DNA of 38,070 nt from Gallionellales bacterium GWA2_60_142 (GTDB lineage Bacteria; Pseudomonadota; Gammaproteobacteria; Burkholderiales; Gallionellaceae): NCBI GenBank assembly GCA_001801085.1, contig MGWR01000004.1, forward strand, positions 1 through 38,070, written 5' to 3'. Under the pieces are notes generated by a model that did no database searches, had not been told where the DNA came from, and saw only the letters and a program-made list of their open reading frames with translations. The translations under genes were made by a program, and so were the position numbers. Positions 1-38,070 of this stretch are shown here, in pieces; position 1 is the stretch's first letter, and each line of letters begins with the position of its first letter.

Positions 1-134
1 CAACCCGAGTGGCCGATCAGCGTGATGAACTCGCCGCGCTCGATCTTCAGATCGATATCCTTGAGTGCGACGAACTCGCCCTGCCGGGTTGCAAACGACA
101 TTTGCACGTTCTCGATTTGTACATAACTTTTCAT
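1..134 (-). CDS. nrtD: Nitrate/nitrite ABC transporter ATP-binding subunit (5' part only)
   Basis: Only the first 44 codons are inside the window; the gene runs off its left edge. The readable N-terminus begins MKSYVQIENVQMSF and continues through GEFVALKDIDLKIERGEF to the first residues of the Walker A loop (LIGHSG), which is the standard start of an ABC-type ATPase of the nitrate/sulfonate/taurine class. Its start lies 11 bases after the stop of nrtB on the same strand, so it is the third gene of the nrtA-nrtB-ATPase operon and would energise nitrate/nitrite import at the inner membrane. The choice between NrtC (with a fused binding domain) and NrtD (ATPase alone) cannot be made from this fragment; the symbol rests on operon context. 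Confidence 0.85.
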   Translation of the reverse strand, partial: MKSYVQIENVQMSFATRQGEFVALKDIDLKIERGEFITLIGHSG

Positions 135-145
135 GGCATTCCCGA

Positions 146-919
146 TCAATAGCTGAATCGTTTGGCGATCTGGATCAGCATCATTTCCAGCAGCAGTCCG
201 ACGATGCCGACGATGAAGATGGCGATGATGATGTGCTCGACATTGAGGTTGTTCCATTCGTCCCAGACCCAGAACCCGATGCCCACCCCGCCGGTCAGCA
301 TTTCCGCCGCAACGATCACCAGCCATGCCGTGCCGATGGCGAGACGGATGCCGGTCAACATGTAAGGCAGCGTGGCGGGGAACAGGATTTTGGTGAATAC
401 CTTCCACTCGGACAGGTTGAGTACCCGCGCCACGTTGAGGTAATCCTGCGGCAACTGGCGCACGCCCATCGCGGTGTTGATAATCATCGGCCAGATGCTG
501 GAGATGAAAATCACCCAGATGGCCGCCGGATTCGATGCATTGAACACCAGCAGCCCGATGGGCAGCCAGGCCAGCGGCGACACCGGCCTGAGCATGCTCA
601 CGATGGGCGCAGCCATCTTGTTGAGAAAGTCGAAGCGACCGATCATGAAGCCGAGCGGGATGCCGATCAGCGCAGCCAGGCCGAAACCGACGCCAACGCG
701 CCCCAGCGAAGCCAGCACATTCCAGCCTATGCCCTGATCGTTCGGTCCATTCTGGTAGAACGGATCGCTGAACAGGATCACCGCCGAGTCCCATGTCTTG
801 ACCGGACCGGGCAGATTCGCGCTGGTCTGCGACACCAGTCCCCAGATCAGCACGAACATTCCCAGCCCCAGCAGCGGCGGCAGAATGTGCTCGGCAAGAA
901 ATCTTCGAGCTTTCATCAT
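146..919 (-). CDS. nrtB: Nitrate/nitrite ABC transporter permease NrtB
   Basis: A 257-residue inner-membrane permease. It has the features of the BPD_transp_1 family: several hydrophobic segments (for example PLLGLGMFVLIWGL near the N-terminus and HIIIAIFIVGIVGLLLEMML near the C-terminus), and a central cytoplasmic EAA-like loop around DYLNVARVLNLSEWKVFTKI followed by LPATLPYMLTGIRLAIG-type sequence. The product should form the channel through which the ATPase imports nitrate or nitrite delivered by NrtA. The longer open frame upstream is antisense-like sequence inside nrtA. I start at the first of two adjacent ATGs (MMKARRF) because it overlaps the nrtA stop (ATGATGA) and follows an AGGTGAGG ribosome site at good distance. 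A related cyanate or bicarbonate transporter (CynB/CmpB) is possible by homology, but the NasT neighbour favours nitrate. Confidence 0.92.
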   Translation of the reverse strand: MMKARRFLAEHILPPLLGLGMFVLIWGLVSQTSANLPGPVKTWDSAVILFSDPFYQNGPNDQGIGWNVLASLGRVGVGFGLAALIGIPLGFMIGRFDFLNKMAAPIVSMLRPVSPLAWLPIGLLVFNASNPAAIWVIFISSIWPMIINTAMGVRQLPQDYLNVARVLNLSEWKVFTKILFPATLPYMLTGIRLAIGTAWLVIVAAEMLTGGVGIGFWVWDEWNNLNVEHIIIAIFIVGIVGLLLEMMLIQIAKRFSY

Positions 920-2241
920 GCCCTCACCTTGAAGCTCGCGGCATATCCCTTGGGATCCTTGCCGTCCCACACCTTGCCGTCGATCAGCTTGGAACTGCGC
1001 ATGACATCCTTGGGCACGGCCACCTTGACCTGCGATGCCGCCTGCTTGTACAGGTCGATCTGATTGATCTGCTTGGCGACACCCAGATAGTCGGGATCGG
1101 TCTTGAGCAAGCCCCAGCGCTTGTGCTGGGTGAGGAACCACATGCCGTCGGAAAGATAGGGGAAAGGCACTTTGCCGTCGTTAAAGAACTTCATGTGATT
1201 GGGGTCGTGCCACTTCTTGCCCAGGCCGTCTTCATAGTTGCCCAGGAAGCGTCCTTCGATGACATCGACGGGCGCATTGACGTACGACTTGGCGGAGATG
1301 ATCTTGGCCACCTTGGCGCGATTCGACTCGGCATCGATGAACTTCGCCGCGTCGAGCATCGCCATGATGAGTGCACGCGCCGTATTGGGATACTTCTGCA
1401 CGAACTCGGCGGTGGCGCCCAATACCTTTTCGGGATGATCCGGCCAGACATCCTGCGACGACGCCACCGAGAAGCTGACGTTGTCGTAAATACCGCGGGC
1501 GTTCCACGGTTCTCCCACACAAAAACCATCCATGCTGCCGACCCGCGCATTCGCCACCATCTGCGGCGGCGGCACGGTGATGGTCTTGACCTCGGAGATC
1601 GGGTTGATCCCGTAATTCGCCAGCCAGTAGTACAGCCACATGGCGTGGGTCCCGGTCGGGAAAGTATGGGCGAAGGTATATTCGCGCGGCTGCGACTTGA
1701 TCAGCTTCGCCAGCGACGGCCCATCGGTGACGCCCTTGTCCTTTAGCTGGTTGGCGAGGGAGATGCCCTGTCCGTTATTGTTGATCGTCATCAGCACGGC
1801 CATGTCTTTCTGGTTGCCGCCGATGCCCAGATGCACGCCGTACACCATTCCGTAGAGAATATGCGCGGCATGCAATTCGCCATTGACCACTTTGTCGCGC
1901 ACAGCCGCCCAGGATGCCTCCTTGGAGGGGATGATCTTGATGCCGTATTTCTCATCGAATTTCATCAGTGATGCGATCACCACCGAAGCGCAATCGGTCA
2001 ACGGGATGAAGCCTACCTTGACCTCCTTGAGCTCCGGCGCATCCGAACCGCCGGCCCAGGCAGCCGCACGCGTCCCCATCGGCACCATGGACATAATCCC
2101 GGCGGCCCCCAAACTTGCTCCCATCAGTTTCATGAAGTCCCTCCGGCTGGTTTGTTCTGGAGCACTGGTTTGCTCTGAAGTACTGCTTTCCACTGCAGCG
2201 GATTTTTCAGTGCCTGTGATTTCTGCTTTCGAGTTTTCCAT
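916..2241 (-). CDS. nrtA: Nitrate/nitrite ABC transporter substrate-binding protein NrtA (Tat-exported)
   Basis: A 441-residue periplasmic binding protein of the NrtA/CmpA family. Residues 32-39 read SRRDFMKL, a twin-arginine (Tat) motif, followed by a small hydrophobic stretch (GASLGAAGIMSMVPMG), so it is probably exported folded. The mature part starts KVGFIPLTDCASVVIA and contains the family-typical segments AHILYGMVYGVHLGIGG, FPTGTHAMWLYYWLA, DGFCVGEPWNARGI and SDGMWFLTQHKRWG. It captures nitrate/nitrite in the periplasm and delivers it to NrtB. The start at 2241 is chosen because AAGGAGAGCAGGAA precedes it; a start 15 codons earlier lacks such a site. The stop overlaps the nrtB start. 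Transcription appears controlled by a sigma-54 promoter and an ANTAR-type terminator/antiterminator leader just upstream (2285-2412). Confidence 0.93.
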   Translation of the reverse strand: MENSKAEITGTEKSAAVESSTSEQTSAPEQTSRRDFMKLMGASLGAAGIMSMVPMGTRAAAWAGGSDAPELKEVKVGFIPLTDCASVVIASLMKFDEKYGIKIIPSKEASWAAVRDKVVNGELHAAHILYGMVYGVHLGIGGNQKDMAVLMTINNNGQGISLANQLKDKGVTDGPSLAKLIKSQPREYTFAHTFPTGTHAMWLYYWLANYGINPISEVKTITVPPPQMVANARVGSMDGFCVGEPWNARGIYDNVSFSVASSQDVWPDHPEKVLGATAEFVQKYPNTARALIMAMLDAAKFIDAESNRAKVAKIISAKSYVNAPVDVIEGRFLGNYEDGLGKKWHDPNHMKFFNDGKVPFPYLSDGMWFLTQHKRWGLLKTDPDYLGVAKQINQIDLYKQAASQVKVAVPKDVMRSSKLIDGKVWDGKDPKGYAASFKVRA

Positions 2242-2284
2242 TTCCTGCTCTCCTTTACGTAACAGTTCCGCGAATTGAATCTGC

Positions 2285-2329
2285 AAAATAAAAAAGGCGC
2301 CCGACTGCGCTTTTGCGCAGTGGGACGCC
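2285..2329 (-). terminator. Intrinsic terminator in the nrtA leader (attenuator)
   Basis: Read on the minus strand, a 15-position GC-rich stem (GGCGTCCCACTGCGC, loop AAAA, GCGCAGTCGGGCGCC; one mismatch and one G-U pair) is followed by TTTTTTATTTT. It lies about 45-90 bases upstream of the nrtA start, inside the transcribed leader, so it would stop transcription before nrtA unless disrupted. Its 5' strand shares GGCGTCC with the second hexaloop hairpin (2323-2336), making the two folds mutually exclusive. Confidence 0.88.
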
Positions 2330-2336
2330 TTTGTCC
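2323..2336 (-). promoter_or_regulatory. ANTAR-target hairpin 2 (antiterminator) of the nrtA leader
   Basis: On the minus strand the RNA reads GGAC-AAAGGC-GUCC: a 4-bp stem closing a six-base loop with A at position 1 and G at position 4, the known signature of RNA hairpins bound by ANTAR proteins such as NasR and EutV. Its 3' arm and loop reuse bases of the terminator 5' strand, so protein binding here would prevent the terminator. The expected regulator, NasT, is encoded next door at 2537-3160. Confidence 0.75.
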
Positions 2337-2362
2337 TTTATTGCCGTTTACCTCAGCTTCTC

Positions 2363-2380
2363 CGAACCGCCGTTGGCTCG
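2363..2380 (-). promoter_or_regulatory. ANTAR-target hairpin 1 of the nrtA leader
   Basis: On the minus strand: CGAGCC-AACGGC-GGUUCG, a 6-bp stem (one G-U) closing a six-base loop with A1 and G4. It lies 26 bases upstream of hairpin 2, giving the two-hairpin arrangement known for ANTAR antitermination targets. Position relative to the sigma-54 promoter places it very near the 5' end of the leader RNA. Confidence 0.72.
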
Positions 2381-2396
2381 TTGATGGTTATTACAA

Positions 2397-2412
2397 AGCA
2401 ACAGTCATGCCA
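2397..2412 (-). promoter_or_regulatory. Sigma-54 (RpoN) promoter of nrtA
   Basis: The minus strand reads TGGCATGACTGTTGCT. It matches the -24/-12 consensus TGGCAC-N5-TTGC with one change, and the invariant GG and GC are exactly 10 bases apart. Initiation about 12 bases downstream would give a leader of roughly 145 bases that contains both hexaloop hairpins and the terminator. Nitrogen control of nitrate uptake by RpoN/NtrC is well established in proteobacteria. Confidence 0.78.
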
Positions 2413-2495
2413 ACTTCAAACGACAAATACACTCATTAATAATCATGCAATTACAACAATCTCCCTGCATCGGATGGACTGTTCGGTCTCATTCA

Positions 2496-2512
2496 TGTGC
2501 GACTTTGGTGCA
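2496..2512. promoter_or_regulatory. Possible NtrC binding site upstream of the nrtA sigma-54 promoter
   Basis: TGTGCGACTTTGGTGCA resembles the NtrC consensus (TGCAC-N7-GTGCA): the right half is perfect, the left half has two changes. It is centred about 100 bases upstream of the sigma-54 promoter, the usual distance for an enhancer. It is a single imperfect site, so the call is tentative. Confidence 0.4.
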
Positions 2513-2536
2513 CCGCCCGTACAAATTCATGCATGT

Positions 2537-3160
2537 TCATGCGCTCAGCTCCTTGGCCAGAAGGATGGCTTCGGCAATTTCCGCCATCCGCTTGCCCTTG
2601 CTCATCGCCATGCTGCGCATCCGCTTGTAGGCATCCGCTTCGTTATAACCGTGATCCGCCATCAATATGCCCTTGGCGCGATCCACCAGCTTGCGTTCCG
2701 CCAGTTGATCCTTCGCCTCTTTCAATTCGTCGCGCAACCGCTTGTGCTCGGAAAAGCGGGCGGCAGCCACTTGAATGATGCCGCTCAGATCCTCGCCCTG
2801 TACCGTATGCGCCACATAGGCGCTGACTCCCGCGCGCATGGCTTCCTGGATACTGTGTTGGTCCTTCTGCCCGCCCAACACAACGACAGGTTTTTCCAGC
2901 GTCGAGGACATCAGGCTGATCTGCTCCAGCGTATCCCGTCCGGGCGCATTCGCATCGACAATGATCACGTCCGCCAAGGCCGCCTGTATCGAGCACTCGT
3001 CCACCTGCTCCCAGGCCAGCACCCCGACGACATCAAATTCGGCCAGCTCGAGACTGGCCTTCAGCCATGCCGCACGATCTCTCACATCGTCAATTATCAG
3101 AATTCGTTTCAATTTGGCCCCTTGCATTTCCAATATGCGAATGCAATAAGCGAGCCACAT
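2537..3160 (-). CDS. nasT: NasT-type response regulator with ANTAR RNA-binding domain
   Basis: The product has an N-terminal receiver-like domain (KRILIIDD... DVIIVDANAPGRDTLEQI... KPVVVLGG) and a C-terminal ANTAR domain (LVDRAKGILMADHGYNEADAY ... MAEIAEAILLAKEL, with the hallmark AKGILM). ANTAR proteins bind paired hexaloop hairpins in leader RNA and block terminators; exactly such a leader precedes nrtA next door, so this protein is the likely antiterminator. NasT is usually held inactive by the nitrate sensor NasS, and no nasS is seen in the window. Two starts are possible: 3160 (MWLAYCIRILE..., preceded by GGGAGATTTTG, 207 residues) and 3127 (MQGAKLKRIL..., weak ribosome site but a more family-like N-terminus, 196 residues). 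I use 3160 on ribosome-site grounds. Confidence 0.88.
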   Translation of the reverse strand: MWLAYCIRILEMQGAKLKRILIIDDVRDRAAWLKASLELAEFDVVGVLAWEQVDECSIQAALADVIIVDANAPGRDTLEQISLMSSTLEKPVVVLGGQKDQHSIQEAMRAGVSAYVAHTVQGEDLSGIIQVAAARFSEHKRLRDELKEAKDQLAERKLVDRAKGILMADHGYNEADAYKRMRSMAMSKGKRMAEIAEAILLAKELSA

Positions 3161-3208
3161 CAAAATCTCCCATGGATATGGGCTAACTTGCTGACAATGT
3201 CGGAACCA

Positions 3209-3225
3209 TGCACAAGAATAGTGCC
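3209..3225. promoter_or_regulatory. Possible NtrC-like site upstream of nasT
   Basis: TGCACAAGAATAGTGCC fits TGCAC-N7-GTGC(A) with one terminal mismatch and sits about 50 bases upstream of the nasT start, followed by another TGCAC half-site at 3229. No convincing sigma-54 promoter was found between it and nasT, so activation or repression cannot be decided. The rest of 3161-3420 shows nothing else recognisable. Confidence 0.3.
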
Positions 3226-3420
3226 TCATGCACGAATTTGGGCTAAGTGAATGTTCAGAACTTTTTGAATGGTCGTTTGGGAGGCTGAATCGAACTTCAT
3301 GAATAAGTGTAAGCAGAATCGGGCATGCGCTGCATGGCGTGGCAAACAAACAGAGAAGCAGCGTTGATCATCCGCAATGGAGAAACATTGTGACGATCCC
3401 CTTTTGGCACAAAGCCGAAC

Positions 3421-3449
3421 TTCGACGGCTCCACATTGGAGCCGTCGAA
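3421..3449 (-). terminator. Perfect 12-bp hairpin after the dioxygenase gene
   Basis: TTCGACGGCTCC-ACATT-GGAGCCGTCGAA is a perfect 12-bp stem with a 5-base loop, starting 4 bases beyond the stop codon of the minus-strand dioxygenase gene. There is no T-run, so it may be an RNA 3'-end stabiliser or a weak terminator. Confidence 0.5.
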
Positions 3450-3453
3450 ACCG

Positions 3454-4233
3454 TCAACCATCGAACGCCCATGCATCCATCGCCAGCAGGCCGAAGGTCG
3501 TCACGCGATTCAGGTGCTGCGCATTGCGGATGTCGTCAGCCGCACCGAGCGCCACAAACAGCGGCAACAGATGCTCGTCGGTGGGATGATTCTGCTCGGC
3601 ATGCGGCGCGCGCTTGCGGTAGTCGAGCAACGACTGCATGTCCCCTTCCGCTATCCGCTGCGCGACCCAGTCGAGGAACTCCGTCACCCATGCGGGCGCG
3701 GGCGCGTCCTGCGGATGGCGGAAGATCGCGCGCAGGTTGTGGGTGATCGCACCGCTGCCGACGATCAGCACGCCCTGTTCCCTCAACGGTCGCAACGCGC
3801 GGCCCAGCGCGACATGCCAGGCGGGATCGCGGTCCGGCTGCAGCGAGAGCTGCGCGACCGGCACGTCCGCCTGCGGATACATGAAGCTCAGCGGCACCCA
3901 CGCGCCGTGGTCGAGTCCGTGCGTGTCGTCCAGTTGCACCGGTATCCCGGCTTGCCGCAGCGCGGCCGCAACGGCCTCGGCCATCTGTGGCGCGCCGGGC
4001 GCGTCGTAGCGCAAGCGGTACAACTCTTCGGGGAAGCCGCTGAAGTCGTGTATGGTCTCGGGGCTTACGGCGCGGCTGACGGTGGGAATGGCGGTTTCCC
4101 AATGCGCGGAAACCATCAGAATGGAAGAAGGTCTGGGCAGGCTCTCGCCCAGTCTCCGCCAGGCCACGCCGGTCTCGCCGCCGTCGAGCGGCAGCGTGGG
4201 CGCGCCGTGGGAAAGGAATAGCGTCGGCATCAT
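3454..4233 (-). CDS. ygiD: LigB/DODA-family extradiol ring-cleavage dioxygenase (YgiD-like)
   Basis: A 259-residue cytoplasmic enzyme of the class III extradiol dioxygenase family (4,5-DOPA dioxygenase type). The conserved histidines are visible: H9 in LFLSHGAPT, H44 in VSAHWET, H105/H109 in THGLDHGAWVPL and H216/H221 in HPTDEHLLPL. Length and motif order match E. coli YgiD, a zinc protein that cleaves DOPA-like catechols in vitro; the natural substrate is unknown. The first ATG of MMPTLFL is used because GAGGAG precedes it. It stands alone on the minus strand, divergent from tas with a REP-like hairpin between. Function beyond the family is not inferable. Confidence 0.85.
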   Translation of the reverse strand: MMPTLFLSHGAPTLPLDGGETGVAWRRLGESLPRPSSILMVSAHWETAIPTVSRAVSPETIHDFSGFPEELYRLRYDAPGAPQMAEAVAAALRQAGIPVQLDDTHGLDHGAWVPLSFMYPQADVPVAQLSLQPDRDPAWHVALGRALRPLREQGVLIVGSGAITHNLRAIFRHPQDAPAPAWVTEFLDWVAQRIAEGDMQSLLDYRKRAPHAEQNHPTDEHLLPLFVALGAADDIRNAQHLNRVTTFGLLAMDAWAFDG

Positions 4234-4291
4234 GATCGTCTCCTCATGAAAGTGAATTGTTTGGAACCCGGCTTACCCAGTGGGAGCGATC

Positions 4292-4362
4292 TTGTGGGAG
4301 CGGCTTCAGCCGCGATTCCGGACATTCCTCCGTTTCTATCGCGGCTGAAACCGCTCCTACAA
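4292..4362. repeat. REP-like inverted repeat, TGGGAGCGGCTTCAGCCGCGAT family (copy A)
   Basis: Two 25-base arms, 4292-4316 and 4338-4362, are inverted copies differing at two positions, with a 21-base spacer. Each arm is itself part-palindromic (GCGGCTTCAGCCGC). The same 25-base arm recurs perfectly at 16280-16304. It lies between the divergent ygiD and tas genes. No transposase of the RAYT type is in the window. Confidence 0.8.
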
Positions 4363-4473
4363 AAGCTAAAATCATTTTCGTCGCTCCCGCGCAGTGCAAC
4401 ACTACACCAGCATGCCGTCACGCGAAAATCTATCGGATAGAATGGCACGATAAATCAAGAAGGGATGACGACC

Positions 4474-5508
4474 ATGGAATACAGAAAACTCGGCGACAGC
4501 GACTTGCATATTTCGGCATTGAGTCTGGGCACGATGACCTTCGGCGAACAGAACGGCGAGGCGGAGGCGCATGCGCAGCTCGACTACGCGGTATCGCGCG
4601 GCGTGAATTTCATCGACACCGCCGAGATGTATCCGGTCGCGCCGCGCGCCGAGACGGTGCACCGCACCGAGAGCTATATCGGCGAGTGGCTCAAGCATCA
4701 GCAACGCGACAAGCTGGTCGTCGCGACCAAGATCGCCGGGCCGGCGCGCGGCTTTGCGTGGATACGCAACGGCCCGCGCATCAACCGCGAGCAGATCAAC
4801 GCGGCGATAGACGCCAGCCTGCGCCGCTTGCAGACGGACTATGTCGATCTCTACCAGATCCACTGGCCGGACCGTTATGTGCCGATGTTCGGCGCAACCA
4901 GTTACGACGCGGCGCAGGAGCGCGACAGCGTGCCCGTCGCCGAGCAACTGCAAGTGCTGGCGGAGCTGGTCAAGACCGGCAAGGTACGCCACATCGGCCT
5001 TTCGAACGAGACGCCATGGGGCGTGATGGAATTCGTGCGCTGTGCGGAACAGCTCGGCCTGCCGAAGATCGTATCGATACAGAACGCCTACCACCTGATG
5101 AACCGCACGTTCGAGAGCGGCATCTCAGAAGTTTGCCGCCATGCGAACGTCGGCCTGCTCGCCTACAGCCCGCTGGCATTCGGCCACCTCACCGGCAAGT
5201 ATCTCGCCGACCCGCAAGCGCATGGCCGCATCACGCTATTCCCCAACTTCGGCCAGCGCTACAACAAACCCAACGTACCCGCCGCCAGCGCCGAATATGT
5301 GCGCATCGCACAAGAAGCCGGTCTCAGCCCGGCGCAGATGGCGCTGGCATATGCACGCACGCGCTGGTTCGCCAGCAGCGTGATCCTCGGCGCGACCAGC
5401 CTGCCCCAGTTGAAGGAGAATCTGGACAGCATGGAGTTGCAACTGTCCGCCGAGGTACTGGGGCACATCGAGGAAGTGCATCGACGTTACCCGAATCCCG
5501 CGCCGTAA
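4474..5508 (+). CDS. tas: Aldo/keto reductase Tas
   Basis: A 344-residue NADPH-dependent oxidoreductase. The N-terminus (MEYRKLGDSDLHISALSLGT followed by MTFGEQNGEAEAHAQLDYAV) and the C-terminal YPNPAP are very close to E. coli Tas. The aldo/keto reductase tetrad is visible as D48, Y53 (IDTAEMYP), K86 (VATKIAGP) and H130 (LYQIHWPD). Tas in E. coli suppresses tyrosine auxotrophy under starvation, but its physiological substrate is uncertain. I start at 4474 because AAGGGATG lies at proper distance; the ATG at 4465 would overlap its own ribosome site. The following cyclase gene begins 54 bases later on the same strand, which allows but does not prove co-transcription. Confidence 0.9.
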   Translation: MEYRKLGDSDLHISALSLGTMTFGEQNGEAEAHAQLDYAVSRGVNFIDTAEMYPVAPRAETVHRTESYIGEWLKHQQRDKLVVATKIAGPARGFAWIRNGPRINREQINAAIDASLRRLQTDYVDLYQIHWPDRYVPMFGATSYDAAQERDSVPVAEQLQVLAELVKTGKVRHIGLSNETPWGVMEFVRCAEQLGLPKIVSIQNAYHLMNRTFESGISEVCRHANVGLLAYSPLAFGHLTGKYLADPQAHGRITLFPNFGQRYNKPNVPAASAEYVRIAQEAGLSPAQMALAYARTRWFASSVILGATSLPQLKENLDSMELQLSAEVLGHIEEVHRRYPNPAP

Positions 5509-5562
5509 CTATCAGCCAGAACGACACTATCCTGTCGCCCGGCTAGCGATTAGTATGGCGCG

Positions 5563-7398
5563 ATGGAAACACTCTCCAAACCGCTGATCCGCATCGTCGC
5601 CCTGTTCCTGCTGCTGGCGGTCGTCGAGACCGTCTGGCTGCATGCGCTCCGCCCTCTGGAGAACCGGCTGTCCGACTTCTTCGTGCGCCAGCAGGCGCAA
5701 CATCTCCAGCCCGACCCCGATATCGTCATCGTGGACATCGACGACGCCAGCCTCGCGCGCATGCAGGACCTCGCCGGCCAATGGCCATGGCCGCGCTCGG
5801 TTCACGGCGAACTGGTGCGCGGCATCGCGGTGCAGCAACCTGCGGCCATCGTGTTCGACATCCTGTTCAGCGAACGCGACCAGTACCGGCCCGAGAGCGA
5901 CCGCCAGTTCAACGAGGCGCTGGATGCCGCCGACAACATCTACTTTCCGATGATACGGCGCGACCCCGTGCTCGATGCCGAAGGCGCGCCGCTGGCGCAG
6001 ATCGCGCCCATGCTGGGACTGATACGCACCGAACACGCCGATCCGGACGCGCGCGTGGCGCTGCTGCCGCCGCTGGCGATAGACCCGCGCCACTGGCGCA
6101 GCGGCACGATCAACTTCGAGGAAGACGCCGACGGCGTGGGGCGGCGCTACCGCCTCTACACCGACGTGCGCGGCTGGCTGATCCCCTCGCTGCCCGCACG
6201 CGTGGCGACCGATCTGGGTTATCCGGCACCGCGGCAGGACGACATGATTCTCGCCTGGCGCGGCCAGGCGCGTTCGTTCCGGCACATCCCCTATGCGGAG
6301 CTGTACGAGGACTTCGGCCGCGAGCATCCGCTGCGCCCGCAAGACGAACTCTCCGGCAAGATCGTCATCGTCGGCACGGCCGCCACCGGACTCCACGACG
6401 TGCGCGCCACGCCGATCTCCAGCCTGTATCCCGGCATGGAGATACTCGCGACCGCGCTGGACAACCTGAAAAACCACCGCACGATGCAGAAAGCGCCCGC
6501 GTGGTTTGCCCCGCTGCTCGCGCTCGGCCTGATCGCCGCACTGGGCGCGGCCTTCCTGCACGGGAACAACGCGCTGCGCATCGGCCTTGGGCTGGCCGCC
6601 GCATCGGCGCTGCTGCTGGGCGGCAGTTACCTCGCGACGGGATGGCTCCGGCTGACGCCGGTGCTGACACCGCTGCTGCTGGCGTGGACCTGCTATTTCG
6701 CCTGCGCGCTGGCGGAATACCTGCACGAACGCCGCTCGCGCGAACAGGCCGTACAGATGTTCAGCCGCTTCGTGAACCCGTATGTGGTCAAGGAGCTGAT
6801 CGCTCACGGCGGCCTGAACCGCGCGGGCGAAAGCCGCCAGATCACCGTGCTGTTCTCCGACATTCGCGGCTTCACCACGCTGTCCGAGCGCCACACACCG
6901 CAGCAGGTCGTCGAACTGCTGAACCGATATTTCAGCCTGCAGGTCGAGGTGATCTTCCGCCACGGCGGCTCGCTGGACAAGTTCATCGGCGACGCCATCA
7001 TGGCTTTCTGGGGCGCGCCGCTGGACGATGCGCAGCATGCGCGCCATGCGGTGGAGGCGGCGCTGGAAATGGCCGAGGTGTTGCAGCGATTCAGGCAGGA
7101 ACTGGGCCACGACGACATCGAGTTCGACGTCGGCATCGGCATCCATTCCGGTCCCGCGGTGGTCGGACTGATCGGCTCGGAGCAGCGGCGCGAATACACC
7201 GCCATCGGCGACACGGTGAACCTCGCCAGCCGCATCGAAGGCCTGACCAAGGGCGTGTCGCGCATACTCGTCTCGCGCGACACCATGGAGTTGTGCGGGG
7301 ACGCATTTGACTTCCAGCCGTTCGGTTCGTATAAGGTCAAGGGCCGGGAGCAGGAAGTCGAACTGTTCGCGCCGACATCAAGGAGGAATGTGCAATGA
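5563..7398 (+). CDS. CHASE2-domain class III adenylate cyclase
   Basis: A 611-residue membrane signalling enzyme. An N-terminal membrane segment (residues 8-25) is followed by a CHASE2 extracytoplasmic sensor (about 35-310; DIVIVDIDDASLARM, WPWPRSVHGELV, GKIVIVGTAATGLHD), then three closely spaced hydrophobic segments (about 315-385), then a catalytic domain (about 400-600). Metal ligands D433 (FSDIRGF) and D477 (KFIGDAIM) are present, as are K473 and T546 (EYTAIGDTVN), the adenine-recognition pair of class IIIb cyclases, and the transition-state residues N553 and R557. All catalytic positions are intact, so it should make cAMP. The signal sensed by CHASE2 is unknown. Its stop overlaps the start of the SH3 gene (ATGA), linking it to the exported proteins downstream. 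Confidence 0.93.
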   Translation: METLSKPLIRIVALFLLLAVVETVWLHALRPLENRLSDFFVRQQAQHLQPDPDIVIVDIDDASLARMQDLAGQWPWPRSVHGELVRGIAVQQPAAIVFDILFSERDQYRPESDRQFNEALDAADNIYFPMIRRDPVLDAEGAPLAQIAPMLGLIRTEHADPDARVALLPPLAIDPRHWRSGTINFEEDADGVGRRYRLYTDVRGWLIPSLPARVATDLGYPAPRQDDMILAWRGQARSFRHIPYAELYEDFGREHPLRPQDELSGKIVIVGTAATGLHDVRATPISSLYPGMEILATALDNLKNHRTMQKAPAWFAPLLALGLIAALGAAFLHGNNALRIGLGLAAASALLLGGSYLATGWLRLTPVLTPLLLAWTCYFACALAEYLHERRSREQAVQMFSRFVNPYVVKELIAHGGLNRAGESRQITVLFSDIRGFTTLSERHTPQQVVELLNRYFSLQVEVIFRHGGSLDKFIGDAIMAFWGAPLDDAQHARHAVEAALEMAEVLQRFRQELGHDDIEFDVGIGIHSGPAVVGLIGSEQRREYTAIGDTVNLASRIEGLTKGVSRILVSRDTMELCGDAFDFQPFGSYKVKGREQEVELFAPTSRRNVQ

Positions 7399-7889
7399 GA
7401 TTGTTGCTCGCATTTTGTCTGTCATGCTGCATCTTCGCGGCCCACTCGGCCGAAACCGCCTACACCGTGCGGACCACCGAGGTGAAGGCCAAACCGTTCT
7501 CCGATGCCGATACGCTTTCCAGCCTGCCGGAGAAGAGCCGGGTCGAAGTGCTCGAACGCAAGTCGGGCTGGATGCAGATCAAAACCGACAGCACAAAGGG
7601 CTGGGTGAAGATGCTGAGCCTGCGCTTTGGCGATGCCGCCGCGCAGAAAAAGTCCGGCGACAGCGGTCTGGGCGCGCTGTTCAACGTCGCCGCCACCGGC
7701 GGCAGCGGCAGCACCGTCTCCACCGGCGTGCGCGGCCTGTCCGAAGAGAATCTGAAGAACCCGCATCCCAACCCGCAGGCGATGAAGGAGTTGCAACGCT
7801 ACGCGACCGGCAAGAAGGGGGCGCAGAACTTCGCCAAGTCGGGCAAGCTGGCGATGCGGCAGATCGACTACCTGCCGCCGGCGAAATGA
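7395..7889 (+). CDS. Exported protein with bacterial SH3 domain
   Basis: 164 residues. A cleavable-looking signal peptide (MRLLLAFCLSCCIFAAHSA) is followed by a bacterial SH3-like domain at about residues 22-78 (AYTVRTTEVKAKPFSDAD ... RVEVLERKSGWMQIKTD ... GWVKMLSLRFG). Such domains usually bind peptidoglycan or other envelope ligands. The middle is Gly/Ser-rich, and the C-terminus (NPHPNPQAMKELQRYATG) is unassigned. The ATGA overlap with the upstream cyclase and the GGAGGA ribosome site for the next gene immediately after its stop point to one operon. The role is inferred only as a periplasmic accessory factor for the protease encoded next. Confidence 0.85.
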   Translation: MRLLLAFCLSCCIFAAHSAETAYTVRTTEVKAKPFSDADTLSSLPEKSRVEVLERKSGWMQIKTDSTKGWVKMLSLRFGDAAAQKKSGDSGLGALFNVAATGGSGSTVSTGVRGLSEENLKNPHPNPQAMKELQRYATGKKGAQNFAKSGKLAMRQIDYLPPAK

Positions 7890-7899
7890 GGAGGACGAC

Positions 7900-8757
7900 A
7901 TGAACCGAAAACTCATCACCATCGTTTTCCTGTGCAGCATCTCCTCCTCCGCGCTCGCCTTCGACTTCGGCAACATCGACCTGGGCAAGGCGCTGGGTGT
8001 CTTGCAGAAAACGCAGCAGGCCTCGACCGACATCGACGAACCGAAAGAGCTCGAACTGGGTGCAGGCATCGCCAGCAACCTGCTGGGCGCAGCGCCCCTG
8101 CTGAAAAACCAGCGCGTGCAGAAATACGTGAACAACGTCGGCATGTGGCTCGCGCTGCAAACCGAACGCCCCGACCTGCCCTGGCAATTCGGCGTGCTGG
8201 ACGACAACGACGTCAACGCCTTCGCCGCACCGGGCGGCTACATCTTCGTCACCAGGGGACTGCTCGCGCAGATGAGGAGCGAAGCGGAACTGGCCGGCGT
8301 GCTGGCGCACGAAATGTCGCATATCCTGCGCAAGCATTACCTGGAGGCAATCAAAAAGGGGGCGCGCACCGGCCTGATCGCCGAGTTCGCGGGACAGGCG
8401 CTGGAGAATCGCGGCGCCGATCCGGCATTCCAGAAACTGGTCGGCGCGGGCACCGAAGTCTACGCGCGCGGCCTCGACAAAGACGACGAGTTCGAGGCCG
8501 ACCGCATGGGCGTGGTGATCGCCACCCGCGCGGGCTACGACCCCTGGGGCCTGCCCGCAGTGCTGCAAACCCTGCAAGGCATGAACGCGCAGGACTCCAG
8601 CTTGGCCCTGCTGTTCAAGACCCACCCGGCACTGGGCGAGCGCCTGAACCTGCTGGACCGGCTGATGACCGGGCAGTTCGACGAATTCGAGAAACAGCCC
8701 GACCATGCGCCGCGCTTCATGGGCGTGATGGGCAAGACCGGGATACTGAAACGCTGA
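7900..8757 (+). CDS. Periplasmic M48-family zinc metalloprotease
   Basis: 285 residues with an N-terminal signal peptide (ITIVFLCSISSSALA). The zinc-binding HExxH motif is HEMSH at residues 137-141, in the usual context GVLAHEMSHILRKH, and the third ligand is E199 in DEFEADRMG. The preceding NAFAAPGGYIFVTRGLL is also characteristic of M48 (BepA/LoiP/YcaL-like) peptidases, which degrade misfolded outer-membrane proteins. It lacks the C-terminal TPR domain of BepA, so it is closer to the short LoiP/YcaL type. It starts 10 bases after the SH3 gene, behind GGAGGA. Target proteins are unknown. Confidence 0.9.
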   Translation: MNRKLITIVFLCSISSSALAFDFGNIDLGKALGVLQKTQQASTDIDEPKELELGAGIASNLLGAAPLLKNQRVQKYVNNVGMWLALQTERPDLPWQFGVLDDNDVNAFAAPGGYIFVTRGLLAQMRSEAELAGVLAHEMSHILRKHYLEAIKKGARTGLIAEFAGQALENRGADPAFQKLVGAGTEVYARGLDKDDEFEADRMGVVIATRAGYDPWGLPAVLQTLQGMNAQDSSLALLFKTHPALGERLNLLDRLMTGQFDEFEKQPDHAPRFMGVMGKTGILKR

Positions 8758-8795
8758 CGCAGTCCATCCTTTACCTCGAACCGACGGGAGACATC

Positions 8796-9326
8796 ATGAA
8801 CAAGACATCGACTATCTGCCTCACCTTGCTCCTTGGCGCATACGCCTCCAACGCCAGCGCCGCACCGGGTGAATGGTGGGAGATCACCAGCAAGACCGAG
8901 ATGCCGGGCATGCCCTTCAAGATGCCGGAGACGACCGTCAGGGCCTGCGTCGAAAAGGATGCCGCGACCGATCCGCGCCAGACGATGCAGGACAAGGACT
9001 GCAAGATGACCGACATAAAAACGTCCGGCAACAAGACCACGTGGAAGATGCGCTGCGTCCGCAACGGCGAGGTGATGAACGGCAACGGCGAGTTCGTCGG
9101 CAACGCCGACGGCTACAAGGGCGTGACCCGCCTGAAGGGAACCGCGGGCGGCCAGCCCATCAACATGACCAGCTCCTACCGCGGCAAGCGGGTCGGACCG
9201 AAGTGCGACAGCGTCAAGGACAACAAGCTGGGCGGCGCAGCCGGAAAATCTCCGTCGGACGCAGAAAAACAGTCTGAATCCGCGACCGAGAGCATGAAGA
9301 AACTCAAGGGGATGTTCGGGCTCTAG
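8796..9326 (+). CDS. DUF3617-family exported protein
   Basis: 176 residues with a signal peptide (TICLTLLLGAYASNASA) and a body that starts APGEWWEITSKTEMPGMPF, the characteristic opening of DUF3617 proteins. There are four cysteines in the mature part (C73 region CVEKDA, CKMTD, MRCVRNG, PKCDS), compatible with two disulfides. The C-terminus is charged and probably flexible. No biochemical role is established for this family; similar genes are common in betaproteobacteria. It is 38 bases downstream of the M48 gene with a GGGAG ribosome site and is probably the last gene of the cyclase operon. Confidence 0.85.
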   Translation: MNKTSTICLTLLLGAYASNASAAPGEWWEITSKTEMPGMPFKMPETTVRACVEKDAATDPRQTMQDKDCKMTDIKTSGNKTTWKMRCVRNGEVMNGNGEFVGNADGYKGVTRLKGTAGGQPINMTSSYRGKRVGPKCDSVKDNKLGGAAGKSPSDAEKQSESATESMKKLKGMFGL

Positions 9327-9351
9327 TGTTTTATCCTAGAAAACCCAGTTG

Positions 9352-9480
9352 TCCACGAAATACACGAAAAAACACGAACAAATTCAAATGCATGTTTCGG
9401 CGAATCCTGTTACCCGTTGGGTGATCGCCTAATTCGTTTAACACCATGCTTTATTTCGTGATTTTCGTGTCTTTCGTGGA
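9352..9480. repeat. Long inverted repeat of the CCACGAAA..ACACGAAAA type
   Basis: Arms 9352-9378 and 9454-9480 (27 bases each) are imperfect inverted copies built on TCCACGAAA and ACACGAAAA; the loop is about 75 bases. Outside them CCTAGAAAAC and GTTTTTAGG can extend the pairing. It lies between the convergent DUF3617 and aldolase genes and has the look of an interspersed palindromic element. The stretch 9327-9603 holds no gene. Confidence 0.65.
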
Positions 9481-9534
9481 TGAAAAAGTTTTTAGGTTCA
9501 TCCTGTTCGAAATTCAATGGGCGAAGCTGCATTG

Positions 9535-9573
9535 GTGGGCTCTGCCCACCGTGTCGGACGGAGCCCGACCTAC
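9535..9573. repeat. Two small hairpins, one of the GTAGGTCGGG family
   Basis: GGTGGGC-TCT-GCCCACC (9535-9551) is a perfect 7-bp hairpin. It is followed by GTCGGACGGAGCCCGACCTAC (9553-9573, 21 positions shown here in two arms), whose reverse complement begins GTAGGTCGGGCTCCG and so resembles the repeat arms at 12006 and 36538. Both sit at the 3' end of the minus-strand aldolase gene and may also act in 3'-end formation. Confidence 0.45.
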
Positions 9574-9603
9574 ATGGGGTCGCACATAAACACTAACCGC
9601 ACC

Positions 9604-10245
9604 TCACGCCTCGCCGTAGCGCAGCTCGGCGAACTGCCGCTGCGCATCGCGCAATTCCTCATCGGTCAGCAACACCGGCCCGCCCGCTTGCAATGCACGC
9701 AAGTATTGCTCGGCCAGCGTCTCGACCTCGACCGCGAGCTTGAACGCATCGGCCAGATTCTTCCCCGCCGCGATCATGCCGTGGTTCGCCATCAGGCAAG
9801 CGCGCCTATCCCGCATCGCTTCCAGCACCGCATCGGATAGCGCCTGCGTGCCGAAGGTCGCGTAGCCGGAACAGCGGATGCTGTCCCCGCCCGCCATCAG
9901 GATCATGTAGTGGAACGGCGGAATGTCGCGGCGCATGCAGGCCAGCGTGGTCGCCGCGACCGAATGGGTGTGGATCACCGCACCGAATTCGGGGCGTGCG
10001 GCGTAGATGTCGCGATGGAACAGCCACTCGCTCGAAGGCTTCAGCCTGCCGCTCGCCTCGCCGCTTAACGACATCAACACCATGTGGTCGCCGGTCAATC
10101 CCTCCGCCCCCATGCCGGACGGCGTGATCAGCATGCCGTCGCCGCAGCGCACGCTGAGGTTGCCGGACGAGCCGCGATTCAGTCCCTGCGCATCCAGCTT
10201 CTTCGCGACGCGCGCGAGTTCGCCGCGTAGTTGGTTTTCGTTCAT
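9604..10245 (-). CDS. FucA-like class II aldolase, probable 5-(methylthio)ribulose-1-phosphate / 5-deoxyribulose-1-phosphate aldolase
   Basis: 213 residues, colinear with E. coli L-fuculose-1-phosphate aldolase. The zinc and catalytic residues fall at the same numbers: E73 (SSEWLFH), H92 and H94 (IHTHS), Y113 and H155 (MANHGMI); the phosphate-binding region is SSGNLSVR and TPSGMG. Its start overlaps the mtnA stop (ATGA), so the substrate is most likely the product of MtnA. In the DHAP shunt such an enzyme (Ald2) splits 5-(methylthio)ribulose-1-P or 5-deoxyribulose-1-P to dihydroxyacetone phosphate and an aldehyde. The alternative, MtnB dehydratase of the full methionine salvage pathway, is less likely because the sequence follows FucA and no other mtn genes of that route (mtnC, mtnD, mtnK) are here. 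Confidence 0.82.
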
Positions 10246-11330
10246 TTCAAACACTCCATCGCCTGCGCATTCGCCGCAACCACACCGCGCTCGGTGATCA
10301 GCCCGGTCACCAGCCGCGCGGGCGTCACGTCGAAGCCGTAGTTCGCCGCGCGCGATCCCGTCGGCGTGACCTGCACGGTGCGCACCTGCCCGTCGTCGCA
10401 CAGGCCGGCGATATGCGTCACCTCTTCCTGCGCGCGCTCCTCGATGGGAATCTCCTTCACGCCATCGTTCAGCGTCCAGTCTATCGTCGGCGTCGGCAGG
10501 CCGATGTAGAACGGTACGCCGTTGTCGTGCGCGGCCAATGCCTTCAGGTAAGTGCCGATCTTGTTGCACACATCGCCTGTCGCCGTCACACGGTCGGTGC
10601 CGACGATGGCCATGTCCACCAGCCCGTGCTGCATCAGGTGTCCGCCCGCGTTGTCCACGATCACCGTGTGCGGCACGCCGTGCTGGCCCAGCTCCCACGC
10701 GGTCAGGCTCGCCCCCTGGTTGCGCGGACGCGTCTCGTCCACCCACACATGCAGCGGCACGCCCGCGTCGAACGCCGCATAGATGGGGGCCAACGCCGTA
10801 CCCCAGTCCACCGTCGCCAGCCAGCCGGCGTTGCAGTGGGTCAGGATGTTGACCACGCCGCTGCGCCCTTCGCGCTGCTTGGATTCATGCATCGCGCGTA
10901 TCAGTTCCGCACCGTAGCGACCGATGGAAGCATTGATCTCCACATCCTCGTCGGCGATGCGCGCCGCCTCCAACCAAGCCGCTCCCGCACGCTCGGATTC
11001 CGGCAGCGGCGCGAGGAACGCGCGCATCCGCTCCACGCCCCAGCGCAGATTCACCGCCGTCGGCCGCGCCGCCAGCAGCACACCGCAACTCGCCTCCAGC
11101 GCCGCATCCGACGCGTGATGCTTCATAGACAACGCCACGCCGTAAGCCGCCGTCACCCCGATCAACGGCGCACCGCGCACCCACATATCGCGTATCGCCC
11201 GCTCCGCATCGCGCATGTTCTCCAGCCGCATGGTCACGAACTCGTGCGGGAGTTTGGTTTGATCGATGATCTCCACCGCCCCGTCGGCGGTGGACCAGAT
11301 CGTGCGATAGGGTTTGCCGTTAACTTTCAT
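10242..11330 (-). CDS. mtnA: S-methyl-5-thioribose-1-phosphate isomerase
   Basis: 362 residues of the eIF2B-alpha-like isomerase family. Catalytic cysteine C166 (LTHCNAGW) and aspartate D246 ([18 protein letters not shown]) are both present, with the substrate-binding segment [16 protein letters not shown] near residues 49-64. It converts 5-(methylthio)ribose-1-phosphate from MtnP into 5-(methylthio)ribulose-1-phosphate; bacterial relatives also accept 5-deoxyribose-1-P. It is translationally coupled to the class II aldolase downstream. The start is preceded by AGAGAGATTT. Upstream on the same strand are an HNH gene and then apt and mtnP, so the pathway genes are interrupted by one insertion. 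Confidence 0.95.
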
Positions 11331-11343
11331 AAATCTCTCTCTT

Positions 11344-11374
11344 GATGGGTATCGCTATGCTCAACCCATCCTGC
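11344..11374. repeat. Single arm of the GTAGGATGGGT / CAACCCATCCTAC repeat
   Basis: The reverse complement reads GCAGGATGGGTTGAGC followed by ATAGCGATACCCATCAAG. It matches the right arm of the hairpin at 36538-36627 nearly base for base. It lies between mtnA and the 3' end of the HNH gene; the other side of that HNH gene carries a related palindrome (12006-12096). Confidence 0.6.
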
Positions 11375-11396
11375 ATTTACTTACAGAATGAAAAAC

Positions 11397-11936
11397 CTAA
11401 GACTTAAGGGTGACAGAAATGATAAGCCCGTCATTTTCCGGGGCAGCGCCAATGAAATCAGGATGATCAGGATTAAACAGTAATTCATGTACTAAATCAG
11501 CATCGATTCCTAATCTGAGAAAATAACCTTCGCGATCTTCACCCCACGCATCAAAATCAAACTTGAACGAGAAGAGTTCTATCTGTCGTTCAAGAATTGG
11601 CTTTAATCTTTCTAGCTCACTTGGCGTATAAAAATCTTCAGGAGGATAATCTAGTTTCTTGTTATTGCAGCTACGGCATAGTGAAACTAGATTTCCAGGG
11701 ACTAGATGTCCGCCACGAGCCATTGGGATATGGTGGTCTATGCACAAGATTGGTGGCCTACCAAATTCTTGTTGTGATTTTTCCTTGGAACCGCACTTGA
11801 AGCACCTGTGATCAAACAAGGAAAAGAATTTTTTCTTGTATAGGTCAGCGATTACACGAAGCCTGAAGCGCTTAAAAAGTTCAGCCTTTTCTTTGCCCCT
11901 TTGGCCCCGATAAATTTCAACGCTCTTACGTCCCAT
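11397..11936 (-). CDS. HNH endonuclease family protein (probable insertion)
   Basis: 179 residues from MGRKSVEIYRG. The HNH core is clear: a zinc-type pair C45/C48 (HRCFKCGS), then CIDHHIPMARGGH (H68/H69), N82 (GNLVSLC) and a second pair C87/C90 (CRSCNNKK). The protein resembles small free-standing HNH nucleases; the C-terminal 80 residues are unassigned. The gene is visibly more AT-rich than its neighbours and uses codons such as AAA, TTA and TTT freely, suggesting recent transfer. It sits between apt and mtnA, splitting the salvage operon, with members of one repeat family on both sides (11344-11374 and 12006-12096). An in-frame ATG further upstream (12023) would begin inside that repeat and is rejected. 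Biological target unknown. Confidence 0.8.
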   Translation of the reverse strand: MGRKSVEIYRGQRGKEKAELFKRFRLRVIADLYKKKFFSLFDHRCFKCGSKEKSQQEFGRPPILCIDHHIPMARGGHLVPGNLVSLCRSCNNKKLDYPPEDFYTPSELERLKPILERQIELFSFKFDFDAWGEDREGYFLRLGIDADLVHELLFNPDHPDFIGAAPENDGLIISVTLKS

Positions 11937-12005
11937 ACACTTATTTCTGCCAGTAGCGTGCCATTGTAACGATGTTACCGTTTCCCCTGAACAACCCGCG
12001 TAGCT

Positions 12006-12096
12006 CGTAGGTCGGGTTAGCACAGCGTAACCCGACGCATTTTGTTATCAAGCCGCTTCGTCGGGTTACGGCGCAAAACGCCTAACCCGACCTACG
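12006..12096. repeat. Nested palindrome, GTAGGTCGGGTTAG family
   Basis: CGTAGGTCGGGTTAG (12006-12020) and CTAACCCGACCTACG (12082-12096) are perfect 15-base inverted arms. Inside them GCGTAACCCGACG and CGTCGGGTTACGGC pair again. It ends one base short of the apt stop codon and lies upstream of the HNH gene. Related arms occur at 9553, 11344 and 36538. Confidence 0.75.
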
Positions 12097-12097
12097 T

Positions 12098-12625
12098 TTA
12101 GTCTCCTTCAAACTCGCAGAGCGCAAACACCTTCTGCCCCATCTTCTCCAGCCTCGCCCTACCGCCGATATCCGGCAGGTCGATGACGAAGCAGCATTCC
12201 ACCACGATGCCGCCCATGTCTTCGATGAGCTTGACTGCGGCTTCGGCGGTGCCGCCGGTGGCGATGAGGTCGTCCACCAGCAACACGCGGTCGCCCTTCT
12301 GGATCGCATCGGTATGGATCTCGATGCGGTCGGTGCCATATTCGAGCTCGTAATCGCGGCCTATGGTATCGGCGGGCAGTTTGCCCTTCTTGCGGATGGG
12401 CACGAAGCCTTTTTCCAGCACATAGGCGACCGGTGTGCCGACGATGAAGCCGCGCGATTCGATGCCGGCGATCTTGTCGATCTTGACGTCCTTGTAGCGA
12501 TGGGCGATCTCCTGCACCGTGGCGCGCAGGCCGATGGGGTCTTTCAGCAGCGTGGTGATGTCGCGAAACATAATGCCCTGATGAGGGTAATGCGGGACGG
12601 TGCGGATACGGGATTTGATGGGCAT
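12098..12625 (-). CDS. apt: Adenine phosphoribosyltransferase
   Basis: 175 residues, the usual length. The PRPP-binding motif is VLLVDDLIATGGTA at residues 114-127; upstream are FRDITTLLKDP and AGIESRGFIVG, both typical of APRT. It converts adenine and PRPP to AMP in the cytoplasm. The start at 12625 has AGGAGAAAAC before it; the longer open frame begins in low-complexity intergenic repeat. It follows mtnP on the same strand, and MtnP releases adenine, so apt probably serves to recover that adenine within the same pathway. Confidence 0.96.
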   Translation of the reverse strand: MPIKSRIRTVPHYPHQGIMFRDITTLLKDPIGLRATVQEIAHRYKDVKIDKIAGIESRGFIVGTPVAYVLEKGFVPIRKKGKLPADTIGRDYELEYGTDRIEIHTDAIQKGDRVLLVDDLIATGGTAEAAVKLIEDMGGIVVECCFVIDLPDIGGRARLEKMGQKVFALCEFEGD

Positions 12626-12636
12626 GTTTTCTCCTG

Positions 12637-12717
12637 GTGAGTGGGGAGTGGGGAGTGGGAAGTAGTGAGTAGGAAGCGCAGTGGTTTCCCCACTGACCAC
12701 TCCCCACTTCCCACTAT
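12637..12717. repeat. GGGGAGTGGG-rich intergenic repeat between mtnP and apt
   Basis: The plus strand carries three near-tandem GAGTGGG(G/A) units (12637-12662) and an inverted set (CACTCCCCACTTCCCACT, 12698-12715). Between them is a small perfect hairpin CAGTGG-TTTCC-CCACTG (12679-12695). No T-run follows. It looks like an expanded low-complexity palindrome and could slow or stabilise the mtnP-apt transcript. Confidence 0.5.
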
Positions 12718-13581
12718 CTAGTTTTTCAGCATCCGCCCTGCAACTGCGGACAGTTTATCGACCAGCGCCGGGTCGCGCGCTTCGGGGGCGGTGAGGATGG
12801 CGTGCTGCAACGCGGTTCGGCAACCGCATTGGCATGCCGCGGCATCGCCCTGCACTCTGGGCGCAACGCTCTTGACCAGCGCGCGGGCCTTGTCGGCGTT
12901 TTCCAGCAGCACCTTGACGATGGCATCCACCGTGACGTCGTCGTGGTTGGGATGCCAGCAGTCGTAGTCGGTGACCATCGCGACGGTGGCGTAGCAAATC
13001 TCGGCTTCGCGGGCGAGCTTGGCTTCGGGCATGTTGGTCATGCCGATCACGTCGCAGGCCCAGGTGCGGTAAAGCTCGGATTCGGCGAGGCTGGAGAACT
13101 GCGGGCCTTCCATCGCCAGATAAGTGCCGCCGCGCGCGACCGGGATGCCGATCTGTTGTGCGGCCGCGTAGAGATGCTCGCCCAGGCGTCCGCACACCGG
13201 GTGCGCCATCGAGACATGCGCGACCAGGCCGTTGCCGAAGAAGCTCTTCTCGCGCGCGAAAGTGCGGTCAATGAACTGATCGACGATGACGAACATGCCC
13301 GGCATGAGATGTTCGCGTAGCGAGCCGACCGCGCTGACCGAGACGATGTCGGTCACGCCGATGCGCTTCAGTGCATCGATGTTGGCGCGGAAGTTGATGT
13401 CGGTCGGCGACAGCCTGTGCCCGCGCCCGTGGCGCGGCAGGAAGGCGATGGACTGGCCGTTCAGCTCGCCGATCAGCACTTCGTCGGACGGCTCGCCAAA
13501 CGACGACTCCGCCTTCACCCAGCGCGTATTCTCCAGCCCTTCGATGTTGTAGACGCCGCTACCGCCGATGATGCCCAGCAT
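12718..13581 (-). CDS. mtnP: S-methyl-5'-thioadenosine phosphorylase
   Basis: 287 residues of the PNP/MTAP family. Family segments: IIGGSGVYNIEGLE at the N-terminus, FLPRHGRGHRLSPTDINFRANI (phosphate and substrate contacts), VSVSAVGSLREHL, LAMEGPQFSSLAES, and IGMTNMPEAKLAREAEICYA followed by MVTDYDCWH. The last is the MTAP-type signature rather than guanosine/inosine phosphorylase. It cleaves methylthioadenosine (and probably 5'-deoxyadenosine) with phosphate to adenine and the 1-phosphate sugar. apt, mtnA and the class II aldolase downstream on the same strand provide the next steps. The start is preceded by GGGAGAGAAG. Confidence 0.94.
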   Translation of the reverse strand: MLGIIGGSGVYNIEGLENTRWVKAESSFGEPSDEVLIGELNGQSIAFLPRHGRGHRLSPTDINFRANIDALKRIGVTDIVSVSAVGSLREHLMPGMFVIVDQFIDRTFAREKSFFGNGLVAHVSMAHPVCGRLGEHLYAAAQQIGIPVARGGTYLAMEGPQFSSLAESELYRTWACDVIGMTNMPEAKLAREAEICYATVAMVTDYDCWHPNHDDVTVDAIVKVLLENADKARALVKSVAPRVQGDAAACQCGCRTALQHAILTAPEARDPALVDKLSAVAGRMLKN

Positions 13582-13613
13582 GTTCTTCTCTCCCTGAAAT
13601 TTTAATCCTCACA

Positions 13614-13639
13614 CTCCTTCCCCCCTGCAAGGGGGAGGG
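13614..13639. terminator. C/G-rich hairpin between alr and mtnP
   Basis: CTCCTTCCCCC-CTGCAA-GGGGGAGGG can form a strong stem with a small bulge. On the minus strand it follows the alr stop and is trailed by TTAAAATTT within about 20 bases, so it may terminate or attenuate alr transcription before mtnP. The U-tract is imperfect and distant, so this remains a candidate. Confidence 0.4.
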
Positions 13640-13647
13640 AATTATTA

Positions 13648-14733
13648 TCATGTAACAACCGGCACGCGCGCGGTCAGCGCGCACATCAGCTCGTAGCTGA
13701 TCGTCCCGGCGGCGGTTGCCACTTCTTCTATCGGCATGCCCTCGCCCCACAGCGTGACTGGCGTACCGACGCCGGCCTGCGGCAGTGCGCTCAGGTCCAC
13801 GAACAGCATGTCCATCGACACGCGGCCCAGCGTGCGCGTGCGCTGGCCGTCGACCAGTACCGGCGTGCCGGTGACCAGTACCGGCGTGCCGGTGACCGCA
13901 TGTCTGGGATAGCCGTCGGCGTAGCCGCAGGCGACGATGCCGATGCGCATCGAATGGTCAGCGCGGAACAGCGATCCGTAGCCGACCTCGTCGCCGCTGC
14001 GCAGCTCCTGCGTCGCGATAATGCGGCTGGTCAGCGTCATCACGGGGCGCAGGCCGAGTTCGGCCGCGGTCTTGTCGGCGAACGGCGATGCGCCGTAGAG
14101 CATGATGCCGGGGCGCACCCAGGTGCCGTGGGTTTGCGGATATCGCAGCAGCGCGGCGGAATTCGCCAGCGAACGCGGCAAACGGTAAGCAGCGGCCGCC
14201 GCATTGAACAATTCGAGTTGTGCGGAGACGCCGCGCGCCTCGTCGGCGTTGGCGAAGTGCGTCATCAGCGTGAACTCGCGCACCGCGCCGTGACGCCCCA
14301 GACGCTCCAGCACCTGCCCCAGTTGCTGCGGCGCGAACCCCAAGCGGTTCATGCCGCTGTTGATCTTGAGCCAGACATCCAGCGCGCCGCGCCGGGGATA
14401 GGCGTCCAGCAGGTCGATTTGCCAGTCGCTGTGAATCACGCTGGAGATGTCGTATTCGGCAAGCAGCGGCAGGTCGTCCGCCGCGAAATATCCTTCCAGC
14501 AGCAATATCGTCTGGCGGTAGCCCGCCTCGCGCAGGCGTATCGCGTCCTGGATATCCAGCAGCGCAAATCCTTCCGCATCCGACAGCGCCTCCGCGACGC
14601 GCAGCAGACCGTGGCCGTAGCCGTTGGCCTTGATCACCGCCATCGTGCGGGTGGCAGGCGCGGCGCGGCGCGCCACCCGGAGGTTGTTATTCAGTGCGTC
14701 GAGGTCGATGCGGGCTTGAATCGGGCGGGGCAT
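13648..14733 (-). CDS. alr: Alanine racemase
   Basis: 361 residues, PLP-dependent enzyme making D-alanine for peptidoglycan. The PLP lysine is K35 in MAVIKANGYGHG and the second catalytic base is Y252 in DEVGYGSLFRADH; other family segments are MTHFANAD, WVRPGIMLYG and GRVSMDMLFVDL. Residues 281-294 contain a perfect seven-residue tandem duplication (TGTPVLV twice), encoded by a 21-base direct repeat (13853-13894), lying in the C-terminal beta domain where the family normally has one copy. The frame is intact, so the enzyme is probably functional. It is divergent from lplT and its small upstream ORFs. Confidence 0.95.
   Translation of the reverse strand: MPRPIQARIDLDALNNNLRVARRAAPATRTMAVIKANGYGHGLLRVAEALSDAEGFALLDIQDAIRLREAGYRQTILLLEGYFAADDLPLLAEYDISSVIHSDWQIDLLDAYPRRGALDVWLKINSGMNRLGFAPQQLGQVLERLGRHGAVREFTLMTHFANADEARGVSAQLELFNAAAAAYRLPRSLANSAALLRYPQTHGTWVRPGIMLYGASPFADKTAAELGLRPVMTLTSRIIATQELRSGDEVGYGSLFRADHSMRIGIVACGYADGYPRHAVTGTPVLVTGTPVLVDGQRTRTLGRVSMDMLFVDLSALPQAGVGTPVTLWGEGMPIEEVATAAGTISYELMCALTARVPVVT
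13853..13894. repeat. 21-bp perfect tandem duplication inside alr
   Basis: Two adjacent identical 21-base units start at 13853 and 13874 (each begins ACCAGTACCGGCGTGCC and ends GGTG). The duplication is in frame and adds seven residues to Alr. Perfect identity suggests a recent slippage event or an array that can change in copy number. Confidence 0.95.
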
Positions 14734-14831
14734 GAAAAAAGACTGGAAGCAAGTAATTTAGATAGGCGCGAATGATAGCAGGGGCAATGCTTTCATGTTA
14801 TAAAACGCCCTGATAAAAAAAGTCCCGTTGA

Positions 14832-14942
14832 ATGAATCCCGGTTTCTACAACATCCTCGCGCCGCAGTTCTTATGGCTACGGCCATACAGCTCCGCAATC
14901 TTTAACGTGCTGCGCACATCAGCCTCCGCCAAAAGAACATGA
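14832..14942 (+). CDS. Small ORF 1 upstream of lplT, 36 residues, LplT-like N-terminus
   Basis: Encodes MNPGFYNILAPQFLWLRP plus an 18-residue tail ending SASAKRT. Its first 14 residues differ from the LplT N-terminus (MNRGFYIILAAQFL) at three positions. The stop overlaps the start of small ORF 2 (ATGA), implying translational coupling. It is too short for ordinary gene finders and has no clear ribosome site (AAAAAGTCCCGTTGA precedes it). It is either a decayed duplicate of the lplT start or a real leader peptide; the sequence alone cannot decide, but the retained reading frame and the coupling argue against simple decay. Confidence 0.45.
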   Translation: MNPGFYNILAPQFLWLRPYSSAIFNVLRTSASAKRT

Positions 14943-15052
14943 ATCGCGGCTTCTACATCATTCTTGCCGCGCAGTTCCTGTGGCTCCGGCCGGACGGTGA
15001 ACCCGTCCTTAACGCGCTCGCGCGAGCCTCCGCCGAAAGAACTGGCCTATGA
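14939..15052 (+). CDS. Small ORF 2 upstream of lplT, 37 residues, LplT-identical N-terminus
   Basis: Encodes MNRGFYIILAAQFLWLRP plus a 19-residue tail ending ASAERTGL. The first 14 residues are identical to LplT although six of the 42 bases differ, all synonymously. After residue 14 it diverges from LplT but keeps WLRP, an N..L core and the SA.(K/E)RT tail in common with small ORF 1. Its stop overlaps the lplT ATG (ATGA). The tandem unit is 107-110 bases. The synonymous-only difference from lplT suggests selection on the peptide, or an origin from a related lplT allele. No Shine-Dalgarno of note is visible. Confidence 0.5.
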   Translation: MNRGFYIILAAQFLWLRPDGEPVLNALARASAERTGL

Positions 15053-16275
15053 ACCGGGGCTTTTACATCATCCTTGCTGCGCAGTTCTTGTCGGCGCTCG
15101 CCGACAATGCCCTGCTGTTCGCCGCCATCGCCCTGCTCAGCGACCTGAGCTCGCCGGCCTGGCATACGCCGGTATTGCAGCAGGGATTCATCTTCTCCTA
15201 TATCGTGCTGGCGCCGTTTGTCGGCGCATTCGCCGACTCGTTGCCCAAGGGCCGCGTGATGTTCATCAGCAACCTGATCAAACTGAGCGGCTGCGTCGCG
15301 ATGCTGATCGGCGTGCATCCGCTGCTGGCCTACGGTCTGGTCGGGCTGGGTGCGGCAGCCTATTCGCCGGCGAAGTACGGCATCCTCACCGAATACCTGC
15401 CGCCCAACCAACTGGTCAAGGCGAACAGCTGGATGGAAGGCCTGACCGTCGCGGCCATCGTGCTCGGCGCGGTCGTCGGCGGCATCCTGATCAGCCCGAC
15501 GCTGGCCGCACCGCTGGTGGAATCGCTGAACATTCCGATGATAGACAGCATAGGCAAGCTGGCCATCGCCGCGATTGTGCTGATCTATATCGTTGCTGCG
15601 CTGTTCAACCTGTACATCCCGCGTGTGCCTATCGAACACAAGCCGTTCAGCCGCAACCCGGTCGCGCTGATCCAGGATTTCACTCACTGCTTCAAGCTGC
15701 TGTGGAAAGATCCGCTGGGGCAGGTATCGCTGGCAGTGACCACGCTGTTCTGGGGCGCGGGCGCAACGCTGCGGCTGCTGCTGATCGGCTGGGCCGCGGT
15801 CGCGCTGAACTACGACATCAGCGAGGCCGCGAAACTGACTGCCTGGTTCGCGATCGGCATCGCGATCGGTTCGGTGCTGGCGGCGAAGTACATCAAGCTA
15901 GAGCATTCGGTGCGGGTGCTGCCGGTGGGCATCGCGATGGGCGTGGTCGTGCTGATGATGATCCCGATCACCGACAGCGTGCTGGCGGTGCTGCTGCTGA
16001 TCGTCATGGGCGCAATGGGCGGCTATTTCGTCGTGCCGATGAACGCGCTGCTCCAGCATCGCGGTCACCTGCTGATGGGCGCTGGCCGCTCCATCGCGGT
16101 GCAGAATTTCAACGAAAACCTGAGCATCTTCGCGATGCTGGGCCTGTATGCGGTAATGCAGAAGATGGAACTGCACATCTACCTCATCATCGCGGTGTTC
16201 GGCCTGCTGCTGTCCGGCATCATGACCGCGCTGTACAGGCGGCACGGGCACGACCAGGATCGGGGACAGATGTAG
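15049..16275 (+). CDS. lplT: Lysophospholipid transporter LplT (MFS)
   Basis: 408 residues, 12 predicted membrane segments. The N-terminus (ILAAQFLSALADNALLFAAI) carries the QFLSA..DNALLFA signature shared with E. coli LplT, and AYSPAKYGILTEYLPP and NSWMEGLTVAAIVLG are also family marks. LplT flips lysophospholipids across the inner membrane for re-acylation; in many bacteria it is followed by the acyltransferase Aas, which is not present here. The start codon overlaps the stop of a small ORF that repeats the same N-terminus, an unusual arrangement described separately. It is convergent with the following PAS-GGDEF-EAL gene, with a composite repeat between. Confidence 0.92.
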   Translation: MNRGFYIILAAQFLSALADNALLFAAIALLSDLSSPAWHTPVLQQGFIFSYIVLAPFVGAFADSLPKGRVMFISNLIKLSGCVAMLIGVHPLLAYGLVGLGAAAYSPAKYGILTEYLPPNQLVKANSWMEGLTVAAIVLGAVVGGILISPTLAAPLVESLNIPMIDSIGKLAIAAIVLIYIVAALFNLYIPRVPIEHKPFSRNPVALIQDFTHCFKLLWKDPLGQVSLAVTTLFWGAGATLRLLLIGWAAVALNYDISEAAKLTAWFAIGIAIGSVLAAKYIKLEHSVRVLPVGIAMGVVVLMMIPITDSVLAVLLLIVMGAMGGYFVVPMNALLQHRGHLLMGAGRSIAVQNFNENLSIFAMLGLYAVMQKMELHIYLIIAVFGLLLSGIMTALYRRHGHDQDRGQM

Positions 16276-16279
16276 GGGT

Positions 16280-16412
16280 TTGTGGGAGCGGCTTCAGCCG
16301 CGATAAACAGCCCGGCAACTGGGGGCCCATCGCGGCTGTAACCAGCCACTTAGCGCAGGTTTCATCGCGCTTAGTGGATTGGCTAGTAGTTCCATCAAAG
16401 CCGCTCCCACAA
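16280..16412. repeat. Composite palindromic repeat (TGGGAGCGG family copy B with an AACCAGCCACTTA element inside)
   Basis: 16280-16304 is identical to the left arm at 4292-4316. A truncated inverse arm (ATCGCGGCTG) begins at 16329, and a further one (GCCGCTCCCACAA) ends at 16412. Nested between them is AACCAGCCACTTAGCGC ... GCGCTTAGTGGATTGGCTA (about 16341-16386), a second palindrome related to 35189-35236. It lies between the convergent lplT and GGDEF-EAL genes. Confidence 0.7.
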
Positions 16413-16445
16413 CAACACTGCGCACTTCAACGGCGGTCCGGCCTA

Positions 16446-19400
16446 CTACAATCCCCCAAGAGACCGCTCGAACTCCTCCACCGGAACCGGCTTGCTGAAC
16501 AGGTAGCCTTGGTAGGCATCGCATCCGTGCTGCTTCAGGAACAGCCGTTGCGCATCGGTTTCCACGCCTTCCGCCACGACATCCAGATCGAAGTTCTGCG
16601 CCAGGTCGATAATGGTGCGCACCATCACCGCATCGTTGCTGTCGATGGCGATGTCGCGCACGAAGCTCTGGTCGATCTTGAGCTGGTCCAGCGGCAGTTT
16701 CTTCAGATAGGCCAGCGACGAGTAGCCGGTGCCGAAGTCGTCCATCGACAACTTGACGCCCAGCGCCTTCAGCGCGTGCATCTTCGCGACGACATCGGCG
16801 ACATCGGCCATCACCACGCTCTCGGTCAGCTCCAGTTTCAGCCGCAACGGTTCGACGCCATGCCGGCGCAGCAGCGCGGCGATTTGCTCGACGAAATCCT
16901 GCTGGTGGAATTGCGCGGCGCTGACGTTGACCGCAATGGACAGCTCGCGCGTAACCCGGTAATTGCGCCATGACGCCAGTTGGGCGCCGGCCGTCTCCAG
17001 CACCCAGGCTCCGATATCCAGGATCAGCGAGCTCTCCTCGGCAATCGGTATGAATTGCCCCGGCGACACCATGCCGCGCGTCGGATGTTGCCAGCGCACC
17101 AACGCCTCCACACCCAGCGGCCGGAACTCCTTGTCCACCTGAACCTGGTAATGCAGGCGCAATTCGCGGTTGGCGATGGCGTTGCGCAAGTCTGCCTCCA
17201 GCATCGCGCGGGTTTCCACCGCCAGTTGCATCGCAGGGTCGAAGAATCGCACCGCATTGCGTCCGGCCTCCTTGGCCTGATACATCGCCATGTCGGCTTG
17301 CTTGAGCAGCACCTCGACCGGCTCGGCATTGCCGCGATAAAGGCTCACGCCTATGCTGGGCGAACTGCGATGCACGCTATCCCTGAGCCGATAGGGCTCG
17401 GTCAGCGCGACGCGTATCTTCTCGGCGATCAGCGCGACCCGCTGCGACGACTCTGCGGCATCCTTGCCGAGATCCTCGATCAGTATGACGAACTCGTCCC
17501 CGCCCAGCCGCGCGACGGTATCCACTTCGCGCACGCAATGCTTGATGCGCACGGCCACCTCGATCAACAACAGATCGCCGTAATCGTGGCCCAGCGTGTC
17601 GTTGAGCACCTTGAAGCGATCCATGTCCAGGAACAGCAGCGCTCCGTAGGACAGGCTGCGCGCCGAGGCCGGCAGCGCCAGGCGCAGGCGATCCAGCAAC
17701 AATCGGCGGTTCGGCAACTGGGTCAGCGCATCGTAGAACGCGAGGTTGCGTATCTCCTCTTCGGCCTGCTTGCGCGCGGTGATGTCGCTGAAGATCGCGA
17801 CGAATTCGGTGGTCGCTCCTTGTTCGTTCCGTACCGCGGTAATGGTCAGCCACTTCGGATAGACCTGCCCGCCCTTGCGCCGGTCCCACATCTCGCCGGT
17901 CCAACTGCCGTCTTCCTTGAGCCGCCGCCACATCTCGGCGTAGAACTCCTTGTCCTGACGCCCTGAGCCGAGGATGCGCGGATTCTTGCCCAGCACTTCT
18001 TCGGCGTTGTAACCGGTGGTCTCCTCGAATGCGCGGTTGACGCGCAGGATGTTGCCGTCGGGATCGGTGATCATGATCGCCTCGTGCGTCTCGAACGTCG
18101 CCGCCGCGATGCGCAACTGATCTTCGGCGCATTTCTGTTCGGTGATGTCTTGCACCGCACCGACCGAGCGCAACGGCTTGCCCGCCTCGTCGAAATCGCT
18201 GGTGCAATGCTCGCGCACCCACTTGACGTGACCGCTCCCGGTCAACAGGCGATGCACCACATCGTAGGGCTGTTTATCCTCCAGCGACTGCGTATAGGCC
18301 TGGTTGACCTTGTCGCGGTCATCCGGGTGGATCACGCTCAGGAAGTTCTCGTAGGACGGCGCGAACGTCACCGGATCGAGTTCGAATATCCGGTAGATTT
18401 CGTCGGACCAGCGCAGTTCGCCGCTCGCCACATCCAGTTCCCAACTACCCAGTTGCCCCAGATGCTGCGCCTCGTTGAGCAAATCCTGGCTGCGCTGCAT
18501 TTCAAGCTGCACACGCTTGCGCCCGGTGATATCGCGACAGAACACGAAGAACTGCTGCAACTCCGGCTGATGGGTCGTCGAAATCTCGATGTCGATTAAA
18601 TGGCCATCCTTGTGGCGATGACGCGTTTCGAAAAGATCGTGTCCCTGCGCTATGACTTTTTCGATATGCGCGCGCACCTCCTCGCCGGCTTCCTGCGCCT
18701 CCAGCTGGCTGATATGCATGGTCAGCAACTCATCCACCGGATAGCCGGATATCCTTGCGTAAGCCTCGTTCGCCTCGATCAGCTTGCCCTGCGCATCGGT
18801 CACCCAGAATCCATCCTGCGCGGTGTCCAGCACAATCTTGTGGCGCAGCAACAGGGCTTCGGCATGCTTGCGCTCGGTGATGTCGGCAATCACCGCGGCC
18901 AGCGCGTAAGGCTGGCCGCCGGCATCCTCGACCACGAACAACTCGAATACCGTGTCGCGCAACTCGCCCCGGCTATTGGTCAAACCGACCTCGCCCGACC
19001 ATGCGCCATCGCGCAGCACTGCCGGCATCACCGTATCGCGCCAGCGAGCCAATTCTTCGGCGGCGAAAAACTCCACGAACCGGTGATTGCCCAACTCCGC
19101 GAACGGCACGCCCAGCAGGCCGCAAAAGGCCTGGTTGCCGTAGCTCAACTGCCCGTCCAGCAGCCCCATTCCCATCGCGTTCGACGAACTATCCATGAAG
19201 CGCTTGTACAGCGCCAGTTCGTTATTGCTAAGCTGCAGCGTCTGCTCGGTGTGCATGCGCTCGACGACTTCTTCCTGCAACTGCTCGTTGGTCACATTCA
19301 GTTCGCGGGTGCGCTCCTCGATGCGATCTTCCAGCGACTGATACAAACCTTGCAGGTTTTCGGTCATGCAATTGAAGGCACTCGCCAGCATGCCGATCTC

Positions 19401-20510
19401 GTCCTTGCCCGTCTCGTCCACCCGCTTGGACAAATCGCCCTGCGCAATCTCCCCGGCGGTGTGGGCGAAGCCCTTGAGCGAACGCACCATCGCGCGCCCC
19501 CAATAGAGCGCAACCAGAGTGGCAAATAGCGCCAGCACCAGCAGCCCCCCGGACAGCAAGATGCGCTGATGGTACAGGGGAGCGAACGCCTCGTCGGCAT
19601 CCATCTTGACCACCAACCCCCAGCGCAGCTCGGGCAGATAGCGCCAGGCGGCGACCACCTGCGTCCCCTGATAATCGGTCGCCAGCCCGCTGCCGCGCAA
19701 ACCCTGCAAGGCGTAGCGCATCGGACTCGCACTGGTATTCAGGTCGATCCGGCGCTGCATCGCCGCCTGCGGATCGCTCCGCAACGGCGCGACGACCAAC
19801 GCCTCCCCGCCCGGCATCGATTTGGCCAGCGTGGCCTCGCCGGTTGTGCCCAGACCGTTCAAATCCCCGGTCATCCTGTAGATGCTGTCCGTGCCGAGTT
19901 GCGCCGCAACCACGCCCAACAACTGGCCGCCACGCAGAATGGGCACGGTGATGAATGCCGCCGGTGCATTGGAGGGCGAGTAAGGCTCGAAATCAGAAAT
20001 ACTGCTCTCCAGCGTCATGCGCGTTTCATTGAACGCACGGGCAAGTTGCGAGCCGCGATAAGGTCCGTCGAGCAAATTGGTGGCGAAGTCCGTCTCGTGC
20101 CTGTCGGTATAGATAATCTCGCCCTGCGGCGAAATCAGGAACACGTCGTAGAACTGCGCGCCGTCGTAAATGAAGGTGGATAAATAATCGCGAATCGCAT
20201 GATCCGACTGACGGTATTGCGGCGAGTCCGGCCCGTATTGCTGGTACGCGCGCAGCAATTCGTCCATTGCCTGCGCGGTGCTGCGCTCGCGTGCCAGGAT
20301 CTGCGCATCGTGTACGCGCTCGCCCAGATAGAGCTTGATCAGCAGCAGCTTGCGATCCGCCAGTCGCGACATCCGCCCCAGCGTCTCCTCGCGTAGCGCC
20401 TGCTCGCTCTCCAGCAGCGTCAGCACGCCGAACAGCGCCAGCGGCAGCAGTGAGACGACCACGAACCAGAGCAGGAAACGCTGGGTCAGCGAAGTGAATC
20501 TGAATTTCAT
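16446..20510 (-). CDS. Membrane sensor with dCACHE-HAMP-4xPAS-GGDEF-EAL
   Basis: 1354 residues. Membrane helix 1 (about 11-33), large periplasmic dCACHE-like sensor (34-315), helix 2 (316-338), HAMP and coiled coil (338-430), four PAS/PAC units (about 432-545, 550-670, 674-795, 796-915), GGDEF domain (about 923-1085, motif ARLGGDEF near 1000, with RxxD inhibitory site REVD five residues before it), EAL domain (about 1095-1345; EALVRW, LELTES, DDFGTGYSSL, LKIDQSF, AEGVET, YQGYLFSKPVP). Cyclase and phosphodiesterase residues are all intact, so it may make or degrade cyclic-di-GMP depending on signal. The start overlaps the stop of the UrtA-like binding-protein gene (ATGA), suggesting that protein feeds ligand information to the sensor. 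The PAS4-GGDEF-EAL half is a close paralogue of the protein at 24448-28185. Confidence 0.92.
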   Translation of the reverse strand: MKFRFTSLTQRFLLWFVVVSLLPLALFGVLTLLESEQALREETLGRMSRLADRKLLLIKLYLGERVHDAQILARERSTAQAMDELLRAYQQYGPDSPQYRQSDHAIRDYLSTFIYDGAQFYDVFLISPQGEIIYTDRHETDFATNLLDGPYRGSQLARAFNETRMTLESSISDFEPYSPSNAPAAFITVPILRGGQLLGVVAAQLGTDSIYRMTGDLNGLGTTGEATLAKSMPGGEALVVAPLRSDPQAAMQRRIDLNTSASPMRYALQGLRGSGLATDYQGTQVVAAWRYLPELRWGLVVKMDADEAFAPLYHQRILLSGGLLVLALFATLVALYWGRAMVRSLKGFAHTAGEIAQGDLSKRVDETGKDEIGMLASAFNCMTENLQGLYQSLEDRIEERTRELNVTNEQLQEEVVERMHTEQTLQLSNNELALYKRFMDSSSNAMGMGLLDGQLSYGNQAFCGLLGVPFAELGNHRFVEFFAAEELARWRDTVMPAVLRDGAWSGEVGLTNSRGELRDTVFELFVVEDAGGQPYALAAVIADITERKHAEALLLRHKIVLDTAQDGFWVTDAQGKLIEANEAYARISGYPVDELLTMHISQLEAQEAGEEVRAHIEKVIAQGHDLFETRHRHKDGHLIDIEISTTHQPELQQFFVFCRDITGRKRVQLEMQRSQDLLNEAQHLGQLGSWELDVASGELRWSDEIYRIFELDPVTFAPSYENFLSVIHPDDRDKVNQAYTQSLEDKQPYDVVHRLLTGSGHVKWVREHCTSDFDEAGKPLRSVGAVQDITEQKCAEDQLRIAAATFETHEAIMITDPDGNILRVNRAFEETTGYNAEEVLGKNPRILGSGRQDKEFYAEMWRRLKEDGSWTGEMWDRRKGGQVYPKWLTITAVRNEQGATTEFVAIFSDITARKQAEEEIRNLAFYDALTQLPNRRLLLDRLRLALPASARSLSYGALLFLDMDRFKVLNDTLGHDYGDLLLIEVAVRIKHCVREVDTVARLGGDEFVILIEDLGKDAAESSQRVALIAEKIRVALTEPYRLRDSVHRSSPSIGVSLYRGNAEPVEVLLKQADMAMYQAKEAGRNAVRFFDPAMQLAVETRAMLEADLRNAIANRELRLHYQVQVDKEFRPLGVEALVRWQHPTRGMVSPGQFIPIAEESSLILDIGAWVLETAGAQLASWRNYRVTRELSIAVNVSAAQFHQQDFVEQIAALLRRHGVEPLRLKLELTESVVMADVADVVAKMHALKALGVKLSMDDFGTGYSSLAYLKKLPLDQLKIDQSFVRDIAIDSNDAVMVRTIIDLAQNFDLDVVAEGVETDAQRLFLKQHGCDAYQGYLFSKPVPVEEFERSLGGL

Positions 20511-21757
20511 CGCGCCCCCCCCGTCAAGGACTGCTGCACCGTCTGCCATTCCGCATGGCTGCGGTAGAACGGGAACGGCGCGGGCCGCACCGCGCCCGCA
20601 GATTGCCAGACGATGCGGAATTGACCGTCTGGCTGCGCCTGGCCGATGCGCACCGTTTTCCACAGATGGCCTGTGCCGTAATCCACGGCCAGCATGCCGC
20701 CGGGCGCGAGAACGGATTGATGGGGCAGCACTGTCTTCACCAGCGCCAAGTCGGACGAGCCCAGTTCGCGCACGCTGTTCAGCCACAACTGCGCGCCGAC
20801 GTAGCTCGCCTCCATCGGATCGTCCAGCACACGCTCCTGTCCGAACCGGCGTTTGAAGCGCGCGACGAACGCCCGATTCTCCGGGCTATCCACACTCTGG
20901 AAATAATTCCACGCCGCATAATGCCCGGCCACCAGCGCCGGTCCCATTGCCGCCAATTCCACTTCGGCGACGCTGGTCGAGAACACCGGAATCTGCTCCG
21001 CCGCAATGCCGGCATCGCGTAGCGCCTTGAAAAAATACCGGTTGCTGTCGCCGTTCAGCGTGTTCAGCACGAAGTCCGGGCGCAGCCGCGCGATGTCCTG
21101 CACCACGGCGGCCATATCGCTGTCGCCCAGCGGGATATAACGCTCGCCGAGCGACTGACCGCCCTGCGCGAGCAGCACGTCCGTGACCATGCGGTTGGCT
21201 GTGCGAGGAAACACGTAATCCGAACCGACCAGGTAGAAGCGCTTGCCACGCTGCTGCATCGCCCACAACGCCATCGGGATGATTTGCTGGTTGGGCGCGG
21301 CCCCGGTGTAAACGATGTCCGGCGACTGCTCCAATCCCTCGTATTGCACCGGATAGAACATCAGGTGGCGATGTTTCTCTACGACCGGCCTGACCGCTTT
21401 GCGGCAGGCCGAGGTCCAGCAGCCGAACAGCGCCTGCACCTTGTCCTGCACAATCAGTTTCTCGGCCTGCTGCGCGCAATACACGGCATCGGAACGGCAG
21501 TCGGCGACGACCATCTCGACCCGCGCACCGTTCAGCCCGCCCGCCTCGTTCGCCTCCTCGACCGCGAGACGGATCGCATCGACCAGCGGGATCTCGCTGG
21601 ATGCCATCGTGCCGGTCAACGAATGCAGCACGCCTATCCTGATGGCAGGTTTGTCTTCCCGGATTTGCAGGAATGCGACCGCCAACAGCAGCATGGCGGT
21701 AACCGCAATAAGCAGCCGCTTATTTCTGTGGGTGAAAATCTGTTTCATCTGTTGCAT
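20507..21757 (-). CDS. UrtA/AmiC-like periplasmic binding protein, membrane-anchored
   Basis: 416 residues. An N-terminal hydrophobic segment (RLLIAVTAMLLLAVAFL) is followed by a type-I periplasmic binding fold: IRIGVLHSLTGTMASSEIPL, EEANEAGGLNGARVEMV, ALFGCWTSACRKAV and HLMFYPVQYEGLE, which resemble the urea/short-amide binding proteins UrtA and FmdD. No permease or ATPase gene accompanies it; instead its stop overlaps the start of a dCACHE-GGDEF-EAL gene. It is therefore probably a sensory binding protein rather than a transporter component; ligand unknown (urea or an amide by homology only). The start is uncertain: 21757 (MQQMKQ) or 21748 (MKQ); a 16-base tandem duplication covers this region. 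Confidence 0.82.
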   Translation of the reverse strand: MQQMKQIFTHRNKRLLIAVTAMLLLAVAFLQIREDKPAIRIGVLHSLTGTMASSEIPLVDAIRLAVEEANEAGGLNGARVEMVVADCRSDAVYCAQQAEKLIVQDKVQALFGCWTSACRKAVRPVVEKHRHLMFYPVQYEGLEQSPDIVYTGAAPNQQIIPMALWAMQQRGKRFYLVGSDYVFPRTANRMVTDVLLAQGGQSLGERYIPLGDSDMAAVVQDIARLRPDFVLNTLNGDSNRYFFKALRDAGIAAEQIPVFSTSVAEVELAAMGPALVAGHYAAWNYFQSVDSPENRAFVARFKRRFGQERVLDDPMEASYVGAQLWLNSVRELGSSDLALVKTVLPHQSVLAPGGMLAVDYGTGHLWKTVRIGQAQPDGQFRIVWQSAGAVRPAPFPFYRSHAEWQTVQQSLTGGAR

Positions 21758-21778
21758 GGATTATCTGTTGCATGGACT
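21747..21778. repeat. 16-bp tandem duplication over the start codon of the UrtA-like gene
   Basis: ATCTGTTGCATGGATT is followed directly by ATCTGTTGCATGGACT. On the minus strand each copy carries an ATGCAACAGAT start; the upstream copy (21773) is out of frame with the gene and would give only a 17-residue peptide. Confidence 0.85.
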
Positions 21779-21797
21779 CTTGGCGGCGTGCCGCATT

Positions 21798-24257
21798 CTA
21801 ATGCACCCCCTTGCCGATCAGGAACTTTCCCAGCGGCTTGTCCGCATATTTGATGTGATTCAACAGCCAGTCCTTGATGGACTGTAACGCCAGCAACTCT
21901 CCCCCCTGGCTCAATCGGGTCTGCAAATGAGCGGCCTCGTTCACCAGCGAGGCATGCTCCCCATCGTGCCGGGCCATCTCGCCGTAGCCATACTGCTCCA
22001 TCAAACGATGCTCGGTCGCGAAATGGAAAGATGTAAAGGAGATCAGGTCGTCGAACAGCCGGTGCAGCACCTCGTCGCCCTCGCGGTTCCTGATCGCGCC
22101 GTTCAGGCGATTGACCAGCCGCACCAGCTCACGATGCTGCTCGTCGATCTCGGTGACACCGACATAATGCTCGCTGTCGAACACGATCCACGTTTCGGCA
22201 TCGCTCTCGGCAAACGGCTTGCCGCCGAAATAAGTGTAAGTGTTCTTGCCGCTGCGCTTGCTGTCGTACATCGCCGCGTCGGCGGCGGCGAGCAGGCTAT
22301 CCATTTCGTTGCCGTTGTCGGGAAAGATGCTGATGCCGATACTGGCGCCCACGCTGCATTCCTGCCCGTCCGGCAGCGTCATAGTCTGCGCGAAGGCCTG
22401 CAATATCTTTTCGGCCACCTTCTCGATCTCGGCCGGATGATCGACATCTCCGGCAACGATGGCGAACTCGTCGCCGCCGAGACGCGCCACGCTATCCACC
22501 GCGCGCACGCAGGCCAGCAGGCGCTGCGCCACCATCTTCAGCACCGCGTCGCCGGCTTCGTGCCCGTATGTGTCGTTGACCGGCTTGAAACCGTCCAAGT
22601 CGAGGAACAGCAGTGCGACATGCTTCTTTTGCCTGCGCGCCTGCGACATCGCTTGCGACAGACGATCAAAGAACAGCGACCGGTTCGGCAAGCCGGTGAG
22701 CCGGTCGTGATAAGCCAAAAAGTTGATGCGAGACTCGGCCTGTTTGCGCGCGGTGATATCGATGAAGGAAATCAGCACATGATCCAGCGTCTCCCGGCTG
22801 CTCTCCGGCACCGACAGGTTCAGCAACAGCTCTTTCCTGTCCCCGCGCCCGTCGCGTATCGGCACCTCGTAGGTAAAACGCGTCTCTCCCTGCGCCAGCG
22901 CGACCAGCTCCTCGGAGAAACACTCCCAAGAATCCTCCAAGAAATGACGTGGAAGATGCAGCTTCAATTCTTCCTTGTTCGTCGCGCCGAAGAATTCCAG
23001 TCCGGGCCGGTTGACCGCCAGTATCCGTATCATCGCGCCGCATTTCTTCACATCCTCGGGATGTTCGCCGAACCATGCGCGAAAATCCCGCACGCCGGAT
23101 GCGGCCAACCGTTCGAAATAGGCTTTGAGTTGCGAAAAATCCTCTTCGAGTATCGGCACGGCTGCGCTGTCGAACAGGTTGTGATACTGCTTCTCGCTTT
23201 TCAGCAGCGCCGCATCCGCCCGCACTTTATGTTCGAGCAGGATGGCCAACTGGGCTGTCTGCTCGCGCTGCCACCTTTGCCATACCCATGCGACCGAGAT
23301 CGTGAAAATGAACAAAGCCAGCGCCATTGCCAGCAGTTCGACCTGATTCACCAAGGTGTATGCCTCTTTTTCGGACATCTTGGAAATCAGCACCCAGGGC
23401 GTTTCCGCGATGGGTGTGGCGAACGACAACACCGGCACGCCCTGATAGTCGAGCGCATGTTCCAGCAACCCGCTCTTGCCCTGCAATGCCAGAGCCGCCG
23501 CGAGCCCCGGCGTATTCAGCGGCAGGCTGAATTCCATGGGCGCGGCTTCGCCATGACGCAAGCGGCTCAGAAACTGCACCCTGTCGCCCTCGATGCGCAC
23601 CAGTTGCGTCTCGGCGCTCTCGCTCTTGACCGGCCAGGTCTCGATCAAGGGGAACAGATAGCGGCTAGGATCCTCCGAGAAATAAATCGCTCCGGTGGGC
23701 TTGCCCGCCACGCTCAGCGGACTCATGAATCCCAGCCCGACCGGCAAGCGGGAATCCTCGTGGCGATGCAGGTCGATCAGCCGGATGCGACCCGAACGCA
23801 TCGCATCCAGCGCCGCTTCCGTCATTTTTTCTTCGTGCTCGATGAATCTGCCTACATGCAGAAAAAAGCGTCCTTTCGCATCGTATAGCGCAATCGCGTG
23901 GTAATGGTGAGCATCGATGAAGGCGCGCAACCTGTTCTCGATACGCAGGCGCTGGATGCCGTCCCTCATCCCGTCGACCATCCACTGCTTCACTTCGCCG
24001 GCGAAGTAGGAATCGATCGCCAGGGTGTTGATATCGGAATGGCGATCGTCCAGCCACTCTCCGATCTGGTTGGCTTTCAGTATGCCGATCGCGGCGATCT
24101 TTTCCTTCTGGCTGTCCTTGACCGCCTCGCGCAGGTTGCCGAACACCCAGCTGCCGGCCAGCAGAAACATCGCCAGCACGATCATCAAGCCGAATAGAAG
24201 TTTGAAGCCCGGTTTGACGCGGGCATTTCCAGGGAGGGGGGGCTGACTGCTATCCAT
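21798..24257 (-). CDS. Membrane PAS-GGDEF diguanylate cyclase with C-terminal hemerythrin domain
   Basis: 819 residues. Helix 1 (18-40), periplasmic sensor (41-305), helix 2 (about 308-330), PAS-like region (about 356-495), GGDEF domain (505-668; ARLGGDEFAIV near 592, with the RxxD site RAVD five residues earlier), then a hemerythrin domain (about 683-815). The hemerythrin iron ligands can be placed: IDEQH (near 707), FHFATEH (H and E near 743-748), HDGEH (two H near 766-770), NHIKYAD (H and D near 803-808). Such domains bind oxygen or NO at a di-iron centre, so this should be a diguanylate cyclase tuned by O2/NO as well as by a periplasmic signal. No EAL domain. It lies 40 bases upstream of the UrtA-like gene on the same strand. 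Confidence 0.92.
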   Translation of the reverse strand: MDSSQPPLPGNARVKPGFKLLFGLMIVLAMFLLAGSWVFGNLREAVKDSQKEKIAAIGILKANQIGEWLDDRHSDINTLAIDSYFAGEVKQWMVDGMRDGIQRLRIENRLRAFIDAHHYHAIALYDAKGRFFLHVGRFIEHEEKMTEAALDAMRSGRIRLIDLHRHEDSRLPVGLGFMSPLSVAGKPTGAIYFSEDPSRYLFPLIETWPVKSESAETQLVRIEGDRVQFLSRLRHGEAAPMEFSLPLNTPGLAAALALQGKSGLLEHALDYQGVPVLSFATPIAETPWVLISKMSEKEAYTLVNQVELLAMALALFIFTISVAWVWQRWQREQTAQLAILLEHKVRADAALLKSEKQYHNLFDSAAVPILEEDFSQLKAYFERLAASGVRDFRAWFGEHPEDVKKCGAMIRILAVNRPGLEFFGATNKEELKLHLPRHFLEDSWECFSEELVALAQGETRFTYEVPIRDGRGDRKELLLNLSVPESSRETLDHVLISFIDITARKQAESRINFLAYHDRLTGLPNRSLFFDRLSQAMSQARRQKKHVALLFLDLDGFKPVNDTYGHEAGDAVLKMVAQRLLACVRAVDSVARLGGDEFAIVAGDVDHPAEIEKVAEKILQAFAQTMTLPDGQECSVGASIGISIFPDNGNEMDSLLAAADAAMYDSKRSGKNTYTYFGGKPFAESDAETWIVFDSEHYVGVTEIDEQHRELVRLVNRLNGAIRNREGDEVLHRLFDDLISFTSFHFATEHRLMEQYGYGEMARHDGEHASLVNEAAHLQTRLSQGGELLALQSIKDWLLNHIKYADKPLGKFLIGKGVH

Positions 24258-24447
24258 TTCAAAACTCTTTCAAGACCCTTGGTTTGCCGAAACCATGCGC
24301 TCAACACTGCATTTACGGCAACCCTACTCCCGTTGCGCGGAAATTGATAGCACCGGAATCGAAGCCGGGTATCGAGACTGGAGCCAAGTAGATTCCCAGC
24401 AAACGGCGGCCTTCGTGAGGCGTGAGGAATGGCCGCGACAAGACGCA

Positions 24448-27400
24448 TTACCTCCTTGCGCTCAGCCCCGCCTCGAATTCCTCGATGGCAACCGCCTTCC
24501 CGAACAGGAAGCCCTGATAGGACATGCAGTCGTGACGATCGAGGAAGGCGAACTGCGCCTCGGTCTCCACGCCTTCGGCCAGGACAACCAGCCCGAACCG
24601 GCATCCCAGGTCGATGATCGATTGCACCAGCTGCGTGTCGCTGTCGTTGAGCCCTATCCCCTGCACAAAAGACTTGTGTATCTTGACCTGATCCAGCGGC
24701 ATTTGTTTCAGGTAGCTCAACGACGAATAGCCGCTGCCGAAATCGTCCATGGCCAGGGTGATGCCCAACGCCTTCAGTCCCTGCATCTTGCCGACGGCGG
24801 CCGGCAAATCCTCCAGCACCATACGCTCCGTCAACTCCACGATCAGCAACTCGGGCCTGATCCGGTGCGTACCCAGCAATGCGGTCATTTCGCCGACAAA
24901 ACCCGGCTGCGCAAAGAACCTGCTGCTGATGTTCACGGCCAGCGTCAATCCCGCCGTCCGTTCGTCACCCGCCCAGCGAACCAGTCGGGCGCAGGCCTCG
25001 TTCAACACCCAGCGGTCGATGTCGAGAATCAGCGCACTCTTTTCCGCAACCGGGATGAAATCGTCCGGCATCGCCAGACCGGACTGCGGCCGTTCCCAGC
25101 GCAACAGCGCCTCGGCGCCGATCGTGCGCCGATCTCCCTCCACCTGCGGCTGATAGTGAAGATGCAACTCCCCGCGTTCGAGCGCATGATCCAGGCTCTC
25201 CATCATGGAATCGCGCGAACCGGCGTCGGCCTGCATCGCCGGTTCGAAAAAGCAGATGGCATTGCGTCCGGCTTTCTTGACCTGGTACATCGCCAGGTCG
25301 GCTTGCCGCAACAGGTCCTCCACCGACTCCCCGTTGCCGTGATACAGCGTGACGCCGATGCTGGGCGAGCTCAGGTATTCGTGCTCCTTGAGCAGATAGG
25401 GACGCGCCAGCGCCTCGCGGATTTTCTCCGCCACTGTAGCCACCTTGTGTCCGGCATCCTGTTCGTCGCCGCCCGCGTCTTCGATCAGCACCACGAACTC
25501 GTCGCCGCCCAGTCTGGCCACGGTATCCATCTCACGCACGCAGGATTTGATGCGATTAGCCACCTCGACCAGCATCAGGTCGCCGTAATCGTGGCCCAGC
25601 GTATCGTTGAGCGCCTTGAACTTGTCCATGTCGAGGAACATCAGTGCGCCGTAATTGCGGCGGCGCGCCGAAGCGGTCAGCGCCGCGCGCAGCCGTTCTA
25701 GCAGCAGCCTCCGGTTGGGCAGGCTGGTCAATACGTCATAGAACGCCAGATTGCGGATTTCCTCCTCGGCCCGCTTGCGTTCGGTGATGTCGGCGAACAC
25801 GCCAACATAATGAGTGACCTCGTTCCTGTCGTTCCTGACGGCGGTAACGGTCACCCAGCGCGGATAAACCTGGCCGTTCTTGCGCCTGTCCCATATCTCT
25901 CCCGCCCATGCCCCTTCCTCTTTCAGGCGCTGCCACATCTCGCCGTAGAACTGCTTGTCGTGGCGGCCGGAGCTCATCATGCTCGGGTTATGCCCGATCA
26001 CCTCGGCGGCGCTGTATCCGGTGATACGCTCGAACGAACGGTTGACCCGGATGATGTTGGCATCGGCATCGGTGATCAGGATGGCATCCTGGGTCTCGAA
26101 TGCGACCGCCGCGACCTGCAGCGCCTGTTCGTCCTGCTTGCGCCGGCTGATGTCGCGGCAGAACACGAACAATCGGCCGCTTTCTTCCTGATACTTGACC
26201 GATACCTCGATGTCGACGATGCGCCCATCCTTGCGGCGGTGCCGGGTCTCGAAGCGATCATGCCCCTGCGCGATGATCTTCTCCACGTGAGCCTTAACGT
26301 CCTCGGGCCGCTCGTTTGCCTCCAGCTGGCTGACATGCATACCGACCAGCTCGCCGATCGTATACCCGGATATGTCAGCATAGGCCTGATTGGCTTCCAG
26401 CAGATTGCCCGCCATGTCGGTCACCCAGAAACCATCGATCGCCGTTTCGATGACCTTTTCATGCTGCTTCATCGCCGCCTCGGCCTTCTTGCGTTCGGTG
26501 ACGTCGCGGCTGGACGCGTACAGGAAGGACTGGCCGTCGATCTCTACCCCAGAGGTGCTGATCTCGACATCGATCAGCGCACCGTCCTTGCGGCGATGCA
26601 CCGTCTCGAACAACTCGGATCTGCCGATCAGCGACCGGAAGCGCTCGTGCAATTCCTCCGCGGACCATCGCGCATCCCAGTCGGCCACGTTCAGTCCGGC
26701 AACCTCCTCCGGGCTGTAGCCCAGCATGCGGCAGAACGCGTCGTTGGCCTCGACGATGTCGCCCTGCATGTCCATCACATGGATGCCGTCCATCGAGGTC
26801 GCCATCAATGCCTGGTTGCGGCGCAGCTGCGCCTGCCCCTCCTGCGATCGCTTGTTTCCCTCGTCGATCGCGGCCTGCAGCAGTTCGTTGCTGAAGGTCA
26901 GGTCGTGGGTGCGCTGGTTGATCCTGTCCTCCAGTTCAAGGTTGACGCGCAGCATATCCTGCTCGCGCTGCGACAGCGTTCTGAACATGACGCCGACTGC
27001 TTGCGTCAACCTGCCGATCTCCGCGACTCCCCGTTGCGGCAACGCGACATCATGCTCGCCCGCGGCGATCTTCTCGGCGGCCAGCGCCAACTGTTCCAGC
27101 GGTGCGAACGAGCGGCGCAACGACCTCATCGCAACAACCCCGATCAACAGTATCCCGACTAGCCAGGGCGCCAGATGAACTATGGGCAGCGTGAATAATT
27201 GCCACCCAGCCGGCACATCCGGGATGCGATACATCAACACCAGGAAGCGGTCCGGATTGGCGGAATCAAAGTGCAGTCGGGTAGCGGCAAACAACTGATC
27301 GTCCCTGCTCATGGTTATCGCCTGCGCCGACAGCGCCCCTTCGGCGCCCGACTGAAACATCTGCGCCAGGATCGGGAAATCGGCAGCGATGCTGTCGCGC

Positions 27401-28185
27401 CCGGGCATGCCGGAATCGAAGCTGCGACTTGCATCCGGGTGTAGCAGATATTGTCCGGACTGGTTGGCGACATAGGTCTGCACGTCCGCAGGCAAGCCTT
27501 CCCTGGAGGATTCCAGCAAACCGCGCACATCAAGGCTGATCGCCACGATGCCGAACGCCTTGCCGGACGAATCGTAAACCGGCGTTGCCGCGCGCAATGT
27601 CTGGATGCGTTCGGGGTCTCCTGCCGATCCCTGCTGATAGTCGAATCCGGAAAGATACACCTCGCCCTTGGGCAGTTTTAGCGCCTGCCGGAAGAAATCG
27701 CGCGCACCGTAGACCTCCCCCATGTCCGGCAACACCGACAGGATTTTCCCGCCTCGGCTATCGACACGCACAATCTCACGCCCGCCATCGTCCACGCCGA
27801 TATAGCGCATCCGGTAGTAGCCGGGATGAGCCTGGGAGAACGCGGAGAATATTTCCTGGAGGCGCGCGTCCCATTTGGCGCGCGTATTGCCGTCGCGCGG
27901 GTCGATGCCGCGGTGCTGCGCGGCGCGCACAATGCCGGAAATGGGCGGGGTATTGGACAGGAACAGCGCGTCGCGTCGCAGCAAATCGATTTGCTGATTC
28001 AACCTTAAACGCTGTGTCTGGATGGAACTGTCGAGATGGGCGGCACGCTCGCTGACATAGGCCTCGCGCAATCGCGAATGTTCGATATACCAGATCGCCA
28101 GCGCGCTTACGGACAGCATGACGATCAAGCCGATGGCGAGCCGGGTAGACAAACGAGAAACGCTCAGCATCAGGGGGTTCCTCAT
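24448..28185 (-). CDS. Membrane sensor with dCACHE-HAMP-3xPAS-GGDEF-EAL (altered EAL motif)
   Basis: 1245 residues. Helix 1 (16-34), periplasmic dCACHE-like sensor (35-337), helix 2 (338-357), HAMP (358-412), coiled coil, PAS units (about 460-570, 580-690, 705-815), GGDEF (818-980, motif near 892, REMD inhibitory site), EAL (990-1240; EALLRW near 1025, VELTER, DDFGSGYSSL, AEGVET, YQGFLFGK). In the conserved KID motif the aspartate is histidine (VKIHKSF, H1170), which may weaken phosphodiesterase activity. The start at 28185 has GGGAG eight bases before it. The C-terminal half is strongly similar to that of the 1354-residue protein. Upstream of the hemerythrin cyclase gene by 190 bases of featureless DNA (24258-24447). 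Confidence 0.92.
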   Translation of the reverse strand: MRNPLMLSVSRLSTRLAIGLIVMLSVSALAIWYIEHSRLREAYVSERAAHLDSSIQTQRLRLNQQIDLLRRDALFLSNTPPISGIVRAAQHRGIDPRDGNTRAKWDARLQEIFSAFSQAHPGYYRMRYIGVDDGGREIVRVDSRGGKILSVLPDMGEVYGARDFFRQALKLPKGEVYLSGFDYQQGSAGDPERIQTLRAATPVYDSSGKAFGIVAISLDVRGLLESSREGLPADVQTYVANQSGQYLLHPDASRSFDSGMPGRDSIAADFPILAQMFQSGAEGALSAQAITMSRDDQLFAATRLHFDSANPDRFLVLMYRIPDVPAGWQLFTLPIVHLAPWLVGILLIGVVAMRSLRRSFAPLEQLALAAEKIAAGEHDVALPQRGVAEIGRLTQAVGVMFRTLSQREQDMLRVNLELEDRINQRTHDLTFSNELLQAAIDEGNKRSQEGQAQLRRNQALMATSMDGIHVMDMQGDIVEANDAFCRMLGYSPEEVAGLNVADWDARWSAEELHERFRSLIGRSELFETVHRRKDGALIDVEISTSGVEIDGQSFLYASSRDVTERKKAEAAMKQHEKVIETAIDGFWVTDMAGNLLEANQAYADISGYTIGELVGMHVSQLEANERPEDVKAHVEKIIAQGHDRFETRHRRKDGRIVDIEVSVKYQEESGRLFVFCRDISRRKQDEQALQVAAVAFETQDAILITDADANIIRVNRSFERITGYSAAEVIGHNPSMMSSGRHDKQFYGEMWQRLKEEGAWAGEIWDRRKNGQVYPRWVTVTAVRNDRNEVTHYVGVFADITERKRAEEEIRNLAFYDVLTSLPNRRLLLERLRAALTASARRRNYGALMFLDMDKFKALNDTLGHDYGDLMLVEVANRIKSCVREMDTVARLGGDEFVVLIEDAGGDEQDAGHKVATVAEKIREALARPYLLKEHEYLSSPSIGVTLYHGNGESVEDLLRQADLAMYQVKKAGRNAICFFEPAMQADAGSRDSMMESLDHALERGELHLHYQPQVEGDRRTIGAEALLRWERPQSGLAMPDDFIPVAEKSALILDIDRWVLNEACARLVRWAGDERTAGLTLAVNISSRFFAQPGFVGEMTALLGTHRIRPELLIVELTERMVLEDLPAAVGKMQGLKALGITLAMDDFGSGYSSLSYLKQMPLDQVKIHKSFVQGIGLNDSDTQLVQSIIDLGCRFGLVVLAEGVETEAQFAFLDRHDCMSYQGFLFGKAVAIEEFEAGLSARR

Positions 28186-28281
28186 GAGGAGTTCTCCCGT
28201 ATCCTAATGCAGAATCGACCTATTTCCCGACGAATCCGCGCATCCCCATGCGGGCTAGGGATTTGCCGATGGGTTAACGGC

Positions 28282-29187
28282 TTATTTTCCCCGCATCGTC
28301 TGCCGCGCCAGACAGAGATCCTGCCAGGCCTTCGCCTTCTCCATCGGACTGCGCAGCAGGTAGGCCGGGTGATAGGTGACGACCAGAGGTAATCCATTGA
28401 AGTCGTGCGTCCGGCCGCGCAGCGAACCCAGCGCGACGTCGCCCGTATTCAGCAATGCGGTCGCGGCGGTCTTGCCGAGTGCCACGATCACCTTGGGCTG
28501 GATCAGTTGTATCTGGCGTTGCAGGTACGGCAAACAGGTCGCGATCTCGTCCAATTTGGGGGGAGACTGCTTGCCCGTAGCCTCGACCGGCGGACGGCAC
28601 TTGACGACGTTGGCGATGTACACGTTGTTGCCGCGTTTCAGTTCGAGCGCGAGCAGCATATTGTCCAGCAGCCTGCCCGCCTCGCCCACGAACGGCTCAC
28701 CGCGCGCATCCTCGTCCGCGCCCGGCCCTTCGCCGACGAACAGCCAGTCGGCCTGCTGGTCGCCGACGCCGAACACCGTCTGCGTGCAACCGGCGCGCAA
28801 CTTGCAGGCGGTGCAGTCGCGCACCATGGTCTTCAGCTCCGGCCAACCGAGTCTGGCGACAAGCTGTTCGCGGCCGGCCTCGTCGCCCGCGACGGCTGCC
28901 GCAGGTTCGGGTTCGGCCTCGACCGGCATGTCGCTTGTGTAAGACGGATTGCGCCCTTCGTCCGCACTCGGGACAGGCTGCGCGATACCCATCGCCGATG
29001 GTTGAGTATCGGCTGCGGATGCCGCCATATTTTCCGCAGGGGCGCATGAAGCTTCCGTTCCGATATCGGCACGGCACACCGTACCCCTGCCTTCGGCCCC
29101 GACCTCGTCCGCTACCACAGGTTGTTCCCTGCGCACCCATTGCGGATACAGGTTCAGTTCGCGCAATACAGCTTCGTTTCTATCCAT
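28282..29187 (-). CDS. Family 4 (Fe-S) uracil-DNA glycosylase
   Basis: 301 residues. The catalytic domain starts near residue 105: four cysteines for a 4Fe-4S cluster (C125 and C128 in DCTACKL, C197 in VVKCRPP, C218 in ATCLPYL), the active-site loop GEGPGADEDARGEPFVG (about 152-168), and HPAYLLRS (273-280). It removes uracil from DNA, starting base-excision repair. Residues 25-104 are a long low-complexity, Ala/Pro/Glu-rich linker with an N-terminal helix-like tail (MDRNEAVLRELNLYPQWVRRE), a layout common in betaproteobacterial homologues. The start at 29187 overlaps the rimI stop by eight bases, so the genes are coupled. Confidence 0.9.
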   Translation of the reverse strand: MDRNEAVLRELNLYPQWVRREQPVVADEVGAEGRGTVCRADIGTEASCAPAENMAASAADTQPSAMGIAQPVPSADEGRNPSYTSDMPVEAEPEPAAAVAGDEAGREQLVARLGWPELKTMVRDCTACKLRAGCTQTVFGVGDQQADWLFVGEGPGADEDARGEPFVGEAGRLLDNMLLALELKRGNNVYIANVVKCRPPVEATGKQSPPKLDEIATCLPYLQRQIQLIQPKVIVALGKTAATALLNTGDVALGSLRGRTHDFNGLPLVVTYHPAYLLRSPMEKAKAWQDLCLARQTMRGK

Positions 29188-29665
29188 TCGCTTCACCCGC
29201 CCCATTCGTTCCATCCAACAGCTCGCACGCCATCACCAGCGCGTCTTCGCTGCCGCTCGCGTCGCGATAATAGCCGCGCCGCAGGCCGACCTCAGAAAAT
29301 CCCGCGCTGCGGTACAACGCGACCGCAGCCATATTGGACGGACGCACTTCGAGCAACACGCGCCGCATGTTTTTTGCGCGCGCCAGTTCCAACATCCCGC
29401 CCAGCATCGCGCGCCCCAAACCCTTGCGCTGCTGCGTCGCTGCCACGCCTATCGTCAGCAGCTCGGCCTCGTCCACCGCCGGCATCATGATCGCATAGCC
29501 GCGCAGCTCACCATCGGCTTCATCGACCTGGCACCAGTAGCCGGCATCCAGCGAATCGGCAAACTGGCCGCGCGTCCACGGGTAGGCCTGCACCGATTGT
29601 TCGATGGCGAGCACCGCGTCGAGGTCGCGCTCTTGCATTTCTCTCACACAAACTCCGGCATACAT
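29180..29665 (-). CDS. rimI: Ribosomal-protein S18 alanine N-acetyltransferase RimI
   Basis: 161 residues, GNAT fold. The acetyl-CoA loop is QRKGLGRAML (79-88), preceded by ELLTIGVA and followed by VRPSNMAAVALYRSAGFSEVG, all typical of RimI. It acetylates the N-terminus of ribosomal protein S18. I begin at MYAGVCVREM (29665) because a conserved first strand (VCVREMQERDLDAVLAIEQ) needs these residues; an internal start at MQERD is possible, and a longer open frame would extend into the repeat-like intergenic element. The neighbour tsaB on one side and uracil-DNA glycosylase on the other are frequent partners in betaproteobacteria. Confidence 0.9.
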   Translation of the reverse strand: MYAGVCVREMQERDLDAVLAIEQSVQAYPWTRGQFADSLDAGYWCQVDEADGELRGYAIMMPAVDEAELLTIGVAATQQRKGLGRAMLGGMLELARAKNMRRVLLEVRPSNMAAVALYRSAGFSEVGLRRGYYRDASGSEDALVMACELLDGTNGAGEANG

Positions 29666-29666
29666 G

Positions 29667-29873
29667 TGAAAACCGGAAAGAAGCGTAGCGAGCGGTTCGA
29701 GAACAAGGCGCACGGAGCACAGGAACCTGAATGTACATCAGGTTTGCCGCTACGCGGCCCCGGATTCCGACAACTCCGTTGCGGCGCAGGCTCATGCGCA
29801 AAGCGCGTGATGCCGCAGCCAACACCGCGCAACGCGGTTATCGGATCGCGCAGTAGCTTATTTCCGGTTTTCA
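29667..29873. repeat. 207-bp element bounded by 13-bp perfect inverted repeats (MITE-like)
   Basis: TGAAAACCGGAAA (29667-29679) and TTTCCGGTTTTCA (29861-29873) are exact inverted copies. The interior contains a palindrome CCTGA-ATGTACAT-CAGG (about 29727-29743) and other self-complementary stretches. It fills the gap between tsaB and rimI and overlaps the last codons and stop of tsaB (ENRK-stop). No clear target-site duplication was seen and no protein of note is encoded. It may be a small mobile element or a large structured intergenic RNA. Confidence 0.5.
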
Positions 29874-30544
29874 TCGCGTTCTGCCGTCGTCAATGCAACC
29901 TTGTCGCGCAGATACAGCGGCAACGCCTGCGAAGCATCCATGCCTTCGCCCCGCGCCAGACGCCGCGCGCCGATCGCGGCGATGGCGGCAGCCTGCGGCA
30001 CGACGGTTCCGTCCACACCGAGCAGCTGACCGGCATAACGGGCCTGCAATGCCTCGCTGTTCACCGCAAAGCCGCTGCCCGCGGCGAACCAGCCAGCCCC
30101 CGCCACGACCGGCGCATCAGCAGGCTTGCACAGGCATGGGGCGCTCACCGCAATCCAGTCGTCGCCCTGTCTCTCGTAGGCGGCGTGATAGATCTCGCTC
30201 ATGCGCGCATCCAGCACCGCGATCACTTTGTCATGTCCCGACGCTTCGGCCAGCGCCTCCAGCGTACACACGCCGACCACCGGCAGATTCGCGCCGAGCG
30301 CCAGCCCCTGCGCCACGCCGCAAGCAATACGCACGCCGGTGAACGAACCCGGCCCCATGCCGAAGGCGATGGCATTCATGGCTTGTAGCCTGTGGCCGGT
30401 AGCTTGCAGCAGCTCGTCTATCATCGGCATCAGCCGTTCGGAATGCTTCTGCCCGACCGGCTCGCAGCGCGAGACGACTTCGCCGTCCTGCCAGAGCGCG
30501 ACGGAGCAATATTCGGAGGAAGTCTCCAGAGCGAGAACACGCAT
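29858..30544 (-). CDS. tsaB: tRNA threonylcarbamoyladenosine biosynthesis protein TsaB
   Basis: 228 residues of the TsaB/YeaZ family. Starts VLALETSSEYCSVALW and contains GMGPGSFTGVRIACGVAQGLA, the family signature. TsaB is the scaffold partner of TsaD in forming t6A37 on tRNAs that read ANN codons; it lacks the metal site of TsaD, as expected. The start overlaps the ispF stop by one base (TGATG), so they are co-transcribed. The last four residues (ENRK) and the stop codon lie in the right terminal repeat of the element at 29667-29873. Confidence 0.94.
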   Translation of the reverse strand: MRVLALETSSEYCSVALWQDGEVVSRCEPVGQKHSERLMPMIDELLQATGHRLQAMNAIAFGMGPGSFTGVRIACGVAQGLALGANLPVVGVCTLEALAEASGHDKVIAVLDARMSEIYHAAYERQGDDWIAVSAPCLCKPADAPVVAGAGWFAAGSGFAVNSEALQARYAGQLLGVDGTVVPQAAAIAAIGARRLARGEGMDASQALPLYLRDKVALTTAERDENRK

Positions 30545-31020
30545 CAGTTGTCAGCCAACAACAGAACGACCGCCTGTGCCGCGATACCCTCGCCGCGCCC
30601 GGTGTAGCCCAGCTTCTCGGTGGTGGTCGCCTTGACGTTGACCGCGCTACGCTCCACCCGCAGGTCGGCGGCGATGTTGTCCACCATCTGGAAGATGTGC
30701 GGGGCCATCTTCGGTGCCTGCGCGATGATGGTCGCGTCCACGTTGGCGACGCGATAGCCCTGTTCGCGCACCAGATGCATCGTCTCGCGCAGCAGGATGC
30801 GGCTGTCGATGTTCTTGAACTTCGCGTCGGTGTCGGCGAAATGTTTGCCGATATCGCCCAGCGCCGCAGCGCCTAACAGCGCATCGCAAATCGCATGCAG
30901 CAACACGTCCGCATCGGAATGCCCGAGCAGCCCTTTTTCATAGGGAATATCCACCCCGCCGACGATGAGCTTGCGCCCTTCAACCAATTGATGGACGTCG
31001 AATCCCTGTCCGATACGCAT
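30544..31020 (-). CDS. ispF: 2-C-methyl-D-erythritol 2,4-cyclodiphosphate synthase
   Basis: 158 residues, the normal length. Zinc ligands D8 and H10 (GFDVH) and H42 ([12 protein letters not shown]) are present, with GHSDADV and the C-terminal [19 protein letters not shown] motif. It catalyses the fifth step of the non-mevalonate isoprenoid pathway. It lies two bases after ispD, the enzyme two steps earlier, the common bacterial arrangement. Confidence 0.97.
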
Positions 31021-31022
31021 GA

Positions 31023-31703
31023 TTATTTCCCTTGTTGTAACAGCAGTTCCGCGAGCAGCAGATCCTGCGGATAAGTCACCTTGAAATTACTCGAATCGCT
31101 CGCGACCAGTTTGGGTTGCAGGCCCAGCGCCTCGACCGCGGAAGCCTCGTCGGTCACCGCCTTGCATTGCTGCAACGCCTGCATCAGCAAACCCGCGCAG
31201 AACATCTGCGGGGTCTGCGCCTGCCACAGGCCGGCGCGATCTTCGGTCCGCGCGATGCGCTGCTGGCCGTCGGCGCGCTTCAGCGTGTCCGCCACCGGCA
31301 CCGCAAGGATGCCGCCGACCGGGTCATCGCGCAGCTCGTCGATCAGCTTCGCGAGATGCGCCTGCGTCAAACAGGGACGTGCGGCGTCGTGCACCAGCAC
31401 CCAGTCGTCCGGCTCCAGCTCGGAGGCCAGCAGGCCGTTCAAAACGCTCTCGGCGCGCGTCTCGCCGCCGCAATACAGCGATTGCAGCTTCTCGCCGCAA
31501 TGCGACCAGTCGTAGCCGTGGAACAGCGTGTCGTCTGGCGCCAGCACGACGAACACTGTCGAAAGTTCGGGACAGGCGCACAGCGTGGTCAGTGCATGCC
31601 AGATCATCGGCTTGCCGGCGAGCGGCAGGTATTGCTTGGGGAGTTCGTTGCCCATGCGCGCGCCGAAACCGGCTGCGGGGACTAAAGCGTGGAATTCGGA
31701 CAT
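31023..31703 (-). CDS. ispD: 2-C-methyl-D-erythritol 4-phosphate cytidylyltransferase
   Basis: 226 residues from [12 protein letters not shown]. The nucleotide-binding N-terminus ([22 protein letters not shown]23) and VHDAARPCL are diagnostic. It joins CTP and methylerythritol 4-phosphate in isoprenoid biosynthesis. An upstream in-frame ATG (31727) would add MLSFTIAP, but that stretch contains TACAAT-like promoter sequence and is not family-like; the chosen start has no strong ribosome site. It is the first gene of an ispD-ispF-tsaB run and is divergent from mfd. Confidence 0.95.
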
Positions 31704-31738
31704 GGGCGCGATTGTAAATGAAAGCATCCCGCTTGGCT

Positions 31739-31744
31739 TATAAT
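31739..31744 (+). promoter_or_regulatory. Likely -10 element of the mfd promoter
   Basis: A perfect TATAAT lies 27 bases upstream of the chosen mfd start. No good -35 hexamer is found at 16-18 bases; initiation near 31751 would exclude the earlier in-frame ATG at 31753 as a normal start. Confidence 0.4.
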
Positions 31745-31770
31745 GCGCGCCTTTGTTTCAGGCCGTTCCC

Positions 31771-34700
31771 ATGCTGTTCTCGTCTTCCCATTCCCGCCCC
31801 CGTTACACCCGGCTGCAAGGCTCGTCCGATGCGCTGGCGCTGGCGCAACTCGCCAAGAAAAAAGCCCCACTCGTCGTCATCGCCGCGAACGCGCTGGAGG
31901 CGCAGCGGCTGGTCGACGAGATTCCGTTCTTCGATCCGCAACTGCGCGTGCACCTGCTGCCAGACTGGGAGACGCTGCCCTACGACCACTTCTCGCCGCA
32001 TCAGGACCTGATCTCGGAGCGGCTGGCCACGCTGCACCATATCCGCAGCGGCTCGTCCGACGTAATCGTCGTGCCGATCACCACCGCGCTGTATCCGCTG
32101 CCGCCGGTGTCCTACCTCGCGGCCTACACCTTCTTCCTGAAGAAGGGCGCGCGCATCGACCTCGCGGCGTTCCGCGAGCAGATGACGCTGGCCGGCTACA
32201 ACCATGTGCAGCAGGTGCTGACCCCGGGCGAATACTGCGTGCGCGGCGGCATCATCGATCTGTTCGCGATGGGCAGCGTGCTGCCCTACCGCATCGACCT
32301 GTTCGACGACGAGATCGAGACCATCGCCAGCTTCGACGTGGACACCCAGCGCACGCTGTACCCGGTGCCGGAGATACGCATGCTGCCGGCGCGCGAGTTC
32401 CCGCTGGACGACAAGGGCCAGGCGACGTTCCGTCAGAACTTCCGCGAGCGCTTCGAGGGCGATCCGTCGAGATCGCGCATCTACAAGGACGTCAGCAAGG
32501 GCATCGCGCCTTCCGGCATCGAGTACTACCTGCCGCTGTTCTTCGACAAGACCGCAACGCTGTTGGACTACCTGCCGAGCAATGCGACGCTGTGCCTGCA
32601 TCACGACATCGACGACGCCATCGCCACCTTCGGCAAGGATGCGGCATCGCGCTACAACCTGCTCAGGGGCGACCCGCAACGGCCGCTGCTGGAACCGAAG
32701 GAACTGTTCCTCGACGCCGAGCAGTTCTTCGTCCGCGCGAAGGAGTTCGCGCGGCTAGACATCGTCGCAAGCGAGAGCGGCGCGACGCTGACGCCCTGCC
32801 CCACCGCGGCAATCCCGCCCATCGCCGTGGACCGCCGAGCCGAAGTCCCCACGCAGAAATTCGAGGACTTCCTGCGCGGCTACGAAGGCCGCGTGCTGCT
32901 GCTGACCGACAGCCTCGGGCGGCGCGAGCTGGTCTCCGGCTACCTGAAAGAATACGGCCTGGCACCCGAGGTATGCGAGGACTACGCGTCCTTCAGCAGC
33001 GGCAAGAAGAAATTCATGCTGGGCGTCGGCCCGCTGCAGAACGGCTTTTTGCTGACCGAAGACAAGCTCGCCATCGTCACCGAGACCGAGCTCTATGCGG
33101 CGCAACCGCGCAGCCGCGCCGCGCGCGCGACGAAGAAGAGCAACGTCGAGGGCATGCTGCGCGACCTGTCCGAGCTCAAGGTCGGCGACCCGGTGGTGCA
33201 CGAGCAGCACGGCATCGCGCGCTATCAGGGACTGGTGAATCTAGACCTCGGCGAGGGCGAGAACGAATTCCTGCTGCTGGTATACGCAGGCGAAGACAAG
33301 CTCTACGTACCCGTCGCGCAACTGCACGTCATCAGCCGCTACAGCGGCGGCGCGGCGGACACCGCTCCGTTGCACAAGCTGGGTAGCGGGGCATGGGACA
33401 AGGCCAAGCGCCGCGCGATGCAGCAGGTGCGCGACACCGCCGCCGAACTGCTGAATCTGTATGCACAGCGCGCGACGCGCAAAGGCCATCAATTCAAATT
33501 GACACCGCACGACTACGAGGCGTTCGCCGCCGGCTTCGGCTTCGAGGAGACGCCCGACCAGGCCGCCGCGATCGAGGCGGTGGTCGCCGACCTTCAATCC
33601 GGCAAACCGATGGACCGTCTGGTCTGCGGCGACGTCGGCTTCGGCAAGACCGAGGTCGCACTCAGGGCCGCCTTCGTCGCGGCGATGGACGGCAAGCAGG
33701 TCGCCGTGCTGGTGCCGACCACGCTCTTGGCCGAACAGCATTTCCAGAACTTCTCGAACCGCTTCTCCGACCTGCCGGTGAGACTGGCCGAGCTTTCTCG
33801 TTTCAGGTCCGCGAAGGAAACGAATCAGGCACTGAAGGACTTGGCGGACGGGAAGCTGGACATCGTCATCGGCACGCACAAGCTGATCCAGAAGGACGTG
33901 AAGTTCAAGAATCTGGGACTCGTCATCATCGACGAGGAACACCGCTTCGGCGTGCAGCAGAAGGAACGCCTCAAGGCGCTGCGCGCCGAGGTGGACGTGC
34001 TGACGCTGACCGCGACGCCGATTCCCAGAACCTTGGCGATGTCGCTCGAAGGCCTGCGCGACTTCTCGGTGATCGCCACCGCGCCGCAGCGCCGCTTGTC
34101 GATCAAGACCTTCGTCGCGCAGGCCGACAACGGCGTGATCCGCGAAGCGGTGCTGCGCGAACTGAAGCGCGGCGGCCAGGTGTATTTCCTGCACAACGAG
34201 GTCGAGACCATCAACAACATGGCCGAGCGACTGGAAGCGCTCCTGCCCGAGGCCAGCATCCGCATCGCGCACGGCCAGATGGGCGAGCGCGAGCTGGAGT
34301 CGGTGATGCGCGACTTCACCCACCAGCGCTTCAACGTGCTGCTGTGCACCACGATTATTGAAACGGGAATTGACGTTCCCACGGCGAACACCATCATCAT
34401 GAACCGCGCCGACCGCTTCGGCCTCGCGCAACTGCACCAGTTGAGAGGCCGCGTCGGCCGCTCGCACCACCAGGCCTACGCCTATCTGCTGGTCGAGACC
34501 GAGGCGCTGACCGCGCAGGCGAAGAAGCGGCTGGAAGCGATCCAGGCAATGGAACAGCTGGGCAGCGGCTTCTATCTCGCGATGCACGACCTGGAGATTC
34601 GCGGCGCGGGCGAAGTGCTGGGCGAATCGCAGAGCGGCGAGATGCAGGAGATCGGTTTCAGCCTCTACACCGACATGCTGAATTCTGCGATCAGCTCGCT

Positions 34701-35172
34701 GCGCCAGGGCCGAGAGCCAGACATGGCGCATCCGCTGGGCGTCACCACCGAGATCAACCTGCACTGCGCTGCTCTTTTACCAAAGGACTACTGCGGCGAC
34801 ATCCACCAGCGGCTGGTGATCTACAAACGGCTGGCGAACTGCTCGACGCAGGACGACCTCGACGAGATGCACCAGGAACTGATAGACCGCTTCGGCCTGC
34901 TGCCCGAACCTGCACAGACCCTGCTCGACAGCCACCGCCTGCGCATCCTCGCCAAGCCGCTGGGCATCAGCAAACTGGATGCCTCATCCGAGGCCATCGT
35001 CATCCAGTTCGTGCCCAACCCGCCGATAGATCCGATGAAGATCATCACCCTGATCCAAAGCCGGCGTTACGTGAAGATGTCGGGACAGGACAGGTTGCGG
35101 ATAGAGCTGAAGCACGAAGACCTGAAGCAGCGGGTGCTGGCGGTGGTGAATTTCTTCAAGGAGCTGGGGTAA
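31771..35172 (+). CDS. mfd: Transcription-repair coupling factor Mfd
   Basis: 1133 residues. N-terminal UvrB-homology modules (LLPDWETLPYDHFSPH, LTPGEYCVRGGIIDLF), RNA-polymerase interaction domain near 470-560 (LKVGDPVVHEQHGIARYQGL), and a RecG-like translocase with Walker A GDVGFGKTE (620-628), DEEH box (721-724), and TATPIPRTLAMS and RGRVGRS motifs; the C-terminal TRCF domain (about 980-1110) is complete. It removes stalled RNA polymerase at DNA lesions and recruits UvrA. I start at MLFSSSHSRP; an ATG six codons earlier is also open but falls at the predicted transcription start. The gene is full length and intact. Confidence 0.96.
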   Translation: MLFSSSHSRPRYTRLQGSSDALALAQLAKKKAPLVVIAANALEAQRLVDEIPFFDPQLRVHLLPDWETLPYDHFSPHQDLISERLATLHHIRSGSSDVIVVPITTALYPLPPVSYLAAYTFFLKKGARIDLAAFREQMTLAGYNHVQQVLTPGEYCVRGGIIDLFAMGSVLPYRIDLFDDEIETIASFDVDTQRTLYPVPEIRMLPAREFPLDDKGQATFRQNFRERFEGDPSRSRIYKDVSKGIAPSGIEYYLPLFFDKTATLLDYLPSNATLCLHHDIDDAIATFGKDAASRYNLLRGDPQRPLLEPKELFLDAEQFFVRAKEFARLDIVASESGATLTPCPTAAIPPIAVDRRAEVPTQKFEDFLRGYEGRVLLLTDSLGRRELVSGYLKEYGLAPEVCEDYASFSSGKKKFMLGVGPLQNGFLLTEDKLAIVTETELYAAQPRSRAARATKKSNVEGMLRDLSELKVGDPVVHEQHGIARYQGLVNLDLGEGENEFLLLVYAGEDKLYVPVAQLHVISRYSGGAADTAPLHKLGSGAWDKAKRRAMQQVRDTAAELLNLYAQRATRKGHQFKLTPHDYEAFAAGFGFEETPDQAAAIEAVVADLQSGKPMDRLVCGDVGFGKTEVALRAAFVAAMDGKQVAVLVPTTLLAEQHFQNFSNRFSDLPVRLAELSRFRSAKETNQALKDLADGKLDIVIGTHKLIQKDVKFKNLGLVIIDEEHRFGVQQKERLKALRAEVDVLTLTATPIPRTLAMSLEGLRDFSVIATAPQRRLSIKTFVAQADNGVIREAVLRELKRGGQVYFLHNEVETINNMAERLEALLPEASIRIAHGQMGERELESVMRDFTHQRFNVLLCTTIIETGIDVPTANTIIMNRADRFGLAQLHQLRGRVGRSHHQAYAYLLVETEALTAQAKKRLEAIQAMEQLGSGFYLAMHDLEIRGAGEVLGESQSGEMQEIGFSLYTDMLNSAISSLRQGREPDMAHPLGVTTEINLHCAALLPKDYCGDIHQRLVIYKRLANCSTQDDLDEMHQELIDRFGLLPEPAQTLLDSHRLRILAKPLGISKLDASSEAIVIQFVPNPPIDPMKIITLIQSRRYVKMSGQDRLRIELKHEDLKQRVLAVVNFFKELG

Positions 35173-35178
35173 ACGATA

Positions 35179-35256
35179 GGGGCGCGATTTAACCAGCCAC
35201 TTATCCGTCGTTTTTTGATGGATTAGTGGAATGGCTATGCAGGGCTATCGCGCCCT
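35179..35256. repeat. Nested palindrome after mfd (AACCAGCCACTTA family)
   Basis: Outer arms GGGGCGCGAT (35179-35188) and ATCGCGCCCT (35247-35256) enclose AACCAGCCACTTA ... TTAGTGGAATGGCT (35191-35236). The inner part matches the element inside 16280-16412. It starts 7 bases after the mfd stop, and its TTTTTT in the loop is not placed like a terminator. Between 35257 and 35397 nothing else was recognised. Confidence 0.65.
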
Positions 35257-35397
35257 GAGCATTCGTAAGATGCAATAAGCCTGTCCTGAGCTTACCGAAG
35301 GGCGTAGCGCATTGCACCGGATGAGGACGTCATGCGGCACAATGCCCGTTGGTTACCTCGAAGAGGTTTGCCCCCCTCGGGTATTGCGCGAGCTAAC

Positions 35398-35425
35398 TTG
35401 CCAATATCTCCAATTGAGATATACT
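35398..35425 (+). promoter_or_regulatory. higBA promoter with palindromic operator
   Basis: TTGCCA (35398-35403) and TATACT (35420-35425) with a 16-base spacer form a good promoter. The palindrome ATATCTCCAATTGAGATAT (35404-35422; 7-base arms, 5-base centre) covers the spacer and part of the -10, where a HigA dimer would bind to shut off its own operon. The higB start follows at 35432, so the 5' leader is very short. Confidence 0.65.
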
Positions 35426-35431
35426 TTCCCC

Positions 35432-35716
35432 ATGCACATCATTACCCATCGTCGGATTGTGGCCGCGCAACAAGCGCATCCTCAAAGTGCGACCGCCCTT
35501 GAGCAGTGGTATCGCTTATGCAAAAAGGCTGAATGGCGAAATTTCTCGGAATTGAGAGCGCTATTCCCCAGTACGGACAAGGTAGGTGATGTATTCGTAT
35601 TCGACATAGGCGGAAACAAGCTGCGTTTAATCGCTGCCATTCACTTCAATACGGGGCGATTATTCATCAGGGCTGTACTGACACACAAAGAGTATGACCA
35701 AGGAGGCTGGAAATGA
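35432..35716 (+). CDS. higB: HigB-type mRNA interferase toxin
   Basis: 94 residues of the HigB branch of the RelE superfamily. It starts MHIITHRRIVAAQQAHPQS and ends IRAVLTHKEYDQGGWK; the pattern VFDIGGNKLRLIAAIHF and the C-terminal THKEYD are the family hallmarks (compare E. coli HigB/YgjN). It should cut mRNA on translating ribosomes until neutralised by HigA. The toxin gene comes first and overlaps higA by four bases, the usual higBA order. The in-frame upstream extension lacks family similarity and crosses the promoter. Confidence 0.92.
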   Translation: MHIITHRRIVAAQQAHPQSATALEQWYRLCKKAEWRNFSELRALFPSTDKVGDVFVFDIGGNKLRLIAAIHFNTGRLFIRAVLTHKEYDQGGWK

Positions 35717-36114
35717 ACGCACGAGTTAAAACAGCAATAGAACATTGGGGATATGTCGCCCCTCTGTTGCAACCTGCGCGCAATGCCAAAGAGTACGCAC
35801 AATTGGTTGAAGCCCTTGATGCGGCAATCGACGCAGGCGGCGCTGATGAAAAACATCCGCTCGCCAGACTGGTGGATTATCTCGGCGATTTGGTCGCGGA
35901 ATATGAAGCCAGGGACAAGATGCCGAAAGCGGCAACAGGCGCGGAGGCGCTGCGCTATTTAATGCAACGCGATGGCTTGCGCCAAGTCGATCTCCCTGAA
36001 TTGGGTAGCCAAGGCGTCGTGTCCGAACTGCTGTCCGGTCGCCGCGAATTCAATGCCCGCCAAGCGAAAGAATTGGCTGGGCGTTTTGGTGTTTCGGCAG
36101 CGTTGTTTTTGTAA
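35713..36114 (+). CDS. higA: HigA-type antitoxin
   Basis: 133 residues. The C-terminal HTH region (LRYLMQRDGLRQVDLPELGS followed by GVVSELLSGRREFNARQAKELAGRFGVSAALF) closely follows E. coli HigA/YgjM; the N-terminal helical region binds the toxin. It overlaps higB by ATGA. It is expected to bind the palindrome in the higBA promoter. No frameshift or missing segment is seen, so the module appears functional. Confidence 0.92.
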   Translation: MNARVKTAIEHWGYVAPLLQPARNAKEYAQLVEALDAAIDAGGADEKHPLARLVDYLGDLVAEYEARDKMPKAATGAEALRYLMQRDGLRQVDLPELGSQGVVSELLSGRREFNARQAKELAGRFGVSAALFL

Positions 36115-36155
36115 TCAGAGAATTGACTCCGATACCTCGATCTTAGAGAGGCATC

Positions 36156-36458
36156 ATGGGAAAAGTAAAACTGAGCAAATGGGATAGCGCCAAGCACCTC
36201 AAAACCGACGAGGACATGGCGCTCTATCTCGAAGCCTGTCTCGAAGAAGCTGGCGATGATGCCGCCTTCATCGCCAAAGCGCTCGGCACTATCGCCCGCG
36301 CCAAAGGCATGACACAACTCGCCAAGGAAACAGGTCTGGGGCGCGAGAGCTTATACAAAGCGCTATCCGGTGAAGGCAATCCAAGCTTTGCGAGGATCTT
36401 GAAAGTGACGAATGCGCTGGGTATCAAGCTGCATGCGCAGAGCGCGCGTGCGGCGTGA
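36156..36458 (+). CDS. Orphan HTH antitoxin of the putative addiction module family
   Basis: 100 residues: MGKVKLSKWDSAKHLKTDED ... LGTIARAKGMTQLAKETGLGRESLYKALSGEGNPSFARILKVTNALGIKL. This is the small HTH antitoxin type (Xre-like) normally partnered with an adjacent RelE-like toxin encoded just upstream. Here the upstream gene is higA, 41 bases away, and no second toxin gene is visible on either side. It may be a solitary antitoxin or a third regulator of the higBA operon. The ribosome site AGAGAGG supports the start. Confidence 0.8.
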   Translation: MGKVKLSKWDSAKHLKTDEDMALYLEACLEEAGDDAAFIAKALGTIARAKGMTQLAKETGLGRESLYKALSGEGNPSFARILKVTNALGIKLHAQSARAA

Positions 36459-36537
36459 TTTAAATAATTACGATACCGCCCCGTTGAATTCGCTTGCGGG
36501 TATTGCCCCCGACTGTTGCATGCTTTGGTGAGATTTT

Positions 36538-36627
36538 GTAGGTTGGGTGGAGCGCAGCGATACCCAACAAAACATTCCAACCATCATCCAAGATGATGGG
36601 TATCGCATTCGCTCAACCCATCCTACC
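36538..36627. repeat. Inverted repeat GTAGGTTGGGT ... CAACCCATCCTAC at the 3' end of an HNH gene
   Basis: Left arm 36538-36568 (GTAGGTTGGGTGGAGCGCAG...) and right arm 36594-36627 (ending CTCAACCCATCCTAC) are imperfect inverted copies with a 25-base spacer that contains a further CATCATCCAAGATGATG palindrome. The right arm overlaps the stop codon of the HNH gene at 36623. The right arm is nearly identical to the single arm at 11344-11374 beside the other HNH gene. Confidence 0.75.
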
Positions 36628-37276
36628 GCGCTGCAACATAGGCCATCTTGAGTTGTTCGACAGACAAGAGGGGGTCGCCACGGTGCAGCATTCGATGGCA
36701 ATTTGAGCAAACAAGAGCCAAATCTTCTACCTTCGTCTTTTTCGTTCCTGCCAATTGCGACACCGGAATTTTGTGATGGGCCTCAATGAAACCACGACCG
36801 AGGTCACCATACCGAATGGCGAAATCTGTGCCACAAACCTCACATTCGAGACTTCCTGTGTCTGCGAACCGTTGCGCCTTTGCTCGTCTAGAAATTGCGC
36901 CGTCACGCTCAAGATATTTGTGCTGCTTGTATTTTACGGTTCCTTCCGGAAAGGCTGATTCGTCGTCTTCGATGACGACTTCATTTTCCGGCAGCGCATT
37001 TGTAGTGACGGCAGGCGTTGTGATTTGCTGGGGATGAAGGGTTTTTGTACCATCGAAATAATGGCCAAGGGAGCAGCCCGAATGGCCGGGCCTATGTTCT
37101 GCATGAGCACGGGTTGTGTTGTTTCGGCCAGCGCGCATCAAAACTATTGGACCATGGCATTCGAGGCAACGAACCGAGAGTGCTGGACGGGTGCGCGCCG
37201 ACTCAACTGACACAGAAACCCACTTGCCCTTTACCCAAGCTTCACAGTAGCTGTTGGAATGTAGATTCGTTGCCAT
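36623..37276 (-). CDS. HNH endonuclease (McrA-like), inserted at a vapC/fitB gene
   Basis: 217 residues. The C-terminal HNH domain is clear: C145/C148 (LECEVCGTDF), H167/H168 (GFIEAHHKIPVSQLAG), ALVCSNCHRMLHRG (C190, C193, H198). The N-terminal part has another Cys/His cluster (RCLECHGPI ... HAEHRPGHSGC ... GHYF) that may bind zinc. HNH proteins of this kind often act in restriction of foreign DNA, but no methylase or specificity gene is present. The gene starts 10 bases after the point where the vapC/fitB reading frame breaks off, and ends inside the repeat at 36538-36627, so it looks like an inserted cassette. There is no obvious ribosome site. Confidence 0.8.
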   Translation of the reverse strand: MATNLHSNSYCEAWVKGKWVSVSVESARTRPALSVRCLECHGPIVLMRAGRNNTTRAHAEHRPGHSGCSLGHYFDGTKTLHPQQITTPAVTTNALPENEVVIEDDESAFPEGTVKYKQHKYLERDGAISRRAKAQRFADTGSLECEVCGTDFAIRYGDLGRGFIEAHHKIPVSQLAGTKKTKVEDLALVCSNCHRMLHRGDPLLSVEQLKMAYVAAR

Positions 37277-37286
37277 AAATACATAT

Positions 37287-37388
37287 TCAAATGCTTTTGT
37301 CTTTTTGACGGTCTAGCCACGCCACCACGTTTGCATCCGGCGCGGGACGCATCAATTCGGAAATGACATTGGTGTCGAGCAGTATCAA
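37287..37388 (-). pseudogene. Truncated PIN-domain toxin (VapC/FitB type)
   Basis: Only 33 codons remain: a TTG start overlapping the antitoxin stop (TTGA), then LILLDTNVISELMRP, APDANVVAWLDRQ, KDKSI and a stop. The LLDTN and SEL segments carry the first two acidic residues of a PIN nuclease; all remaining catalytic residues and about 100 amino acids are missing. The HNH gene begins 10 bases beyond. No toxin remainder was recognised on the far side of the HNH gene. The toxin is surely inactive. Confidence 0.8.
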
Positions 37389-37639
37389 TCGGTTTCGCCG
37401 AAATCTGCCGACTGACGAGGTTGCGAACGGATAGGTTGCGGTAGTTCAACGCCGCCAACTTCCATAAAGCGTTTGGATATCTTACTGCCAAGTCCGCCAG
37501 CTTTGTGTGTGGTGCCGGAAAAAGCGAGGCGGAGAATTTGGCGCGCCTCGTCTTCAACCGATTGCCCGTGCTGTTGAGCTTGTATGCTCAAGTTATTGGC
37601 GACCGATTCGTCAAGATTGTGAATGATGAGATTGGCCAT
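37385..37639 (-). CDS. FitA/VapB-like ribbon-helix-helix antitoxin
   Basis: 84 residues starting MANLIIHNLDESVANNLSIQ, AQQHGQSVEDEARQILRLAF: an N-terminal ribbon-helix-helix DNA-binding domain of the FitA type, followed by a short toxin-binding tail. AAGGAGCCGAAC precedes the chosen ATG; the longer frame has no such site. Its partner toxin gene (37287-37388) is truncated, so the antitoxin is now without function as an antidote here, although it could still act on its own promoter or on other PIN toxins elsewhere. Confidence 0.85.
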   Translation of the reverse strand: MANLIIHNLDESVANNLSIQAQQHGQSVEDEARQILRLAFSGTTHKAGGLGSKISKRFMEVGGVELPQPIRSQPRQSADFGETD

Positions 37640-37731
37640 GTTCGGCTCCTTCAATGGACTTGGTGCACAGGTATTGTAATCAAATCGATGTGAAATGACG
37701 ATTGAAGGATTCAAACTCGTCGTCAAGCAGC

Positions 37732-37752
37732 CGGACCGTCGCCGACGGTCCG
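37732..37752 (-). terminator. Perfect hairpin downstream of der
   Basis: CGGACCGTC-GCC-GACGGTCCG has 9-bp arms and a 3-base loop, beginning 14 bases after the der stop on the minus strand. It lacks a T-run, so it is a candidate terminator or 3'-end stabiliser only. Confidence 0.45.
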
Positions 37753-37766
37753 CAATTACCTGCCGC

Positions 37767-38070
37767 TTAGCCGAAACGCTTGCGTCCGATAATCCGTGCG
37801 CGGTGGGCGCGGCGTTGCTCTTCTTCGGTCAGCACGCGCTTCTTGCCTTCGAACGGGTTGGCGCTGCTGTTGAATTGGATCTTCAGCGGCGTGCCTTGCA
37901 GGCGGAACATCTCGCAGAACGCGCGCTCAAGGTAACGCTGGTAACTGGCCGGCACGTCATCCAGGCCGCTGCCGTGGATGATGATGAGCGGCGGGTTGCT
38001 GCCGCCCTGGTGGGCGTAGCGCATCTTGGGGCGGAAACGCGAGCCCTTGGGCGGCTGCTGTTTTTCCAGC
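37767..38070 (-). CDS. der: GTPase Der (EngA), C-terminal part
   Basis: The last 100 codons of the gene are in the window; the 5' part lies beyond the right edge. The visible sequence is the C-terminal KH-like domain of Der: PPKGSRFRPKMRYAHQGGSN, PPLIIIHGSGLDDVPASYQR, YLERAFCEMFRLQGTPLKIQ and FNSSANPFEGKK, ending in a basic tail (RRAHRARIIGRKRFG). Der is an essential tandem-G-domain GTPase of 50S ribosomal subunit assembly; the two G domains are outside the window. Confidence 0.93.
   Translation of the reverse strand, partial: LEKQQPPKGSRFRPKMRYAHQGGSNPPLIIIHGSGLDDVPASYQRYLERAFCEMFRLQGTPLKIQFNSSANPFEGKKRVLTEEEQRRAHRARIIGRKRFG

Follow-up and report, generated by a model that had tools for sequence, protein, structure and literature searches.

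Why does the start of lplT occur three times in succession in the genome of Gallionellales bacterium GWA2_60_142? In the 38,070-nucleotide stretch analysed here (contig MGWR01000004.1, positions 1 to 38,070; hereafter the window), three ATG codons at positions 14832, 14939 and 15049, spaced 107 and 110 nucleotides apart, each open a copy of this start, and the three copies form the top-ranked direct-repeat family of the region. The first two copies begin small ORFs of 36 and 37 residues that repeat the N-terminus of LplT, and each small ORF stop overlaps the next start in an ATGA junction (14939-14942 and 15049-15052), in agreement with the coordinates of the initial annotation of this locus. 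We consider it probable that the repeats are footprints of a miniature mobile element, which would have inserted twice into codon 14-15 of lplT and carried a spare gene end.

Layout of the lplT start region

All features of the locus lie on the + strand, and alr is located upstream of lplT in divergent orientation. Copy 1 of the lplT start (14832..14874) is preceded by the native upstream sequence, as in element-free relatives. It encodes MNPGFYNILAPQFL and ends at a putative target sequence, S', and we interpret it as the displaced native start (T'). A palindromic core of 57 nt with a somewhat decayed hairpin 1, delineated with a covariance model and by inspection of the letters, follows at 14875..14931, and the sequence AAAGAAC at 14932..14938 forms the foot of the right hairpin (rcS). 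Copy 2 (14939..14981) would serve both as the start borne by this first unit and as the target S' of a second unit, which comprises a 54-nt core detected with the covariance model (14982..15035), rcS AAAGAAC (15036..15042) and six extra bases, TGGCCT (15043..15048). The six bases and the 54-nt core bring unit 2 to 110 nt, which would keep the frame. Copy 3 (15049..15091) is the current lplT start (T), with S at its end (GTTCTTGT). The covariance model matches in this genome (G000) are G000:C4:14870-14936 for unit 1 (44.7 bits, E 6.5e-9) and G000:C4:14977-15040 for unit 2 (34.6 bits, E 5.1e-6). Both window copies look old, because their rcS no longer pairs fully with S.

Small ORF 1 (14832..14942) spans copy 1 and unit 1, small ORF 2 (14939..15052) spans copy 2 and unit 2, and lplT (15049..16275) encodes a lysophospholipid transporter of 408 residues (NCBIfam NF008397, E 3.8e-176; Pfam MFS_1). 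Between copies 2 and 3, 6 of 42 bases differ and the peptide encoded is MNRGFYIILAAQFL in each, as had been pointed out before, and copy 1 shows 9 and 10 base differences to copies 2 and 3, respectively. The tail shared by the two small ORFs, WLRP ... SA.(K/E)RT, had been noted in the initial annotation and turned out to be a dispersed DNA element read in one frame rather than a conserved protein feature. After lplT, the window contains an inverted repeat (16281-16415) with GTGGGAGCGGCTTCAGCCGCGAT and its complement, a REP-type-like sequence that is also found by L086. A second LplT-like gene at G000:C11:35779-36927 shares 46% identity with the LplT of the window.

A dispersed palindromic core and the boundary of the unit

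The core has the form T|GGCTACGGCC-hairpin-TTAAC-hairpin-TNAGCCTNCRCCG, measures 48-60 nt in 153 of 158 copies and is followed by the hairpin rcS-loop-S. As a single strand it folds into a Y, in which an outer stem between S' and rcS, with a T.G wobble at the junction, leads through GGC/GCC, a 3x3 internal loop and a further GGC/GCC to a junction with two hairpins. The fold is established by covariation: 94.4% of cells are paired, compared with 81.1% in shuffles and 54.3% in the best slid version, and double-change cells number 103 versus 35.6 in shuffles. Helix 1 (S'/rcS) itself covaries, three single sequences fold into this form (z -3.7 to -5.1) and H1 opens and closes with G-C in 110 of 140 distinct cores and with A-T in 18. 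rcS pairs with the target S' and, in the second hairpin, with S, and the loop of the latter hairpin often holds the end of the target gene.

The core is not confined to lplT. A covariance model built from 40 cores identified 14 copies in the genome, ten of which lie at the ends of lplT (2), nrdA (2), nrdB, metK (2), transketolase (tkt), glmS and dnaJ; these targets were named by NCBIfam, except metK, which was named via the tail common to L061 (metK by NCBIfam). Searching the genome with the region located the tail of ORF 1 again after nrdB, with the nrdB 3' end repeated beyond it, and the nrdA 3' end is present three times with two units in between. The model matched 43 of 61 same-genus genomes and, with stricter filters, 7 of 299 genomes across the phylum (this genome, five others from its order and one from its class). 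The initial annotation had argued correctly that the repeats do not reflect simple decay. Nor do they reflect chance: other same-genus genomes carry the unit at the corresponding position, and the core recurs elsewhere in this genome and in further genomes.

The full core pattern retrieved at least 119 stretches from one-genome-per-species records, and the matches listed include Gallionella, Sideroxydans, Methylotenera, Methylophilus, Thiobacillus, Cupriavidus and Paraburkholderia. Methylophilus methylotrophus DSM 46235 carries two loci (L079 and L090). Among 80 titled listed matches, nine are labelled Proteobacteria/Pseudomonadota only, three Gammaproteobacteria and one Alloalcanivorax, and the other 67 bear names that we take to be betaproteobacterial. 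A short pattern served only to fetch loci (21 of 61 genomes) and yielded 40 matches versus 49 for its reversed control; therefore, specificity is limited to the full core and the covariance model. By translation, the 3' ends hit belong to ftsW, argF, smpB, nrdA, metK and dnaJ, and further 3'-end targets are presumably proB, acs, trpE, serS, hypD and bioB. A blastn search with one 61-nt consensus-like query, a weak probe given that variable hairpins limit blastn, returned no match in phages, plasmids or E. coli, and the exact pattern had no match in IMG/VR. Tandem arrays of at least three near-identical units were observed at L061, L292 and in G016 (L048, L063), at metK, another gene end and lplT; the G016 array coincides with a contig break, so that assemblies may undercount units. 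A tRNA-Phe lies on the left side of the core at L077, with the repeat 34 nt away, and a tRNA-Leu lies near three tandem units at L291 in G056.

The base preceding the core is T in 154 of 158 copies, as part of TTTT in 82 and TTGT in 37 (119 together). Gene-end repeats flank the core at many sites: the direct-repeat score of the two flanks has a median of 42 versus 16 for mismatched flanks, and 63 of 145 copies exceed the 99th percentile of the null. In 113 of 151 copies, the right side repeats the left flank with a score of at least 24, the 95th percentile of mismatched flanks, and in 75 of those 113 the repeat comes to within 3 nt of the core.

The boundary of the unit was read from G056, where a larger repeat occurs in six copies, three filled and three empty at the same site. 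The insert measures 66 bp, from GGTTCCGGC to GTTTT, and its flanks are identical without target duplication, a comparison confined to a single site of one genome, which itself lies within another repeat. Based on this site, the unit consists of the core and rcS-loop-S. Across 48 loci, rcS pairing reaches further with S in 18, further with S' in 6 and equally far in 24 (p 0.023), in agreement with the G056 boundary, which includes the right hairpin in the unit. The native gene end, once displaced, is retained beyond the unit, and gene bodies always lie beyond S, the unit being antisense at 3' ends and sense at the lplT 5' end. The larger repeat itself (L285-L290) is ~210-270 bp long with ends GGAAACGCTGAA.../...TTCAGCGTTTCC, and each of its six copies holds one palindromic unit, with a second in three of them.

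Proposed insertion model and alternative readings

We propose that a unit, arranged on the element strand as [core][rcS-loop-S], would be placed immediately 3' of a target that ends in T (often TTTT or TTGT) and would itself end in S, a sequence similar to its target. The core would fold as a single strand into the Y, with rcS pairing with S' and also with S. Insertion would shift the native end T' to the far side of the unit and the element-borne end T would become the end of the gene, so that the hit gene would keep working. Since gene bodies lie beyond S at both 3' and 5' ends, the mechanism would operate at the level of DNA and not of RNA. After an insertion at a 5' end, ribosomes from the native start would translate across the unit and terminate at the ATGA that holds the real start, and tandem coupled ORFs would arise from this read-through. 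A unit adjacent to a gene might capture the gene end if a later S within that gene served as the right end of the unit. For such movement, the nearest working model is the single-strand transposition of IS200/IS605. The repeated recombination at the lplT start that the initial annotation had listed among its explanations was borne out.

More tentatively, we entertain the idea that the units are gene-free mobile DNA of a new class, in which the hairpin foot would act as a long self-matching guide and the loop as a replacement end. Such a unit might be retargetable to many essential genes and driven in trans by an undescribed enzyme, and frequent insertion and excision might keep both ends under coding selection, as suggested by T' at ftsW. 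The loci searched contained no transposase, no integrase and no unit with cargo. Neither distant left-flank repeats, followed up to 7 kb in part of the loci, nor solitary ends revealed an autonomous element, and a far match at L135 considered for this role was not borne out on reading.

The units could instead be relics without dedicated transposition today, spread by homologous recombination in which T' of a donor pairs to T of a recipient. T and T' would supply homology on both sides of the core, and the failure to find a mobiliser, including 0 PF01797 (Y1 transposase) matches in G056 despite its 17 listed copies, is compatible with this scenario. We nevertheless deem it unlikely, as the G056 insertion lies in the larger repeat without flanking homology and cores occur in many unrelated genes.

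The lplT cores of G016, G026, G074 and L179 are 96-99% alike (93-94% for G026 versus G074 and L179), and in the same comparison the gene body is 79-85% and the upstream sequence 58-79% alike. This pattern shows the spread of the element to the same lplT site in diverged species. At ftsW, mean similarities of 0.75 for the core, 0.85 for T and 0.83 for the body are about equal, which fits old residence rather than recent spread. The displaced FtsW tail is still encoded, with different codons, in G009, G027, G005, G024, G003, G080 and G019, and the displaced end is degenerate in G028 and changed in G081. Either the ftsW insertions are recent in each lineage or the unit excises often, the core and body similarity speaking against very recent spread. 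At L320 (G064), the ftsW end equals the element-borne end of G009 at 36/36 bases with no element after it, and this locus may represent a donor or a site from which the unit was lost.

The repeat-core-repeat arrangement would look alike if a target-site duplication had copied 25-70 bp of host sequence, T being host sequence from the start, and T indeed resembles the host T' in L179, L180 and L125. Both copies at L179 read MKPGFYLILAAQF, and T there is therefore a local copy or was converted, meaning that T is not always foreign; L180 and L125 have no Arg3, the residue that marks the gene-attached lplT starts at 9 of 13 element loci versus 0 of 24 element-free loci (p 6e-6). This signature follows the element, as does a Q-stop ending of argF, found in 6 of 9 loci with the element versus 0 of 19 without (p 2e-4; 2 of 30 loci, which were not parsed, were left out). 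At argF, rcS matches T and not T', and T and T' differ by 16-17 synonymous differences and 1-2 amino-acid changes (L062, L137). At some loci rcS pairs far better with S than with S' (13 v 3, 15 v 2 and 19 v 5), and the clean filled/empty site of G056 shows no duplication. Together, these results make a target-site duplication improbable. In the 44 of 148 loci in which T and T' could be scored, 202 synonymous base changes were counted against 81 codons with an amino-acid change (random ratio 3.11), numbers that are expressed in different units and include several rows read in the wrong frame. The differences fall mainly at silent sites, suggesting that T and T' are both coding-constrained. Comparisons across related genomes are not independent of each other (e.g. 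G074 and L120 are 98% alike).

The initial annotation had also envisaged a chain of leader peptides coupled to lplT. Such a chain could have been selected to control lplT translation, the DNA element being incidental. In all 17 scored lplT units, from 12 loci, the ORF is open and ends exactly on the next ATGA, with the length variants of 110 and 113 nt both in frame, and several loci preserve the N-terminal half of the peptide well; L006 (frame lost) and the first unit of L068 (no start) were left out of the scoring. These units share descent, however, and their control is not clean: units at other genes also have a length of 2 mod 3 in 25 of 47 cases, and frame keeping at lplT therefore rests mainly on the two length variants. 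The absence or frameshifting of small ORFs in relatives, which the initial annotation had named as counter-evidence, was found in part: small ORFs are missing from 24 of 30 related lplT loci, and the frame is lost in one related locus, L006 of G024, where a stop lies 14 nt before lplT. The unit also occurs in antisense orientation at the 3' ends of many further genes, where it cannot be a leader. Coupled translation at lplT is plausible from the arrangement of these ORFs, and we regard selection for a leader chain as the origin of the repeats as very doubtful. A membrane-targeted microprotein family, also proposed initially, is rejected, as neither small ORF has a Pfam match and the second half of each is a DNA element that occurs in either orientation at many genes with conserved base pairs, and a simple tandem duplication of the lplT start is likewise rejected because the dispersed core separates the copies.

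If the insertion model is true, mobile elements of ~100 bp can enter essential genes because they bring a spare gene end along, a strategy that, to our knowledge, has been described for large integrative elements only. The model would account for unusual gene-end repeats in many betaproteobacterial genomes, at which annotators would be reading false small ORFs, and the question of how palindromic repeats lacking their own transposase are mobilised would become testable. A base-paired guide with a variable target could also help to understand how target choice is reprogrammed.

Comparison with known systems

Integron attC sites have crossover boxes of the form RYYYAAC and GTTRRRY. The core contains TTAAC and GTTAGCC, but by inspection the latter departs from GTTRRRY and the element has a T|GG junction, and an attC site was rejected. 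A self-splicing intron was rejected because the unit is antisense at 3' ends and sense at lplT; the wobble at the junction recalls the pairing of group I introns, but the core is far too small. An Rfam scan of seven loci gave one chance-level CRISPR match, below the gathering score. The literature searched, in the portions covered, described no element of this form.

Prophages and islands that integrate into gene ends carry a copy of the gene end, and their target stays intact. The element resembles them in supplying a gene-end copy; they are large, encode an integrase and use one gene each, whereas the element is ~100-150 bp, gene-free and combines one core with many genes.

Rickettsia palindromic elements are short, palindromic and tolerated in coding genes, according to the sections consulted (PMC3733652, PMC10969869). 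They are translated as in-frame insertions, whereas the element described here replaces the gene end. The part of PMC3733652 covered describes REP and REPIN sequences as short palindromes repeated along the chromosome, which frequently neighbour gene 3' ends, and according to the corresponding part of PMC6006769, REPs bear GTAG/GTGG at the foot of their hairpin and lack conservation between species. As far as these excerpts go, the element is similarly small, palindromic, chromosomal and often located at gene 3' ends, but its conserved 5' end is GGCTACGGCC without a GTAG/GTGG foot, and its core is conserved. The flanks of three Y1_Tnp genes in G000 carry no ends of the element, and a RAYT/REP origin was rejected on this basis.

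IS200/IS605 insertion causes no target duplication. Likewise, the element inserts 3' of a short specific sequence without duplication, as seen at one site. IS200/IS605 elements have terminal hairpins, are cleaved 3' of a short target flanking the left end and rely on a guide at the foot of the hairpin, whose bases pair both with this target and with the terminal bases of the right end, in the account as far as consulted (PMC6006769). The element shares a hairpin-foot guide that pairs with the target, although its form and length differ from the tetranucleotide guide, the pairing between guide and target reaching up to 19 bases. Assignment of the element to the miniature IS200/IS605 derivatives fails on the enzyme, as G056 has no Y1 transposase match and the flanks of the three Y1_Tnp genes in G000 lack its ends. 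In further contrast to IS200/IS605, its core is a three-way junction conserved across genera and its loop carries gene ends.
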